Positions 1 through 64,000 of a DNA stretch of 64,000 bases are shown here, piece by piece. Every line of letters begins with the position of its first letter. The stretch's first letter is position 1. The translations under genes were made by a program, and so were the position numbers. The stretch is from contig JAIYAE010000038.1 in NCBI GenBank assembly GCA_027489175.1, positions 1 through 64,000 on the forward strand, in the 5' to 3' direction. The notes under the pieces were generated by a model. It was not told the origin of the DNA. It was given only the letters and a program-made list of their open reading frames with translations, and searched no databases. The DNA comes from Rhodobacter sp. GTDB lineage: Bacteria > Pseudomonadota > Alphaproteobacteria > Rhodobacterales > Rhodobacteraceae.

Positions 1-109
1 CCCGCTCAGCGGAAAGCCCACCCATCAAAACCGCCACTCTGGGGGACATCCTGCTCGATGCGCCCGCCATTTACTGCCTCATCCGGGTCTTATGTGACCC
101 GTGATATTG

Positions 110-1036
110 TTAGTCCTGCGTGGTTTCTCCGACCCGCATGATTTCCCACTCTAACGTGATACCGCTTGATTGGAAAACCTTTTTTCGCACTTCCTCACCC
201 AGATTTTCCAGATCGGCGGCGGTCGCCCCTCCGGCGTTGATCAGGAAGTTGGAATGCATCGGCGACATCTGCGCGCCGCCAATCCTGGCCCCGCGCATGC
301 CTGCGTCGTCAATCACCTTCCAGGCCTTCAGCTCATGCGTGTCGTCCGCCGCCCCGGTGCTGCTGCGCCCCAAGGGGTTGCGGAAGGTGCTGCCAGCGGA
401 TCTATCCCTTGTGGGTTGGCTGGCATCGCGCTTGGCGATCTGGTCCAGCATCCGCGCCTCAAGCGCCGCCGGGTCGCCCGGTTTTGCCCGGAAGGTCGCC
501 CCGACGATCACGGCACCCTCAGGCAGATCGCTTTGCCGGTAGCGCAAGGCAAGGTCCGAGGCGGGCATCGCCTGCACGTCGCCCGCGCGGGTGACGATCT
601 GCACCTCCTCCAGCACATCCGCCACGTAACTGCCGTAACAGCCCGCGTTCATCCGCACAGCGCCGCCAATGCTGCCCGGGATGGTGCGCAGAAAGGTCAG
701 GTCCAGCCCCGCCTCAGCCGCGCGCTTCGCGACATGGGCATCCAACGCGGCGGCCCCCGCAGTCACCCGATCGCCTGCCACCTCAATCCCGTTGAAGCCC
801 CGGCCAAGCCGGATCACCACGGCACGAATGCCGCCATCGCGCACGATAAGATTCGACCCGACCCCCATCGGAAAGACCGCAACCCCAGGGTCCAGCGCCG
901 CGAGAAACGCCGCGAGGTCGGCCACATCCGCCGGCTGGAACAGCCAGTCCGCGGGCCCGCCCACGCGCAGCCAGGTCAGGTCAGCCAAGGGGCGGTTCGG
1001 CGTCAGCACGCCGCGCGGGGTGGGTAAGCTGGTCAT
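110..1036 (-). CDS. murB: UDP-N-acetylenolpyruvoylglucosamine reductase MurB
   Basis: MurB reduces UDP-GlcNAc-enolpyruvate to UDP-MurNAc with NADPH and FAD in the cytoplasm, the second committed step of peptidoglycan synthesis. The protein shows the FAD-binding motifs [12 protein letters not shown] and [16 protein letters not shown], the catalytic-serine segment SAGSTFRNP and a C-terminal substrate loop MHSNFLIN. The track ORF runs 30 codons further upstream, but that part has low-complexity Gly/Arg content and MurB homology begins near MTSLPTP, so the start at 1036 is preferred. It gives 308 residues, a normal length for the short type. It is the last dcw gene seen on this strand; ddl and ftsQAZ would be expected beyond the left edge. 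Confidence 0.95.
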
Positions 1037-1085
1037 GCCGCGTGGATACAAGGCCACCCCGGCGCCCGCAAGAAAAAGCCGGGGC

Positions 1086-1370
1086 CTAGCGCCGCCGCCC
1101 CCCGACCAGAAGGCCAATGACGGCACCGACCAGCCCAGGCGCCGCCATCACCAGCGCTGCCCAGAAAAGCTGCAGGACATTGCCACCGCCCGGCCCGGCC
1201 TTGCGCCAGACGAGGGCAGCAGCGCACAGCGCTATGACCACCGGCACCCAAAGGGCCGACCTCCAGCCATGGCGCCGGGCCATCAACCAGGCGCTGCCCC
1301 CGGCCACCAGCGCGGTGGCCGCAGCAAGGCCCAGAAGCGAAAGGATCAGATCACTGTCGGCACCGAACAT
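1086..1370 (-). CDS. Small integral membrane protein of unknown function
   Basis: This 94-residue protein has three apparent membrane segments: residues about 7-28, 38-56 and 66-88. An Arg-rich turn (ARRHGWR) follows the first and the C-terminus is GGRRR. I do not recognise a family. It lies between murB and two DUF2484 genes on the same strand with gaps of only a few bases to about 50 bases, so it is probably co-transcribed with the dcw genes. The position suggests an accessory envelope role, but that is only inference from context. Confidence 0.7.
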
Positions 1371-1373
1371 CGG

Positions 1374-1619
1374 TCACCCAAGTTGTCGCCGCAGCCAGCG
1401 CCAGAAATAGACCACCGGCCAGCGCAGGATCGACGCGCCCGCCGCAAGGATCACCATGCCGATGATCGGGCCGCCCTCATAGGTGACCCAGCCCAGAAGT
1501 GGCACGCCGACCGCGATCATCACATAGGCCGCGCGCCAGTGGTAATCGCGCGACGGAAACATCGCAATGACATTCGCCGCCACCAGCCAGACCAGACACA
1601 GCGCAAGGGGGAGCATCAT
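1374..1619 (-). CDS. DUF2484 family small membrane protein (copy 2)
   Basis: An 81-residue protein with an N-terminal membrane helix followed by a short MFPSRDYHWR loop, a second hydrophobic pair and a basic amphipathic tail (YFWRWLRRQL). It resembles the next gene upstream in length, helix layout and the 'MFP/MLP' plus basic loop, so the two look like a tandem duplication. Both fit the Rhodobacterales-restricted DUF2484 family usually found in this spot of the dcw cluster. Function is unknown. The start overlaps the preceding gene's stop by 4 bp (ATGA), indicating translational coupling. Confidence 0.8.
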   Translation of the reverse strand: MMLPLALCLVWLVAANVIAMFPSRDYHWRAAYVMIAVGVPLLGWVTYEGGPIIGMVILAAGASILRWPVVYFWRWLRRQLG

Positions 1620-1882
1620 TTCTCAAGCTCTTTCGGCAGTGGGGCCGGCAGACCAAGGGCGCGACGGATGAAATAGCGCAACGGGTTGCGGAACATCGAG
1701 ATGAAGGCGAACAGACCGAGGGCAAGCCAGAGCCAGCCATGCACCCAACCGATCCAGACCAGCAGAACCGGTGCCGCGATCAACAGCGCCACGCCCGGCA
1801 CCATCTGCCGCTTCATCGGCAGCATCGCGACGATGGCCGAGGCGAGGACCCAGAAACAGCCAAGGATCAGCGGCGTGCTCAT
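1616..1882 (-). CDS. DUF2484 family small membrane protein (copy 1)
   Basis: An 88-residue protein with hydrophobic segments at about residues 5-22, 29-46 and 48-62, the loop MLPMKRQMVPG, and a basic stretch FRNPLRYFIRRALG near the C-terminus. This pattern (VLAS.. MLP, then WIGW.HGW, then FRNPL) matches what I know of DUF2484, a short membrane family known from Rhodobacterales and located between murC and murB. No enzymatic motif is visible. It overlaps the following DUF2484 gene by 4 bp. It is separated from murC by a short AT-rich hairpin. Confidence 0.82.
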   Translation of the reverse strand: MSTPLILGCFWVLASAIVAMLPMKRQMVPGVALLIAAPVLLVWIGWVHGWLWLALGLFAFISMFRNPLRYFIRRALGLPAPLPKELEK

Positions 1883-1916
1883 CTTGGGCGCTCCGGGTCA
1901 GCCAAAGCGGCGCCCC

Positions 1917-1937
1917 AAAATTTTCGCAGAAAATTTT
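1917..1937. repeat. AATTTTC-GCA-GAAAATT mini-hairpin, copy a
   Basis: Nine-base perfect arms (AAAATTTTC / GAAAATTTT) around the trinucleotide GCA, in the short gap between murC and the first DUF2484 gene. The same 7-base core with the same three-base loop recurs at 27999, 28034 (reverse orientation) and 38476. It may act as a weak terminator or an mRNA stability element inside the operon. Confidence 0.7.
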
Positions 1938-1943
1938 TCCCGC

Positions 1944-3350
1944 TCACGCCGCAGCGCCCATCAGCTTGGCGGGCAGCGCGTTGGCCCAGGCGCTGATCGT
2001 GCCGGCCCCAAGGCAGACAACCATATCCCCCGGCCGCGCCTGTTCCTTTACAAGGCGCGCAAGGTCCGCCTCATCGATCAGCGCACGGGCGTGGCGGTGG
2101 CCATGGGCGATCAGCCCCGCCACCAGATCATCCCGCGCGGCGCCGGGGATCGGGTCTTCGCCGGCGGAATAGACATCAGCGATGGCCACCACATCGGCAT
2201 CGTTGAAGCAGGTGCAGAAGTCCTCGAACAGGCTGGAAAGCCGGGTATAGCGGTGCGGCTGATGAATGGCGATGATCCGGCCCTTGGTGGCTTGCCGCGC
2301 GGCCTTCAGCACCGCAGCGATTTCCACCGGGTGGTGGCCATAGTCGTCAATGATCGTGACACCGTTCACCTCGGCCACCTTGGTGAAGCGCCGGTTGACG
2401 CCGGCGAACCCGGCCAGAGCCTCGCGGATCTCATCCTTTTTCATGCCAAGGTGCCGCGCCACGGCTACCGCCGCCAGGGCGTTCGACACGTTGTGGTCCC
2501 CCGGCATCGGCAAGGTGCAGCCCTCAATCAGCGCGTCTTCGCTTTGCAGGGCGATGTCGAAATGCGCGACCCCATTCTCATAGGTCAGGTTCTGCGCCCG
2601 CACATCGGCCTGCGCGTTGAAGCCGAAGGTCACGATCCGCCGGTCGGTCACCCGGCCGACCAGCGCCTGCACCTCTGGGTGGTCGGTGCAGCAGACAGCA
2701 AGGCCATAGAATGGGATGTTCGACACGAAATCGAGGAACCCCTTCCGCAGCGCATCGAAGGTGCCCCAATGCTCCATGTGTTCGGGGTCGATGTTGGTCA
2801 CGATGGCAATCGTCGCGGGCAGGCGGTTGAAGCTGCCGTCGCTTTCATCCGCCTCGACCACCATCCATTCCCCCGCCCCGGCCCGCGCGTTCGATCCATA
2901 GGCATGGATCACCCCGCCGTTGATCACCGTGGGGTCAAACCCGCCCTTGTCCAGCAGCGTCGCCACCATCGTCGTGGTCGTCGTCTTGCCATGCGTCCCG
3001 GCAATCGCGATGTTTGACCGCAGGCGCATCAATTCCGCCAGCATCTCGGCCCGGCGGACGACGGGCAGCTTGCGGCGGCGGGCCTCCTCCAGTTCCGGAT
3101 TGCCCTTCTTGATCGCCGAGGAAATCACGACCACCGCCGCCTCGCCGATGTTTCCGGCTTTCTGGCCTTCGAAGAACACCGCCCCCAGCTTCACCAGCCG
3201 GTCGGTGATCTTCGACGCCTTGGCGTCCGACCCCTGCACCCGGTAGCCCAGCGTTATCAGCACTTCGGCGATCCCGCTCATCCCGATGCCGCCGATCCCG
3301 ACAAAGTGGATGGGCCCCAGCTCCAGCGGCAGTTTGGTGGCGGCGTTCAT
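1944..3350 (-). CDS. murC: UDP-N-acetylmuramate--L-alanine ligase MurC
   Basis: MurC adds L-alanine to UDP-MurNAc using ATP, starting the stem peptide. Of its 468 residues, the N-terminal nucleotide-sugar domain opens with [17 protein letters not shown], the ATP-binding P-loop is GTHGKTTTT at about residue 119, the carbamate/metal region is EADESDGSF, and the C-terminal ligase domain starts near the conserved [10 protein letters not shown]. These are MurC-specific rather than MurD/E/F motifs. Its start overlaps the murG stop by 4 bp, so the two are translationally coupled in the dcw operon. Confidence 0.97.
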
Positions 3351-4441
3351 GCGGGCTCTCCTCCCAGGGCTTCGACCAGCGCCACAAGGCGGGCGGTCGC
3401 ATCGGGTTTGCCTTCGCCAAGTGCTGCGCGCGCCATGGTCTCGGCCTTCATCGGGTCTTCAAGGATCGCGGCGATGTGCCGTGCCAGCGTGCTTGCGTCA
3501 AGCGCCTTTTCCGTCAGCATGACCGCGCCCCCGGTGTCTACCAACCCTTTGGCGTTGGCGGTCTGATGGTCCCCTGTCGCCGCCGCGAAGGGGATCAGGA
3601 TCGCGGGCCGCCCGATCACGCTGATATCGGCGACCGAGGATGCGCCGGATCGGCTGATCACCAGCTGAGCCTCGGATAATCTGCGCGGGATGTCGGTAAA
3701 GAAGGGCGCGATTTCGGCCCGCACGCCCGCGGCCTCATAGGCCTCCGCGGCGCGGGTGGCGTCTTCGTCCCGCGCCTGATGCGCAATCCGCAGGTTGGCG
3801 CGCAAGCCTTCAGGCAAGAGCGCCATGGCGCCGGGCACCACATCCGACAGGATGCGCGCGCCCTGACTGCCGCCGATCACCACCAGCGCCATCGGGTAAT
3901 CCCCCGGCGGAATGTAGGGGGCCGAAGCCCGGTCCAGCACCGCCTGGCGCACCGGGTTACCCACGGCTTCACCCGTCACCCCTGCAGGCAGCGTCGTGGG
4001 CCAAGTCCCGCAGGCCACCTTGTCCACCCGGCGGGCGAAGATCTGGTTCACCCGGCCAAGGACGCCGTTCTGTTCATGAATCATCCGTGGCCGCCGCAAG
4101 ACCCATGCCGCGGATAGCGCCGGGATCGACGGATAGCCGCCGAACCCCACCACCACCGAAGGCCGGTCCCGCAACTGCGAGATCAGCGCGCCGATGACAC
4201 CGCCCAGAATACGGAACGGCACCAGCAGCTTGGCCGCAGCCCCGCCCCGCGCAAAGGTGGCGCTGGCCACCCGTTCGATCTTCACAGCTTCCGGGAACCC
4301 GCCCGCATAGCGCGCGCCCCGGTCGTCGGTGGACAGCTTTACCCGCCAGCCGCGCGCCAGCATCGCCTCGGCCAGGGCCTGGGCGGGGAACATGTGCCCG
4401 CCCGTGCCGCCCGCGGCGATGAGAAGAAGCTTCGCCATCAC
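3347..4441 (-). CDS. murG: Lipid II synthase (GlcNAc transferase) MurG
   Basis: MurG transfers GlcNAc from UDP-GlcNAc to lipid I at the inner face of the cytoplasmic membrane, producing lipid II. The 364-residue protein has the GT28 glycine loops [15 protein letters not shown] at residue 10 and [13 protein letters not shown] at about 95, then [11 protein letters not shown], the donor-site VIGGSQGA, and the C-terminal [10 protein letters not shown] and [13 protein letters not shown] segments that bind UDP-GlcNAc. It sits between ftsW and murC with 4-bp overlaps on both sides. A second Met directly follows the first; either could be the start. Confidence 0.97.
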
Positions 4442-5601
4442 CGACCCCGCCGGAAGACGTCGCTCATCTGGCCGCGTGGGCGTTGGCGGGTCAGCGCCAG
4501 CAGCATGCCCATGGTGATCCCGGCGGCGATGACCGACGATCCGCCATAGCTGACGAAGGGCAGTGTCATCCCCTTTGCCGGCAGAAGCCGCACGGCCACA
4601 CCCATGTTGATCATCGCCTGCACCCCGAAAATGCAGGCCAGCCCCGCGCCCGCCAGCCGGGCAAAGGGGTCACGCTCGGCCAAAAGGCGGCCAAGCGACC
4701 GGACCACGATCACCCCGTAAAGTGCCAGGATCACCAGAACCAGGATCAACCCGTATTCCTCGGCTGCAACCGCGATGATGAAATCGGTATGCGCGTCCGG
4801 CAGTGACCATTTCACCTGCCCCTCACCCACGCCGACACCGAAGAACCCGCCCTCCTGAATGGCGTTGGCGGCGTAGCCAAGCTGCGTGCGCGGGTCCACA
4901 TCCGGCGACAGGAACCCGTCAATCCGGCGGGCAAAGTGCTCGGACGCCTCATAAAACACCAGCCCGGCCACACCCACGACCCCGCCCACCACGACGATCA
5001 GCGTCATCGGAGCGCCGCCAATGAAATAGATCACGCCCCAGGCGAAAATGATCAGCGCCGACTGGCCGAAGTCCGGCTGCATCGCCAGAAACGCGACCAC
5101 GACCAGCGTCAGCGCGAAAGAAATGGTCTTGCCCGGCGGTCCGTTCAGATCCTGGGCCGAGGCGATCAGCCAGGCCACGACGATCACAAAGCCGGGCTTC
5201 AGAAACTCGGACGGCTGGACCGAGGCGAAGCCAAGGCTGAACCAGCGCACAGCGCCTTTGCCAAAATCCGTGCCAATGACCGGCAACAGCATCAGCGCGA
5301 CCAGAGACACCGCAAAGCCCATGACGCCCAGCCTGCGCACCATGGCGGGCGACATCATCGAAATCGCGATCATCACCACCAAGGCGATCCCGCCGAAAAA
5401 GGCCTGACGCTGGACGTAATAGAACGGCTCCAGCCCGTTGCGCGTGGCCAGGGGCACCGAGGCGGCAAGCCCCAGAAGAAGCCCGATGCCAAACAGGACA
5501 AAGACCGAGGTCAGCGTCCACTTGTCGATGGTGCGCCACCAACGGGGAAGTACCGGCTCGGTCACCCGTATGGGATTGGAGCCATAGACCATTTCAGTCA
5601 T
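4438..5601 (-). CDS. ftsW: Septal peptidoglycan polymerase FtsW (SEDS family)
   Basis: FtsW is the SEDS glycosyltransferase that polymerises lipid II at the division septum with FtsI. The 387-residue protein has about ten membrane helices. It carries the conserved periplasmic signature for the catalytic aspartate region ([18 protein letters not shown]), [10 protein letters not shown], and the C-terminal [17 protein letters not shown] motif. A short soluble N-terminus with VLPRWW precedes the first helix. It overlaps murG by 4 bp. Upstream the strand switches to the accessory block, so this gene heads the second half of the split dcw cluster and would need its own promoter in 5602-5790. I could not identify one with confidence. 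Confidence 0.96.
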
Positions 5602-5792
5602 GGGAAAACCGCCTGGAAAACGCCTGCTCTGCCTTTACGCCCGGATGTGTCCCCCGGGTCTGGCAAGCAGAGTAGCGGCAAATCCGCTCTCTGGCCAGTG
5701 TGAATGCATGACAGAGCGGCGGCATGATCAACCAGCGTTCGCAAGAATCATCACGCACAGGGCCGGCTATCCGCCACCTTCGTTTGTACGAC

Positions 5793-5821
5793 TTGCCTGT
5801 TTGAAGAATCAGTTATATAAG
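5793..5821 (+). promoter_or_regulatory. Candidate sigma-70 promoter for the NTF2/ArsR/SRPBCC operon
   Basis: TTGCCT is followed after 17 bp by TATAAG in an unusually AT-rich stretch, and the short leader ends in AAAGGA eight bases before the ATG at 5849. The surrounding TTATATAA and TTACATAA segments could form an operator for the ArsR-type regulator encoded second in the operon; this is inference. Confidence 0.5.
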
Positions 5822-5848
5822 ATGTTTGTTACATAAAGGATTACTGAT

Positions 5849-6238
5849 ATGCCAAGTCAAGTTGCCGACCTCCTCCACGCTTGGGCCGACCGCACCGCCC
5901 ATGGGCAATCGGACGCCATTCTCCGCGACCACGCCCCCGACGCGGTGATCTTCGACGTTCTGCCGCCGCTCCAACATCGTGGCACAGCCGCCTACCGTGC
6001 AACCTGGGACGATTGGCAGCCGCAGACGGTAAACGCCCTGACCTTTCGGCTTGAGGACCTGCACGTCACCGAAGGCCCCGACCAAGCCTTTGCCCACGGC
6101 CTTCTGCACTGCGGTGGCACCACCGCCGATGGCCGCAGCTTTGCGGATATTGTCCGCGCGACCTTTTGCCTTGTCCGCACGTCCGACGGCTGGCGCATTG
6201 TCCACCAGCACATCTCTGCCCCGAAAGCCCCCCAATGA
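5849..6238 (+). CDS. NTF2/SnoaL-like (ketosteroid-isomerase fold) protein
   Basis: A 129-residue single-domain protein with the layout of the SnoaL/DUF4440 cone fold: an N-terminal helix (LLHAWADRTAHG), HAPDAVIFDVLPP, a middle strand RLEDLHVTEGPDQAFAHG, and the end FCLVRTSDGWRIVHQHIS, where the W-IVHQH strand is the family hallmark. Such proteins bind or isomerise small hydrophobic molecules; the substrate here cannot be told. A good Shine-Dalgarno (AAAGGA) supports this start. It is the first gene of a four-gene operon, and its stop overlaps the ArsR start (ATGA). The partners (ArsR plus AHSA1 proteins) form a common stress or xenobiotic-responsive set. Confidence 0.8.
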   Translation: MPSQVADLLHAWADRTAHGQSDAILRDHAPDAVIFDVLPPLQHRGTAAYRATWDDWQPQTVNALTFRLEDLHVTEGPDQAFAHGLLHCGGTTADGRSFADIVRATFCLVRTSDGWRIVHQHISAPKAPQ

Positions 6239-6564
6239 CCCAACTCGACAGCGCCTTTGCTGCCCTCGCCGACCCGACCCGCCGCGCAATCCTTGCCCGG
6301 CTGGCAACCGGAGAGGCGACAGTCCAAGACCTCGCCCGCCCGTTCCCGATCAGCCAACCCGCGATCAGCCGCCATCTGAAGGTGCTGGAGGATGCCGGCC
6401 TGATCGAAACCCGCATCGACGGGACCTCACGCCCCCGTCGCCTGAAACCGGACGCGGTAGAGGAGCTTTGGGATTGGCTTGGCCAATACCGCGCCCTCTG
6501 GGAAGCGCGTTATGCCCGGCTGGATGACGTGCTGGCGGACCTCCAGAAGGATGACACCCCATGA
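6235..6564 (+). CDS. ArsR-family winged-helix transcriptional regulator
   Basis: A 109-residue regulator: DSAFAALADPTRRAILARLATGEATVQDLA, then the recognition helix ISQPAISRHLKVLEDAGLIE, then the wing IDGTSRPRRLKPDAVEELWDWL. It contains no cysteine, so it is not a classic metal sensor. It belongs to the subgroup paired with SRPBCC/AHSA1 genes (SdpR/YgaV-like layout). The track ORF starts 23 codons earlier, but homology and the 4-bp overlap with the previous stop place the start at 6235. It also overlaps the next SRPBCC gene by 4 bp and probably autoregulates the operon. Confidence 0.9.
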   Translation: MTQLDSAFAALADPTRRAILARLATGEATVQDLARPFPISQPAISRHLKVLEDAGLIETRIDGTSRPRRLKPDAVEELWDWLGQYRALWEARYARLDDVLADLQKDDTP

Positions 6565-7034
6565 CCGCCCCTGTTCAGTTGACCCTCGACGGTGACACAA
6601 GGATCATCGTCACCCGGTCCTTTACCGCCCCCCCAGCGCTCGTATTCCGTGCCCACATTGAACCCGCACTGATCCGGCGCTGGATGATCGGGCCCGATGG
6701 CTGGACCATGCCGATCTGCGACTGCGACCCCCGCCCCGGCGGCAGCTTTCGCTTCGGTTGGACAAACGGTACCGACACCAGCTTCCACGCGACCGGCGAA
6801 TACCTTGAGGTGACGCCAGAGCGGATCATCCACATCGAACGGATGTTCCTGCCCGACCCCACCCCCGACAATCACGTCGACACCCGCTTCGCCGCCGATG
6901 GCACCGGCACCCGCATGACCATGGTGATGACCCTGCCCAGCCCTGAGGCCCGCGCCGCCGTCATCGCCTCGGGCATGCCGGACGGATTGGAAGACAGCTA
7001 CGCCCGCCTTGAAACCATCCTTGCAAAGGCCTGA
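6561..7034 (+). CDS. SRPBCC (AHSA1-like START) domain protein
   Basis: A 157-residue protein with one SRPBCC/AHSA1 domain: ITRSFTAPPALVFRAH-type first strand and helix, RRWMIGPDGW, the typical DPRPGGSFRF turn, FHATGEYLEVTPERI, and a C-terminal helix GMPDGLEDSYARLETIL. The domain forms a hydrophobic cavity. In ArsR-linked operons it is generally annotated as an Hsp90-ATPase-activator homologue of unknown ligand. It is translationally coupled to the ArsR gene and is followed after two bases by a related two-domain gene, so the locus holds three copies of the fold. Confidence 0.85.
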   Translation: MTAPVQLTLDGDTRIIVTRSFTAPPALVFRAHIEPALIRRWMIGPDGWTMPICDCDPRPGGSFRFGWTNGTDTSFHATGEYLEVTPERIIHIERMFLPDPTPDNHVDTRFAADGTGTRMTMVMTLPSPEARAAVIASGMPDGLEDSYARLETILAKA

Positions 7035-7036
7035 CC

Positions 7037-8002
7037 ATGCTTGCCACCCTTGCCATGACCCTGTCGGGCGACACCGATCTTGTGCTCAGCCGCCAGTTCA
7101 ACGCCTCGCCCGCGCTGCTGTGGCGCGCACTGACCGATCCCCTGATCCTGCCGCGCTGGCAATGGGCGCAAGACTGGCCGATGGTCACCTGCGAGATGGA
7201 TGTCACCGTCGGCGGCAGTTTCCGATGGGTCTGGCGCACCGCGCCTGACCGCCTGATGGGCGTAAAGGGTCGCTTCCTGACGGTGGATGCCCCCCGCTGC
7301 CTGATCCACACCGAAACCTTCGACGAAGACTTGACCGGCGGCGAAACCACCGTCACCCAGACCCTGACCGAAGTCGCGCCGCAGACCACCCGGCTGACCA
7401 TGACCGTGCGCTATTCCACCGCTGAGGCCCGCGCTGCCGCCGTTGCCAGCGGCATGCTTCCGGGGATGGAGGAGGCTTATGCCAAGCTTGATGCCCTCCT
7501 GCCCCGCCTGATCCCCGAACTCGCCCGCACAGACTTTCGCATCGTGGGCACCGGTGACCGGCAGATCACCGTCACCCGCAGCTTTGCCGCCGCCAAAGCC
7601 ACCGTCTTCCGCGCCCATACCGAAGCGGCCCTCCTCTCCCGCTGGATGGGCAGCACAGAGATGCCGCTTGCGGTCTGCGAGATGGACCCCCGCCCCGGCG
7701 GCCACTACCGCTATACCTGGATCATGCAGGACGGCACCCGGATCACACTGTCCGGCACGATCCAGACCCTGACCCCAGACCGCATCACCGCGGTTGAGGT
7801 GTTCGACCCCGACTGGACCGGCGGCCCCGCAACGGTGGAAACCACCTTCACCGAAACCGCCGGCCGCACCATCGTGCAGGTGACCATCACCTATACCACC
7901 GCGCCGGCGCGGGATCAGGTCCTTGCCTCCGGCATGGGGGAAGGCATGGCCGGGTCCTACGACCTGTTGGACGCCCTCCTGGAGCGGATCCCCGCGCGCT
8001 GA
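7037..8002 (+). CDS. Tandem two-domain SRPBCC (AHSA1-like) protein
   Basis: This 321-residue protein contains two complete AHSA1-type domains in one chain. Domain 1 (about 5-150) has LSRQFNASPALLWRALTDP, VTVGGSFRWVWR and GMLPGMEEAYAKLDALL. Domain 2 (about 165-318) has VTRSFAAAKATVFRAHTEA, DPRPGGHYRYTW and GMGEGMAGSYDLLDALL. The short linker (PRLIPELARTDFR) argues for a true fusion rather than two genes, as the frame is open throughout. With the preceding gene it makes three SRPBCC domains in a row, probably from local duplication. The function is unknown. Confidence 0.85.
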   Translation: MLATLAMTLSGDTDLVLSRQFNASPALLWRALTDPLILPRWQWAQDWPMVTCEMDVTVGGSFRWVWRTAPDRLMGVKGRFLTVDAPRCLIHTETFDEDLTGGETTVTQTLTEVAPQTTRLTMTVRYSTAEARAAAVASGMLPGMEEAYAKLDALLPRLIPELARTDFRIVGTGDRQITVTRSFAAAKATVFRAHTEAALLSRWMGSTEMPLAVCEMDPRPGGHYRYTWIMQDGTRITLSGTIQTLTPDRITAVEVFDPDWTGGPATVETTFTETAGRTIVQVTITYTTAPARDQVLASGMGEGMAGSYDLLDALLERIPAR

Positions 8003-9004
<1,002 letters not shown>

Positions 9005-9071
9005 TCCTTGGGCCGGATAGGCTGCGCAATATCATTCCTTCAAAGCTTTTGGCCATCCAGACATGTCAGTC

Positions 9072-9446
9072 CTAGGAACTTCCGCCATTTGATGGCGAAG
9101 CGGAAATCTCATGCAGGATCTGGATCGCATAGACCGCGGATGCCCAACATGCAAAGGCCAGCATGTACCGCAGGACGTCATTCAGGAATGGGTCCTGCAT
9201 CGCCGTTAGTCCGCCGAAAGAAAAGATCAGAAGACAAATCCCGTAAAAGCCTCGCGTCGCGGCAGCAGGGTCATTTCCGGCAAAGAGACGCTTGAACCTT
9301 CCCAGCCGAAGCAGAGCATGATCCAGGGCGAGCACGAAGAAAAGCATCAGCGTCACAAGACCGATCCAGTTGCGCTCGGTACGCCACTCAATCGCCACCA
9401 GGAAAGTGCCCAGGCAGGCAGTCAATAAAATGATTGCTGGCCGCAT
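9072..9446 (-). CDS. Hypothetical membrane protein, four predicted helices
   Basis: A 124-residue protein with hydrophobic stretches at roughly residues 3-18, 28-47, 66-84 and 90-109, a basic loop LLRLGRFKRLFAG and a polar tail ISASPSNGGSS. No family is recognised. It is convergent with ldh and lies about 55 bp downstream of the amidohydrolase gene region on the same strand, without obvious linkage. GC looks a little lower than the neighbours. The reading frame and membrane pattern support a real gene; nothing supports a function. Confidence 0.6.
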   Translation of the reverse strand: MRPAIILLTACLGTFLVAIEWRTERNWIGLVTLMLFFVLALDHALLRLGRFKRLFAGNDPAAATRGFYGICLLIFSFGGLTAMQDPFLNDVLRYMLAFACWASAVYAIQILHEISASPSNGGSS

Positions 9447-9501
9447 TGCAGGGCCTCCTAATTTCTGTCGGTTGGATCCGGTGCGATGATTTATTTCAGA
9501 G

Positions 9502-10365
9502 TCAGTTTAGGGGTACTTGTCGGACCCTGTAAACTCGCGTTGCCGTCCCTTGCGCGATGGCATCCTGCTCATCCGCTGATAGACCGCTCAGCAATTCCTT
9601 CGTCATCTCGATCCAGCCCGGCAAACCCACCCCAAGGTTCACCACCGGCCAGTCGCTGCCCCACAGCATCCGGCCCGGCCCGAAGACCTGCAACAGATGG
9701 TCGACATAGGGCCGTAACAGCGCCGCTGTCGCTGTCCCCGGCGCGCAATAGGCGGTGATGCCAGAGAGTTTGACGACCACGTTCGGAAAAGCTGCGACCG
9801 CCTCGATCCCGGCCTTCCACACTTCCCAATCACCCGCCGCCACATCGGGCACGCCGCAATGGTCAAGGACTAAGTTTTGGTCCGGGCAGGCGCGCAAGAG
9901 GGGCACTCCAACCGGGATCAACTGCCGCGACAGAAAGTTCAGGTCGAACGGCAGCCCCGCGCGCCCGATCTTGCGCAGGTTGGCGCGGAAGGTTTCCGTC
10001 TCAGACACCCCATCCGGCACCACATGCAGGATGCGGCGAAAGCCCACCACGCCAAGCCCCTGCGCCTCTTCCAGCCAGGCGTCAAAACCAGCGTCAGCCT
10101 CGGGCCGGATGCTGGCGATCTGGCCCAGCATCTTCACTCCCCCGACGGAGGTCCCGATCATCCCCGCCACCAGCCGTGCCTCGGCCTGGTAATCGGCGTC
10201 ATCAACCCCGGTTTCCATGAAGATCGTCGCCGCAACCCGGCCCGCAACCAGCCCGGCGTAGTCTTCCCGCGTGAAATCCCCGGCAAGGGCGGGCACCCCT
10301 TCGGTCCAAGCATAGCCGATCCGGTCGCGCAGGATCAAATGCTGGTGTGTGTCGATCAGGTCCAT
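9502..10365 (-). CDS. Amidohydrolase-2 family TIM-barrel hydrolase (COG3618-like)
   Basis: A 287-residue metal-dependent hydrolase starting MDLIDTHQHLI, whose HxH motif at residues 7-9 supplies metal ligands. Further motifs are GFRRILH, VLDHCGVPD (metal-binding His region) and LWGSDWPVVNL (catalytic Asp) near the C-terminus. This layout is that of the L-fuconolactone / 2-pyrone-4,6-dicarboxylate lactonase group, but the substrate cannot be assigned. It lies immediately downstream of a P-loop kinase gene (9-bp gap, same strand), suggesting a small sugar or lactone utilisation pair inserted beside murD. Confidence 0.85.
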   Translation of the reverse strand: MDLIDTHQHLILRDRIGYAWTEGVPALAGDFTREDYAGLVAGRVAATIFMETGVDDADYQAEARLVAGMIGTSVGGVKMLGQIASIRPEADAGFDAWLEEAQGLGVVGFRRILHVVPDGVSETETFRANLRKIGRAGLPFDLNFLSRQLIPVGVPLLRACPDQNLVLDHCGVPDVAAGDWEVWKAGIEAVAAFPNVVVKLSGITAYCAPGTATAALLRPYVDHLLQVFGPGRMLWGSDWPVVNLGVGLPGWIEMTKELLSGLSADEQDAIAQGTATRVYRVRQVPLN

Positions 10366-10374
10366 CGCCCCCCC

Positions 10375-11013
10375 TCAGCCGTTCGCCAGACGGTAGTCCG
10401 GCGTCACCGACCCGTCCCGCACCAGCCGCCCGTTAGGCAGGTCGTTGTCTTCCAGCTTGGCGATGATCTCGGCCTCGGTCAGGCCAAACCCGACCCAGCG
10501 GTCGCGAAGCCGCGCGCGCAAGACGGATTCGGGCACATCCGCCATCACCGTCAGGTCGAACATCGGGCGCAGCCGGTCCCAGGGTGACTGGTTGAGGAGA
10601 AGCCAGTTCCCCTCCACCACGATCACCGGGATATCGGCGGGGATCAGACGGGCACCGGCACGGGCAATCTCGATCTTGCGGTCAAAGACGGGGACGGCAA
10701 CCTCAGCCTCATCCCGGGCGCGCAGGCGCTTCAGCGTGTGGTAAAGCCCGCCCACGTCAAAGGTCTGTGGCGCGCCCTTGCGGGGGCGCAGGCCTGCGGG
10801 GACAAGGTGAAGGTCGTCATAATGATAGCCGTCCATCGGCAGGACCATGGCCATCGCTGGGGTGTCGGCATTCAACCGGTCAACCAGGCTGTCGGCAAGG
10901 GTCGATTTCCCAGACCCCGGCGCGCCCGCAATGGCCAGGATCAGCCGCCCGGCCCCGGCCCTTGCCTGAACCGCTGCCGCCAGTCCCGCCAGATCGGTCA
11001 CCACCCCCGCCAT
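10375..11013 (-). CDS. P-loop kinase of the uridine/pantothenate kinase-like group (FrcK-type)
   Basis: A 212-residue kinase with Walker A GAPGSGKST at residue 30, the PMDGYHYDD motif at about 60, the substrate loop RKGAPQTFDVGG, VPVFDRKIEIAR, then VIVVEGNWLLLN and the lid-like RLRDRWVGFGLTEAEI. This is the PRK/UPRK-like fold often annotated as nucleoside/nucleotide kinase or fructose kinase accessory protein FrcK in Rhizobium. The true substrate is uncertain. It is upstream of and apparently co-transcribed with the amidohydrolase gene, and lies 62 bp downstream of murD. Confidence 0.82.
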   Translation of the reverse strand: MAGVVTDLAGLAAAVQARAGAGRLILAIAGAPGSGKSTLADSLVDRLNADTPAMAMVLPMDGYHYDDLHLVPAGLRPRKGAPQTFDVGGLYHTLKRLRARDEAEVAVPVFDRKIEIARAGARLIPADIPVIVVEGNWLLLNQSPWDRLRPMFDLTVMADVPESVLRARLRDRWVGFGLTEAEIIAKLEDNDLPNGRLVRDGSVTPDYRLANG

Positions 11014-11075
11014 ATCACCACTCCCCCTGCCCGGCCCAAGGATGGCCGAAGCCCCCCACCCGATGCAAGGACGAC

Positions 11076-12476
11076 CTAGCCAAGCAGCGCCTTGATCTGC
11101 GCGGTGAAATCCTCACCCCGCTTTTCGAAGTTCGGGTACTGATCGAAACTCGCCGCTGCGGGGGCCAGAAGGATCACCTCCCCCGCCACCGCCTCAGCCG
11201 CCGCGCTGGCGACAGCACGCTCCATCGTCTCACAAATCTCATGCGGAGTGTCGCCCAGCTGCAACGCGAAATCGCGGGCAGAGTGACCGATGAGATAGGC
11301 CTTCACGACCGAAGGCAGATAGGGCTTCAGCCCGGCAATCCCGCCCTCTTTGCCCAAGCCCCCGGCGATCCAGCGGATCTTCGGGAAGGCCTGCAGCGCC
11401 TTCGCGGCACTGTCCACATTGGTGGCCTTGCTGTCATTGATGAACCGCACCCCGGCGCGTTCCCCGACCAGCTGGCTGCGGTGCGGCAGGCCCGCGAATG
11501 AGTGGAGGGCACCCTCGATCAGCTTCGGTGCCAACCCCAGCGACCGGCAGGCGGCATAGGCGGCGCAGGCGTTCTGGTGGTTGTGCGCACCGGGCAGACC
11601 CTTCACGTCCCGAAGGTCAATCGCGGCCACCTGCCGCCCGCGCCGCCATTCGGCAAGGAAGCCCTTGCGGGCAAAGACCGACCAGCCGAACCCTTCAAGC
11701 TTCTGGCCTGAGGAGATGCGGATCACCCGGTCATCCATCGGCCCTTGCGACAGTTGCCCGGCCAGAAACCGCCCCTCCGCCTCATCCGCGCCGATGACGG
11801 CGCGGTCGGGGCCGCCTTGGGTGAAAAGCCGCGCCTTGGCAGCAAAGTAGCCGCCCATCCCGGCGTGCCGGTCAAGGTGGTCCGGCGAAAGGTTGGTGAA
11901 GACTGCCACATCCGGCGTCAGCGCGCGGGCAAGTTCGGTCTGGTAGCTGGAGAGTTCCAGCACCACCACCTCACCATCCACGGGGGGGTCGATGGAGAGG
12001 ACACCCTTGCCGATGTTGCCGGCCATCTGGGTGGGGCGACCGGCCACCTCAAGGATGTGATGGATCAGCGCCGTGGTGGTGGACTTCCCGTTCGACCCGG
12101 TGACCGCGATCACCTTGGGCGGGGTCTCCATTTCGGCCCATTCCGAGGAGGCGGCGCTTTGGAAGAAGAGGCCGATGTCATTGTCGACCGGCACCCCAAC
12201 CTCAAGCGCGCGGGCGATCACGGGGTGGGGTGTGGGGTAAAGGTGCGGGATGCCGGGCGAGGTGATGAGGCATGCCACCCCCTCCAGCGCGCCTTGGCGG
12301 GTCAGGTCGGTGAGGGTGAACCCCTCGCCCTCGGCCTTGGCCCGCGCCTCGGGGCTATCGTCCCACATCAGGGTCTCGGCCCCACCTGCGGCAAGGGCCG
12401 CGGCAGTGGCCAGGCCGGACCGGCCAAGGCCGAGGATAGCGACCTTCTGGCCTGAATAACCCTTGACCGGGATCAT
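11076..12476 (-). CDS. murD: UDP-N-acetylmuramoyl-L-alanine--D-glutamate ligase MurD
   Basis: MurD adds D-glutamate to UDP-MurNAc-L-Ala. The 466-residue protein shows [11 protein letters not shown] in the N-terminal UDP-binding domain, the P-loop [13 protein letters not shown] at about 118, [19 protein letters not shown] in the central domain, and the C-terminal [22 protein letters not shown] signature. It is on the dcw strand but is now followed by non-dcw genes (kinase, amidohydrolase); in an uninterrupted cluster ftsW would come next. A 290-bp gap separates it from the LysM gene upstream, so a separate promoter is likely. Confidence 0.97.
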
Positions 12477-12716
12477 GGCATGCGCCCCTTCCTGTTGACC
12501 CCGGCAGGGATAGGCGAGGATGGGCAGAAGGGGAAGGGGTCAGCCCATGTCCCGGGCGTGGACATGACATCCAACCCAGCGATTTCAACGGCTTGGCTTC
12601 GCAGTTTTATCTTTTGTTAACGGTTGGCCCCCCGCAGAGCCCGCCGGAAACCCGACCGATCCCCCGACCGCACCCCAGCCCGGCGGGGCCCGGGCTTACC
12701 CGGCTTTCCCAAATGG

Positions 12717-12748
12717 AACGGGCCAGCCCGACGAGGGGACGGCCCGTT
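12717..12748 (-). terminator. Hairpin terminator after the LysM/solute-binding gene
   Basis: Arms AACGGGCC and GGCCCGTT flank a loop with a smaller CCC/GGG pairing, 19 bp past the stop of the gene at 12767. The T-tract on the minus strand is poor (CCATTTGGG), so it could be a Rho-aided or weak terminator. The rest of 12477-12716 shows no gene. Confidence 0.55.
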
Positions 12749-12766
12749 GCAGGTGCATGGCAAACC

Positions 12767-13861
12767 TCAGTTCGTCGGCGCGTTGTATTCGGCAAGGCCG
12801 GTGGCGACGACGTCATACCATTCGCCCGAGGCGCGCATCTCTTCGATCCCGCGGTTCATCATCGCGATGTATTCGCGCCCGCGCGGGTTCGATTTCGACG
12901 TTACGAAGTGATGGGTGTTGAACGTCGCCAGCGCCGGGTTCAGTTCCACCCGGTCCGTCGCGTCCAGCTCTTCAAAGTTGGCGGTCGAGGTTTCAACCTC
13001 GATCGAATAGAGGTCAACTTCACCGGCCAGCAGCATCTCGGCGCATTCCTTCGGGCTTTTCGGGCGAACGAAGGTGACCACCGGCTCGGCGAGACCTTCG
13101 ACTTCAAGGTCGCTGGTTGGCCAGCCTTCCGGGCGGCAGATGCGCGCGCCGACGTAGTCAGAGAAGGCCCGCGCCCCGGCAAAGGGGCTGTCGATCAGGG
13201 TGTGGTAGGAATAGGCCACTTCATAGATCGGGACAGAAAACTCAAACTCCGTGCACATCTTGACGGCAAACTCGCCCAGTTTGTCGATTTGGGTGCAGTC
13301 AGGCTTGGACCAGGCGATCGAGATGTCGAAGGCGTTCGTCGGCAACAGGATGTCGATATGTGACCCCCAGTCATCGACGAAGGAAATCTTGTGCTCGATG
13401 TCATTTCCTGCGCGGTTCAGCGCGGTGGTCGCCATGCGGACATAGATGCCCCCGCCCATCAGGGTTTCATCGGCAAAGGGTTTCCAGTCATTGGCGGTGA
13501 CCAGCTTCATCGGCGGGCGGTACGGCTGGTCAGCGCGCGGAGCGCTTTCCTGGCGTTCGGTTTCCTGCTCGATGATCGCGCTCAACTCGGTATCGGGGGT
13601 CAGGCGGCCGTCCTCACAGGGAAGGATCAGCTGGAGGCCCACCGGCAGGTTGTTGGTGTTGTTCGCAATCGCATCGCGGTTGGCGTTGAAGATCATCTGA
13701 TAGTTGTAGGACCCGTAGGCGGTAAAGGCGATCTCACCCAGCGTGTCACCGTCCTGGACGGTATAGGTGGTGCAAGCCTCTTGGGCGGCGGCGGCAAGCG
13801 GGGACAAAGCAACAAGGGCAATCGGCATAAAACAACGGATGGAGCGAGGGACGGAAATCAT
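12767..13861 (-). CDS. Periplasmic LysM plus solute-binding-domain protein
   Basis: A 364-residue exported protein. A signal peptide (MISVPRSIRCFMPIALVALSPLAAAAQ) ends near residue 27. A LysM domain follows (CTTYTVQDGDTLGEIAFTAYG through NNTNNLPVGLQLILP), then a charged linker (EQETERQESAPRADQ), and from about residue 115 a family-3-type solute-binding fold (LVTANDWKPFADETLMGGGIYVRM ... ICRPEGWP ... EVDLYSIEVET). The start at 13861 is preferred because the signal peptide begins there and AGAAAGGG precedes it. LysM would tether it to peptidoglycan; the binding domain may sense an amino acid or muropeptide. It sits alone between mraY and murD, in dcw orientation. Confidence 0.85.
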   Translation of the reverse strand: MISVPRSIRCFMPIALVALSPLAAAAQEACTTYTVQDGDTLGEIAFTAYGSYNYQMIFNANRDAIANNTNNLPVGLQLILPCEDGRLTPDTELSAIIEQETERQESAPRADQPYRPPMKLVTANDWKPFADETLMGGGIYVRMATTALNRAGNDIEHKISFVDDWGSHIDILLPTNAFDISIAWSKPDCTQIDKLGEFAVKMCTEFEFSVPIYEVAYSYHTLIDSPFAGARAFSDYVGARICRPEGWPTSDLEVEGLAEPVVTFVRPKSPKECAEMLLAGEVDLYSIEVETSTANFEELDATDRVELNPALATFNTHHFVTSKSNPRGREYIAMMNRGIEEMRASGEWYDVVATGLAEYNAPTN

Positions 13862-14069
13862 TGGGGTTTCCCTTTCTGGTTGTCGCCCGCAGGCTGGCAC
13901 AAGGAATCCGGCCAATCTGTTGCGGATTGGTGGCAAAACTGTGATCCGCCCAGCCACCATTTCCTGACAGGAAACGATTTCCCGTCAGGTTGGCAGGTTA
14001 ACGATAACCGTGTTGGTGCGTCGATTTTCGACAGGCCTTGCAGCGCCCAAGAAGCCCCGTAAGCCGGGT

Positions 14070-15152
14070 TTAGCGCACCTTCAGCGTCGCCAGCCCGATC
14101 ATCGCCAGAATCAGGCTGATGATCCAGAAGCGGATCACGATCTGCGGCTCGGCCCAGCCCTTCTTTTCGAAATGGTGGTGGATCGGGGCCATCAGGAATA
14201 TGCGCTTCTTGGTGCGCTTGTAGTAAAGCACCTGGATGATGACGCTCAGCGCCTCGACCACAAAGAGGCCGCCGACGATGGCCAGCACGATCTCGTGCTT
14301 GGTGCAGACGGCGATGGCGCCAAGCGCACCGCCAAGGGCCAAGGACCCGGTATCGCCCATGAAGACCGCCGCAGGGGGCGCATTGTACCACAGGAAGCCA
14401 AGGCCGCCGCCAAAGAGGGCCGAGGCGAAGATCAGCAACTCGCCCGTGCCGGGCACGAAATGGACATCAAGATATTCGGTGAAGTTCGAGTTGCCGACGA
14501 CATAGGCGATGACGCCCAAGGTGCCGGCGGCGATCATCACCGGCATGATGGCAAGGCCGTCCAGACCGTCCGTAAGGTTCACCGCATTGGCGGCGCCGAC
14601 GATGACGATCATGCCGAAGGGCACGAAAAAGAGGCCAAGATTCAGCAGGGCATCCTTGAAGAACGGAAAGGCCAGCTGGTTGGTCAGCGCCTCGGGGTGG
14701 AACATCGACGCGGCATAGGTGGCAAGGGCCGCGATCAGAAGGCCAAGCCCCATCCGCAACCGGCCCGAGACGCCCTTGGTGTTCTGTTTGGTGACCTTGG
14801 CATAGTCATCGGCAAAGCCGATCAGGCCAAAGGCCAGCGTCACCAGCACAACGATCCAGACATAAGGGTTGTCCAGCCGCGCCCAAAGGAGGGTGGATAC
14901 CATCAGCGCCGACAGGATCAGAAGGCCGCCCATCGTGGGCGTGCCGGCCTTGGACAGGTGCGATTGCGGCCCGTCATCGCGGATTGGCTGGCCCTTGCCC
15001 TGTTTTCTGCGCAGAAAATCGATCAAGGGACGGCCGAAGATGAAGCCGAAGATCAGCGCGGTGACAAAGGCCCCCCCGGCGCGGAAGGTGATGTAGCGGA
15101 AGAGGTTGAAGAAATCCCCGCCATCAGAAAACTCGGTCAACCAGAAAAACAT
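14070..15152 (-). CDS. mraY: Phospho-MurNAc-pentapeptide translocase MraY
   Basis: MraY transfers phospho-MurNAc-pentapeptide to undecaprenyl phosphate, forming lipid I in the inner membrane. The 360-residue protein has about ten helices and the diagnostic loops [18 protein letters not shown] (Asp pair), [13 protein letters not shown] and [18 protein letters not shown], ending with [17 protein letters not shown] (the HHH motif). It starts one base after the murF stop, consistent with tight co-transcription. The stretch 13862-14069 downstream of it holds no gene. Confidence 0.97.
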
Positions 15153-16589
15153 TCAGGGGCTTCCTTCTATCGGCTGCGTGCCCTGCCCCATTTTGCGCAG
15201 GGCGTCAACGACCAGGCTGACCTTTGACCCCTTGGAGCCTTTCACCAAGAGGATGTCTCCCGCGTCGATCAGATGGCGGGCGCGGGGGACAAGGTCGGTG
15301 GCGGCGGCGACCCAGCCGCCGCGTTGCGCGCGGGGCAGCGCATCGTGCAGCGCCTTCATCCGGGGGCCGACGCAGTGGATGACATGGACGGCAGCCAGCC
15401 CGGGATGGGCGGCGATGGCAGCATGAAGGGCGGTTTCGGTGGGCCCAAGCTCCAGCATGTCGCCCAGGATGGCGATGCGGCGGCCACCGCCCACGCGGCC
15501 GATGCCGTCGGTGGGTTTCGCGGCAATCAGGACATCCAGGGCCGCGGCCATCGAGGCGGGATTGGCGTTGAAGGCGTCGTCGATCAGGTCGAAGAAGGTT
15601 TCATCCACCTGATCAAGGGTGATGCGTTCGCGCTGGCCCCGGCCGGGCGGCGGTTGCCAGTGGCCAAGGTCGCAAGCCGAGATGGTGGGATCGGCGCCCA
15701 GCGCCTCGGCGGCGGCAAGGGCGGCAAGGGCGTTCAGCGCGAAATGGCGGCCGGGGCTGGCGACCTTGAAGAGGATCGCCTGCCCGGCATGTGCGGCGCG
15801 CACGACGGTGGTGTCGTCGGTGAGGCGGGTCTCAACCAGATGCCAATCGGCCCCCGCTGTGGTGCCAAAGGACAGCGCGCGGCCAGCAGTGGCGGCCTTG
15901 GCGCGCAGGATCGGCGTGGTGGCCACATCGGAGTTGAAGATCGCGGTGCCGCCGGGGACGAGGCCGTCGAAGATCGAGGCCTTTTCATGGGCGATGCCGT
16001 CGATGCTGTCGAACGCCTCAAGATGCGCGGGGGCGACGGTGGTGACCAGCGCCACGTCAAGCCGAGCCATCCGGGCGAGGGGCGCGATTTCGCCGGGGTG
16101 GTTCATCCCGATCTCGATCACCGCAAACCGGGCGTCGGCGGGCATGCGGGCCAGCGTCAGGGGCACGCCCCAGTGGTTGTTGTACGAGGCCTCGGCGGCA
16201 TGGGTCTTGCCTTGGCCCGCCAGGATCGCGCGCAGCATTTCCTTGGTCGAGGTTTTGCCGACCGATCCGGTGATGCCCACCACCCGGGCCGTGGTCCGGG
16301 CGCGGGCGGCGACCCCGAGGGCGGCGAGGGCCTGCAACACATCCGGCACGATCAGGAGGGGGGCTGTCGCAGGCACACCGTCCGGGACATGGCTGACCAG
16401 CGCTGCGGCGGCCCCTTTTGCCAGGGCCTGCGCCACGAAGTCATGGCCGTCGCGAACGTCCTTGAGCGCGACGAACAGATCCCCCGGCTGCAAGGTGCGC
16501 GTGTCGATGGAGACGCCGCTGGCCTGCCAGTCGGCGGTCAAGCGCCCGCCGGTGGCTTTTGCGGCGTCGGTTGCGGTCCAAAGCGTCAT
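15153..16589 (-). CDS. murF: UDP-MurNAc-tripeptide--D-Ala-D-Ala ligase MurF
   Basis: MurF adds the D-Ala-D-Ala dipeptide to complete the UDP-MurNAc-pentapeptide. The 478-residue protein has the MurE/F N-terminal domain (SIDTRTLQPGDLFVALKDVRDGHDF), P-loop GITGSVGKTSTKEML at about 110, ASYNNHWGVPLTL and EIGMNHPGEI (MurF-specific), DDAFNANPASMAAAL, and the C-terminal ILLVKGSKGSK. It is separated from murE by an 85-bp gap that contains a hairpin/GATATTT repeat element (16611-16662). Confidence 0.96.
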   Translation of the reverse strand: MTLWTATDAAKATGGRLTADWQASGVSIDTRTLQPGDLFVALKDVRDGHDFVAQALAKGAAAALVSHVPDGVPATAPLLIVPDVLQALAALGVAARARTTARVVGITGSVGKTSTKEMLRAILAGQGKTHAAEASYNNHWGVPLTLARMPADARFAVIEIGMNHPGEIAPLARMARLDVALVTTVAPAHLEAFDSIDGIAHEKASIFDGLVPGGTAIFNSDVATTPILRAKAATAGRALSFGTTAGADWHLVETRLTDDTTVVRAAHAGQAILFKVASPGRHFALNALAALAAAEALGADPTISACDLGHWQPPPGRGQRERITLDQVDETFFDLIDDAFNANPASMAAALDVLIAAKPTDGIGRVGGGRRIAILGDMLELGPTETALHAAIAAHPGLAAVHVIHCVGPRMKALHDALPRAQRGGWVAAATDLVPRARHLIDAGDILLVKGSKGSKVSLVVDALRKMGQGTQPIEGSP

Positions 16590-16610
16590 CGGCAGCGCCC
16601 CTGGCTGGCC

Positions 16611-16662
16611 CGGGGGGCTGTCTGCCCCCCGACCCCCGAGGATATTTGGGCCAGAATGAAAG
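16611..16662 (+). repeat. Hairpin + GATATTT intergenic element, copy 1
   Basis: CGGGGGGC-TGTCT-GCCCCCCG forms an 8-bp stem, followed by ACCCCCGAGGATATTTGG and a GCCAGAATGAAAGG tail. The same order (GC stem, ACCCCC, G(T/A)GGATATTT, CA..(A)TGAAAG) recurs at 36523, 47694, 59064 and 60125. This copy reads on the plus strand although murE-murF are transcribed on the minus strand. Confidence 0.75.
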
Positions 16663-16674
16663 GCTTACGGGGCA

Positions 16675-18153
16675 TCAGATCACTCCATCCAGGGCAGCGA
16701 CGGCGACGGAGGCCTGTTCGACATCGTCAAAGGGATAGACATCGGTGCCGATGATCTGGCCGGATTCGTGGCCCTTGCCGGCGATCAGAAGGGCATCACC
16801 GGGCTGCAGGGCATCGACGGCGCGCAGGATGGCTTCGGCGCGGTCGGGAACCTCATTCGCGTCGGGGCAGGCCGCAAGGATCGCGGCGCGGATCGTGGCC
16901 GGGTCTTCGGTGCGGGGGTTGTCGTCGGTGACGTAAAGCACATCGGCATGGGCCTCAGCCGCGGCCCCCATCAAGGGGCGTTTTGTCCGGTCGCGGTCGC
17001 CGCCCGCGCCAAAGACGATCAGGATGCGCCCCATGACATGCGGGCGCAGCGCCTTCAGCGCGGTTTCAATCGCATCGGGCGTATGGGCATAGTCCACGAA
17101 GACCGAAGCCCCGTTCTTCCGCGTTGCCGCCAGCTGCATCCGGCCGCGCACGCCGGCCAGTTGCGGCAGCACTGAAAACACCGCCGAGGGGTCTGTGCCG
17201 GCCGCGATGGCCAGCCCCGCCGCCACGGCCACATTCTCGGCCTGAAAGCCGCCGATCAGGCCCAAGCGCAGCTGTTGCGGCTGGCCCTGCCAGATCAGCC
17301 GCAGGTCCTGGCCGCGGGCGTCAAAGCGCTGGCCTGCAATGTGAAGGTCAGCCTCACCATGGCCGATGGTCAGGACGCGGAGGCCGCGCGCCTCAGCCAA
17401 GGCGGCCATCTCTGGCCCCTTGGCGCCGTTCAGGTTGACCACCGCCACGCCGTCATCGGGCAGAAGCCGGGTGAAAAGCTGGGCCTTGGCGTCGAAATAA
17501 GCCGCCATCGTGCCGTGATAATCCAGATGGTCCTGCGTCAGGTTGGTGAAGCCCGCCGCTTTCAGACGGACGCCATCAAGCCGGCGCTGGTCAAGGCCGT
17601 GGCTGGACGCCTCCATCGCGGCATGGGTGATGCCGTCGGCGGCGGCGGCGGCGAGGAGCTTTTGCAGCGTCACCGCATCGGGCGTGGTGTGGCTGGACGG
17701 GGCGGCCCAGGCGCCTTCGATCCCCGTGGTGCCGATGTTGATCGCCGCTTCACCCAAAGCCGCCCAGATCTGGCGGGTGAAGGTGGCCACGCTGGTCTTG
17801 CCATTGGTGCCGGTGACCGCGACCACGGTTTCGGGCTGCGGGCCGAACCACAGCGCCGCCGCACAGGCCAGTGCCGCGCGCGGGTCTTCGGCGACGACCA
17901 GCGCGGTCTCGGTCTCTGCCAGCACATCTGCCGCAAGTTTTGCGCCGGTGGCATCGGTCAGGATGGCGGTGGCCCCCTGCTCCAGTGCCGCCGGGATGAA
18001 ATGCGCGCCATGGGTGGCGCTGCCGGGAAGGGCGGCAAAAAGCATCCCCGCCCGCACGGCGCGGCTGTCGGCGGTCAGGCCCGAAAGTGCCGGATCACGC
18101 CCGGCCCGGGCCGTCAGCCCAAGGTCCGATAGCCGTGTCACGCGCGCTGTCAT
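16675..18153 (-). CDS. murE: UDP-MurNAc-L-Ala-D-Glu--2,6-diaminopimelate ligase MurE
   Basis: MurE adds meso-diaminopimelate to UDP-MurNAc-dipeptide. In the roughly 492-residue protein I see TADSRAVRAGMLFAALPG in the N-terminal domain, P-loop TGTNGKTSVATF at about 113, SSHGLDQRRLDG, NLTQDHLDYHGTM, and the C-terminal DNPRTEDP motif whose Asn/Arg select meso-DAP rather than lysine, as expected for a Gram-negative. The track start at 18159 is a TTG two codons upstream; the ATG at 18153 is preferred, with GGGGATTGGGT as a weak ribosome site. The ftsI stop lies 12 bp upstream. Confidence 0.96.
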   Translation of the reverse strand: MTARVTRLSDLGLTARAGRDPALSGLTADSRAVRAGMLFAALPGSATHGAHFIPAALEQGATAILTDATGAKLAADVLAETETALVVAEDPRAALACAAALWFGPQPETVVAVTGTNGKTSVATFTRQIWAALGEAAINIGTTGIEGAWAAPSSHTTPDAVTLQKLLAAAAADGITHAAMEASSHGLDQRRLDGVRLKAAGFTNLTQDHLDYHGTMAAYFDAKAQLFTRLLPDDGVAVVNLNGAKGPEMAALAEARGLRVLTIGHGEADLHIAGQRFDARGQDLRLIWQGQPQQLRLGLIGGFQAENVAVAAGLAIAAGTDPSAVFSVLPQLAGVRGRMQLAATRKNGASVFVDYAHTPDAIETALKALRPHVMGRILIVFGAGGDRDRTKRPLMGAAAEAHADVLYVTDDNPRTEDPATIRAAILAACPDANEVPDRAEAILRAVDALQPGDALLIAGKGHESGQIIGTDVYPFDDVEQASVAVAALDGVI

Positions 18154-18165
18154 ACCCAATCCCCG

Positions 18166-19956
18166 TCAGTTGCTGGCGGCTGTTACCGCATCCGGTGCGG
18201 GGGGTTCAAGCTTGGGTCGCAGACCCATCAGCGGGGCGGTGCGGCGGATGATCTCGGCCGCCACGGGAACGGCGGTCCAGCCCGCGGTGCGGCGGGGTTC
18301 CGACCCGGCGGTGTCCAAAGGTTCGTCCAGCGTGACGATCAGCACATATTGCGGGTTCGAGGCCGGGAAGACCGAGGCGAAGGTGTTGATCACCTTGTCC
18401 TCATAATAGCCGCCCGTGCGCTTGGGCTTGTCGGCGGTGCCGGTCTTGCCGGCAACCTCATACCCGGGCACTTCACCCAAGGAGGCCGTGCCTTCGGTGA
18501 CGACGCGGCGCAGCATCTTGATGGATTCAAGGGCGGTCTTCTCGCTCATCACCCTGACACCGGTGGTGGGGCCTTCGCGTTTCAGAAGCGTGGGCTTGAT
18601 CATCACTCCGCCGTTCGCAATCGCGGCATAGGCGGCGGCTAGATGCATCGGGCTGGCCGACATGCCATGGCCGTATGAGGTGGTGATCGTCACGATCTCG
18701 GGCCATTTCTTCGGGATCAGGGGCCGCGCGCCGGGGGCTTCGATCAGCTCAACCGGGGTCGGTTCAAAGAACCCGAGCGATTTGAGGAACGCCTGTTGCC
18801 GCAACGGGCCGATCATCAGCGCGATATGCGCGGTGCCGACGTTCGAGGATTTGGCAATGACATCGGTGACGGACAGGAGGGGCCCGTAATTCTTGCCCTC
18901 AAACTCCTTGATCAGGTGGCGACCCCAGCGCATCGGCGCATTGGCATCCACCAGCGTTTCGGGGGCGACAAGGCCAAGCTCCATCGCCTGGGCGGCGGCG
19001 AAGATCTTGAAGGTGGAGCCGAGTTCGTAGACCCCCTGTACCGCGCGGTTGAACAGCGGGCTGTCGCCGGGCTCGGCGGTCTTGTCGACCAAGGGGTTCG
19101 GCCGGTCGTTCGGGTCAAAGGTCGGAAGCGAGGCCAGCGCCACGATTTCCCCGGTGCGCACATCCATCAGGATGGCGGCAGCGCCCTTGGCGTTCAGCAT
19201 GGTCATGCCGGCGCCCAGCACCTCTTCGATGGTGGACTGGACCGTGAGGTCGATCGACAGCGTCAGGGGCTTGCCGCCCTGCGCGGGGTCACGCAGGCGG
19301 GCGTCCAGCGCCTTTTCGATGCCAGCAGTGCCGATCACCTCGGCCGAATGCACACCCTCGGCCCCGAAAGAGGTGCCGCCAAGGACATGGGCGGCAAGGG
19401 TGCCGTTGGGGTAAAGCCGCATCTCGCGCGGGCCAAACAGAAGGCCGGGATCGCCGATTTCATGCACGAGCTGCATCTGTTCCGGCGACAGGACCTTGCG
19501 GATCCAGACAAAGCTGCGCCCGTCGGTGAAGCGACGCTCAAGGTCGGCAGCTTTCAGGTCGGGGAAGATTTCGGCCAGTTTCGCCGCCACGCCCTTGGGG
19601 TCCACCATGACCTTGGGATGCGCGTAGAGCGCGTGGGTGGTCATGTTGGTGGCAAGGATGCGGCCGTTGCGGTCGGTGATATCGGCACGTTGGGCGATGA
19701 TCTCGGCCCCGGGGGCGCTGGCGCGGGGTTCGACTGGTTCGGTCGCGGCCATCAGGCCCATGCGTGCGCCGATGGCGCCGAACGCGAGGACGAAGCTGGC
19801 GCACAGGATCAAAAGGCGAAACTCGGCCCGGCCCCGCGCCTTTTCGCGCATCGCTTCATGGCGCAGGCGCAGGTTTTCCTTTTCGATGCTGTCGGGGTTC
19901 AGCCCGTCTTCGCGGGCTTGCAGGATGCGGGCAAGGGGCCGCAGGGGGGTGCGCAT
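18166..19956 (-). CDS. ftsI: Peptidoglycan D,D-transpeptidase FtsI (PBP3)
   Basis: FtsI cross-links septal peptidoglycan with FtsW. The 596-residue protein has a short cytoplasmic part, one membrane anchor (LLILCASFVLAFGAIGARMG, about 46-65), a pedestal domain with RADITDRNGRILA, and a transpeptidase domain carrying the active-site STFK at about 314, SSN at about 370 and KTGTA near 505. The track ORF begins six codons earlier inside ftsL. ATG 19956, one base after the ftsL stop and eight bases after GGAGGG, is the better start. Length is typical for alphaproteobacterial FtsI. Confidence 0.96.
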   Translation of the reverse strand: MRTPLRPLARILQAREDGLNPDSIEKENLRLRHEAMREKARGRAEFRLLILCASFVLAFGAIGARMGLMAATEPVEPRASAPGAEIIAQRADITDRNGRILATNMTTHALYAHPKVMVDPKGVAAKLAEIFPDLKAADLERRFTDGRSFVWIRKVLSPEQMQLVHEIGDPGLLFGPREMRLYPNGTLAAHVLGGTSFGAEGVHSAEVIGTAGIEKALDARLRDPAQGGKPLTLSIDLTVQSTIEEVLGAGMTMLNAKGAAAILMDVRTGEIVALASLPTFDPNDRPNPLVDKTAEPGDSPLFNRAVQGVYELGSTFKIFAAAQAMELGLVAPETLVDANAPMRWGRHLIKEFEGKNYGPLLSVTDVIAKSSNVGTAHIALMIGPLRQQAFLKSLGFFEPTPVELIEAPGARPLIPKKWPEIVTITTSYGHGMSASPMHLAAAYAAIANGGVMIKPTLLKREGPTTGVRVMSEKTALESIKMLRRVVTEGTASLGEVPGYEVAGKTGTADKPKRTGGYYEDKVINTFASVFPASNPQYVLIVTLDEPLDTAGSEPRRTAGWTAVPVAAEIIRRTAPLMGLRPKLEPPAPDAVTAASN

Positions 19957-19957
19957 G

Positions 19958-20311
19958 TCAGAGACCCTCCTCAACCGGTTGTTCGCCCTGGATGTCGACC
20001 GGCATGTCGATCTCGGGAAAGGCGCTGCGCGGGTAGGCGATTTCGTTCGGGGTGCCGAATTGGCCGGGTTCCATCGGCAGAAGGCCCAGCCGGTCGAAAT
20101 TGGCGGTCGCCAGTTCGCGCAGCCGGTCAGGGCGGTTGAGGTAGGCCCATTCGGCGCGCTGGAGGGCCAGCGCTTCCCGCAGGCCGACGATCTGGCGCTG
20201 CAGCGTCTGCACCTCTTTCAGCGCGGCCTGGGTGGTGTAATTCTCACGGTAGGCCCAGAAGCCCAGCGCGATCAGGGCGAGGAAACTGAGGACATAAAGC
20301 ACAGGGCGCAT
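19958..20311 (-). CDS. ftsL: Cell division protein FtsL
   Basis: A 117-residue bitopic protein with a single N-terminal membrane helix (VLYVLSFLALIALGFWAY), then a periplasmic coiled-coil (TQAALKEVQTLQRQIVGLREALALQRAEWAYLNRPDRL) ending in a short Pro-rich tail. This is the typical FtsL/FtsB-like scaffold that links FtsQ to FtsW-FtsI. Position between rsmH and ftsI is diagnostic, since FtsL is poorly conserved in sequence. Its start codon shares one base with the rsmH stop (TGATG), indicating coupled translation. Confidence 0.92.
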   Translation of the reverse strand: MRPVLYVLSFLALIALGFWAYRENYTTQAALKEVQTLQRQIVGLREALALQRAEWAYLNRPDRLRELATANFDRLGLLPMEPGQFGTPNEIAYPRSAFPEIDMPVDIQGEQPVEEGL

Positions 20312-21327
20312 CAGCGGCGGCCTTTCTTGACGATCTGCGGCACGCCCATGTCAGCGGGGTCAAGCGCCAGCGCTGGGGCACCCGTCCGCCGCGCCACCCG
20401 CAGCTTGGCGGAGCGCGAGCGGGGGTTTGCGGCCTGTTCGGCGTCATCGGGGCCAACGGCGCGGCGGGTCACCAGATCAAACCGGGCGGTAGTGTCGGTC
20501 TTGGCAGGGGCATAGCGGTTGGCGTTCGCCTCATGCCCGGAGGCGAGCTGGAAGAAGCGTTTGACGATGCGGTCTTCGAGGGAATGGAAGGTCACGACGG
20601 CCAGCATCCCCCCCGGCTTCAGCGCGCGTTCGGCGGCGGCAAGACCTTCGGCAAGTTCGGTAAACTCGGTGTTCACGGCGATACGGATCGCCTGAAAGCT
20701 GCGCGTCGCGGGGTGGCTTTGCCCGGGCTTCGGGCGCGGCAGGCAGCGGGCGACAATCTCGGCCAGCCTTGCCGTGGTGGTGATCGGCTGCACCGCACGC
20801 GCAGCGACGATGGCATGGGCAATCCGGCGCGAGGCGCGTTCTTCGCCGTAGTTGTAGAGGATGTCGGCGAGGGTGGTTTCGTCGGCCGTGTTCACAAGGT
20901 CTGCGGCGCTGTCGCCAGACTGACTCATCCGCATGTCGAGGGGGCCGTCCTTCATGAAGGAAAACCCACGCTCGGCCTGATCCAGCTGCATCGATGACAC
21001 GCCGAGGTCCAGCACGATCCCGTCAAGGGGTTCGCCCGCCAGCGTATCAAGGTTGGAGAACGTCCCCTGCACCAGCCGGACGCGATCCCCAAAAGGTGCC
21101 GCCCAATCGGCCATCTGCAGGGCCAGGGGGTCGCGGTCGATACCGATCACGCAATCGGCCCCAGCCTCAAGCAGGCCACGCGTATAGCCGCCTGCGCCCA
21201 GCGTCCCATCAAGCCAAAGCCCCCGAACGGGGGCGACGGCGGCAAGAAGCGGCTGCAGAAGGACCGGAATATGGGGGTCGCGCGCGGCGATGTCGGAACG
21301 CGGCTGCACATCGCGGGGATGCATCAC
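20311..21327 (-). CDS. rsmH: 16S rRNA (cytosine-1402 N4) methyltransferase RsmH
   Basis: RsmH methylates N4 of C1402 in the 16S rRNA P-site region using SAM. The protein has [10 protein letters not shown] at its start, the SAM-binding [15 protein letters not shown] and [30 protein letters not shown], the insertion helices ending in [15 protein letters not shown], and [15 protein letters not shown]. The first codon of the track ORF is GTG, directly followed by ATG. AGGAG lies eight bases before the GTG, so the GTG at 21327 is kept. It overlaps mraZ by 4 bp. Confidence 0.95.
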
Positions 21328-21833
21328 ATTCCCCGCTCCTTCTTGGCGCGGCCCAGAAGCGCCAGCGCATCCAGCCCCGCATTCGGCCGCTGCGCCACGG
21401 CGCTGTCATAGGTGTCCCGGCGATACAGGCGAAAGCGGTTGTTGCGGCCCTGAAACGCGGCCTCATCCCCGGCGAAATCAGCGCCGGTCAGGCCGATCTT
21501 TTCCCGCACGCGAGGCGGCAGGACGATACGGCCGTCGGGTTCGACTTCAACCATGACCGAGCAGGAGAGAAGGTCGAACTCGACCTGCTCGCGCTCGTCT
21601 GAGCCTTCGTCCATCAGGCTGATCTCATCGGCCAGCGCATCGGCGCCCGCCTTGGTATAGCATTCGACGAAATTCCGGTTCGCGCCACCATAGATCATGT
21701 AGACGCGCGGGCGGGGAAAATCACTGCTTGGCGGATCATCGGATTCAAGAATGCGGCGAAAGGCGGCGGGGATCGAGACCCGGCCCTTGGCATCTACCTT
21801 CTGGTAGAACTCGCCTCTGAACGCCTCTGCCAT
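21324..21833 (-). CDS. mraZ: Transcriptional regulator MraZ
   Basis: MraZ is a DNA-binding regulator of its own dcw operon. The 169-residue protein has two AbrB-like SpoVT repeats: [29 protein letters not shown] in the N-terminal half and [22 protein letters not shown] in the C-terminal half, each with the DxKGR / PDGRI turn that contacts DNA. It heads the dcw operon. Upstream lie a terminator-bearing leader and arrays of GGGA boxes at 10-bp spacing that fit MraZ operators (22115-22139), so autoregulation is likely. It is somewhat longer than the E. coli protein because of a C-terminal extension. Confidence 0.95.
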
Positions 21834-21890
21834 CGCCTTGCGGCCTTTTCAAAACCTGCACCACCCCCGACCGTCAAACCCATGCGATGA

Positions 21891-21933
21891 AATGAAAAAG
21901 GCGGATCGGGTTGCTGCCACTACCCGATCCGCC
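21891..21933 (-). terminator. Intrinsic terminator inside the mraZ leader
   Basis: Perfect 12-bp arms GGCGGATCGGGT / ACCCGATCCGCC separated by 10 bases, followed on the minus strand by CTTTTTCATTTC. It stands about 60 bp upstream of the mraZ start, on the same strand, so it would truncate most transcripts into a short leader RNA rather than end a gene. Confidence 0.88.
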
Positions 21934-22114
21934 GCTGTCCCATCGCTGGGCGTCCAGCTGCGCGTGCCACCTGGGGGAGATGTCTGCTCGCTCGCGCGCC
22001 GGATCTCTGTCGTCCGATCAAATGGGGCTGCCTGTATGAAGCTGCCTATCGCCTTCGTTTCGGGGTCTTGTAGCTGCCCCTGCTTAGTCTTTCCCATCTG
22101 CCGTCCGTGAAAGA

Positions 22115-22139
22115 AGGGATGCCATGGGATCACATGGGA
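22115..22139 (+). promoter_or_regulatory. MraZ-box array (three GGGA repeats at 10-bp spacing)
   Basis: AGGGA, TGGGA and TGGGA start at 22115, 22125 and 22135, exactly 10 bp apart, so all lie on one face of the helix; a weak fourth (CGGAA) follows at 22145. MraZ of E. coli binds TGGGN direct repeats separated by 5 nt in front of mraZ. Here the repeats read away from mraZ. Confidence 0.6.
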
Positions 22140-22164
22140 ATCAACGGAAATCTTTGGGGAAACG

Positions 22165-22192
22165 CCAATATGTTGTTTTGCGGCATCGTCAA
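22165..22192 (-). promoter_or_regulatory. Candidate promoter of the UpsM/mraZ leader
   Basis: On the minus strand TTGACG is followed after 16 bp by TATTGG. The -35 matches consensus in five positions; the -10 is weak. It lies just upstream of the GGGA boxes, so MraZ bound there would block elongation or overlap initiation. Confidence 0.35.
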
Positions 22193-22418
22193 AAGCAGGA
22201 TGTAGTTGGGCCCCGGTGGGGCCACACTCCCAGCTGTAGACAGGTCCCGTCACATCAGACGCAAGATGTTGTGTCTGGCGCGTGATCGGGACGTGACTTG
22301 GCTGTCAGGAATTAAACGGCGCCGCCCCGCCGCTGACGCGCGCAAGGGGGCGATGTCCAGGAAAAATCCAGCTTGATGGGGACCGGAAGGCCCTGAAACT
22401 GCGGGTTTGGGGCGGCTT

Positions 22419-22433
22419 TCCCATCCGTTCCCA
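22419..22433 (-). promoter_or_regulatory. Second, smaller MraZ-box-like pair
   Basis: On the minus strand TGGGA-ACGGA-TGGGA, again with 10-bp spacing and here in the same direction as mraZ, lies between the tetR stop and the mraZ leader. Two short boxes can arise by chance, so this is tentative. The remaining 22193-22418 shows no gene. Confidence 0.3.
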
Positions 22434-22450
22434 TACCAAACTGATTCGGA

Positions 22451-23065
22451 TCAGGCCGGGCGCTGGAACAACAGCCGCAGATAGCGTTCAAGGTGATCAA
22501 AGGCCTCACGCGCGGGGGTGGGGTCATTGGCGGCCTTGGCCAGGATGATCCCGCCCTGGGTTGCGACCTGAAACTGCATGGCAAGGCTGTCGGCCGTCAC
22601 GCCGGGCACCGGGTGGCGGGCCAAAGCCTCGGCCAGATGGGGGCGGACATGATCGGCCCCGGATTGAACGCTCTGCCCCGCCGCGGTGCGGATCAGGGCT
22701 GAGGTTTCAAACACCTCTTGCACCGTGGTGCCCGCAACGCAGGAGAAATCGGCCACCGACTGGTTCAGAATCGCGCGGCGCAGGTCCAGATAGGCAAAGA
22801 CCCGGTCCAAGGGATCAGCAGCGCGGTTATAGTCGTGCGCGGCAAACATCGCGCTGGTGGTGACGGTCCAATCCTCGACCAAAGCCACGCCAAGCGCCTC
22901 TTTCGTCGGGAAATGGTGGAAGAAGGCGCCCTTGGTCACCCCGGCGGCGGCGCAGAGGTCATCGACGCTGGTCGCGGCAAAACCCTTGTGCCGGACAAGA
23001 TCGCGCGCGGCTGCAAGCAACCGCGCGCGCGCTTCGCCCCGGGGCGGGCGGATTGTCTGGGTCAA
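22451..23065 (-). CDS. TetR/AcrR-family transcriptional regulator
   Basis: A 204-residue regulator with an N-terminal HTH: ARARLLAAARDLVRHKGFAATSVDDLCAAAGVTKGAFFHHFPTKEAL, the canonical TetR fold with recognition helix TKGAFFHHF. The C-terminal ligand domain contains VADFSCVAGTTVQEVFETS, like the regulators with a conserved Cys in the TetR_C domain next to glyoxalase/VOC genes. It is the last gene of a four-gene minus-strand operon behind a perfect palindrome (24717-24740), a plausible autoregulatory site. Confidence 0.92.
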   Translation of the reverse strand: MTQTIRPPRGEARARLLAAARDLVRHKGFAATSVDDLCAAAGVTKGAFFHHFPTKEALGVALVEDWTVTTSAMFAAHDYNRAADPLDRVFAYLDLRRAILNQSVADFSCVAGTTVQEVFETSALIRTAAGQSVQSGADHVRPHLAEALARHPVPGVTADSLAMQFQVATQGGIILAKAANDPTPAREAFDHLERYLRLLFQRPA

Positions 23066-23081
23066 GCTGGTACCGAAGGTG

Positions 23082-23540
23082 TCATTCCTCCTTGTCCCAA
23101 AGGGCCGGGTCCGGTGTCAACACCGCCCATTTCAGCCCGAAGGGATCGGCCAAAAGGCCCCAGGTATCGCCCCAGAACTGCCGCTCCAACGGGGCAATGA
23201 TCGTGCAGCCCGCCGCCAGGGCGCGGTCCCACCAGGCCGGGGCATCGGGAATAACCAGTTGCAGATGGCCATGCGGCATCGGCGCTTCGCCTGGCTGGAC
23301 GCTGGACATGGTGTGGTCGGTCAGCATCAGGGCGCCGCCGTTGATTTCAAGCTGGACGTGCATGAACTGGCCGGGTGCGTCGTCCATCGGCATCCGGCCA
23401 ATGTCCTTGGCACCGAAGGCCTTGATATAGAAATCCGCCGCCGCCCCGCATTGGCCGGCAAGGCAGATATATGGGATCACACCTTGCATGATCCGGTCAT
23501 CGGGGCGGTAGCGCTGGTCGGGGGGAATGTCGGCGGGCAT
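23082..23540 (-). CDS. VOC-superfamily (PhnB/glyoxalase-like) protein
   Basis: A 152-residue protein with two beta-alpha-beta-beta-beta modules of the vicinal-oxygen-chelate fold: VIPYICLAGQCGAAADFYIKAFGAKDIGRMPMDD in the first half and HLQLVIPDAPAWWDRALAAGC ... FWGDTWGLLADPFGLKWAVL in the second. The YGDRxGxxxDPFGHxW-like ending is typical of PhnB-like proteins, though the His is replaced by Lys (FGLKW). The ligand is unknown. It is co-directional with a second VOC gene 23 bp upstream and tetR 16 bp downstream. Confidence 0.88.
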   Translation of the reverse strand: MPADIPPDQRYRPDDRIMQGVIPYICLAGQCGAAADFYIKAFGAKDIGRMPMDDAPGQFMHVQLEINGGALMLTDHTMSSVQPGEAPMPHGHLQLVIPDAPAWWDRALAAGCTIIAPLERQFWGDTWGLLADPFGLKWAVLTPDPALWDKEE

Positions 23541-23563
23541 GCGGGTCTCCTCTCTGGTTGGGG

Positions 23564-24037
23564 TCAGGCAAGGGCTGCCTTCACGGTGGCAATGTCGATC
23601 TTGCCCATGGTCATCACGCTGGCCAAAGCCCGCGCCGCGAGGGTCTGGTCAGGTTGGGTCATCCATTGCATCACTTGCGCGGGCACGATCTGCCAGGACA
23701 GGCCAAAGCGGTCCTTCAACCAGCCGCAGGGGCCGTGGCTGCCGCCGCCTTCGACCAGTTGCTCCCAAAGACGGTCGGTTTCGGCCTGATCCGGGGTCTC
23801 GACCATGATCGACACGCATTCCGACAGCGGAAACATCGGCCCGGCCTCCAGGATCTGGTAGGGTACGCCGTTCAGGGTGAAATCGATCACCTCGAAATGG
23901 TGGGTGCCATCCGGCCCGCCGTTGTCGCTGCTGTAGCCACGGGTGACATGGCTGTTCGGGATGAGGCGGCAATAGAACTCGGCAGCCTCACGGCCACGGT
24001 CGTTGAACCACAGGACGGTGCGAACGGAATGGGTCAT
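23564..24037 (-). CDS. VOC protein of the PhnB / 3-demethylubiquinone-methyltransferase-like group
   Basis: A 157-residue protein with TVLWFNDRGREAAEFYCRLIPNSHVT at the N-terminus, HHFEVIDFTLNGVPYQILEAGPMF in the middle, then DRLWEQLVEGGGSHGPCGWLKDRFGLSWQIVP, which is the signature of the PhnB subfamily (GWLKDRFGxSWQIVP). The C-terminal segment VMTMGKIDIATVKAA is also typical. These proteins are widely annotated as 3-demethylubiquinone-9 methyltransferase domains but have no SAM site; the function is unknown. It is the second gene of the operon, four bases after the reductase gene. Confidence 0.9.
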   Translation of the reverse strand: MTHSVRTVLWFNDRGREAAEFYCRLIPNSHVTRGYSSDNGGPDGTHHFEVIDFTLNGVPYQILEAGPMFPLSECVSIMVETPDQAETDRLWEQLVEGGGSHGPCGWLKDRFGLSWQIVPAQVMQWMTQPDQTLAARALASVMTMGKIDIATVKAALA

Positions 24038-24041
24038 CGGG

Positions 24042-24677
24042 TCATCTTTCTATAGGGGGCTGGTCGGATTTCGGGGCTGCGAATGTGAGGGTGCGGACGG
24101 ACCCCGCCGGTTCATACCGCGCGATGATGACGCCGCTGCTGGAGATCTCGCCAGAGACATGGCGCAAGGCTAAAGCGGGGGTTCCCGGCCCGAAAAGGCG
24201 CTTGCCCGCGCCCAGAACCACGGGAAAGGTCATGACCAGAAGCCGGTCAACCAGACCTTCGACCAGGAGTTGCGGGGTAAGGGTGCCACTGCCCCAGACA
24301 AAAAGGTCAGGCCCCGCCGAGGCTTTCAGCGCGCGAACCCCGGCCATATCGGCCAGCGCATGGCTGTTGTGCCAGGGCAGCGGGTCGGGGCGATGGGTCA
24401 GAACATGTTTTGCCGCCGGATTGACCGCCGCGGCAATCGGGTTGTCAGTGCCAACCTTTGGCCAGTAGCCGGAAAAGATGTCATAGGTCCTGCGGCCCAG
24501 CAAAAGCGCATGCGGGCTGGCAAGGAACGCCTCCACCGCCGCTCCCGTCCGTTCATCGGAAAAGGGCTGCATCCAGCCGCCAAGGGAAAAACCGTGGCTT
24601 GGGTCTTCGGACGGGCCGCCCGGAGCCTGCATCACGCCATCCAGCGATTGATAGACGGCGACGACAATCCTGCGCAT
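24042..24677 (-). CDS. Dihydrofolate-reductase-fold (RibD C-terminal) family protein
   Basis: A 211-residue protein beginning MRRIVVAVYQSLDGVMQAPGGP, the NADPH-binding start of the RibD_C/DHFR-like fold. It continues with LLLGRRTYDIFSGYWP, KHVLTHRPDPLPW, DLFVWGSGTLTPQLLVEGLVDRLLVMTFPVVLGAGKRLFG and a final ARYEPAG strand. These YyaP/YwjB-like reductases have unknown substrates and commonly travel with VOC genes and a TetR or ArsR regulator, as here. The track ORF starts 22 codons upstream, but GGGAGG seven bases before the ATG at 24677 fixes the start. It is the first gene of the operon, 40 bp from the palindrome. Confidence 0.9.
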   Translation of the reverse strand: MRRIVVAVYQSLDGVMQAPGGPSEDPSHGFSLGGWMQPFSDERTGAAVEAFLASPHALLLGRRTYDIFSGYWPKVGTDNPIAAAVNPAAKHVLTHRPDPLPWHNSHALADMAGVRALKASAGPDLFVWGSGTLTPQLLVEGLVDRLLVMTFPVVLGAGKRLFGPGTPALALRHVSGEISSSGVIIARYEPAGSVRTLTFAAPKSDQPPIER

Positions 24678-24716
24678 CGCGACCTCCCTGCGGTCCAGCC
24701 GGGCTATCGCACAAGG

Positions 24717-24740
24717 CTTACATACCAAATGGTATGTAAG
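24717..24740. promoter_or_regulatory. Perfect palindromic operator, probable TetR site
   Basis: CTTACATACC-AAAT-GGTATGTAAG: 10-bp perfect arms around four bases, 40 bp upstream of the first gene of the reductase-VOC-VOC-tetR operon and 26 bp from the mrp stop. The ATACCA..TGGTAT core is typical of TetR-family operators, so autoregulation by the operon's own TetR is likely. Confidence 0.75.
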
Positions 24741-24766
24741 CAAGTCCTAACTGCAGAGGCGGGGCC

Positions 24767-25834
24767 TCAGGCCATCCCACCTTCGATCAGCCGGCGCGCA
24801 AGGCGGGCATAGGGTTCGGCGAGCGGGCTGTCCGTCGCGGCAATCGGCGTGCCGCTGTCGCCGGCCACCCGCACATCCAAGGCCAGGGGCAATTCGCCCA
24901 GGAACGGCAGGTCCAGCTTGGCCGCCTCAAGCGCCACGCCGCCATGGCCGAAGATATGCGCCTCATGCCCGCAGTTGGGGCAGATGTAGGTCGACATGTT
25001 CTCGATCAGCCCCAAGACCGGGGTCTTCAGCTTGGAGAACATGTCCAACGCCTTCCGCGCGTCCAGCAGGGCCACGTCCTGCGGCGTGCTGACTACCAGC
25101 GCCCCCGTCAGGTGCGTGCGCTGGCACAGCGTCAGCTGGATATCCCCCGTTCCCGGCGGCAGGTCGATGATCAGGATGTCCAGCTTGCCCCAGGCCACCT
25201 GCCCCAAAAGCTGTTGAAGCGCGCCCATAATCATCGGCCCGCGCCAGACCACCGCCTCATCCTCTTTCAGCATCAACCCGATCGACATCATGGTGACGCC
25301 GTGCGCGACGAGGGGTTCGATGATCTTGCCATCAGGGGACGCTGGCCGCTTGGACACGCCCATCATTTTCGGCTGGCTGGGCCCGTAGATGTCGGCGTCC
25401 AGAAGCCCCACCCGCCGCCCCTGGCGCGCGAGCGCCACAGCCAGGTTCGACGCCACGGTCGATTTGCCCACCCCGCCCTTGCCAGAGGCAACGGCGATGA
25501 TCCGGTCGATCCCCGAAATCCGCTGCGGCCCGCCCTGTTGCGGCGTCGGGTGCTGGCCGATCTTCAGGCTGGGTGGCTTCGCCGCCGGGCCATGCGCCGT
25601 CATCACCACCTGCACGCCCGTGACACCCGGCAGCGCCTTCAGCCGCGCCTCGGCCATCGCCTGCGCGTCGCCCAAGGCGCGGGCCTCTTCGGGGGTCGCC
25701 GCCTCGATCACGAAGCGAACCAAACCGCTTTCAACCGTCAGCGCACGAATCAGGTCCCGGCTCACCAGGTCCCCCCCGCCAGGGTGCGGAACCCCGGCCA
25801 GAACCTGCATCACCGCGTCCCGATCCACAGTCAT
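24767..25834 (-). CDS. mrp: Iron-sulfur cluster carrier protein Mrp/ApbC
   Basis: An Fe-S carrier ATPase of the Mrp/NBP35 family that delivers clusters to apoproteins. The 355-residue protein has an N-terminal MIP18/DUF59-like domain (residues 1-75), then a deviant Walker [20 protein letters not shown] at about 115, [14 protein letters not shown], the switch segment [10 protein letters not shown], and the cluster-binding YICPNCGHE with its CxxC. The track ORF has four extra codons; GGAGGAAACG directly ahead of ATG 25834 makes that the start. It is transcribed away from the DUF1127/sRNA locus, with a 247-bp divergent gap between the start codons. Confidence 0.95.
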
Positions 25835-26001
25835 CGTTTCCTCCACCGCACAAGATTTCCTCTAACGTTGCGATCTTTGCGCAGAAGGGCAAGGGCTGTT
25901 GACCAAACGCTCAAAAAACCAGCGAAGACGCTGAGAAATCATGACAATTTCGTGACCACAGCCATGCGGATGCTGCATGGCAGCATTGCAGCGGGTCGGT
26001 A

Positions 26002-26027
26002 TTGTGCACCTGCAGCATCTGCCCCAT
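26002..26027 (+). promoter_or_regulatory. Candidate heat-shock-type promoter of the DUF1127/sRNA transcript
   Basis: TTGTGC and CCCCAT are spaced by 14 bp, about 55 bp upstream of the DUF1127 start. CCCCAT resembles the -10 of RpoH promoters, and the R. sphaeroides counterpart (RSP_6037 with CcsR1-4) is RpoH-controlled. The -35 is only partly like CTTGAA. Confidence 0.4.
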
Positions 26028-26081
26028 GTTACCCCTAACAGCGAGCCGACAACGCTGACCAAATCGAGAGGCTTGAGAGAC

Positions 26082-26297
26082 ATGGCATACGTCAACACCA
26101 ACCGCGTCGCCAGCAAAGGTCTGATGGACCGGGTTCTGGTTCTGAAAGACGGCGTTCTGGCCGCATGGCAGCAGCGCCGCGTCTACAACCGCACCGTGGC
26201 CGAGCTGAACGCTCTGACCGACCGCGAACTGGGTGATCTTGGGATCAGCCGTCTGGGCATCACCGACATCGCTCGGGAAGCTGCCTACGGCAAGTGA
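26082..26297 (+). CDS. DUF1127 small protein preceding CcsR-type sRNAs
   Basis: A 71-residue basic protein with the DUF1127 core near the C-terminus: RVYNRTVAELNALTDRELGDLGISRLGITDIAREA. Small DUF1127 proteins are Arg-rich, stress-induced and implicated in RNA or phosphate metabolism in alphaproteobacteria. The track ORF extends 35 codons upstream through the promoter region; the ATG at 26082, after GAGAGGCTTGAGAGAC, is where the family begins. It is directly followed by an array of CCTCCTCCC hairpins. This matches R. sphaeroides RSP_6037, whose mRNA is co-transcribed with CcsR1-4, so the gene and the array should be one transcript. Confidence 0.9.
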   Translation: MAYVNTNRVASKGLMDRVLVLKDGVLAAWQQRRVYNRTVAELNALTDRELGDLGISRLGITDIAREAAYGK

Positions 26298-26306
26298 GTT
26301 TTCGTG

Positions 26307-26376
26307 AGGCCCCTCTCCTCCTCCCTGGGGCCTTTGCGATCAGCGGCGATACCAACCTCCTCCCTGGTATCGCCGC
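26307..26376 (+). ncRNA. CcsR-like sRNA module 1 (diverged twin hairpin)
   Basis: Hairpin 1 has AGGCCCC / GGGGCCT arms with loop motif CCTCCTCCC at 26317. Hairpin 2 has 12-bp perfect arms GCGGCGATACCA / TGGTATCGCCGC with CCTCCTCCC at 26356 filling the loop. The stem sequences differ from the other four modules while the loops are identical, so selection acts on structure and the loop. It starts ten bases after the DUF1127 stop. Confidence 0.8.
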
Positions 26377-26411
26377 ATCTTTACACCGGGCCAAACGGCC
26401 TATCTGAATTG

Positions 26412-26480
26412 GGCACCCTCTCCTCCTCCCTGGGTGTCTGATACTGCGGCGGTGCCTCTCCTCCTCCCTGGCACCGCCGC
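26412..26480 (+). ncRNA. CcsR-like sRNA module 2 (type A)
   Basis: A twin hairpin: GGCACCC / GGGTGTC (with one G-T pair) and GCGGCGGTGCC / GGCACCGCCGC, each presenting CCTCCTCCC in the loop (26422 and 26460). The linker is TGATACT. It is followed by a small GGACC-ACGC-GGTCC hairpin in the spacer. Confidence 0.85.
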
Positions 26481-26513
26481 CACAGATTCCGGACCACGCG
26501 GTCCACCAAGATT

Positions 26514-26583
26514 GAGCGGCCTCTCCTCCTCCCTGGCCGTTCGATACTGCGGCGGTGCCTCTCCTCCTCCCTGGCACCGCCGC
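26514..26583 (+). ncRNA. CcsR-like sRNA module 3 (type B)
   Basis: The first stem is GAGCGGCC / GGCCGTTC and the second is the same GCGGCGGTGCC stem as module 2. CCTCCTCCC motifs lie at 26525 and 26563, each 103 bp after its counterpart in module 2. The stem changes are compensatory, so pairing is kept. Confidence 0.85.
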
Positions 26584-26617
26584 CACAGATTCCGGACCAC
26601 ACGGTCCACCAAGATTG

Positions 26618-26686
26618 GGCACCCTCTCCTCCTCCCTGGGTGTCTGATACTGCGGCGGTGCCTCTCCTCCTCCCTGGCACCGCCGC
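26618..26686 (+). ncRNA. CcsR-like sRNA module 4 (type A copy)
   Basis: It is a near-identical repeat of module 2 (GGCACCC first stem, GCGGCGGTGCC second stem) with loop motifs at 26628 and 26666. The downstream spacer differs slightly (ATTCCTTTCC) and carries GGACC-ACAC-GGTCC. Confidence 0.85.
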
Positions 26687-26720
26687 CATTCCTTTCCGGA
26701 CCACACGGTCCACCAAGATT

Positions 26721-26790
26721 GAGCGGCCTCTCCTCCTCCCTGGCCGTTCGATACTGCGGCGGTGCCTCTCCTCCTCCCTGGCACCGCCGC
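26721..26790 (+). ncRNA. CcsR-like sRNA module 5 (type B copy)
   Basis: It repeats module 3 (GAGCGGCC first stem), with loop motifs at 26732 and 26770, 104 bp after those of module 4. The last stem is followed by a C/T-rich tract (CCCTCTTCCCCCCCCCTTG) that may mark the 3' end of the array transcript, although it is not a classical T-run. Confidence 0.85.
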
Positions 26791-26859
26791 CCCTCTTCCC
26801 CCCCCCTTGAACATCTGCGCGCGCCTGCCGATAGTCCGCCACCGGTGGAGTGACGGCGC

Positions 26860-28002
26860 ATGCGCGTTTCGATGATTTCGGCAGCTCTTGTGGCCTCGCT
26901 GGTCGGGTTCGGCTCTACCGTGGCGCTGGTGCTGTCAGCGGCCCTGGCACTGGGGGCGACACCGGCGCAAACGGCAAGCTGGCTGCTGGCCGTATCGCTG
27001 GCCAAGGCGCTGGGGTCGGCGGCCTTGTCCTGGGGCACGCGAATCCCGGTGGTGCTGGCCTGGTCCACCCCGGGGGCCGCGCTGATCGCGGCCACCAGCG
27101 GGGTGACGATGCCGCAGGCCGTGGCGGCCTTCGCGCTGGCCGGGGTGCTGGTCGTGCTGACCGGGGCGATCAAACCCCTGGGAAAGCTGGTCGCGATGAT
27201 CCCTGACGGGGTGGCAGCGGCGATGCTGGCCGGCGTCCTTCTGCCCTTCTGCCTGAAAGGCGCCTTGACCGTGCAGGCGGCGCCGGCACTGATCCTGCCG
27301 ATGGTGGCCCTGTTCCTTGCTGTCCGGCTCTTCAACCCGGCGCTGGCGGTGCTTGCGGCGCTGGCGCTTGGCCTGGCGCTGGCCTTTGGAACCGGCGTGG
27401 CAATCCTGCCGGAGCTGACGCTGCCCCTGCCCGCCTTCACCCTGATCGCGCCCGAAGTGGATCTGGCGGTCCTGCTTGGTCTTGGCGTGCCGATCTACCT
27501 TGTGACCATGGCCTCGCAGAACCTGCCGGGCTTTGCCGTGCTGCGCGCGGCGGGGTATGAGCCGCCGGTGCGCCCTGCCCTCCTCGTGACCGGGGCCCTG
27601 TCCACGATCACCGCCTTTGTCGGGGCGCATATGGTGAACATGGCGGCGATCACGGCGGCGATCTGTCTGGGCGACGACGTCCATCCCGACAAGCGAGAGC
27701 GTTGGAAGGTCGGGCTGGCCTATGCGGGGTTCTGGGTGCTTTTGGGGCTGCTCGCGCCCCTGATCATCACGCTGATGGCGGCCCTGCCGCCGCAGGTGAT
27801 GGTGGCGCTGGTCGGGCTTGCGCTTCTGTCGCCGCTGATGGGCGCGCTGGCGGGGGCCTTTGCCGTGCCGGACCAGCGCTTTGCGGCCACAGTGACCCTG
27901 GCCGTCAGCGCCTCGGGCGTGGCCGCGTTCGGGATCGGGGCCGCGTTCTGGGGGCTGTTGGCAGGGCTTGCGGTCCATGGTTTGGAACAGGTCCGCCGAT
28001 GA
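26860..28002 (+). CDS. benE: BenE-family benzoate/H+ symporter homologue
   Basis: A 380-residue membrane protein with about 12 hydrophobic segments, most of the chain being Ala/Leu/Val/Gly. Recognisable BenE features are LVGFGSTVALVLSAALALGAT near the N-terminus, LSWGTRIPVVLAWSTPGAALI, AGVLLPFCLKG, and the central GVPIYLVTMASQNLPGFAVLRAAGY, which matches the NCS2-like signature (ASQN.PG). BenE imports benzoate with protons in Acinetobacter; no benzoate-degradation genes lie nearby, so the true substrate is open. The ribosome site GGAG precedes the ATG. The stop codon lies inside an AATTTTC hairpin. Confidence 0.88.
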   Translation: MRVSMISAALVASLVGFGSTVALVLSAALALGATPAQTASWLLAVSLAKALGSAALSWGTRIPVVLAWSTPGAALIAATSGVTMPQAVAAFALAGVLVVLTGAIKPLGKLVAMIPDGVAAAMLAGVLLPFCLKGALTVQAAPALILPMVALFLAVRLFNPALAVLAALALGLALAFGTGVAILPELTLPLPAFTLIAPEVDLAVLLGLGVPIYLVTMASQNLPGFAVLRAAGYEPPVRPALLVTGALSTITAFVGAHMVNMAAITAAICLGDDVHPDKRERWKVGLAYAGFWVLLGLLAPLIITLMAALPPQVMVALVGLALLSPLMGALAGAFAVPDQRFAATVTLAVSASGVAAFGIGAAFWGLLAGLAVHGLEQVRR

Positions 28003-28021
28003 ATTTTCGCAGAAAATTCAT
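27999..28021. terminator. AATTTTC mini-hairpin at the benE stop, copy b
   Basis: ATGAATTTTC-GCA-GAAAATTCAT has ten-base perfect arms and includes the benE TGA stop. It pairs with an inverted copy at 28034; together they separate the convergent benE and uvrD genes and are the only candidate terminators there. Confidence 0.7.
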
Positions 28022-28033
28022 GCTCCGGGCGCA

Positions 28034-28054
28034 CGAATTTTCTGCGAAAATTCG
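28034..28054. terminator. AATTTTC mini-hairpin, copy c (reverse orientation)
   Basis: CGAATTTTC-TGC-GAAAATTCG: nine-base arms and the complementary trinucleotide loop, seven bases from the uvrD stop. Facing copy b, it probably serves as the uvrD-side terminator. Confidence 0.7.
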
Positions 28055-28060
28055 AAAAGG

Positions 28061-30433
<2,373 letters not shown>

Positions 30434-30440
30434 GGGGCTT

Positions 30441-30446
30441 AGTATA
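30441..30446 (-). promoter_or_regulatory. Possible -10 element of uvrD, implying a leaderless mRNA
   Basis: On the minus strand TATACT is followed by AAGCCCC and then the uvrD ATG. No Shine-Dalgarno fits between, and I see no good -35 at 16-18 bp, so this is weak. Confidence 0.25.
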
Positions 30447-30632
30447 TATGGATCGTCCGGCAGGAAAAGCCCTGCGTTCGCGGAATGTTCGGGCCGGCGG
30501 ACCCGTGCATGTTTGCGCTAACGGCAGCCTGCGGCGGCCTGTCGCATTTCTGTGCATAAACGGCGGCAATCCCTCTTGCGCTGCAATGCAGCACCCCTAA
30601 GGTGGACCCGTCTGCCCTGGGGAGTGCCGCCG

Positions 30633-33600
30633 ATGCCCGAGTTCAAGAAGATCCTGATCGCCAACCGGGGCGAGATCGCCATCCGCATCATGCGGGCCGC
30701 GAACGAGATGGGCAAGAAGACGGTGGCGGTTTACGCCGAAGAGGACAAGCTGGGCCTGCACCGCTTCAAGGCGGATGAGGCGTACCGGATCGGCGAGGGG
30801 CTTTCCCCGGTGGGGGCATACCTCTCGATCCCCGAGATCATCCGCGTGGCCAAGATGGCCGGGGCGGATGCGATCCATCCGGGCTATGGTCTTCTGTCCG
30901 AGAACCCCGATTTTGTCGATGCCTGCGATCAGGCGGGCATCACCTTCATCGGCCCGCAAGCCGATACGATGCGCGCGCTTGGTGACAAGGCCAGCGCCCG
31001 GCGCGTGGCGATCGAGGCGGGCGTCCCGGTGATCCCGGCAACAGAAGTGCTGGGCGAGGATATGGCGCTGATCAAGCGGCAGGCGGCCGAGGTGGGCTAT
31101 CCCCTGATGCTGAAAGCCTCTTGGGGCGGGGGCGGGCGGGGGATGCGGCCGATCCTGAACGAAGAGGAATTGGAGGCCAAGGTCCGCGAAGGCCGGCGCG
31201 AGGCGGAAGCGGCCTTTGGCAACGGCGAGGGCTATCTGGAAAAGATGATCCTGCGCGCGCGGCATGTCGAGGTGCAAATCCTGGGCGACAAGCAGGGCAA
31301 TGTCTGGCACCTGTGGGAACGCGACTGCTCGGTCCAGCGGCGAAACCAGAAGGTGGTAGAGCGCGCGCCCGCCCCCTATCTGACGCAGGCCCAGCGTGAG
31401 TCGGTCTGCGAGATGGCCAAGCGCATCTGTTCGCACGTGAATTACGAATGCGCGGGCACGGTCGAGTTCTTGATGGATATGGACACCGAGCAGTTCTACT
31501 TCATCGAAGTGAACCCCCGCGTGCAGGTTGAACATACGGTGACCGAGGAAGTCACCGGGATCGATATCGTGCAGGCGCAGATCCTGATCGAGGAGGGCAA
31601 GTCCTTGCCCGAAGCGACAGGGGTTGCCAGCCAGGCCGACGTCAAGCTGAACGGCCATGCGCTGCAGTGCCGGGTGACGACGGAAGACCCGCTGAACAAC
31701 TTCATCCCCGACTATGGCCGCCTGACGGCCTACCGGTCGGCCACCGGCAACGGCATTCGCCTTGATGGCGGTACGGCTTATGCCGGGGGGGTCATCACGC
31801 GGTATTATGACTCGCTCTTGGTCAAGGTCACGGCGCATGCCCAGACCCCGGAAAAGGCGATTGCCCGAATGGACCGCGCGCTGCGTGAGTTCCGCATCCG
31901 GGGGGTGGCGACGAACATCGAATTCGTCATCAACCTCTTGAAACACCCGACCTTCCTGAACGACACCTATACGACCAAGTTCATCGACACGACGCCGGAA
32001 CTGTTCAACTTCAAGCGGAGGAAGGACCGGGCGACGAAGATCCTGACCTATATCGCCGACATCACGGTGAACGGGCACCCCGAAACCGCTGGCCGCCCGA
32101 AACCGCATGCCGAGGCGAAGGCGCCGAAGCCCCCGGCGCTGAAGGCCGAACCCGCGATGGGGACGCGGAACCTTCTGGAGCAGAAGGGCCCGCAGGCGGT
32201 GGCCGACTGGATGAAGGCACAGAAGAAGGTGCTGATCACCGACACCACGATGCGCGATGGGCACCAGTCGCTGCTGGCCACACGGATGCGGTCGATTGAC
32301 ATGATCCGCGTGGCACCGGCCTATGCCGCGAACCTGCCGCAGCTTTTCAGCGTGGAATGCTGGGGCGGGGCCACGTTCGACGTGGCCTACCGCTTCCTGC
32401 AGGAATGCCCCTGGCAGCGCCTGCGCGACCTGCGGGCCGCGATGCCGAACCTGATGACGCAGATGCTGCTGCGCGCGTCAAACGGAGTTGGGTACACAAA
32501 CTACCCTGACAACGTGGTGCAGGCTTTCGTGAAGCAGGCGGCGGAAAGCGGGGTCGACGTGTTCCGCGTGTTTGACTCGCTCAACTGGGTTGAAAACATG
32601 CGCGTCGCGATGGACGCGGTGGTTGAGGCCGGGAAGGTCTGCGAAGGCACGATCTGCTATACCGGCGACCTCCTTGACCCTGCCCGCCCGAAATACGACC
32701 TGAAATATTATGTCGCCATGGGCAAGGAGCTGAAGGCGGCGGGTGCCCATGTCCTTGGCCTCAAGGATATGGCGGGGCTGCTGAAACCCGCCTCGGCCCG
32801 CGTTCTGGTGAAGGCGCTGAAGCAGGAGGTCGGCCTGCCGATTCACTTCCACACCCATGACACCAGCGGCGCGGGGGCGGCGACGATCCTTGCCGCCTGC
32901 GATGCCGGGGTCGATGCGGTCGATGCGGCGATGGACGCGTTCTCGGGTGGCACCTCGCAGCCCTGCCTTGGGTCGATTGTCGAGGCGCTGAAAAACACCG
33001 AACGTGACACCGGCCTTGAGATCGGCGCGATCCGCGAGATTTCGAACTACTGGGAAAAGGTTCGCGCCCAGTATGCGGCCTTCGAGTCCGGCATCCCGGC
33101 CCCCGCGTCCGAGGTTTACCTGCACGAAATGCCGGGGGGGCAATTCACCAACCTGAAGGCGCAAGCGCGGTCCTTGGGGCTGGAGGACCGCTGGCATGAG
33201 GTTGCGCAGACCTATGCCGATGTGAACCAGATGTTCGGCGATATCGTGAAGGTCACGCCGTCATCGAAGGTCGTGGGTGACATGGCGCTGATGATGGTGG
33301 CGCAGAACCTGACCCGCGCGCAGGTGGAAGACCCCGCCGTTGAGGTGGCTTTCCCTGACTCCGTCGTCGACATGATGCGCGGCAACCTTGGCCAGCCCCC
33401 GGGCGGCTGGCCTGCGGGCATCCTGAAAAAGGTGCTGAAGGGCGACACCCCGATGACTGACCGGCCCGGCCTGCGCCTGCCGCCCGTCGATCTGGAAGCC
33501 GCGCGCCGCAAGCTGGCCGAGGACCTGCGCCTTGGCGATGATGAGGCCGAAGGCGAGACGGTGGATGATGAGGACCTGAACGGATATCTCATGTATCCCA

Positions 33601-34094
33601 AGGTGTTCATGGATTACCGCGCCCGGCACCGGCTTTATGGCCCGGTGCGGGTCCTTCCGACCAAGGCCTTCTTCTATGGCATGGACCCCGGCGAAGAGGT
33701 GACGGCAGAGATTGACCCCGGCAAGACCCTGGAAATCCGCCTGCAGGCCGTGGGCGAAACCACGGATGAGGGGGAGGTGAAGGTCTTCTTCGAGCTGAAC
33801 GGCCAGCCCCGCGTCATTCGCGTGCCGAACCGCGCGGTGAAGGCCAAGACTGCCGCCCGGCCCAAGGCGCTGGACGGCAACCCCGGCCATGTCGGGGCGC
33901 CGATGCCCGGCTCCATCGCGTCGCTGGCGGTGACGGTGGGGCAGAAGGTGCGGGCGGGCGATCTTCTTCTGACCATCGAGGCGATGAAGATGGAAACCGG
34001 CCTTCATGCCGACCGCGCGGCGGTTGTGAAGGCGCTGCATGTCCAGCCCGGCGCGCAGATCGACGCCAAAGACCTTCTGGTCGAGCTGGAGTGA
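30633..34094 (+). CDS. pyc: Pyruvate carboxylase
   Basis: This biotin enzyme makes oxaloacetate from pyruvate and bicarbonate (anaplerosis). The 1153-residue chain has biotin carboxylase first (FKKILIANRGEIAIRIMRAA; ATP-grasp SWGGGGRGM; EVNPRVQVEHTVTE). The carboxyltransferase domain follows (ITDTTMRDGHQSLLATRMR at about 535; LKDMAGLLKP; HFHTHDTSGAGAAT), then the allosteric/tetramerisation part, and finally a biotin carrier domain with EAMKMETGL near the C-terminus (biotinyl lysine). Single-chain order marks it as PYC rather than acetyl-CoA or propionyl-CoA carboxylase. The track ORF adds 27 upstream codons; homology starts at MPEFKKI. A strong terminator follows. Confidence 0.97.
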   Translation: MPEFKKILIANRGEIAIRIMRAANEMGKKTVAVYAEEDKLGLHRFKADEAYRIGEGLSPVGAYLSIPEIIRVAKMAGADAIHPGYGLLSENPDFVDACDQAGITFIGPQADTMRALGDKASARRVAIEAGVPVIPATEVLGEDMALIKRQAAEVGYPLMLKASWGGGGRGMRPILNEEELEAKVREGRREAEAAFGNGEGYLEKMILRARHVEVQILGDKQGNVWHLWERDCSVQRRNQKVVERAPAPYLTQAQRESVCEMAKRICSHVNYECAGTVEFLMDMDTEQFYFIEVNPRVQVEHTVTEEVTGIDIVQAQILIEEGKSLPEATGVASQADVKLNGHALQCRVTTEDPLNNFIPDYGRLTAYRSATGNGIRLDGGTAYAGGVITRYYDSLLVKVTAHAQTPEKAIARMDRALREFRIRGVATNIEFVINLLKHPTFLNDTYTTKFIDTTPELFNFKRRKDRATKILTYIADITVNGHPETAGRPKPHAEAKAPKPPALKAEPAMGTRNLLEQKGPQAVADWMKAQKKVLITDTTMRDGHQSLLATRMRSIDMIRVAPAYAANLPQLFSVECWGGATFDVAYRFLQECPWQRLRDLRAAMPNLMTQMLLRASNGVGYTNYPDNVVQAFVKQAAESGVDVFRVFDSLNWVENMRVAMDAVVEAGKVCEGTICYTGDLLDPARPKYDLKYYVAMGKELKAAGAHVLGLKDMAGLLKPASARVLVKALKQEVGLPIHFHTHDTSGAGAATILAACDAGVDAVDAAMDAFSGGTSQPCLGSIVEALKNTERDTGLEIGAIREISNYWEKVRAQYAAFESGIPAPASEVYLHEMPGGQFTNLKAQARSLGLEDRWHEVAQTYADVNQMFGDIVKVTPSSKVVGDMALMMVAQNLTRAQVEDPAVEVAFPDSVVDMMRGNLGQPPGGWPAGILKKVLKGDTPMTDRPGLRLPPVDLEAARRKLAEDLRLGDDEAEGETVDDEDLNGYLMYPKVFMDYRARHRLYGPVRVLPTKAFFYGMDPGEEVTAEIDPGKTLEIRLQAVGETTDEGEVKVFFELNGQPRVIRVPNRAVKAKTAARPKALDGNPGHVGAPMPGSIASLAVTVGQKVRAGDLLLTIEAMKMETGLHADRAAVVKALHVQPGAQIDAKDLLVELE

Positions 34095-34135
34095 CGCCCC
34101 TCGCCCGACATCGAGCAAGGGTTTTGGCATAGGAA

Positions 34136-34160
34136 AAAGGCCCCGCAAGTCGGGGCCTTT
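34136..34160 (+). terminator. Intrinsic terminator of pyc
   Basis: AAAGGCCCCG-CAAGT-CGGGGCCTTT: ten-base perfect arms about 40 bp after the pyc stop, ending in TTTGTC; preceded by A5, so it could work in both directions and also serve the small minus-strand gene at 34199. Confidence 0.85.
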
Positions 34161-34198
34161 GTCGCCGGCGCATCGGTCAGAAGGGCCGCTGTCCGGTG

Positions 34199-34276
34199 TC
34201 AGAAGACATCAAACAGATAAAGCAGGATGATGATCGGGATCGGCAGGCCAATGGCCCAGGCGATGATGCCTTTCAT
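34199..34276 (-). CDS. 25-residue membrane microprotein
   Basis: A short ORF missed as a separate entry in the track: MKGIIAWAIGLP, then PIPIIILLYLFDVF. It has a clear ribosome site (AAGGAG, seven bases before ATG), one membrane-spanning hydrophobic stretch broken by a Pro-x-Pro, and a stop shortly before the pyc terminator hairpin. The long track ORF 34199-34603 is an accidental upstream extension through the tRNA-Gly region. The function is unknown. Tiny single-span proteins of this kind often modulate a membrane complex. There is no co-transcribed partner. Confidence 0.6.
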   Translation of the reverse strand: MKGIIAWAIGLPIPIIILLYLFDVF

Positions 34277-34446
34277 GGCGGTCTCCTTGCTGGACGCGCC
34301 CGGGATGGGCGACACAGCTGGCAAACGCCACCGCCAGCGCAGTGGTTCCCCATCGTGGCGGATTTCCCGATCTTCAGTGCTGCGATTGTTTTTTCCCCTT
34401 GCAGCCGCGCGCGGGCTTTTATAGAGGATGCGCACCGAAACGGAGT

Positions 34447-34521
34447 GCGGGCGTAGCTCAGGGGTAGAGCATAACCTTGCCAAGGTTAGGGTCGTGAGTT
34501 CGAATCTCATCGCCCGCTCCA
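34447..34521 (+). tRNA. tRNA-Gly (anticodon GCC)
   Basis: A complete cloverleaf: acceptor GCGGGCG / CGCCCGC, D-arm AGCTC..GAGC, anticodon stem-loop ACCTTGCCAAGGT with GCC, T-arm GTGAG-TTCGAAT-CTCAT, discriminator T and encoded CCA. It is followed by an intrinsic terminator at 34535. Confidence 0.97.
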
Positions 34522-34534
34522 ATCGGACCGCTTG

Positions 34535-34561
34535 AAAGGCCGCCCCACCCGGGCGGCCTTT
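34535..34561 (+). terminator. Terminator after tRNA-Gly
   Basis: AAAGGCCGCCC-CACCC-GGGCGGCCTTT: 11-bp perfect arms, starting 13 bases after the tRNA CCA end. The T-run is short. Confidence 0.82.
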
Positions 34562-34627
34562 GGCATTTTCCCCCCGGCGCCCGTTGCGCCCTGAGCCTGT
34601 CATGAAACCTTCACTGGACGGGCGATG

Positions 34628-34651
34628 ATATTTCCTGATTTATGGAAATAT
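34628..34651. promoter_or_regulatory. Probable ArsR operator overlapping the arsRC start codon
   Basis: ATATTTCC-TGATTTAT-GGAAATAT: eight-base perfect arms in an AT-rich island. The last two bases are the first two of the ATG at 34650. Bound ArsR would cover the start of the gene and shut off both transcription and translation initiation. Confidence 0.6.
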
Positions 34652-35495
34652 GGATCAGCACCACGCCACCCTTGCCTTTGCGATGCTTGGCCACCCAGGC
34701 CGGCTGGCGGTGTTCCGCCTTTTGATGCGGTTCGCGCCACAGGGCGTGCGCCCGACGGAAATCGCCGGCGCTCTCAGCCTCAAGCAGAACACACTCTCGC
34801 ATCATCTGGCGGACCTGCAGTCGGTCGGCCTCGTGCAGGTCCGGCGCGAGGGGCGGTCGCTTTACTACGCCGTCGATCTGGAAACGGCCGAGGGGCTGAT
34901 CGCCCATCTGGCGCTGGATATCGGCCGGGCGCGGCCGGACCTGCTTTCCCCCCTGCTTGCAGCAAGACAGGAGCCTTTCATGCAAGACACCGATTTTGAC
35001 GTCCTGTTCATCTGCTCTGGCAACTCGGCCCGGTCGATCTTTGCCGAAGCCCTGCTGCGCGACCTTGGACGCGGCAAGTTTCAGGCGTTTTCGGCGGGCA
35101 CCCGCCCCGGCACCGCGCTGAATCCGATGGCGCTGGAGGTGCTGCAGCGCAATGGCCATGACATCACCGGCCTGCGGTCCAAGCATATCGAGGAATTCCA
35201 GCGGCCCGGCGCGATCGTGATGGATTTCGTCTTCACCGTCTGCGACACGGCCGCCGCCGAGGAATGCCCGCCCTGGCCCGGCCAGCCGATCACCGGCCAT
35301 TGGGGCCTGCCCGACCCGGTGAAGGCCACGGGGACCGAGGCGGAACGTGCGCTGGTCTTTGCCCAAACCTATGCCGCCTTGCGGCGCCGGATCATGGCTT
35401 TCGTGGCCCTGCCCTTCGACAGCCTGACCCGCCTGTCGCTGCAATCGCGGATCGATGCCATCGGCACCGACGCAGCCCCTTCGGAAAAGGCCTGA
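34650..35495 (+). CDS. ArsR regulator fused to ArsC-type arsenate reductase
   Basis: A 281-residue fusion. Residues 1-105 form an ArsR winged helix (LAFAMLGHPGRLAVFRLLM ... SLKQNTLSHHLADLQSVGLVQVRREGRSLYYAVD). Residues about 115-275 are a low-molecular-weight-phosphatase-type arsenate reductase (DVLFICSGNSARSIFAEALL with nucleophile Cys; AFSAGTRPG; VFTVCDTAAAEECPPWPG; HWGLPDPVKATG). No clear arsenite-binding Cys pair is visible in the HTH half, so ligand sensing may use cysteines in the ArsC half or be weak. It leads an operon with a GAPDH and ArsJ, the organo-arsenical detoxification route. The start codon overlaps a palindromic operator and has a poor Shine-Dalgarno site. Confidence 0.9.
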   Translation: MDQHHATLAFAMLGHPGRLAVFRLLMRFAPQGVRPTEIAGALSLKQNTLSHHLADLQSVGLVQVRREGRSLYYAVDLETAEGLIAHLALDIGRARPDLLSPLLAARQEPFMQDTDFDVLFICSGNSARSIFAEALLRDLGRGKFQAFSAGTRPGTALNPMALEVLQRNGHDITGLRSKHIEEFQRPGAIVMDFVFTVCDTAAAEECPPWPGQPITGHWGLPDPVKATGTEAERALVFAQTYAALRRRIMAFVALPFDSLTRLSLQSRIDAIGTDAAPSEKA

Positions 35496-35501
35496 CCCGA
35501 T

Positions 35502-36509
35502 ATGCCTCGTATTGCGCTGAACGGCCTTGGCCGCATCGGAAAACTTGCCCTGCGCGACCTGATCGACACCGGTGCCGGGGGTGAGATCGTTCTGGTGAAC
35601 GACCCCGCCGGAGATGCGGAACAGCACGCGCTGCTGATGGAGTTCGATTCGGTCCATGGCCGCTGGTCCACCCCTGTGGCCGCTGCCGATGATGCGCTGA
35701 TCCTGAATGGTCACCGGATCCGACTGACCCATGAAAAGACCATCGAGGCCCTGCCCTTGGCCGAGATGGGGGTCGATCTGGTGATCGACTGCACCGGCGT
35801 CTTCAAGACCGCCGCCAAGATCGCGCCCTACTATACCGCCGGGGTGAAGAAGGTCGTGGTCAGCGCCCCGGTCAAGGATGGCGGGGCCTTGAACCTGGTC
35901 TACGGGGTCAACCATCACCTCTACGACGGCAGCCAAACCCTTGTGACAGCAGCAAGTTGCACGACGAACTGCCTCGCCCCCGTGGTCAAGGTGATCCACG
36001 AAAACTTGGGCATCCGCCACGGGTCGATCACCACGATCCATGATGTCACTAACACGCAAACCATCGTCGACCGCCCCGCCAAGGACATGCGCCGCGCGCG
36101 CTCTGCCCTTTTGAACCTGATCCCCACCACCACCGGATCGGCCACGGCGATCACGCTCATCTACCCGGAACTGAAAGGCCGCCTGAACGGCCACGCCGTC
36201 CGCGTGCCCCTCCTCAACGCCTCGCTGACCGATGCGGTGTTCGAGGTGGAGCGTCCGACCACGGTTGAGGAGGTCAACGCCCTCTTCGCCGCCGCCGCCG
36301 AAGGCCCCTTGAACGGTATCCTTGGGTATGAGACCCGCGCCCTCGTCTCCTCCGACTTCACCAACGACCGCCGCTCCGCCATCATTGACGCGCAATCGAC
36401 GATGGTGGTGAACGGCACCCAGGTCAAAATCTACGCCTGGTATGACAACGAATGGGGCTATGCGTGCCGCCTCGCCGACATCGCCCGCATGGTGGCAGGC
36501 TCGCTTTGA
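35502..36509 (+). CDS. ArsJ-associated glyceraldehyde-3-phosphate dehydrogenase
   Basis: A 335-residue type-I GAPDH: NAD-binding [14 protein letters not shown], the catalytic [10 protein letters not shown] at about 148 with its Cys, [35 protein letters not shown], and [15 protein letters not shown] near the end. In ars operons this enzyme uses arsenate instead of phosphate, making 1-arseno-3-phosphoglycerate, which ArsJ exports. It starts six bases after the arsRC stop and is followed by arsJ, so the role in arsenic resistance rather than glycolysis is well supported by context. Confidence 0.92.
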
Positions 36510-36522
36510 TGCCCCATTCTAT

Positions 36523-36568
36523 GTCCCCAAATATCCCGGGTGGGTCCGGGAGGGCAGCGCCCTCCCGG
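36523..36568 (-). repeat. Hairpin + GATATTT intergenic element, copy 2
   Basis: Read on the minus strand: CCGGGAGGGC-GCT-GCCCTCCCGG, then ACCCACCCGGGATATTTGGGGACAT. It lies between gapdh and arsJ, against the direction of the operon. The ten-base stem is strong enough to attenuate arsJ expression. Confidence 0.72.
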
Positions 36569-36582
36569 GGGCAGCCAAGCAG

Positions 36583-37854
36583 ATGACCGCCAACCCCTTG
36601 CGCGCCTATGCCGCCGTCACTGCCGCCTATTGGGCCTTCATGGCCACCGATGGCGCACTCAGGATGCTGGTCCTCCTCCATTTCAACAGCCTTGGTTTCT
36701 CACCCATCCAGCTGGCCTGGCTGTTCCTCCTTTACGAACTCGCCGGGATTGCCACCAACCTCTGCGCGGGCTGGCTCGCCGCCCGCTTCGGCCTTGCCGC
36801 CACGCTGTACGCAGGCCTCGGCCTGCAGGTCGCAGCCCTCGTAGCATTGGCGCAGCTTGACCCTGCTTGGGGTGTCGCCGCCTCGGTCGTCTTCGTGATG
36901 GCGGTGCAAGGCGTGTCGGGTGTGGCCAAGGACTTGGCCAAGATGTCCTCCAAATCCGCCGTCAAGCTCCTCGCGCCCAGCGAAGGCGGCGGCCTTTTCC
37001 GCTGGGTCGCCCGGCTGACGGGATCGAAGAACGCGGTCAAGGGTCTGGGCTTCTTCCTCGGCGCCGCCCTCCTTGCGCTCGCAGGCTTCCAGACCGCCGT
37101 CCTCGGCATGGCCGGCGCGCTGGCGCTGATCCTTCTGGCCGTCATCCTGTTCCTGCCCGCAGGCCTGCCCGGCCGGATGAAGGCGGTTGAGGCCTGGGGT
37201 GGCTGGCGCTCCCCTGACCCCCGCGTCAACCGCCTCTCTCTGGCTCGGCTCTTCCTTTTCGGGGCGCGGGATGTCTGGTTCGTCGTCGGAGTCCCGATTT
37301 ATTTCCAGATGGTCCTCTCCGATGGCACCTCCGAAGGTCGGCGCGAGGCGTTCTTCCTGATCGGCGGGTTCCTGGCCCTCTGGATCATCGCCTATGGCGC
37401 GGTGCAGGCCATGGCCCCCCGCATCCTTGGCGGCAAAGACCAGCCAGAGGACGCCACCGTGAACAAGGCGATCCGCTGGGCCGGATACCTGGTGCCGATC
37501 CCCTTTGCGCTGGCAGCCGCGGCACTGTGGGCGGGCCAGCCCTCCCCCGCCCTCAGCCTCACCATCGTCGCGGGCCTCCTCGTCTTCGGTTTCGTCTTTG
37601 CCGTCAACTCTTCGGTCCATTCCTACCTGATCCTCGCCTTCGGATCGGCCGACCGCATTACCCGCGACGTCGGGTTCTACTACATGGCCAATGCGGCGGG
37701 GCGGCTCATCGGCACGCTCCTCTCCGGCTTAAGCTATCAGTTGGGCGGGTTGCCCCTGTGCCTTGCCACAGCCGGGATCATGGCCACACTCGGCTGGCTT
37801 GCTGCCCGACGCCTGCGCGAACCGCCTTCCCCTCTGGCCCCACGCGGCCTATAA
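36583..37854 (+). CDS. arsJ: Organoarsenical efflux MFS permease ArsJ
   Basis: ArsJ exports 1-arseno-3-phosphoglycerate, which decomposes outside to arsenate. The 423-residue protein has about 11-12 hydrophobic segments and the family-typical start [45 protein letters not shown], then [23 protein letters not shown] (the characteristic cytoplasmic loop), [14 protein letters not shown] and [21 protein letters not shown]. The track ORF has 47 extra codons crossing the gapdh stop and a repeat hairpin; ATG 36583 is the first Met in phase with the conserved N-terminus. It is the last gene of the ars operon; hisB follows after 25 bp without an obvious terminator. Confidence 0.93.
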
Positions 37855-37879
37855 GGCCGCGAACGCCAGGAGAAAGCCC

Positions 37880-38464
37880 ATGCGCCGCGCCGAGGTCAGC
37901 CGCAAAACCGCCGAGACCGAGATTTCGGTCACCGTCAACCTGGACGGCACCGGCACGCATGACTGCAAGACCGGCGTCGGTTTCTTTGACCACATGCTGG
38001 ACCAGTTGGCCCGCCACAGCCTGATCGACCTGACGGTGCGCGCGACAGGCGACCTCCACATCGACGACCACCACACGGTTGAGGATGTGGGCATTGCCCT
38101 AGGCCAGGCCCTGACCAAGGCGTTGGGAGACAAGGCGGGGATCACCCGCTACGGCCACTTTCGCCTGGCGATGGATGACGCGCAGGTCGCCTCAGCGCTT
38201 GACCTTTCCGCCCGGCCCTACCTCGTCTGGACCCTGCCCTTCCCGACGGCGAAGATCGGCACCTTCGACACCGAGCTTGTGCGCGAGTTCTTCCAGGCGC
38301 TGGCCACCCATGGCGGCATCACGCTGCATGTCGATCTGATCCACGGGCTGAACAGCCACCACATCGCCGAGGCCGCGTTCAAAGCCGTCGCCCGCGCCTT
38401 GCGCATGGCGGTTGAACCCGACCCGCGCAGCCCGGGCATCCCATCCACCAAGGGCGCGCTGTGA
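37880..38464 (+). CDS. hisB: Imidazoleglycerol-phosphate dehydratase HisB
   Basis: The sixth step of histidine synthesis. The 194-residue monofunctional enzyme has [18 protein letters not shown] at the start, [35 protein letters not shown] (metal-binding HHxxE) and the second set [14 protein letters not shown] near the C-terminus. The two histidine clusters bind the Mn ions. The track ORF starts 39 codons upstream inside arsJ; ATG 37880 after CCAGGAGAAAGCCC has the ribosome site and the family start. First of the plus-strand his genes; hisH follows after a 52-bp gap holding an AATTTTC mini-hairpin. Confidence 0.96.
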
Positions 38465-38475
38465 CCAGCGATCCC

Positions 38476-38496
38476 CAATTTTTCGCAGAAAAATTG
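38476..38496. repeat. AATTTTC-GCA-GAAAATT mini-hairpin, copy d
   Basis: CAATTTTTC-GCA-GAAAAATTG: nine-base arms with the same loop as copies a and b, inside the hisB-hisH gap. As an intra-operon copy it is more likely an mRNA processing or stability element than a full terminator. Confidence 0.65.
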
Positions 38497-38516
38497 TGTC
38501 ACTCCCGGGGTCTGGG

Positions 38517-39158
38517 ATGGGCCTGACCGTCCTTGTCGACTACGACAGCGGCAATCTGCACTCCGCCGAAAAGGCCTTTCAGCGCATGGCGGCGGAAGGC
38601 GACGGCGGGGATGTGCTTGTCACCTCGCGCCCCGAGGATGTTGCCCGCGCCGACCGGATCGTTCTGCCCGGCGACGGCGCGTTTCCGGCCTGCCGCGCCG
38701 CCCTTGGCAGTTATGGCGGGCTTTTCGAGGCGATCGAAGAAGCGGTGAGCACCCGCGCCCGGCCGTTCCTTGGCATATGCGTCGGCATGCAGATGCTGGC
38801 CTCCCGTGGGCATGAATACCGGCTGACCGAAGGTTTCGGCTGGATTGCGGGGGATGTGGAACGCATCACCCCGGCGGACCCTGCCATGAAGGTCCCACAC
38901 ATGGGCTGGAACGATCTGGTGATCGAACGGCCCCATCCGGTGCTGGAGGGCATCAAGACCGGCGACCACGCCTATTTCGTCCACTCCTACCACTTCCACG
39001 TCACCGATGCGGCACAGCGGCTGGCCTTCTGCGATTACGGCGGACCGATCACTGCCATCGTCGGGCGTGACACGATCATCGGCACGCAGTTCCACCCGGA
39101 AAAAAGCCAGGCCGCGGGCCTGCGCCTGATCGCCAACTTCCTGCGCTGGAAGCCTTAA
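38517..39158 (+). CDS. hisH: Imidazole glycerol phosphate synthase glutaminase subunit HisH
   Basis: HisH supplies ammonia from glutamine to HisF. The 213-residue class-I amidotransferase has [17 protein letters not shown] at its start, the nucleophile elbow [15 protein letters not shown] with the catalytic Cys at about 88, VPHMGWNDL, and the His/Glu pair in [12 protein letters not shown]. The track start is 35 codons too early and overlaps hisB. It converges with the DMT permease gene, overlapping it by 4 bp at the stops. Confidence 0.95.
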
Positions 39159-40036
39159 GCCGCGCTCCGGGGAAACACTCGCCCGTCGATGGCCAGAAGC
39201 CCCGCCGCGATCAGCGCGAACCCGGCCAGATGCTGCGGCAAAAGCCGCTCACCCAGGATCAGCGCACCCAGGGCCGTGGCACTGATCGGGATCAGGAAAG
39301 TGGTTAGCGACAGGTTCGTCGCCCCGGCCGAGGCGAGCAGGCGGAAGAAGATCAGATAAGCCAGCGCCGTCGAAAGCGCCGCGAGTCCGACCACCGCGCC
39401 CGCCGCCTCCCACCCCGGCCAGCCAAGGGCCCAAGGGGTGTCGACCCAAAGCCAGACCGGCAACAGGATCAGCGTCGAGGACGCCACTTGCCCGAAGGCC
39501 GTGGCCAGCGGTGCCACCCCCAGCCGCCGGAAGCGCCGCCCCCAGACCCCGGCAAAGCCATAAGACAAGGCGGCACAAAGGCAGGCAAGTTTTGCGGCCA
39601 GCGCGCCGCCCATTTCCGCGCCCGCCATCATCACCACCACCCCGGCAAAGCCAAGGCCGAGCCCAATCGCCTTGGCCGGGGTGATCCGTTCATCCCGCGT
39701 CGCCAGATGCGCGACGAGCACGGTGAAGAGGGGCGTGGTCGCATTCAGGATCGACGCCAGCGCCCCGGTGATCTGCCCCTGTGCCAGCACGAACAGGGTG
39801 AACGGGATGGCGTTGTTCAAGAGGCCCATCACCAGAAGCGCGGGCCAGACCGCGCGATCCGGAAACGCCACGCCGCTTGCCTGCAAGACCGCCCCAAGCA
39901 GCACCGCCGCCAGTGCCACCCGCGCCCAGACGATGGTCAGGGCGGGCAGGCCTGTCAGCGCGACCTCGACAAAAAAGAACGATCCCCCCCACAGGATGGA
40001 GAGGATCATGAGACGTAGCCAGTCAGCGCGGGTCAT
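39155..40036 (-). CDS. EamA-family drug/metabolite (DMT) permease
   Basis: A 293-residue inner-membrane protein with ten hydrophobic segments in two EamA repeats: [35 protein letters not shown] opens the first, and [18 protein letters not shown] opens the second. [20 protein letters not shown] and [21 protein letters not shown] are typical DMT helix 4-5 and helix 9-10 segments. The substrate is unknown; many are exporters of amino acids or metabolites. It lies on the minus strand within the his gene set, with only four bases of stop-stop overlap with hisH. Confidence 0.9.
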
Positions 40037-40099
40037 GCGGGTCTCCTGTCAGAAGACCATCGCACGGGTGAGGCCGCGCCGCGACCCGAAGCTTGCGCC

Positions 40100-40489
40100 T
40101 TAGTTCACGCGCTTCCAGGTGCCACCGTCGCGGCAGATGCCCAGAACGCAGCCACGGACGGCAAGGTTGTTGCCGTTCAGCGTCATGTCGCCGTTGTATT
40201 CCTTGTCACGGTCGGGCGAATAGATCCGGCCGTCATCATAAAGCCCGTCCGGGTAGGCCACCATGTCCCAGACGATCTGGCGGCCGATGTTGTCGCTGGC
40301 GATCTCGGCGCCGCTGCTGTCAAAAGCCTTGACCAGCGTGCCACAGAAGGCCGGACCGCAGGGCTTGATCTCGACATGGCCATAGTTGCCATTGTCATCG
40401 GCGCGGGTCTGCCAGGTGCCTTCTACCGGGTCGGCGAAAGCGGCGGTTGCAGAAAGGGCCAGGGCGGCCGCAAGGATCAGGGTCTTCAT
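40100..40489 (-). CDS. DUF2147 secreted protein
   Basis: A 129-residue protein with a cleavable signal peptide (MKTLILAAALALSATAAFA) and a DUF2147 domain: DPVEGTWQTRADDNGNYGHVEIKPCGPAFCGTLVKAF, GRQIVWDMVAYPDG, GRIYSPDRDKEYNGDMTLNGNNLAVRGCVLGICRDGGTWKRV. The Cys pair in CGPAFCG and in CVLGIC probably form disulfides in the periplasm. The lipocalin-like family has no known activity. The track ORF is 95 codons too long upstream; GGAGGAGGACACCC ahead of ATG 40489 identifies the start. Monocistronic. Confidence 0.9.
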   Translation of the reverse strand: MKTLILAAALALSATAAFADPVEGTWQTRADDNGNYGHVEIKPCGPAFCGTLVKAFDSSGAEIASDNIGRQIVWDMVAYPDGLYDDGRIYSPDRDKEYNGDMTLNGNNLAVRGCVLGICRDGGTWKRVN

Positions 40490-40630
40490 GGGTGTCCTCC
40501 TCCCAAAGGTGTGACAATCCATCGCGCCAGTCCGGTTTTCGATCAAGCGTGACGTGGGGTCGCGATGCGCCATCTTTTCATCCGCGCCCCCCCGTGCCAA
40601 AGACCGCGCAGCAAAAAACGGGGGCTGCCG

Positions 40631-41350
40631 ATGATCCTTTATCCCGCGATCGACCTGAAGGATGGCCAATGCGTTCGCCTGTTGCGCGGCGAGATGGAAG
40701 CGGCCACCGTCTTCGGTGACGACCCCGCCGCGCAGGCACTGAAGTTTCAGGCGGCAGGCTGCGCGTGGCTTCACCTAGTGGACCTGAACGGCGCCTTCGC
40801 GGGCCAGCCGGTCAACGGTGCTGCGGTCGAGGCGATCCTGTCGAAGGTCGACGTGCCCTGCCAGCTTGGCGGTGGCATCCGCGACATGGCCACCATCGCG
40901 ATGTGGCTGGAAAAGGGCCTCGCCCGGGTGATCCTTGGCACGGTCGCCGTGGAAAACCCTGCCCTGGTGCGCGAGGCCGCGAAGGCGTTCCCTGGCCACG
41001 TCGCTGTCGGGATCGACGCCCGGAATGGCCGCGTCGCCACCAAGGGCTGGGCTACGGAAACCGAGGTCATGGTCACCGACCTTGCCCGCAGCTTTGAAGA
41101 CGCCGGGGTGGCCGCGATCATCTACACCGACATCGACCGCGATGGCGCAATGCAGGGCCCGAACATCGCCGCGACCGAGGCCTTGGCCCGCGCTGTCACC
41201 ATCCCCGTCATCGCCTCGGGCGGAGTGTCGTCGATGGCCGACCTTCTGGCGCTGCGCGACACCGGGGTGATCGCCGGGACCATCTCGGGCCGGGCGCTTT
41301 ACGACGGGGCGATTGATCTGGCAGCGGCGCTACGGGCGCTTGGCGGCTGA
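40631..41350 (+). CDS. hisA: Phosphoribosylformimino-AICAR ribonucleotide isomerase HisA
   Basis: The fourth step of histidine synthesis, a (beta/alpha)8 barrel of 239 residues: [21 protein letters not shown] with the catalytic Asp at residue 8, [46 protein letters not shown] with the second Asp near 129, and [14 protein letters not shown]. The track ORF is 22 codons longer upstream. The end overlaps the convergent membrane-protein gene by about 20 bp. The reading direction matches hisB/hisH, but two minus-strand genes intervene. Confidence 0.95.
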
Positions 41351-42235
41351 CCAGATCAGGCGGCCAAGCCAGACCACCGACAGAAGGCAGGTTATCAGCG
41401 CGACGACGATGTTGGACGACAGCGTCCCCCAGCTTTGCGCCCATAGCTGCGGCGCAAGAAGGACCGCCAGCCCCGGCGCGATCAGCAAGAGCGCGTGCTG
41501 CCAGACCGGCACTGGCGCGCCAAGGCTGACGCGCGCGCCAGGCTGGCCCAGCCGCCGCATCACCCACCACAACAGCGCCAGCACCACGGGCAACAGCACC
41601 CGAAGCGGGTTCAGATCCGCCACCGTCTGCGCCACCCACACCAGCGCCGCAATTCCGGGCGCGATCATCAGCACCGCGTTCGGGGGTCGCGGCAGATGGC
41701 CCAGCCGGTCCATGCCCAGATGCGCCAGCACCACCAACCCCGCAAAACCCATGAGATAGAGCGCCAGCCCCTCGCCTGCGGGCAGGGGGCCCTTCGCCTC
41801 GCTTGGCCAATACTGCGCCCAGAAGGCCGAGGCGACGCCCAGCGCCACCCAAATCAGCGCCATCCGGGCCGGGCCAAGCGCCTTGCCCGCCCGACCAAGG
41901 CCCAGAACCAGACCGCCGCTGATCAGCGCGTGCCAGGCAAGCGGGGTCCAGACCCAGAAGAACGGCAACGGGTTGTAGATCGTACCGACGATCACCCCTT
42001 CGGCCATGTAGCCCATGACCGCACCACCCAGAAAGGCCGCAGGCAGACCCTGGACCCCGGACAGGATCACCAGCGTCAGACCCACGCCACTGGCGATGGA
42101 ATAGGCGATGACGGTCAGGGCCAGATCCAGGGGACGCAGATCTGCGGGCGGGATGAACCAGAACATGTTCTCTCCCGCCCAGACGGCAATCAGCCCAAAG
42201 GCAAGGCAAAGACCCGCATAGCGAAGACTTTCCAC
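41330..42235 (-). CDS. Polytopic membrane protein of unknown function
   Basis: A 301-residue hydrophobic protein with about nine or ten membrane segments. Features: a [18 protein letters not shown] loop after the first helix, [27 protein letters not shown] mid-sequence, and [15 protein letters not shown] between later helices. I do not recognise a family motif. Its 3' end overlaps hisA by 21 bp (convergent), so transcription of the two may interfere. No co-transcribed neighbour on its strand. A single weak AT-rich stretch lies upstream of its start. Confidence 0.7.
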
Positions 42236-42410
42236 GGCACCTGCCCCTCTTTGCTTTTATCGGACCAACATAGCCAAGGATTTCATTCTTCGGGAGAAAG
42301 TTTGCAGCGGACCGAAAGCCAAACGGCCCGCGTTGTCCCCTGCTGGCTGCCAGCGCCCCGCGACGCTGCAGCGCATTCCCTTCCCGTGGCTTTGGGCGCA
42401 GTATTCGGCC

Positions 42411-42860
42411 ATGTCACGGGTTCGCACCGATCGTCTGCCCCTTGCCTCAACCCTTTGGTCGATACACCGGCCGGGGGATTTCCTTGACTGCTATTCCGTC
42501 GCGTCGACCCTTTCGCCGCAGGAAGCGGCAAAGCGGGGGCTGGCCCTACCCGGCTGGGCCCGCGCCCTTCTGGGGCTGCGCAATCTGCTGGTGCAGCCGT
42601 TCGGGTTGAAGACCGGGGCGGCGGAAATGGCCGAGGATGGCCCGATCTTCCCCGTCTGCCACGCCAGCGCAGAAGAAGTCGTCCTTGGGACCGATGACCG
42701 GCATCTGAACTTCCGGATCGGACTTCTGCGGAAGGACGGGCGGCTTTACATGTCCACCTGGGTGCGCCCCCATAACGTCTGGGGGCGGGCCTATCTGCGG
42801 CTGGTCATGCCGTTTCACATCCTGATCTCACGCGGGGCGGTGGCGCGGATGGCCAGCTAA
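42411..42860 (+). CDS. DUF2867-like protein
   Basis: About 149 residues: a start region [22 protein letters not shown], then [49 protein letters not shown], and a C-terminal part [35 protein letters not shown]. The final VxPHNxxGRxYxxxxxPFHxxI segment is the DUF2867 hallmark. No activity is known; the fold may bind small ligands. The track ORF starts 26 codons earlier at a region without a family match; Met at 42411 is favoured, though no strong ribosome site is seen for either. hisF follows after 38 bp, so it may be co-transcribed with hisFE. Confidence 0.8.
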
Positions 42861-42898
42861 AGGCTTGCCTTTTGTCCCCCTCCGCGCGATGTGGGGGC

Positions 42899-43660
42899 AT
42901 GCTGAAGACCCGGATCATCCCTTGCCTTGATGTCGCCAATGGCCGTGTGGTCAAGGGCGTGAACTTCGTCGATCTGGTGGACGCGGGCGATCCGGTCGAG
43001 GCGGCAAAAGCCTATGACGCGGCTGGCGCGGATGAGCTGTGTTTCCTTGACATCATGGCGACCGAAGACAACCGCGCCACGATGTTCGACCTGGTCACCC
43101 GCACGGCCGAGCAATGCTTCATGCCGCTGACCGTGGGGGGCGGCGTCCGCACGCCCGAGGATGTGCGCAAGCTGCTCTTGGCGGGCGCCGACAAGGTCAG
43201 CTTCAACTCCGCCGCCGTGGCGCGGCCCGATGTGGTGGCCGAAGCGGCGGATCGCTTCGGGTCGCAGTGCATCGTGGTGGCGATCGACGCCAAGACCGTT
43301 GCCCCCGGCCGGTGGGAGATCTTCACCCACGGCGGCAGGCGCGAAACCGGCATCGACGCGGTGGAGTTTGCGCGGACTGTCGCGGCCAAGGGCGCGGGCG
43401 AGATCCTGTTGACCAGCATGGACCGTGACGGCACCAAGGGCGGCTACAACATCCCCCTCACGCGCGCGATTGCCGATGCGGTGGACATTCCGGTCATCGC
43501 CAGTGGCGGCGTCGGCACGCTGGACCATCTGGTCGAAGGCATAACGGAAGGCCACGCCAGCGCCGTCCTCGCCGCCTCGATCTTCCATTTCGGCACTTTC
43601 ACCATCGGTCAGGCCAAGGCCCATATGGCCGCCGCCGGTATTCCCGTGAGGCTGACATGA
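42899..43660 (+). CDS. hisF: Imidazole glycerol phosphate synthase cyclase subunit HisF
   Basis: HisF cyclises PRFAR with ammonia from HisH to give IGP and AICAR. The 253-residue barrel shows [22 protein letters not shown] with the catalytic Asp at 11, [43 protein letters not shown] with the second Asp near 130, [15 protein letters not shown], and [14 protein letters not shown]. The track start is nine codons early. It overlaps hisE by 4 bp. Confidence 0.96.
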
Positions 43661-43962
43661 CGCTTGAACGCCTTGCCGCGACCATTGCCGCCCGCAAGGG
43701 TGCCGATCCCGAAACCTCATGGACGGCAAAGCTACTGGCCAAGGGGCCAGAGAAATGCGCCGAGAAGTTTGGCGAAGAGGCGGTTGAAGCGATCATCGAA
43801 GCGGTCAAGGGTGACCGTGCAAGGCTGACATCAGAAGCGGCGGATGTGCTTTACCACCTTCTGGTGATGCTGGCCGCGCGGGATGTGACGCTGGCCGATG
43901 TGCTGGCGGAACTGGATCGGCGCGAGGGCACTTCGGGCCTTGCCGAGAAGGCCGGGCGCTAG
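43657..43962 (+). CDS. hisE: Phosphoribosyl-ATP pyrophosphatase HisE
   Basis: HisE hydrolyses PR-ATP to PR-AMP in the second step of histidine synthesis. The 101-residue all-alpha MazG-like protein has [41 protein letters not shown] with the EExxE metal site, and the [15 protein letters not shown] segment with the second metal-binding Asp. It is separate from HisI, as usual in alphaproteobacteria. It ends the his gene set and is followed by three hairpins. Confidence 0.95.
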
Positions 43963-43963
43963 C

Positions 43964-44029
43964 CCGATTTCTTCACAGAAATCGGACCGGAGCCTTTGAA
44001 GGCTCCGAACCGGAATTTTCGAAAATTCC
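43964..44029. terminator. Triple hairpin between convergent hisE and the CoA-binding gene
   Basis: Three successive stems: CCGATTTCT-TCAC-AGAAATCGG (43964-43985), GGAGCC-TTTGAA-GGCTCC (43989-44006) and the perfect palindrome GGAATTTTCGAAAATTCC (44012-44029). The first and third are relatives of the AATTTTC mini-hairpins seen elsewhere. Together they fill the whole gap and should stop transcripts from both sides. Confidence 0.75.
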
Positions 44030-44036
44030 TGTGTCC

Positions 44037-44456
44037 TTACAACCCCAGCCGCGGAATCTCGATTGCGGGGCAGCGGTCCATCACGACCTGCAGGCCCGCC
44101 GCCCGGGCGCGCGCGGCGGCGGCTTCGTCCACCACGCCAAGCTGCATCCAGACGACCTTTGCGCCCACCGCGATCGCCTCATCCACCACGGCGCCCGCCT
44201 CTTCGCTGCGGCGAAAGATGTCGACCATGTCGACAGGTCCCGCCTCGGCCAGGGTCGCCACCACCGTTTCGCCCAACGCCTCCTGACCGGCTTGCCCGGG
44301 GTTGACCGGGATCACCCGGTAGCCCTTGGCGGCAAGGAAGGCGGCCACCCGGTGGCTGGGCCGGTCAGGTTTCGGCGACCACCCCACGAGGGCGATGGTC
44401 TTCACGCGGGTCAGGATGTCGCGAATGTCAGCATCGGTCGGCATGGAAAACCCCAT
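44037..44456 (-). CDS. CoA-binding domain protein (YccU-like)
   Basis: A 139-residue Rossmann-fold protein: IRDILTRVKTIALVGWSPKPDRPSHRVAAFLAAKGYRVIPVNPGQAGQEALGETVVATL, then MVDIFRRSEEAGAVVDEAIAVGAKVVWMQLGVVDEAAAARARAAGLQVVMDRCPAIE. The VGxSxxxxRPS..V motif and the MDRCPxIE ending are those of the YccU/CoA_binding_2 family, thought to bind CoA or a related nucleotide; the role is unknown. Two Mets four codons apart (44456 and 44444) could each be the start. Confidence 0.9.
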   Translation of the reverse strand: MGFSMPTDADIRDILTRVKTIALVGWSPKPDRPSHRVAAFLAAKGYRVIPVNPGQAGQEALGETVVATLAEAGPVDMVDIFRRSEEAGAVVDEAIAVGAKVVWMQLGVVDEAAAARARAAGLQVVMDRCPAIEIPRLGL

Positions 44457-44470
44457 CGAAAACCCCCGAC

Positions 44471-44503
44471 AAAAAGGCGCCCATGGGCCAGGCCCAGGGC
44501 GCC
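44471..44503 (-). terminator. Intrinsic terminator downstream of the RlmB gene
   Basis: On the minus strand GGCGCCCTGGGCC-TG-GGCCCATGGGCGCC forms a long interrupted stem (7 plus 6 bp) followed by TTTTTGTC. It lies about 110 bp after the methyltransferase stop and just upstream of the CoA-binding gene, isolating the two. Confidence 0.82.
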
Positions 44504-44612
44504 AAGTGCGGAACGAGGGACAGTGAAGTCAAGGACGGGGTTCCGGCCCGTGCCTCCACTTTTAAACGTAGGAACGTTGGGACAGCGTTAAAGACCTGTC
44601 TCGGATTCGTGA

Positions 44613-45407
44613 TCACGCGCGGGTCGCGGCATAGAGCGAAACTGCCGCCGCGTTCGACACGTTCAGGCTGCCAAACCCGCCGCCAAAGGGGATGCGGGCC
44701 AGCACATCGCAGGTCTCTTTCGTCTTCTCGCGCAGGCCCGGCCCTTCGGCACCAAGGACAAGGCCGATGGCCCGGCCGCCAGCTTTGGCCACAGCCTCTT
44801 CCACCGTCACTTCCGCCTCACCATCAAGGCCAATAAGGACGTAGCCCATGGCCTTCAACGCCTCCATCGCGTCGGAAAGGTTGGTCACCCGCAAATAGGG
44901 CTGCCGCTCCAAGGCGCCACTGGCGGTCTTGGCCAAAGCCCCGGTTTCGGGGGCCGAATGGTGGCGGGGGGCGATCACCGCACGGGCGCCGAACACCTCG
45001 GCCGAGCGCAGGATCGCGCCCACGTTATGGGGGTCGGTCACCCGGTCCAGAAGAACGACCAAGGGCAGGCCCGTGCCAGAGATGCAGACCTCTTCGAGGC
45101 TGCCCCAATCCAGACTGCGCACCTCCAAAGCCGCCCCCTGATGGACCGACCCTTCGTCGATCGGCACGTCAAAGCGGCGGGGGTCCACCACCTCAGGCTC
45201 CATCCCCGAGGCGGCAACCGCCGCCTCAAGCTTGTCCAGCGCGTTCTTCGTCACCACGAGGCGCAGCTTTTCACGGGCAGGATTTTCTAGCGCGTCGCGC
45301 ACGGCGTGCAGACCGAAAAGCCACAGCGTTTCCCGCGCCTCGCGCTTCTGGCCGCGTTCTTTGTCGACCACCCAGGAGGGCTTTTTCGCACCCGTTTTCA
45401 TTGGCAA
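44613..45407 (-). CDS. rlmB: TrmH/SpoU-family RNA 2'-O-methyltransferase (RlmB-type)
   Basis: A 264-residue SPOUT methyltransferase. An N-terminal substrate-binding domain (LWLFGLHAVRDALENPAREKLRLVVTKNALDKLEAA, DEGSVHQGAALEV) precedes the knot domain with motif 1 LLDRVTDPHNVGAILRSAEVFGA, motif 2 GLVLGAEGPGLREKT and motif 3 IPFGGGFGSLNVSNAAAVSLY. This two-domain order matches RlmB (23S Gm2251). The canonical IPM in motif 3 reads IPF here. A short basic N-terminal extension is present. It is divergent from tRNA-Tyr. Confidence 0.92.
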   Translation of the reverse strand: MPMKTGAKKPSWVVDKERGQKREARETLWLFGLHAVRDALENPAREKLRLVVTKNALDKLEAAVAASGMEPEVVDPRRFDVPIDEGSVHQGAALEVRSLDWGSLEEVCISGTGLPLVVLLDRVTDPHNVGAILRSAEVFGARAVIAPRHHSAPETGALAKTASGALERQPYLRVTNLSDAMEALKAMGYVLIGLDGEAEVTVEEAVAKAGGRAIGLVLGAEGPGLREKTKETCDVLARIPFGGGFGSLNVSNAAAVSLYAATRA

Positions 45408-45522
45408 ACCCCCTGGAAATTCCGGGCAGACCTTGGGACAGGACGGCCTTCGGATGCAAGCCGAAAACGTTGCCTTCGGCCCTTGACGCCCCCCGCCCCC
45501 TTGGATAGACCCACCCCCGGCG

Positions 45523-45606
45523 GGCGACGAGCTGCAAGGTGCGGCAGGGGACTGTAACTCCCCCGGGGCGACCCACGCCTGGTTCGATTCCAGGGTCGCC
45601 CACCAT
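45523..45606 (+). tRNA. tRNA-Tyr (anticodon GTA)
   Basis: A class-II tRNA: acceptor GGGCGAC / GTCGCCC, D-arm GCTGC..GCGGC, anticodon arm GGGGA-CTGTAAC-TCCCC with GTA, a long variable arm (about 13-14 nt), T-arm CCTGG-TTCGATT-CCAGG, discriminator A and encoded CCA. Confidence 0.95.
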
Positions 45607-46078
45607 TATCCTTCAGATAGTGGTGCTTGCAGGGGTCCGGGTGTGCTGCCGGCCGTCACCGTGTTGTGCAAGTGGTTGCGCGCGAAGGGCCCTGCACCCC
45701 TCCGGACCTTGCAGAGTGGGAACGCCGGGAAGGCAGCCCAAGGCCGGGTGTCCGGGACGTTGATTTCATTATCCATTTCGCCCGAGAAGCGGGCCGACTT
45801 CACCGGAACGCGGGTCTGGGACTCCCTGGCAACATGCCTGCCTCAAGCCGCAAAACCAAGCGCGAGGGCGCCAGGCTTCGTCAACCTGGCCCCGGATCCT
45901 TCAATCCAAGGGAAGACAGTCGTCAAAAAATGTGCCTACACCGATTGGGCGTTGTCAGCCCGGCGTGAATCGACCCCTATGGCAGATGGAACGGAGGCGC
46001 TGGATGAACAATGGACGAACCCGGCGAAGACGCGGCGGTCGGGCAGACTGCGTGGCCAAGCGCGCCCTGCAGCGTGAA
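45607..46078. other. Gap without a recognisable gene
   Basis: Open frames exist on both strands, but none gives a protein with familiar motifs, a signal peptide or a good ribosome site. Complementary segments GGTCCGG (45635) and CCGGACC (45703) could pair into a large stem-loop shortly after tRNA-Tyr, so this may be untranslated RNA or decayed coding sequence. In many Rhodobacterales a DUF2948 gene precedes the hisD locus; I see no trace of it here. Confidence 0.5.
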
Positions 46079-46381
46079 ATGAACCCTTGCCGGCCCGGCC
46101 AAGGCTGCGGGCAACTCAGCTGGCCCTTGGCTGACCTGCGGACCGGGTCTTTCCTGGGCGGTGCGCGTAGCGGCACGGCCATGCAGTGCGATTGCGCCTA
46201 CCCCACCACCGCTGACCGCGACGCGCCGGTGACCTTGGGCGAAAAGGGCCGGCCAAAGGCCTGTGGCCGGGCAAACCTTGCCGCCCGCCCTGTACAGGAA
46301 ACGCACCACCCCGCCGATCTATCGCCCGTGGCCAAGGCCCGGATGCGCGGCACCTTCCCGATCCGGCTGGAGGCAGCATGA
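46079..46381 (+). CDS. Possible small ORF coupled to the HpsN-like gene
   Basis: A 100-codon frame whose TGA overlaps the ATG of the next gene (ATGA), the pattern of a translationally coupled pair. The product has five Cys among the first 45 residues (MNPCRPGQGCGQ, MQCDCAYP) and no recognised domain. The ribosome site is poor and the composition is Arg/Ala/Gly-rich, as in spurious high-GC frames. It could equally be chance. Listed because nothing else occupies this 300-bp stretch. Confidence 0.25.
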   Translation: MNPCRPGQGCGQLSWPLADLRTGSFLGGARSGTAMQCDCAYPTTADRDAPVTLGEKGRPKACGRANLAARPVQETHHPADLSPVAKARMRGTFPIRLEAA

Positions 46382-47661
46382 CCCTGACCTATCTCAAGCG
46401 TGGCGCGGCCCCTGCCCCGGACCATGCGGAAAGCCTTTCCGGCTCTGTCGCGGCCCTGTTGGCCGAGTTGGAGACGGGCCGCGAGGCTGTCGCCCTGCGC
46501 TTGTCGCATGAGCTTGACCACTGGCAAGGTGACATCGTGGTGTCGGATCAGGCCATTGCCGAAGCCTGCACGCGGGTGCCGCAGCAGCTGAAGGATGATA
46601 TCGCCTATGCCCATGAAAACATTTCGCGCTTTGCCGAAGCCCAGCGGGACAGCATCCGCGAGACCGAGGTGGAACTGCGTCCAGGGCTGACGGCGGGGCA
46701 AAGGCTGATCCCGGTCAATGCGGCGGGCTGCTATGTGCCGGGCGGGCGTTACAGCCATATCGCCAGCGCGATGATGACCGTGACGACGGCCAGGGTTGCG
46801 GGCGTGCGCCATATCGCCGCCGTGTCGCCGCCCCGCGCCGATGCGCCGGCCGGGATCCCGGATGCGATCCTTTACACCCTGCACCACTGCGGCGCTGACC
46901 GGATCCTGGCGCTTGGCGGCATTCAGGGCGTGGCAGCCCTGGCCTTCGGACTGTTCGGCCTGCCACCTGCCGACATCCTTGTCGGCCCCGGCAATCAATA
47001 TGTGGCCGAGGCCAAGCGCCTGCTTTACGGCCGTGTCGGCATTGACATGGTGGCAGGTCCGACCGACAGCATGGTGATTGCGGATGCGACCGCCGACCCG
47101 GTCATCGTCGCCTGGGACCTGATCGGCCAGGCCGAGCATGGCACGAACTCTCCGGTCTGGCTGGTCACCGACAGCCCGGCCCTGGCGGCAGAGGTTGCCC
47201 GCCTCGCGCCGCTTTGCGCGGCCGAGCTGCCAGAGCCGAACCGCACGGCGGCCGAAGGGGCCTGGACCGCTCTGGGCGAGATCATCCTCTGTGACGGGCC
47301 CGAGGCGATGGCCGCGACCGCCGACCGCATCGCGCCCGAGCATCTGCATGTGCAGGCCGCGAATCTGGATTGGTGGAAGGCGCGGCTGTCGGCCTATGGC
47401 AGCCTGTTTCTGGGGGCCGAAAGCACAGTGGCCTTTGGCGACAAGGCGGCGGGGACAAACCATGTGCTTCCCACGAGCGGTGCCGCGCGCTATACCGGAG
47501 GCCTCTCGGTCCACAAGTTCCTGAAGACCGTGACCTGGCAGCGGGTGACGGTCGAAGCGCTTCCGCGCCTGGCCGCCGTCACCGCCTCGATCAGCCGGTA
47601 TGAGGGGATGGAGGGCCATGCCCGCACCGCCGACATCCGGCTGGAAAAGTTCCTGCGCTGA
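46378..47661 (+). CDS. hpsN: Sulfopropanediol dehydrogenase HpsN-like (HisD-family paralogue)
   Basis: A 427-residue Zn-dependent member of the histidinol dehydrogenase family. It keeps the family's catalytic residues: Zn ligands in GQAEHG, Glu-His in APEHLHV, Asp in [14 protein letters not shown] and the last His in EGMEGHA. However, several segments differ from true HisD and agree with HpsN, which oxidises (R)-2,3-dihydroxypropanesulfonate to (R)-sulfolactate: [40 protein letters not shown] (HisD has AGPSE.LVIAD), [14 protein letters not shown] and [18 protein letters not shown] neighbouring cysteate sulfo-lyase supports sulfonate metabolism. A role as the genome's HisD is not excluded. Confidence 0.8.
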
Positions 47662-47693
47662 GTTTCTGCGCTTTGCGCCCCTTGGCCGCGCGC

Positions 47694-47756
47694 CCGGGGG
47701 TTTCACACCCCCGGACCCCCGTGGGATATTTGTCGACGAAGAATGGCAAAGGATAC
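47694..47756 (+). repeat. Hairpin + GATATTT intergenic element, copy 3
   Basis: CCGGGGG-TTTCACA-CCCCCGG, then ACCCCCGTGGGATATTTG and a tail GAATGGCAAAGGATAC. It fills the gap between the HpsN-like gene and the sulfo-lyase gene; its final AAAGGA provides the ribosome-binding site of the latter. Confidence 0.78.
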
Positions 47757-47759
47757 CAG

Positions 47760-48758
47760 ATGCAGCTTTCCCGTTTCCCCCGTATCCGCCTTGGCCATCT
47801 GCCAACGCCGCTGGAGCACATGCCACGCCTGTCGGCGCTCTTGGGACCCGAGATCTGGATCAAGCGCGACGATTGCACGGGGCTGTCAACCGGCGGCAAC
47901 AAGACCCGGAAGCTGGAATTCCTGATGGCCGAGGCGGTGGCGATGGGCGCGGATATCGTGCTGACCCAAGGCGCGACGCAATCCAACCACGCCCGCCAGA
48001 CGGCAGCGGCGGCGGCGAAGCTGGGGATGGATTGCCATATCCTTTTGGAAGATCGCACGGGCTATAACGAGCCGAACTACCGGCTGAACGGCAACGTTCT
48101 TTTGGACGTGCTGCATGGGGCCACGATCGAACACCGGGGCACGGGCCTCGACATGAATGCCGAGATGTTTGCCGTGGCCGACCGGATGCGCGCCGAAGGG
48201 CGCAAGCCCTATGCCATCGTCGGTGGCGGGTCGAACGCCACCGGGGCGCTTGGCTATGTCAATTGCGCGCTGGAACTGCTGGGGCAGATGGTGGAGCGGG
48301 GGCTGGTCTTTGACCAGATGGTGACCGCAACGGGATCGGCGGGCACGCAAGCCGGGCTGATCGTCGGGTTGAAGGCCTTGAACGCGCAGCTGCCGCTTCT
48401 GGGCATCGGGGTCCGGGCACCGAAAGAGGTGCAAGAGGGCAATGTCTTCCGTCTGGCACAGGCGGTGGAAGAGAAGATCGGCGTGCAGGGCGTGGTGGCG
48501 CGCGAGGATGTGGTGGCGAACTGCGACTACATCGGCAAAGGCTATGGCATCCCTGCCGACGGCACGCTGGAGGCCATCGACATCTTCGCCCGGCAAGAGG
48601 CGATCCTGCTGGACCCGGTCTATTCGGGCAAGGGCGCGGCCGGGCTGATCGACCTGTGCCGCAAGGGGCATTTCCGGAAGGGCCAGCGGATCGTCTTCCT
48701 GCACACCGGCGGGGCGATCGGGCTGACCGGCTATACCCACGTCCTGCCCCACGCATGA
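47760..48758 (+). CDS. cuyA: L-cysteate sulfo-lyase / D-cysteine desulfhydrase-family PLP enzyme
   Basis: A 332-residue fold-type-II PLP enzyme: [44 protein letters not shown] with the PLP lysine in [45 protein letters not shown] and [13 protein letters not shown]. This matches CuyA of Ruegeria (L-cysteate to pyruvate, sulfite and ammonia) and its close relative D-cysteine desulfhydrase; motifs alone do not separate them, and the HpsN-like neighbour favours cysteate. The track ORF is 29 codons too long; ATG 47760 follows AAAGGATACCAG. Its stop overlaps the racemase start (ATGA). Confidence 0.82.
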
Positions 48759-49408
48759 GAACGGTCGGCATCCTGGGCGGTATGGGGCCGGAGGCGACGG
48801 TGCTGCTGATGCAGCGCCTGTTGCAGGCCGTGGATGCGCGCGACGATGCCGACCATATCCCGCTGATCGTCCACCAGAACCCTGCCGTCCCCAGCCGGAT
48901 CAAGCGTCTGGTCGAGGGGGTCGGCGACGACCCCGGCCCGGTGCTTGCCGGAATGGCCCGAGACCTGCAGGCGGCAGGGGCACAGGCGCTGGCGATGCCC
49001 TGCAACACCGCCCATGCCTATGCGCCGCAGATCATTGCGGCCACGCCCCTGCCCTTCCTCGACATGCGCGCAGCCACGGTGGCGGCGCTGCCGAAAGGCC
49101 GGGTGTCCATGCTCGCCTCACCCGCCGTGCGGATCACCGGGGCCTTCGATGCGGCCTTTTCTGCGGCTGGCATCACGCCGGTCTGGCCGGAAGACGAGGC
49201 CCCGGTCCTTGCCCTGATCCGACGCGTCAAGACCGGCGACACCGGGCCAGAGGCGCATCAGGCGATGGCCGCGCTGGCCGAGGCGACAGACGGGCCTCTG
49301 CTTGTCGCCTGCACCGAGCTTTCGCTGCTGACCGGGGCGTTGCGGCGGCCCTTTACCGACAGCCTTGACTGCCTTGTGGCTGCCATTCTGACCTTTGCAC
49401 GCGGCTAG
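48755..49408 (+). CDS. Aspartate/glutamate racemase-family protein
   Basis: A 217-residue protein of the Asp/Glu/hydantoin racemase superfamily: [21 protein letters not shown] at the start, [16 protein letters not shown] with catalytic Cys 1 at about 85, and [11 protein letters not shown] with catalytic Cys 2 near 190. Both cysteines of the two-base mechanism are present, so it should be active. It is translationally coupled to the sulfo-lyase. Because cysteate is the sulfonate analogue of aspartate, a role in D/L-cysteate interconversion is an attractive inference; ordinary aspartate racemase is the conservative alternative. Confidence 0.85.
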
Positions 49409-49748
49409 GCTGCATCTTCGGCTAGCTCGATTGCGCCATCGAACCCAGGCGTGGTCGAATTGGGCGTCGCTGCGCCCGGCAAAGCGGGGGTCAGGCCGTC
49501 GTCCATCAGCGGACTTTCCGGATGGCCAGAAGCAGGCGGTCCTTGGTGACAGCCCCGGCGGGCTGGCCGGCCTCATGGATGATGACTGGACGGGTGGACC
49601 CAGCAGACAGGCCGATCACCGGGTCTGCCATCCCCGGTCACAAGGACGGTCCGCTTCAACGGCTTTCGGGCCAGATCAAAGGAATCAGTCGCAAAGGCCC
49701 TGGTTTCGTGTAATGTTAAGCTTATTAACACCGAAGGAGGGCGCCCCG
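49409..49748. other. Intergenic region with an AT-rich palindrome near its right end
   Basis: No gene with recognisable motifs is found; the track frames through here are extensions of neighbours. TGTTAA-GCTTA-TTAACA at 49714-49730 is a six-base inverted repeat in an AT-rich island 18 bp before the start of the next gene, a plausible operator or promoter part. GGAGG follows at 49736. Confidence 0.5.
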
Positions 49749-50891
49749 ATGGATCGTCGCAGCTTCACCCTTGGCCTTGCGGCCGGGCTGGCCAGCCCCC
49801 TGACCGGCTTGGCGCAAACTGCCCCCGGCTACCGCGGGCCAAACGTCATCCTGGTGCGCTTTGGCGGCGGGGTGCGGCGGGCAGAGACGATAGATGAGGC
49901 GGCGACCTGGGCCCCCTATCTGCGCCACACCCTCGCTCCGCGGGGCACCTTCATCCCCGACCTCAGGATCGACAAGCTGGAGGGGGTCAATACCAGCCAT
50001 GCCGAGGGCACGCTGAACCTTCTGACCGGCCGCTACCTGGCCTACCGCGATGCAAGTGCCCTTTTGTCCGACCGGCTGGAGCCGACGGAGCCCACCCTCT
50101 TCGAATACCTCCGCCGCGCCTTCGACATCCCCTCGCATGAGGTCCTTCTGATCAACGGTGAGGACCGGCCGCAGGAGGAATTCTTCACCTTCGGCGCGGG
50201 CGACCATTTCGGCATCGATTACCGGTCCGAGATGCTGTCCTTGCACCGCTTCAAGCTCTACCGCACCCGGATGCAACTGGCCGAGGGTAGGCTGACGGAT
50301 GAGGCGCGCCTGGCGCTGGAGGAAGAGCAGACCCGCCTTCTGACTATCGACCCACGGGGTGCGACACCCGACCCCTCACCGCAGGTTGAGGCGTTCTGGG
50401 CCCGCTGGCGCAAGGGCTTTGGCGACGACGGCCTGCGCAATCCGCGCGGTGACCGGCTGCTGACGGAACTTGCCACCCGCGCGATGACGGAACTCAAACC
50501 GCGCTTCATGATGGTGAACTATCAGGACCCCGATTACGTCCACTGGGGCAACCCAAGCCACTACACCCGCGCCATTGCGGTGATCGACGAAGGTCTGCAG
50601 CGGCTGGTGTCCCTGGCCGACGCGGACCCGTTCTACCGCGACAACACCATTTTCGTCATCACCCCCGATTGCGGCCGCGATGCGAACCCCTTGGCCGAAG
50701 TGCCGTTCCAGCACCATTTCAACTCCCGCTCTGCGCATGAGGTTTGGGCGATGATCTTCGGCCCCGGCATCGCGCGCGGGGTGATCGACCGCCCGGTCGA
50801 CCAAAGCGCCATCGCCCCGACCATCGCCGCCGCCATGGGCTTTGCCGCCACCCGCGCCGAAGGGGATGTAATCGAGGGGGCCTTCCTGTGA
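49749..50891 (+). CDS. Exported alkaline-phosphatase-superfamily (sulfatase-like) protein
   Basis: A 380-residue protein with a Tat-like signal peptide (MDRRSFTLGLAAGLASPLTGLAQ). It continues with NVILVRFGGGVRRAETID, NTSHAEGTLNLLTGRY in the region of the usual nucleophile, RFMMVNYQDPDYVHWGNPSHYTRAIAVIDEGLQRL, and IFVITPDCGRDANPLAEVPFQHHFNSRSAHEVWAMIFGPGI. The D.DYVHWG-x-x-x-H-Y and TPDCGRD..HH elements are metal-ligand segments of alkaline phosphatase/phosphodiesterase-fold enzymes. The usual acidic residue pair after the first strand is RFGGG here, so the metal site may be altered. Good ribosome site (GAAGGAGG). It overlaps the next gene by GTGA. Confidence 0.75.
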   Translation: MDRRSFTLGLAAGLASPLTGLAQTAPGYRGPNVILVRFGGGVRRAETIDEAATWAPYLRHTLAPRGTFIPDLRIDKLEGVNTSHAEGTLNLLTGRYLAYRDASALLSDRLEPTEPTLFEYLRRAFDIPSHEVLLINGEDRPQEEFFTFGAGDHFGIDYRSEMLSLHRFKLYRTRMQLAEGRLTDEARLALEEEQTRLLTIDPRGATPDPSPQVEAFWARWRKGFGDDGLRNPRGDRLLTELATRAMTELKPRFMMVNYQDPDYVHWGNPSHYTRAIAVIDEGLQRLVSLADADPFYRDNTIFVITPDCGRDANPLAEVPFQHHFNSRSAHEVWAMIFGPGIARGVIDRPVDQSAIAPTIAAAMGFAATRAEGDVIEGAFL

Positions 50892-51886
50892 CCGCCCTGA
50901 CCCGCCCCGCCTATGGCCCGGGCCGCCTGTCGCGGCTGGGGCGGCTGATCGCCAACGCGGGCATCGGCACGCTTCTCTGCACCGGCCCGGTGACTGCTGT
51001 CATTGCCCTTGGCTGGCTGGCCCGCCGGTCCGGCCACTTGTCGCGCGACCGCTTTGGCGCGGCGGAAGAGGCACCTGGCTGGCTTATGGGCCCGCGCGAA
51101 TGGCAGGGCCGCCCTTCGGGCCGGATGGCCCGCGCGCTCGGGGGCCTTGGGGCGAATATCCGCGCCGGGCTGATGGCGCTGACCGCCCTTCTGGTCTGGA
51201 CGCTGCCCTTCACCGTCCTATGGCTCGGGGCATGGTGGGCGGGTTGGGAAAACTCATTCAACAAGGGGTATGAGCAGGCCTTCGTCGGCCCCTCGGTCTT
51301 CTTCATCGGCGTTTTCGCGGCAGCACTGGTCTTGCCGGTGCTGCCTTTGGTCTTTGCCCATCTGGCGGCTGAAGACCGCCTGTCCGCCGCCTTTGAACTC
51401 CGCCGGTTGCGATCCGTCGTGGCACAGGCCGGCTGGCGGGTTCCCGCACTGGCGGTGCTGGTGGCCGCCCTGGCCCTGCCCTTCGCCGGCGCACGGGGCC
51501 TGATCACCACCGCCACCGCCTGGGCACCCCAGCTGGAAACCATGCCGCCGGAACAACTGGCCGATCTGCAAGGCTGGATCACCCTGGCTTTGGCCGCCCT
51601 GGCCTTCACCAGCGTCTGGCTGACCCGCAGCCTTGCCGCCCGCATCTATACCCGCGCCGCCGCCCGGGCGGCGGGTCTGAAACCCGGCCTCTGGGACGGC
51701 ACCCAAGCGGCTGAGGGGGCGATGCCCGCCACACCGCGCAGCCGCGTCATGGCCAGCCTCTGGTATGCCATCGCCATGGCCGCCACGCTGGCCTTCAGCT
51801 TCCTGATCCTCGCCGGGCAGTTCCTCGACTATGCCTGGTGGCGCTGGATCTTCCACCCGGCCTTGACCCTGCCCTGGGCAGGCTGA
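50888..51886 (+). CDS. Membrane protein coupled to the phosphatase-fold protein
   Basis: A 332-residue protein read from a GTG start overlapping the previous stop (GTGA). The track starts 48 codons earlier in the neighbour's frame. About six hydrophobic segments are seen: GIGTLLCTGPVTAVIALGWLA, ALLVWTLPFTVLWLGAWWAG, GPSVFFIGVFAAALVLPVLPLVFAHLAA, RVPALAVLVAALALPFAG, WITLALAALAFTSVWL and YAIAMAATLAFSFLILAGQFL. ENSFNKGYEQAF resembles loops in DUF4013-like proteins. No confident family. The tight coupling suggests it works with the exported phosphatase-fold protein. Confidence 0.75.
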   Translation: MTALTRPAYGPGRLSRLGRLIANAGIGTLLCTGPVTAVIALGWLARRSGHLSRDRFGAAEEAPGWLMGPREWQGRPSGRMARALGGLGANIRAGLMALTALLVWTLPFTVLWLGAWWAGWENSFNKGYEQAFVGPSVFFIGVFAAALVLPVLPLVFAHLAAEDRLSAAFELRRLRSVVAQAGWRVPALAVLVAALALPFAGARGLITTATAWAPQLETMPPEQLADLQGWITLALAALAFTSVWLTRSLAARIYTRAAARAAGLKPGLWDGTQAAEGAMPATPRSRVMASLWYAIAMAATLAFSFLILAGQFLDYAWWRWIFHPALTLPWAG

Positions 51887-51944
51887 GACCCTTGCGAAAC
51901 CTGCCCGGGGGTGCGACTAAGGCGCAAATTCCCCGGGGTCGCCC

Positions 51945-52736
51945 ATGTCCTTTTCCACCCATTTCACCCATGCCATCACGCGCAAACCCGCGCCGTCGAT
52001 CATCGCCGGTCTCCGCGCCGTCGATACCGGAATGCCCGACCTTGCGGTGATGGAGGCCCATCACGCGGCCTATATCGCGACGCTTCGCGAGACCGGCGCC
52101 ACCGTGGTGGAACTGCCCGCGCTAGACGCCTATCCCGACAGCGTTTTTGTCGAAGATACAGCGCTTTGCCTGCCGCAAGGGGCCGTGGTGATGCGCCCCG
52201 GCGCGCCCTCGCGTCTGGGGGAGGCGGCCGAGATGGCCCCCCACCTGCAGGCACTTTACGGGCAGGTCGTGGCGATCAGTGGGACGGACAGCTTCATCGA
52301 AGGGGGCGATATCCTGGTGACGGAACGCGAGGTCCTCGTCGGCCGCTCCGCCCGCACCAACGCCGCCGGGATTGCCGAACTGACGCGCCTTGTCGCCCCC
52401 TGGGGCCACACGGTGCGAGAGGTTCACACCCCACCGGGCGTTTTGCATTTCAAGACCGATTGCTCGCTTCTGGACGCTGACACGATCCTGTCTACGGACC
52501 GTCTTGCTGCCTCAGGCTGCTTTGACGGCTACCGGGTGATCCCGGTCGCTGACGGGGAAGAGCCCGCCGCCAACACCATCCGCTTCAATGACCTTGTGCT
52601 GATGCCCGCAGGCTTTCCCCGCACCCGTGACGCAATCCTTGCGGCGGGGTTCAAGGTGCGCGAGATCGGGAATTCCGAATGCGCCAAGCTGGATGGCGGC
52701 ATGTCCTGCCTCTCGCTGCGCTTTACCCCCCGGTAG
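51945..52736 (+). CDS. Dimethylarginine dimethylaminohydrolase (DDAH) family protein
   Basis: A 263-residue guanidino-modifying enzyme of the DDAH type: THAITRKPAPSI at the start, LPALDAYPDSVFVEDTALCLP with the conserved acidic residues, FIEGGDILV, VGRSARTNAAGI, PPGVLHFKTDCSLLD with the catalytic His, and AKLDGGMSCLSLRF with the nucleophile Cys near the C-terminus. It hydrolyses methylated arginines to citrulline or a related amidine substrate. AATTCCCCGGGG precedes the start with a weak ribosome site. It is followed six bases later by the next gene. Confidence 0.9.
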   Translation: MSFSTHFTHAITRKPAPSIIAGLRAVDTGMPDLAVMEAHHAAYIATLRETGATVVELPALDAYPDSVFVEDTALCLPQGAVVMRPGAPSRLGEAAEMAPHLQALYGQVVAISGTDSFIEGGDILVTEREVLVGRSARTNAAGIAELTRLVAPWGHTVREVHTPPGVLHFKTDCSLLDADTILSTDRLAASGCFDGYRVIPVADGEEPAANTIRFNDLVLMPAGFPRTRDAILAAGFKVREIGNSECAKLDGGMSCLSLRFTPR

Positions 52737-52742
52737 CGGGCT

Positions 52743-53717
52743 ATGGCCTTCAACATCCTTGCCATCGGTCAATCCGGCAGGCTGGAGTTTGAGGCGATCC
52801 TGCTCGCGGCCTCGCTGCGCCAGTCCGATCCGGGCTTTGCCGGCACCCTGTTCATCGGCGAGCCGCAGCCCGGCCCCCTGTGGAAAACAGATCCACGGAT
52901 GTCAGACCGGGGAAAGGCCGTGCTGACCGACCTTGGCGCGCAGATCTTGCCGTTTCAGAACAAGGCCTTCGGCGGCCCCTACCCGCACGGCAACAAGATG
53001 GAGGCGTTGGAGACCCTGCCCGACGCGCCCTTCCTGTTTCTCGATACCGACACGCTGATCACGGGCCCCCTGTCCGCCATTCCCTTCGATTTCAACCGCC
53101 CCTCCGCCTCGATGCGGCGCGAAGGGACCTGGCCGCAGATCGAACTTTACGGGCCAAGCTATGCCGAAACCTGGGGGGCGCTTTATGACCGGTTCGGGCT
53201 GGACTACCCGTCCACCCTCGACCTCAGCCAGCCCGAGGAATACTGGAAACGCCACCTTTATTTCAACGCGGGCTGGTTCTTTCATCACAGCCCCAAGGCC
53301 TTCGGCGCGCGCTTTACCGCTTGGGCAAAGTCGATCTGCGATGATCCGCCCGAGGCGCTGATCTGCCAGGAACTCTTCCCCTGGCTGGACCAGATCACCC
53401 TGCCCCTGGTCATCCATTCCTTCGGCGGGGGCAGGCCAGGCCCTGACCTGGCCGCTCTGGACGGGACGGCCACCTGCCATTACCGGACCCTGCCGCTTCT
53501 CTACGCCCGCGAAAGCGACCTTGCGGTGGCGGTGCTGGAGGAGGTGGCGCGTGACAAGGCCATCCGCCCCACCTTGCGCGACTGGGAGGCGATGAAAGCG
53601 ATGGTTTACCAGAACCAGGGCCGCAAGGCGCGCGCTCTCTTTGACCGCGACCGCCTGCCCCCGCGCGAACAGATGATCCGCAACACCTTGAAACGCGAAG
53701 GGTTTTGGCTGCGCTAG
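52743..53717 (+). CDS. Putative glycosyltransferase-fold protein
   Basis: A 324-residue protein of uncertain family. It starts FNILAIGQSGRLEFEAILLAASLRQSDP like the nucleotide-sugar-binding strand of GT-A enzymes, and contains HGNKMEALETLPDAPFLFLDTDTLITGPL, where DTDT fits a DxD metal/sugar-nucleotide motif as in GT8-type enzymes. Further segments are YFNAGWFFHHSPKAFG (GT8-like FNAG) and a C-terminal helical part ending RNTLKREGFWLR. No signal peptide. The acceptor and donor cannot be told. Same strand and only six bases after the DDAH gene, so co-transcribed. Confidence 0.65.
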   Translation: MAFNILAIGQSGRLEFEAILLAASLRQSDPGFAGTLFIGEPQPGPLWKTDPRMSDRGKAVLTDLGAQILPFQNKAFGGPYPHGNKMEALETLPDAPFLFLDTDTLITGPLSAIPFDFNRPSASMRREGTWPQIELYGPSYAETWGALYDRFGLDYPSTLDLSQPEEYWKRHLYFNAGWFFHHSPKAFGARFTAWAKSICDDPPEALICQELFPWLDQITLPLVIHSFGGGRPGPDLAALDGTATCHYRTLPLLYARESDLAVAVLEEVARDKAIRPTLRDWEAMKAMVYQNQGRKARALFDRDRLPPREQMIRNTLKREGFWLR

Positions 53718-53718
53718 G

Positions 53719-54318
53719 CTAAAGCTCCATCGTCACCACGGGCCACAGCGACAGGACCAGCAGCACCGCCATGGTCCAGTTGAAGACCTGCAACCGACCT
53801 GGCCCCTCCAGCCACCGCCGCACCGCCTGCCCCGCAGCCGCCCAAAGGGTTACCGAAGGCAGATTGACCGAAGAAAAGACAAGCGCCACAAGGGCATAGG
53901 CCTGTAGCGACGGGGTGGGCACATAGGCTGCGACCGCCCCCAGCGACATGGCCCAGGCCTTGGGGTTCACCCATTGAAACGCGGCGGCCTGCAGGAAGGT
54001 CATCGGCTGCGCGCGCCCCCGCCCCTCACCCGGGGCGCCGGAATTCGCGATCTTCCAGGCCAGCCACAGCATGTAGGCGACCGACACCACCTTTAGCACC
54101 GTCAGCGCCGGGGGCCAGGCGGTGAAGATCCCGGCCAGGCCGAGGCCCACCAGAACCACCATCAACGAATGGCCAATGCTGATCCCCAGCATATGCGGCA
54201 CCGTCCGCCGCAAACCGAAGTTCACCCCGCTGGCCAACAGCATCATGTTGTTCGGCCCCGGCGTGACCGAGGTGACGAAGGCAAAGCCCAGAAGGGCAAG
54301 GAGAAGGTCAACTGTCAT
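53719..54318 (-). CDS. LysE/RhtB-family amino-acid exporter
   Basis: A 199-residue membrane exporter with the LysE signature near the N-terminus: FAFVTSVTPGPNNMMLLASGVNFG (TPGPN), HMLGISIGHSLMVVLVGLGLAGI, KVVSVAYMLWLAWKIA, the central FLQAAAFQWVNPKAWAMSLGAVAAYV, and two final helices. Six predicted membrane segments. The track ORF is 147 codons too long upstream, crossing an Lrp gene on the other strand; ATG 54318 is where the family begins. Divergent from the lrp gene with a shared palindrome, typical of Lrp/LysG-LysE pairs, so it probably exports an amino acid sensed by that regulator. Confidence 0.92.
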   Translation of the reverse strand: MTVDLLLALLGFAFVTSVTPGPNNMMLLASGVNFGLRRTVPHMLGISIGHSLMVVLVGLGLAGIFTAWPPALTVLKVVSVAYMLWLAWKIANSGAPGEGRGRAQPMTFLQAAAFQWVNPKAWAMSLGAVAAYVPTPSLQAYALVALVFSSVNLPSVTLWAAAGQAVRRWLEGPGRLQVFNWTMAVLLVLSLWPVVTMEL

Positions 54319-54351
54319 CGGTCCAGCCTGCCAGATCGCGCGTGGCGAGAG

Positions 54352-54388
54352 GTTGCAAAGATGCGGCCAATAGGCCATCCTTTGCAAC
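54352..54388. promoter_or_regulatory. Probable Lrp operator between lysE and lrp
   Basis: GTTGCAAAG and CTTTGCAAC form nine-base perfect arms separated by 19 bases, and the inner part (GCGGCC-AATA-GGCC) continues the symmetry. It sits in the divergent gap two bases before the preferred lrp start at 54391. TTTGCAA-type half sites are common for Lrp/AsnC regulators. Confidence 0.6.
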
Positions 54389-54390
54389 AA

Positions 54391-54843
54391 ATGACCGATC
54401 TCGACAAGATAGACCACCGGATATTGCGCGGCTTGCAGCGCGACGGCCGCCAGTCGAACCTGGCCTTGGCCGAACTGGTGGGCCTGTCGCCCTCGGCCTG
54501 CCTGCGCCGGGTGCAGGCGCTGGAGGCCTCTGGCGTGATCCGCGGCTACCGCGCCGTGCTTGATGCCGGGCGGATGGGGGTGGGGTTCGTGGCCTATGTG
54601 ACCGTGGGGCTTGGCACCCACACCAAGGCCGCACAAGAGGCGTTCGAACGCGCCATTTCCCGCGCGCCGGAGGTGCGGGAGTGTCACAACATCACCGGCA
54701 CGGTGGAGTACCTTTTGCGGGTCGAGGCCGCCGATCTGGCCGCCTACAAGCACTGGCATACCGAGATCCTGGGGGTCCTGCCGCAGGTCCGGTCGATCAC
54801 GACCTTCGTGGTGATGGGCAGCCCGAAGGATGAGCGGGCGTGA
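54391..54843 (+). CDS. Lrp/AsnC-family transcriptional regulator
   Basis: A 150-residue regulator: HTH DLDKIDHRILRGLQRDGRQSNLALAELVGLSPSACLRRVQALEASGVIRGYRAVLD, then the RAM/ligand-binding domain VAYVTVGLGTHTKAAQEAFERAI ... VRECHNITGTVEYLLRVEAADLAAYKHWHTEILGVLPQVRSITTFVVM. ATG 54361 (ten codons earlier, after GAGAGG) is an alternative start but would place the operator palindrome inside the gene. Divergent from a LysE exporter, which it probably controls in response to an amino acid. Confidence 0.92.
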   Translation: MTDLDKIDHRILRGLQRDGRQSNLALAELVGLSPSACLRRVQALEASGVIRGYRAVLDAGRMGVGFVAYVTVGLGTHTKAAQEAFERAISRAPEVRECHNITGTVEYLLRVEAADLAAYKHWHTEILGVLPQVRSITTFVVMGSPKDERA

Positions 54844-54996
54844 TTTTCAACTGGTGGAGGTCCTTGCGTTAACCCGTTGGTTTGGCGGTGTTTTCGGGGT
54901 CTTTATCTGGTCTTCCTTGCGTCTTCTTTCCGTCTCTACGCGCGGTGAGGTGGTGGGCAGTTAACCATTCGGGGCGAATCGGTCGGGGCGGGGAGA
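54844..54996. other. Left part of a gene-free interval
   Basis: A T-rich stretch (TCTTTATCTGGTCTTCC) follows the lrp stop. No ORF or RNA is recognised. The interval continues to 55182 and carries REP-like hairpins. Confidence 0.5.
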
Positions 54997-55018
54997 GTCG
55001 GGGTGAACCCCGACCTAC
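54997..55018 (-). repeat. GTAG-headed REP-like hairpin 1
   Basis: On the minus strand GTAG precedes GTCGGGGT-TC-ACCCCGAC, an eight-base stem. A second GTAG-headed stem of different sequence lies 160 bp away. GTAG followed by a hairpin is the layout of REP sequences mobilised by RAYT transposases. Confidence 0.5.
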
Positions 55019-55111
55019 ACTCGCATCGCCAGGGTGCAAAGCTGACCGCGACCGGCACGCGGGGGTGGGGGCGATACATCGCGCCCGCCCCCGGGGGGCG
55101 GGTCGGGCGCG

Positions 55112-55138
55112 GTCAGATTTGCTTTGGGCAAATCTGAC
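55112..55138. terminator. Strong hairpin downstream of the TIR gene
   Basis: GTCAGATTTGC-TTTGG-GCAAATCTGAC: 11-bp perfect arms, about 45 bp after the TIR gene stop. No T-run follows, so it may be a Rho-type end or part of the REP cluster. Confidence 0.5.
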
Positions 55139-55155
55139 GGAGTCGGGTAGGTGGT

Positions 55156-55177
55156 GGTGGGTTGGCGCCCACCCTAC
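55156..55177 (-). repeat. GTAG-headed REP-like hairpin 2
   Basis: On the minus strand GTAG is followed by GGTGGG-CGCCAA-CCCACC. It lies directly after the TIR gene stop (55183), so it could also protect or end that transcript. Confidence 0.5.
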
Positions 55178-55182
55178 GCTTC

Positions 55183-55674
55183 CTAGAATGAAACTCGAAC
55201 CTGCTTCGCGTAATCTATATAACTTGCCAAGTTGATTGCGATGGAATTGTAAGCGGCCTTACTGTCAACTTCGCCCGGATCAATAATCGGGACAAATCTA
55301 TCCATACTCACACCATTCACATTGAACTGTGCGAACGGATTGTTTCCGCGATACGATTGATATCCGTTATGGTCTAGCAGGCGATGTATCCGGACGCCAA
55401 GCAGGGCTTTGCCGCGATTCCAACCGTTCAGAATTTCATAGTTAATCCATCTCCGTCCGAAGGTTTCGGAACCAATCATGACAATCACTGTGGACTTACC
55501 CTCCATCTGGGAATCAATCCACCTTGCAATAGCTGCATCACCGCCGCGCTTAATTGACTCCCAATCATTGTCAGAAGCTGGTCTGTTACCGTCTTCTAAG
55601 CGAATGTTTCGGATCTGGCTTACTCTCCAGGCATCGTTTGCGTAGTGGAAACTGTAGAAGCACCGAGCAGCCAC
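55183..55674 (-). CDS. ThsB-type TIR-like (DUF1863) protein
   Basis: A 163-residue protein of the MTH538/DUF1863 TIR-like family that includes ThsB of the Thoeris antiphage system: CFYSFHYANDAWRVSQIRN at the very start, then WESIKRGGDAAIARWIDSQMEGKSTVIVMIGSETFGRRWINYEI, where the IGSxTFxRRWxxYEI block (with its conserved Glu) is the ThsB hallmark. ALLGVRIH and NPFAQFNVNG follow. It starts at a GTG six bases after GGGAGG, overlapping the end of the membrane-protein gene by 55 bp. GC by eye is 45-50%, far below the neighbours, indicating recent transfer. Likely role: NAD-derived signal synthesis on infection. Confidence 0.82.
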   Translation of the reverse strand: MAARCFYSFHYANDAWRVSQIRNIRLEDGNRPASDNDWESIKRGGDAAIARWIDSQMEGKSTVIVMIGSETFGRRWINYEILNGWNRGKALLGVRIHRLLDHNGYQSYRGNNPFAQFNVNGVSMDRFVPIIDPGEVDSKAAYNSIAINLASYIDYAKQVRVSF

Positions 55675-56096
55675 CTGTACCCTCCCAACTCTAAAGCGGA
55701 TGTTGCGACGATCGAGAGCAGAATAACCCCATGAAATGCCACAAGCGTCGTTGAAAAGGTTGCCTTTAGCCAGCCACCTGTATCAACGACTAGGTCACTG
55801 ACATCCATCGAAAAATCAACAGGTGCATCCAGCCCTTTTCTTACCCTGTCATAGTGTTTTCTATACTTTCTCTCTTCCCAAAGGAAGTAGCCGTCCAATC
55901 CCCAAAAGATAACGAGTGGAAGTATGGAAAAGCCAGCGAGGATTCTACTATTCTCGCTTAGGGAGAACGACAAGAGTGCAGCGACGATTAGGACCGTCCA
56001 TCCCTTCAAGAGGAAGGAGTTTGTTGACAGTCTATTTATTACCCCCTGAATGAATTCGAGATGCTTAACGCGGTAGTCATCAAGTTTGCTCATCAC
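55620..56096 (-). CDS. Small multi-span membrane protein paired with the TIR gene
   Basis: A 158-residue protein: a short cytoplasmic helix (LDDYRVKHLEFIQGVINRLSTN), TM1 LLKGWTVLIVAALLSFSL, TM2 ILAGFSILPLVIFWGLDGYFLW, a basic cytoplasmic segment WEERKYRKHYDRVRKGL, then a third hydrophobic stretch ATFSTTLVAFHGVILLSIVATSAL. No recognised family. The first codon is GTG directly followed by ATG; GGAGGAG eight bases before the GTG supports 56096. It overlaps the parE stop and the TIR gene, and is as AT-rich as the latter. As the partner of a ThsB-like gene in place of ThsA, it could be the membrane effector of a Thoeris-like system. Confidence 0.75.
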   Translation of the reverse strand: MMSKLDDYRVKHLEFIQGVINRLSTNSFLLKGWTVLIVAALLSFSLSENSRILAGFSILPLVIFWGLDGYFLWEERKYRKHYDRVRKGLDAPVDFSMDVSDLVVDTGGWLKATFSTTLVAFHGVILLSIVATSALELGGYRWLLGASTVSTTQTMPGE

Positions 56097-58045
56097 ACAT
56101 CCAACTCCTCCACAAACCGCGCGTTCTCCTGGATATACTGGAACCGTAATTCCGGCTTCTTGCCCATCAGGCGCTCGACGAGGTCGCCGGTCATGCCCGG
56201 TTCGTCCTCATCAATGCTCACCCGGATCAGCTTGCGGGTCGCAGGGTTCATCGTGGTGTCTTTCAGGTCCTTGGCGTCCATCTCTCCCAACCCCTTGAAG
56301 CGCTGGACGTCGATCTTGCCTTTGCCTCCCAACCCCTTGGCCATCCAGATCTCTTTCTCCACATCATCGGCCACATACATCCGTCGCGCGCCTTGGGTCA
56401 GCCGGTAAAGGGGCGGGCAGGCGAGGTAGAGGTGGCCCTTGTCGATCAGGGGGCGCATCTGGGTGAAGAAGAAGGTCATCAGAAGGCTCGCGATATGCGC
56501 GCCGTCGACGTCGGCGTCGGTCATGATGATGATCTTTTCATAGCGCAGGTCATCGACCTTGAAGCGGGTGCCCATCTGGACGCCCAGCGCCTCACAGATA
56601 TCGCGGATCTCAGAATTGTCGTTCAGCTTGGCCGAAGCCGCACCTAGGACGTTCAGGATCTTGCCCTTGAGGGGGAGGAGGGCCTGCGTCTCACGGCTGC
56701 GGGCGCCTTTGGCTGACCCCCCGGCGCTGTCGCCTTCGACGATGAAAAGTTCGGTGCCTTCGCGGGTCTTGGAGGAGCAGTCGGTCAGCTTGCCGGGAAG
56801 GCGCAGCTTCTTGGTGGCGGTCTTGCGCTGGGTTTCCTTTTCTTCGCGCCGACGCAGGCGTTCTTCGGCGCGGAGGACGAGGAAATCGAGGATCGCCCCG
56901 GCAGAGCGGGGGTCGGCGGCAAGCCAGGTGTCGAAATGGTCACGGACGGCGTTTTCGACCCATTTAGCGGCTTCCTCGGTGGAAAGCCGGTCCTTGGTCT
57001 GGCCGACGAAGCTGGGTTCGCGGATGAAGACCGAGAGGAGCGCGCAGCCGCCGGTGAGGAGGTCGTCGCGGGTGATGAGGTCGGCCTTGCGGTTCTTCAC
57101 CCGCTCCCCATAGGCCTTGATGCCCTTGAGGGTGGCGGCCCAGAAGCCGGATTCGTGCGTGCCGCCTTCGGGCGTGGGGACGGTGTTGCAGTAGGAGTGG
57201 AGGAACCCATCCTGCGCGGGGGTCCAATTGATCGCCCATTCGACGGAGCCGGGGATCTGGTACTTCTCCTCGAAGCTCACCCGCCCGGCGAAGGGACGTT
57301 CGGCGTAGGTGGTGATTTTCGACAGCGTGTCGGACAGGTATTGGGCCAGGCCGCCGGGGTAGTGGAAGGTGGCCTCTTGCGGGGTTTCACCGTCGGCCAC
57401 GGCGGATTTCCAGCGGATTTCGACGCCGGAGAAGAGGTAGGCCTTGGACCGCGCGAGTTTGTAGAGGCGCGCGGGTTTCAGGGTCTGGTGGCCGAAAATC
57501 TCGGGGTCCGGGTGGAAGGTCACGGTGGTGCCGCGGCGGTTCTGGATCGGGCCGAGTTTCTGGATCGGCCCGCGGGGGATGCCACGGGAGAAGCTCTGTT
57601 CGTAAAGCTCCTTGTTGAGCGCGACCTGCACGGTCATCAGGTCGGAAAGCGCGTTGACGACCGAGGAGCCGACGCCGTTGAGGCCGCCAGAGGTGGAATA
57701 GGCCTTGTTGGAGAACTTGCCCCCGGCGTGGAGGGTGCAAAGGATCACCTCCAGCGCGGATTTGCCGGGGAACTTGGGGTGGGGATCGACGGGGATGCCG
57801 CGCCCATTGTCGCGGACGGTGACGGAGTTGTCGTCGTGGAGCTCCAGTTCGATCCGGTTGGCGTGGCCGGCGACCGCCTCATCCATCGCGTTGTCGAGGA
57901 TTTCGGCGACCATGTGGTGGAGCGCACGCTCATCCGTGCCGCCGATATACATGCCGGGGCGCTTGCGGACAGGCTCCAGCCCCTCAAGCACCTCGATCGA
58001 GGAGGCGTCATAGGTCTGCGAAGCGCCGGAGAGGAGGTCGTTCAT
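56093..58045 (-). CDS. parE: DNA topoisomerase IV subunit B ParE
   Basis: The ATPase subunit of topoisomerase IV, which decatenates chromosomes with ParC. The 650-residue GHKL protein has LEGLEPVRKRPGMYIGGT, EILDNAMDEAVAGHANRIEL, VRDNGRGIPVDPHPK, GGLNGVGSSVVNALS, a TOPRIM with LFIVEGDSAGGSAKGARSRETQALLPLKGKILNV and the metal-binding MTDADVDGAHI, and the C-terminal RFKGLGEMDAKDL. The lack of the GyrB-type insert and the GyrB QLRGK motif replaced by LPLKGKILN favour ParE. Its 3' end is intact even though the AT-rich TIR/membrane module begins within its stop codon. Confidence 0.94.
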   Translation of the reverse strand: MNDLLSGASQTYDASSIEVLEGLEPVRKRPGMYIGGTDERALHHMVAEILDNAMDEAVAGHANRIELELHDDNSVTVRDNGRGIPVDPHPKFPGKSALEVILCTLHAGGKFSNKAYSTSGGLNGVGSSVVNALSDLMTVQVALNKELYEQSFSRGIPRGPIQKLGPIQNRRGTTVTFHPDPEIFGHQTLKPARLYKLARSKAYLFSGVEIRWKSAVADGETPQEATFHYPGGLAQYLSDTLSKITTYAERPFAGRVSFEEKYQIPGSVEWAINWTPAQDGFLHSYCNTVPTPEGGTHESGFWAATLKGIKAYGERVKNRKADLITRDDLLTGGCALLSVFIREPSFVGQTKDRLSTEEAAKWVENAVRDHFDTWLAADPRSAGAILDFLVLRAEERLRRREEKETQRKTATKKLRLPGKLTDCSSKTREGTELFIVEGDSAGGSAKGARSRETQALLPLKGKILNVLGAASAKLNDNSEIRDICEALGVQMGTRFKVDDLRYEKIIIMTDADVDGAHIASLLMTFFFTQMRPLIDKGHLYLACPPLYRLTQGARRMYVADDVEKEIWMAKGLGGKGKIDVQRFKGLGEMDAKDLKDTTMNPATRKLIRVSIDEDEPGMTGDLVERLMGKKPELRFQYIQENARFVEELDV

Positions 58046-58166
58046 GGAGGATCACCCTGTTGTTGCAGCCATTAGACCACTCGCAGGGGGTGGGGCGCAA
58101 GATGTGGGGGGTGGTCGGGCGGGACGCGGCGGCCTAGGTATGGGGAAACCTTGGGAGGATTTGGCG

Positions 58167-59051
58167 ATGCGGGTGCTGTTCACGGGCGGATCGGGCAAGG
58201 CGGGCAAGCATGTGGTGCCGTATCTTGTGGCGCAGGGGCATAAGGTGCTGAACTTTGACCGCGTGCCCCTGGGGCTGCCGGGGGTGGCGGACCTGCTGGG
58301 GGACATCTGCGACGCGGGGCAGGTGTATTCGGCGATGCGGACCCATGCGGGCTATGACGAGATGGAGGACGGGGCGGCACGGCTGTTCGATGCGGTCGTG
58401 CATTTCGCGGCCGTGCCCCGGTATGGCATGGTGCCGGATACCGAGACCTACCGGGTGAACACGGTCGGTACCTACAACGTGCTGGAAGCGGCGCTGAAGA
58501 TGGGGATCCGCAAGGTCATCATCGCATCCTCGGAGACGACCTATGGGGTGTGTTTCAGCGACGGCGAGGTCGATCCGAAGGTCCTGCCGCTGGAAGAGGA
58601 CTACGACATCGACCCGATGGACAGCTACGGCATGTCGAAGAAGGTGAACGAGGTCACGGCGCGCAGTTTTCAGCGGCGGTTCGGGGCGGATGTCTATGCC
58701 CTGCGGATCGGGAATGTGGTGGAGCCGCATGAATATGCGACGTTGTTTCCGCCCCTGGCCAGCGATCCGGGCCTGCGGCGGCGGATCACCTTCAGCTACA
58801 TCGACGCGCGGGACCTGGGGCAGATCGTGGACCTTTGCCTGAAGAAGGACGGCCTCGGGTTCCAGGTGTTCAACGCGGTGAATGACGAGAACGCGGTGCC
58901 GCAGCCGAACTCGGAACTGCTGCCCCGGTTCTTCCCGAACGTGCCCCTGTCGCGGCCGGTGGGGGAGCGGGAGGGGCTTCTGTCCAACCGGAAGATCCGG
59001 GAGGTGCTGGGGTTTGTTGAGGAGCATCCCTGGCAGAAGTATGTTCCCTGA
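58167..59051 (+). CDS. NAD-dependent epimerase/dehydratase (extended SDR)
   Basis: A 294-residue SDR: MRVLFTGGSGKAGKHVVPYL with the GxxGxxG-type loop, VVHFAAVPRYGMVPDTETYRVNTVGTYNVLEAALKMGIRKVIIASSETTYG, and the YGMSK active-site YxxxK at about 155 after DPMDSYGMSK. A C-terminal substrate lid ends EHPWQKYVP. The substrate is not clear; similar proteins act on nucleotide sugars or uronates. The track ORF starts 41 codons too early; GGGAGGA precedes ATG 58167. Divergent from parE. A hairpin/GATATTT element follows. Confidence 0.9.
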   Translation: MRVLFTGGSGKAGKHVVPYLVAQGHKVLNFDRVPLGLPGVADLLGDICDAGQVYSAMRTHAGYDEMEDGAARLFDAVVHFAAVPRYGMVPDTETYRVNTVGTYNVLEAALKMGIRKVIIASSETTYGVCFSDGEVDPKVLPLEEDYDIDPMDSYGMSKKVNEVTARSFQRRFGADVYALRIGNVVEPHEYATLFPPLASDPGLRRRITFSYIDARDLGQIVDLCLKKDGLGFQVFNAVNDENAVPQPNSELLPRFFPNVPLSRPVGEREGLLSNRKIREVLGFVEEHPWQKYVP

Positions 59052-59063
59052 ACGGGCGGAGGA

Positions 59064-59123
59064 CCGGGGGGTTTCACACCCCCCGGACCCCCTGTGGAGT
59101 ATTTCTGAAAAGAGCAAATCAGG
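59064..59123 (+). repeat. Hairpin + GATATTT intergenic element, copy 4 (GAGTATTT variant)
   Basis: CCGGGGGG-TTTCACA-CCCCCCGG, then ACCCCCTGTGGAGTATTTCTGAAAAGAGCAAATCAGG. The stem and loop match copy 3; the downstream motif reads GAGTATTT instead of GGATATTT. It begins 12 bases after the epimerase stop. Confidence 0.72.
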
Positions 59124-59442
59124 ACCTCAGTAAGGGGCTTCTAAGGTTCATGCGGCGTTGAGGACGGTTGCGCCACTGATGCGGCAGAGGCAGCGGGTGT
59201 CAGTGAGGGGTTCGCGGTGCCACTGTCACGCCCACAAGGTGCGCGTTGGCGTTTATCGGGTGTCGCGCACATTGTTGCAGGTTGGTTTGGCAGTGCTGGC
59301 GGGGAAGGCGATGCCCGCGAAGGGCAACACGCTGCGCAGATTGGGCTTCTGCAGGGCGTTGATCTTGCGGGGCTGGGCAACGTAAGAAACAGCGTGACGT
59401 TCCCGACCAGGCAATAGGCACCCAAGGGGGCGAAGGACGGCC
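59124..59442. other. Gap without a supported gene
   Basis: Frames on both strands are open for 60-150 codons, but none has a recognisable domain, signal or ribosome site. The minus-strand frame around 59253-59450 contains LPFAGIAFPASTAKPTC, which looks like a transporter or membrane fragment and could be a decayed gene. The GC content is slightly lower than the surroundings. Confidence 0.45.
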
Positions 59443-60051
59443 ATGCGCAAAATCGCAGCGTTGATTTATCCAGACTTCGAGCTGCTCGACCTGTTCGGCC
59501 CGCTGGAAATGTTCGGTATGCTTGGCAGCGACTACGCTTTGACACTTGTCGCTGAGGCGCCGGGACCGGTGCGCAGCGGTCAGGGACCATCCGCCTTCGC
59601 AGACAAGACCATCAATGATGGGGCGGACTACGACATCCTGTTTGTGCCGGGCGGAATGGGCACGCGGCGAGAGGTTGGAAACCCGGTCCTGCTTGACTGG
59701 ATCGCCCGCACGTCTGAGCAAGCAGAGTTCACTCTAAGCGTCTGCACCGGAAGCGCGCTCTTGGCCAAAGCAGGGGCATTGGATGGACGCCGCGCCACGA
59801 CAAACAAGATGGCCTTCGATTGGGTGACGGCACAGGGGCCAAATGTGCGCTGGGTCCGGCAGGCGCGCTGGGTCGAAGATGGCAAATTCATCACGTCATC
59901 TGGCGTGTCAGCCGGCATGGACATGGCGCTGGGTGCAATCTCCCTGATGCACGGTGATGAAACGGCGGAAAAGGTTGCCAGGTGGAGTGAATATGCTTGG
60001 CAGAAGGATCGACATTTTGATCCTTTTGCCAAGCTGCATGGACCAACGTGA
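59443..60051 (+). CDS. DJ-1/PfpI-family protein
   Basis: A 202-residue class-I glutamine-amidotransferase-like protein: KIAALIYPDFELLDLFGPLEMFGML at the start, DYDILFVPGGMGTRREV, the nucleophile elbow FTLSVCTGSALLAKAGALDGRRATTNKMAFDWV with its Cys at about 103, and ITSSGVSAGMDMALGAISLMHG. The group includes isonitrile hydratase and cyclohexyl-isocyanide hydratase as well as AraC-linked sensors; no AraC domain is attached. Function therefore uncertain; stress-related hydratase or deglycase activity is possible. Isolated gene. Confidence 0.88.
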   Translation: MRKIAALIYPDFELLDLFGPLEMFGMLGSDYALTLVAEAPGPVRSGQGPSAFADKTINDGADYDILFVPGGMGTRREVGNPVLLDWIARTSEQAEFTLSVCTGSALLAKAGALDGRRATTNKMAFDWVTAQGPNVRWVRQARWVEDGKFITSSGVSAGMDMALGAISLMHGDETAEKVARWSEYAWQKDRHFDPFAKLHGPT

Positions 60052-60124
60052 TGGGGTCTTGCGAACTGGGCAACACTCGGCGTTTGCCACACTGGCACCC
60101 CTGACGAAGGGGCCACGGGCTTTC

Positions 60125-60172
60125 AGCTGTCTCCAAATATCCCACGGGGGTGCGGGGGTGTGAAACCCCCGC
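60125..60172 (-). repeat. Hairpin + GATATTT intergenic element, copy 5
   Basis: On the minus strand: GCGGGGG-TTTCACA-CCCCCGC, then ACCCCCGTGGGATATTTGGAGACAGCTGAAAG. It is the most typical copy, including the AGACAGCTGAAAG tail. It lies between the convergent PfpI and GST genes and has the same TTTCACA loop as copies 3 and 4. Confidence 0.78.
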
Positions 60173-60189
60173 TCCTGTGAGGTCAAACC

Positions 60190-60849
60190 TCACGCAGGTT
60201 CGGCCATCCTCGCCGCCCACATCTTCTTGAACGCAGGCCGCGCCTGACAGCCCTCCAGCCACGCCTTCACCGCCGGGAACTCGCCCAGCAGCGTTGGGTG
60301 GCCCTGAGCGTAGCGCAGGCATTCGGCGAGGTTGAGGTCGGCCACGGTGAAGCGGTCGCCGACGAGGTGGCTGTGCTGGCCCAGGTGCGCCTCAAGCCGT
60401 TTCAGCGGGCGGCGGAGTTTTTCGGCGCAGATCGCGATGGTGGCCTGGCCTTCGGGGGTCTTGTCGCCCCCTGCCCCGGTGATGTTCAAAATCTCCAGCG
60501 CGTGGCCTTCGACCGCGGTGACGGCGAGGAGGGTCCATTGGTCGATCAGCGCCGCCTCGGCCGCGGTTTTGGGGCCAAGATCGCCGCCGCGGGTACGGGC
60601 AAGGTGGTTGGTGATGGACAGCGATTCCGTCAGGGTCAGGTCACCCTCGACATAGGCGGGAATCTGGCCTTGCGGGTTCACGGCCAGGAACGCCGCCGAG
60701 GTGGTGTTCAACGGCGCATCCGGGGCGCTGGCTTGCGGCAGGCGGTAGCTCTGGATCACCGGAACATGGGTAAAGGGCAGATCCAATTCATATAAAAGCC
60801 AGATCGGGCGCGAGGCGCGGGACCGGAAGACGCCGTAAAGGGTAATCAT
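60190..60849 (-). CDS. Glutathione S-transferase family protein
   Basis: A 219-residue GST. The N-terminal thioredoxin fold is MITLYGVFRSRASRPIWLLYELDLPFTHVPV, with Ser/Arg near the active site, NPQGQIPAYVEGDLTLTESLSITNHLA with the cis-Pro and the ES glutathione contact. The C-terminal helical domain ends LVGDRFTVADLNLAECLRYA ... FPAVKAWLEGCQARPAFKKM. The track ORF is 51 codons longer upstream; the fold starts at 60849. The class resembles the bacterial GSTs without known substrate. Single gene on this strand. Confidence 0.9.
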   Translation of the reverse strand: MITLYGVFRSRASRPIWLLYELDLPFTHVPVIQSYRLPQASAPDAPLNTTSAAFLAVNPQGQIPAYVEGDLTLTESLSITNHLARTRGGDLGPKTAAEAALIDQWTLLAVTAVEGHALEILNITGAGGDKTPEGQATIAICAEKLRRPLKRLEAHLGQHSHLVGDRFTVADLNLAECLRYAQGHPTLLGEFPAVKAWLEGCQARPAFKKMWAARMAEPA

Positions 60850-61005
60850 CGGGGGGTTCCTGCAAAGAGGGTCAAGCGGGGCGCTGGCAAGGCAAGGGGC
60901 CTGGCTGGCTTCGATCAGGCTAGGCCGTCTTTCAGCCGAGAAAAAGGGGGGTCTGCGGCATGGCGGCGTCTTGATGTGGCCCGCTGCCTGACGCAGGGTC
61001 ACCGC

Positions 61006-62769
61006 ATGACCGAGTCAACGCCGCACACCCTGACTGCCACTTTCGCCGATCGCGACCACCGGGCCGAGATCGTTGAACGCCTTTATGACGTGGCGGTGGA
61101 CCCGATCCGCCTGGAAGAGCTGTTGGAGGTCTGGGAAGGCCGGGCCGGCCCGTTGCGCGTCGGGCCGGTCGAAAGCGCGATCCCGCTGGAAGACCCCGAG
61201 ATTGAGGCGCATCTGGCCCGGGCCACGGTGTTTCTGGACCGGCTTGAGGCGGCAGAGGACCAGACAGCCGCGCGGTCGGTGCTGGAAGACATCCCCCGGT
61301 CGGCCGCGTTCCTCAGCGATGGGGGGGCGGTGCTGGTCGGCTGCAACCGGGCGGCGCGGGTGGCCTTTGGCGTGGCCGAAGGCGGGCCATTTGCCGATCT
61401 GCCGTTCGAGGCGGAAGACCGCGCGCTGCTGGCGGGCGTGGTCCGCAGGGTCGCCTCGCGCAAAGCGGAGAAGGTGGTCACGTTGCGCATCCGGTCCACG
61501 GTGACCGGCAGTCCGGTCATTCTGCGGGTCAGTCCGGTGGACGGGGGGGACGCGCGGCCGCTGGCGCTGGTCGTCTCGACCGAGCTGGTCTGGCCGGAAG
61601 GGTTCCAGACCACGGTGCAGGAAGCCTTTGGCCTGACCACGGCCGAGGTCGAAATCGTGCGCGGCGTGACGCTGGGCCTGCCCTTGCGCGACATTGCCGA
61701 AGCCCGCGGCAGATCGCTGGAGACGGTGCGGACGCAGGTCCGGTCGGTCCTGGCCAAGACGGAAACGCACAGCCAGTCGGAACTGGTGCGGGTGGTTCTT
61801 GGGCTGATGGATGTGGCGCTGATCCCGGTGCGGGGTGGTGCCGCACTGCAGGGTCGCAGCACGCTGGTGCCACGGGCCTTGCGAGAGATGCGGACCTCGG
61901 ACGGGCGACGGCTGACCTGGATCGAGTTTGGCGATCCGCAAGGCATGCCGGTCCTGTACCTGCACCTCGATTTCGGGCTGATCCGCTGGCCGGCGACGGC
62001 AGAGCGGGCCGCGGCCAGCCGGGGGATGCGCGTCATCGTGCCGGTGCGCGCGGGCTATGGCCGGACCGACGCCTTGCCCAAGGGCGAGGACCATCTGGCG
62101 GGCGTCACCCGCGACTATGCGGCGGTGCTGGACCATCTGGGGGTCAAGGGCGCGGTGGCCATTCCCCTGGGGGCGGACCTGCGCTTTGCGATGAACCTGT
62201 CGATCCAGCGGCCCGACCTTGTGCGCGCCATCGTGGGTGCGGCCTGCCAGTTGCCCCTGCGCAGCGCCGCGCAATATGAGCGGATGGACAAGTGGCAGCG
62301 CTTCATCCTGGCCAATGCGCGCTATGCGCCGCGCGTCCTGCCATTCCTGGTGCAGGCGGGCTTCAGCCTCGCGCGGCGGCTGGGCAAGGAGGCGTTCTTT
62401 CGTCAGGTGAACGGCGGCAGCCCCGCCGACATGGAAACCTTCGACCGGCCCGAAGTGCGGGCGGCGGTGCTGGAAGGGTCCGACGTCTGCCTGGCGGCGA
62501 AATGGTCGGCGCATGCGGCCTTCACGGCGGAATGCATCGGGTCGGAAAAGGACTGGTCGGCGGTGGTGCGCGCGGTGCGGGTGCCGGTCCTGCTGTTGCA
62601 GGGCGACCAGGACCCGCAATCCCCCGTCGCCACGATTCGGGAACTGGCCGTCGATTACCCGCATCTGGAGGTGCGCTTCTTGCCGGGAACGGGACAGCTT
62701 CTGTTCATGGCGGAATGGCCGCAGGTGCTGGATGCGGTTCAGGCCATGGCCGGCGCACGCGCCGCCTGA
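61006..62769 (+). CDS. LuxR-type regulator with a degenerate alpha/beta-hydrolase domain
   Basis: A 587-residue protein in three parts. Residues 1-200 form a PAS-like sensor with two halves. Residues about 205-270 are a LuxR HTH (FGLTTAEVEIVRGVTLGLPLRDIAEARGRSLETVRTQVRSVLAKT). Residues 300-587 are an alpha/beta-hydrolase fold (FGDPQGMPVLYLH, RVIVPVRAGYGRTD, DYAAVLDHLGVKGAVAIPLGADLRFAMNLSIQRPDLV, VPVLLLQGDQDPQSP, FLPGTGQLLFMAEWPQ). The nucleophile elbow GxSxG reads AIPLGAD, without Ser, and the catalytic His position reads GTGQ; only the Asp is kept. The hydrolase part is therefore probably a ligand sensor. ATG 61006 is preferred over the track start. Confidence 0.87.
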   Translation: MTESTPHTLTATFADRDHRAEIVERLYDVAVDPIRLEELLEVWEGRAGPLRVGPVESAIPLEDPEIEAHLARATVFLDRLEAAEDQTAARSVLEDIPRSAAFLSDGGAVLVGCNRAARVAFGVAEGGPFADLPFEAEDRALLAGVVRRVASRKAEKVVTLRIRSTVTGSPVILRVSPVDGGDARPLALVVSTELVWPEGFQTTVQEAFGLTTAEVEIVRGVTLGLPLRDIAEARGRSLETVRTQVRSVLAKTETHSQSELVRVVLGLMDVALIPVRGGAALQGRSTLVPRALREMRTSDGRRLTWIEFGDPQGMPVLYLHLDFGLIRWPATAERAAASRGMRVIVPVRAGYGRTDALPKGEDHLAGVTRDYAAVLDHLGVKGAVAIPLGADLRFAMNLSIQRPDLVRAIVGAACQLPLRSAAQYERMDKWQRFILANARYAPRVLPFLVQAGFSLARRLGKEAFFRQVNGGSPADMETFDRPEVRAAVLEGSDVCLAAKWSAHAAFTAECIGSEKDWSAVVRAVRVPVLLLQGDQDPQSPVATIRELAVDYPHLEVRFLPGTGQLLFMAEWPQVLDAVQAMAGARAA

Positions 62770-62886
62770 CGGAAATCCTGCAGCCCTACCGCAGATGGGG
62801 TATGTGCCGCCACGCAGCCCTCGCTAGGCTTTGGGTGCTGCGGTGGATTGGCAGCAAAGGCTTTCTTGGAAGAACATTCGAAATCA

Positions 62887-62930
62887 GGGGCGGCAGGATC
62901 TGGAAACCTGCTGCCCCGCTTCTTTTTTTT
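62887..62930 (+). terminator. Strong intrinsic terminator
   Basis: GGGGCGGCAGG-ATCTGGAAA-CCTGCTGCCCC (one G-T pair) followed by GCTTC and eight T. It is the clearest terminator in the window, about 120 bp after the LuxR-type gene, and insulates ppk2. Confidence 0.92.
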
Positions 62931-62940
62931 GCGCCCGCGT

Positions 62941-62954
62941 TTGACAGGGATCAA
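62941..62954. promoter_or_regulatory. FnrL-type binding site upstream of ppk2
   Basis: TTGAC-AGGG-ATCAA fits the FNR consensus TTGAT-N4-ATCAA with one change in the left half. It is 67 bp before the ppk2 start. With a -10 near 62977-62988 it would lie around -41 to -47, the class-II activating position. Confidence 0.55.
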
Positions 62955-63020
62955 TGCGATGGCCCGACGGCTTTGCTGATCTGTTACAAGGACAAAAGGA
63001 ACACGATCACGGGGGCAAAG

Positions 63021-63950
63021 ATGGACGGCAGCAAAACAGACACTCCCCAGACCGCCGCTGACACCGGGGCCACGACGGGGCCGCGGACCTTTCCGGCGGT
63101 GAACGCCCCGCCGTTGCGGCAGGCCTTTGAATCTGGCCGCTACCCCTATGCACGGTTGATGGGCCGCGCCACCTATGAGGCGGAAAAGGCGCGGCTACAG
63201 GCCGAGCTTCTGAAGGTCCAGATCTGGGCGCAGGAGACCGGGCAGAAGTTCGTCATCCTGATGGAAGGCCGCGATGCCGCCGGCAAGGGCGGCACCATCA
63301 AGCGCTTCATGGAGCATCTGAACCCCCGCTATGCCCGGGTCTGCGCGCTGTCCAAACCCTCGGACGTGGAGAAAGGCCAATGGTTCTTTCAACGCTACAT
63401 CGCGCATCTGCCGACAGCGGGGGAAATGGTCTTCTACGACCGCAGCTGGTACAACCGCGCGGGGGTGGAGCGGGTGATGGGCTTCTGCACCCCGTCGGAG
63501 TACCTGGAATTCATGCGCCAGGCGCCGGAGCTGGAGCGGATGCTGGTCCGGTCCGGCATCCGGCTGCACAAATACTGGTTCAGCGTCACGCGGGAAGAGC
63601 AGCGCACCCGCTTTATCGCCCGCGAAACCGACCCGTTGAAGATGTGGAAGCTGTCGCCGATCGACAAAGCCAGCCTTGACCGCTGGGACGATTATACCGA
63701 GGCGAAGGAGGCAATGTTCTTCTACACCGACACCGCCGATGCGCCCTGGGTGATCGTCAAATCCGATGACAAGAAACGCGCACGGCTGAACTGCATGAAG
63801 CATTTCCTGTCGACGGTCGATTACCCGAACAAGGACCACGCGGCCATAGGCACCCCCGACCCCCTGATCGTGGGGCGGGCGGCGCAGGTGCTGGGGGCCG
63901 TGTCCGACATCTATGACGCAGCCACCCACCCGGCGATGCAACGCGGCTGA
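63021..63950 (+). CDS. ppk2: Polyphosphate kinase 2 (PPK2)
   Basis: PPK2 transfers phosphate between polyphosphate and nucleoside diphosphates or monophosphates. The 309-residue enzyme has YEAEKARLQAELLKVQIWAQETGQKFVILMEGRDAAGKGGTIKRFMEHLNPR with the Walker A loop, EKGQWFFQRYIAHLPTAGEMVFYDRSWYNRAGVERVMGFC with the Walker B Asp, and the lid FSVTREEQRTRFIARETDPLKMWKLSPID, as well as WVIVKSDDKKRARLNCMKHFL. This is the single-domain PPK2 type. The track ORF runs 243 codons too far upstream through another frame; ATG 63021 follows GGGGGCAAAG. A putative FnrL site suggests oxygen-dependent control. Confidence 0.95.
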   Translation: MDGSKTDTPQTAADTGATTGPRTFPAVNAPPLRQAFESGRYPYARLMGRATYEAEKARLQAELLKVQIWAQETGQKFVILMEGRDAAGKGGTIKRFMEHLNPRYARVCALSKPSDVEKGQWFFQRYIAHLPTAGEMVFYDRSWYNRAGVERVMGFCTPSEYLEFMRQAPELERMLVRSGIRLHKYWFSVTREEQRTRFIARETDPLKMWKLSPIDKASLDRWDDYTEAKEAMFFYTDTADAPWVIVKSDDKKRARLNCMKHFLSTVDYPNKDHAAIGTPDPLIVGRAAQVLGAVSDIYDAATHPAMQRG

Positions 63951-64000
63951 GGGCGGGTTACAGGTGGAGCGCTGACGCGCAAGACTTTTGTCTCGTCGTC

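Follow-up and report, generated by a model that had tools for sequence, protein, structure and literature searches.

A UpsM-like leader RNA with an intrinsic terminator ahead of the dcw cluster of Rhodobacter sp., and its probable StsR-like partner

The 64,000-nt stretch of Rhodobacter sp. DNA analysed here (the window) carries on its minus strand a hairpin terminator preceded by a leader and followed by mraZ, which raises the question of whether the leader is a true homologue of the small RNA UpsM or a mere look-alike, and of what would control it. UpsM (RSs0682) comes from the dcw 5′ UTR of R. sphaeroides, where it starts 268 nt before mraZ and has a length of 206 nt, and its presence throughout Rhodobacteraceae has already been published (Weber et al. 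2016, PMC5089854). It is abundant, bound by Hfq, cleaved by RNase E, and arises by partial termination with rare read-through; the R. sphaeroides leader has a single promoter, and read-through into dcw amounts to about 1 in 100.

The terminator, designated R4, occupies positions 21933–21895 of the minus strand and consists of a perfect 12-bp stem (5′ arm GGCGGATCGGGT, 21933–21922; 3′ arm ACCCGATCCGCC, 21911–21900), a 10-nt loop AGTGGCAGCA (21921–21912) and the T-run TTTTT (21899–21895), with a hairpin energy of −26.1 kcal/mol. Both the stem length and the T-run given in an earlier note on this DNA are exact, and the distance to mraZ on the same strand, estimated there as about 60 bp, was measured as 61 nt to the ATG at 21833, which fits the Rho-independent terminator of UpsM, located about 60–85 nt before mraZ. 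When both strands of the 64 kb were searched for perfect stems of at least 11 bp followed by T4-5, R4 alone was found, versus none in five mononucleotide shuffles. A simple terminator scanner gave no match at R4 because its loop limit is 8 nt. In Rfam the UpsM-like RNA has no family at the gathering threshold, and the terminator gave only a sub-threshold match to ctRNA_pGA1.

The first gene after R4, located at 21324–21833 on the minus strand, codes for MraZ (Pfam PF02381, 41 bits against a cut-off of 23) and is followed by rsmH (RsmH/MraW), a small gene in the ftsL position, ftsI (FtsI), and murE- and murF-like ORFs named from their own sequence, the whole constituting the dcw cluster. Upstream of the leader, on the same strand, there is a TetR-family gene (22451–23065). 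Judged by MraZ (93–95% identity), the closest relatives bearing a name are MAGs labelled Rhodobacter sp. and Tabrizicola sp.

The reference for comparison was genome G051 with its leader L029, taken to be R. sphaeroides 2.4.1, the PufA of which is 100% identical to the query sequence of R. sphaeroides PufA. Its mraZ begins at 694,904, adjoining the published UpsM RNase E site at 694,720 (PMC6238624), and this start falls within the published NtrX peak labelled mraZ; the reference leader therefore contains UpsM itself. Mapped on L029, position 694,720 corresponds to UpsM nt 85, which belongs to the single-stranded segment linking R1 to R2. The alignment to UpsM proposed in the earlier note was run against this locus, and the window leader aligns with it.

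A predicted promoter (22144–22116, minus strand) has the same position relative to the start as in the case of the mapped R. sphaeroides UpsM start, which places the start of the window RNA at about 22107 and leads to a predicted 5′ UTR of about 274 nt and an sRNA of about 213 nt (22107–21895, to the end of the T-run). The leader proposed previously stands, but its upstream limit of 22158 is slightly too distant, as 22108–22160 represents promoter and operator-like DNA. The predicted folds of the window and R. sphaeroides RNAs share the same order of domains R1 to R4. R1 (22107–22010) has a long-range closing stem enclosing a GGGGC/GACCCC hairpin and the conserved UUCAUACAGGCA; R2 (22004–21953) is a hairpin with the nearly invariant GCGAGCAGACAUC(U)CCCCCAGGUGG; and R3 (21950–21939) folds as a short CCCA-GCGA-UGGG hairpin matching the 4-bp R3 described for UpsM. 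In 63 genomes the R1 closing stem had an energy of −18.2 kcal/mol with its own partners versus −13.3 kcal/mol with partners swapped between genomes. R1 was called hardly conserved in the 2016 UpsM paper (PMC5089854); contrary to that, its closing stem appears, judging by these energies, to be kept through compensatory change.

MraZ was detected in 387 of 397 genomes of the family, and the terminator was recognisable in nearly all of the 89 leaders examined, with the loop AGUGGCAGC being almost invariant. Among 79 aligned 3′ parts, 13 of the 20 consensus pairs showed compensatory changes, and the twelve-pair terminator accounts for seven of these. A covariance model of the leader 3′ part found exactly one copy in each of 61 Rhodobacteraceae genomes (61/61) and no match in 140 genomes of other alphaproteobacterial families. 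The window leader scored 151 bits (E 4e-34) against this model, being itself one of the 79 training rows; genomes outside the training set match the model equally well. The UpsM-like identity put forward earlier is borne out by the locus alignment, the shared domain order, the promoter, the position and the single-copy match to a family-wide model, which together show the leader to be a UpsM homologue by sequence comparison rather than a mere look-alike.

The same data bear on the suggestion that the hairpin merely stops transcripts arriving from upstream, with mraZ served by a close promoter of its own and hence with no sRNA being formed. Some transcription could enter the leader from the TetR-family gene on the same strand (22451–23065), but conservation covers the whole RNA and extends beyond the hairpin, a conserved promoter occupies the UpsM position, and in R. 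sphaeroides the 188-nt and 67-nt fragments preceding mraZ show no promoter activity, so that we regard this reading as barely conceivable.

It had also been suggested that attenuation of the entire cell-wall cluster is conserved. Built-in partial termination agrees with the evidence, whereas regulated, riboswitch-type attenuation does not, no covariation of an antiterminator having been seen. In the regulated version a ligand, protein or peptide would control the terminator through an R2–R4 antiterminator, and there are indeed features pointing that way: base pairing is possible between GAUCCG of R2 and CGGAUC in the 5′ arm of the terminator, and an R2–R4 refold was reported for R. sphaeroides when the terminator was forbidden, although the same 2016 paper described it as non-conserved (PMC5089854). 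R2 GAUCC is nearly constant, whereas the terminator arms covary with each other; weak wobble pairing is still conceivable. Besides, the antiterminator is a 6-bp pairing that would need to displace a 12-bp stem. An 82-codon ORF (22097–21849, minus strand), the ATG of which lies 10 nt past the predicted start, runs through the leader and its terminator and might code for a leader peptide serving an attenuator; it is open in close relative L136 but broken in close relative L135, so it was not taken as coding and the leader peptide was rejected. Because the antiterminator pairing was never seen to covary, a riboswitch is unsupported, and regulated attenuation of this kind seems quite improbable.

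The predicted promoter comprises the −35 element TTGATT (22144–22139), a 17-nt spacer and the −10 element CATCCC (22121–22116), and as a whole it does not match the E. coli consensus strongly. The R. sphaeroides start is immediately preceded by TTGMTTYCCATGAAWTCCCATGGCATCCC, which is found at the same place in the window and is strongly conserved among 85 leaders. Overlapping the promoter is an array of TCC(C) repeats, TTTCCgttgATTCCCatgtgATCCCatggcATCCC (22150–22116, minus strand), with a 10-bp period, which resembles an MraZ operator and would be bound by MraZ. TCCC repeats every 10 bp scored at least 13/16 in 60 of 87 leaders, versus 4 for the best of 20 shuffles of each, and the array was found nowhere else in the genome except for one match with 1 mismatch. 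The MraZ repeats of E. coli, which are of the TGGGN type, are located downstream of the −10 box, as are those of B. cenocepacia, whereas the window repeats fill the interval from the −35 to the −10 element and overlap both. The B. cenocepacia site consists of four 7-nt repeats with 3-nt spacers (PMC7761207) and those of Mollicutes, as cited in PMC8475190, of AAAGTG[T/G] repeats; the likeness to both lies in direct repeats of 10-bp period at the dcw promoter. Since the phased repeats match the anatomy of MraZ operators and are unique in the genome, MraZ probably represses the UpsM leader together with its own dcw operon, as judged by analogy. The UpsM paper (PMC5089854) was not found to refer to an MraZ operator, and the testable prediction that MraZ represses UpsM is likewise absent from it.

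Other regulators are possible at this promoter because both NtrX and CenR have been reported by ChIP at the R. sphaeroides leader promoter. The repeats might then be core promoter elements or a site for one of these proteins, with UpsM outside MraZ control. In R. sphaeroides the NtrX peak (694,110–695,200) spans the promoter, loss of NtrYX lowers dcw mRNA, and enrichment of CenR was seen upstream of mraZ; moreover, the TTG and CAT portions of the repeats overlap the −35 and −10 elements. However, core elements alone would not need phased repeats, the 10-bp period is that of MraZ sites elsewhere, NtrX has a different proposed motif, GCAn9TGC, and that of CenR was reported absent near the UpsM start. 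We consider such an explanation unlikely but deserving of serious attention, and repression by MraZ is retained as the preferred reading. Separately, ACAAnAT-type motifs, AACAACATATTG and AACTACATCCTG, are present at about 22176–22165 and 22206–22195 on the minus strand, roughly 33 and 62 bp ahead of the −35 element; their 30-bp spacing recurs in many relatives (0.69 matches per leader versus 0.04 in shuffles), and the pair is a possible activator site, perhaps for NtrX or CenR.

UpsM has a partner in R. sphaeroides. StsR (RSs0827; Grutzner et al. 2021, as cited in PMC8307010, PMC8625941 and PMC11354728) is described as a 72-nt sRNA under RpoHI/RpoHII which base-pairs with UpsM as well as with the 5′ UTR of dcw, leading to RNase E cleavage. 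The StsR locus was sought by scanning the region of the R. sphaeroides genome where map order puts RSs0827, and a terminator-ended locus at 858 kb was found to carry UUCACUGUCCC, the exact complement of UpsM nt 13–23; from map order and complementarity we infer that this locus is StsR. In the window a probable homologue is located at 44559–44471 on the minus strand (83 bits to its own family model), between genes coding for a SpoU-family rRNA methyltransferase and a CoA-binding-domain protein, and the assignment is suggested by the conserved seed, the terminator and flanking sequence that matches R. sphaeroides. Homologues were matched in 32 of 32 family genomes at a lenient cut-off, two or three of them weakly, and the covariance model of the StsR-like RNA found 60 of 61 family genomes and gave two borderline matches in 140 others. 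All 20 aligned copies have ACUGUCCCUCGUUCC in common. The StsR-like RNA has no family in Rfam 15 at the gathering threshold; both RNAs are near-universal in Rhodobacteraceae yet without an Rfam 15 family. In the StsR-like RNA, CGGAAC in the first-hairpin loop is complementary to a GUUCCG that follows the seed (99% of cells paired in the alignment, one covarying pair), which may represent a pseudoknot confining the seed to a loop. As regards an RpoHI/RpoHII-dependent promoter, a CTTTAA...CCTA pattern can be made out ahead of the gene.

In 73 of 89 leaders a site adjoining the dcw terminator on its 5′ side is complementary to the invariant StsR stretch CUGUCCCUCGUUCC, the site being GGGACAG in 36 and GGGACGAGG in 37 of the 89; among shuffled seeds, 4 of 500 did as well as the real one. 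In the window this predicted StsR-binding site is GGGACAG (21941–21935, minus strand), the complement of StsR CUGUCCC, and an StsR-like sRNA is predicted to pair with the leader there. The match is 7 bp only, with the UpsM half of R3 predicted to be paired, and the 11-nt complement of the R. sphaeroides type at the 5′ end is degraded in the window leader. Duplex energies of own and foreign StsR:UpsM pairs showed no informative difference.

Taken together, it is highly probable that the locus serves the dcw operon as its UpsM leader, with a promoter, partial termination into an sRNA and minority read-through, a reading based on homology, structure, covariation, and conservation of the promoter and repeats; control by MraZ and StsR is proposed in addition. 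The dcw cluster would be driven from a sigma-70-type promoter located about 274 nt ahead of mraZ, most transcripts would end at R4 and accumulate as the sRNA of about 213 nt, and a minority would continue into mraZ and the cell-wall genes, while MraZ, bound to the 10-bp repeats over the promoter, would repress its own operon along with the sRNA. During stress or stationary phase, an StsR-like sRNA might pair with the leader and expose it to RNase E, which would lower UpsM and change dcw mRNA, as published for R. sphaeroides. More tentatively, and with somewhat less than an even case for it, the two-sRNA UpsM–StsR circuit could be ancient and fixed in Rhodobacteraceae, its ancestral StsR contact being the site that borders the dcw terminator on the 5′ side and not the 5′-end site of R. 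sphaeroides, with MraZ repressing the UpsM promoter, so that the abundant sRNA would report MraZ activity, and with the invariant terminator loop AGUGGCAGC serving in trans as another seed or as a site for a protein.

The analysis thus places a predicted brake on transcription of the whole operon, along with the sRNA likely to control it, in an uncultured Rhodobacter lineage, and since both the UpsM-like leader and the StsR-like sRNA are near-universal in this major freshwater and marine family, results obtained in R. sphaeroides are likely to apply broadly. Additions to the published account of UpsM, part of which may be known from StsR work, would be the single-copy, family-restricted counts, the parallel distribution of StsR-like RNAs, the covariation seen in the terminator and in R1, the promoter with its operator-like repeats and the predicted StsR site next to the terminator.

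Compared with the UpsM locus itself, the window leader shares the position before mraZ, the promoter, the R1–R4 order, the terminator and its loop, with RNA lengths of about 206–213 nt and leaders of about 268–274 nt, the window values being predicted. It differs in having a stronger T-run (T5) and a different ORF and in missing the 11-nt StsR complement at its 5′ end. The StsR-like locus at 44559–44471 resembles StsR (RSs0827) in its invariant seed, terminator and matching flanks, and differs in that its best complement in the window leader is the 7-bp site adjoining the terminator.
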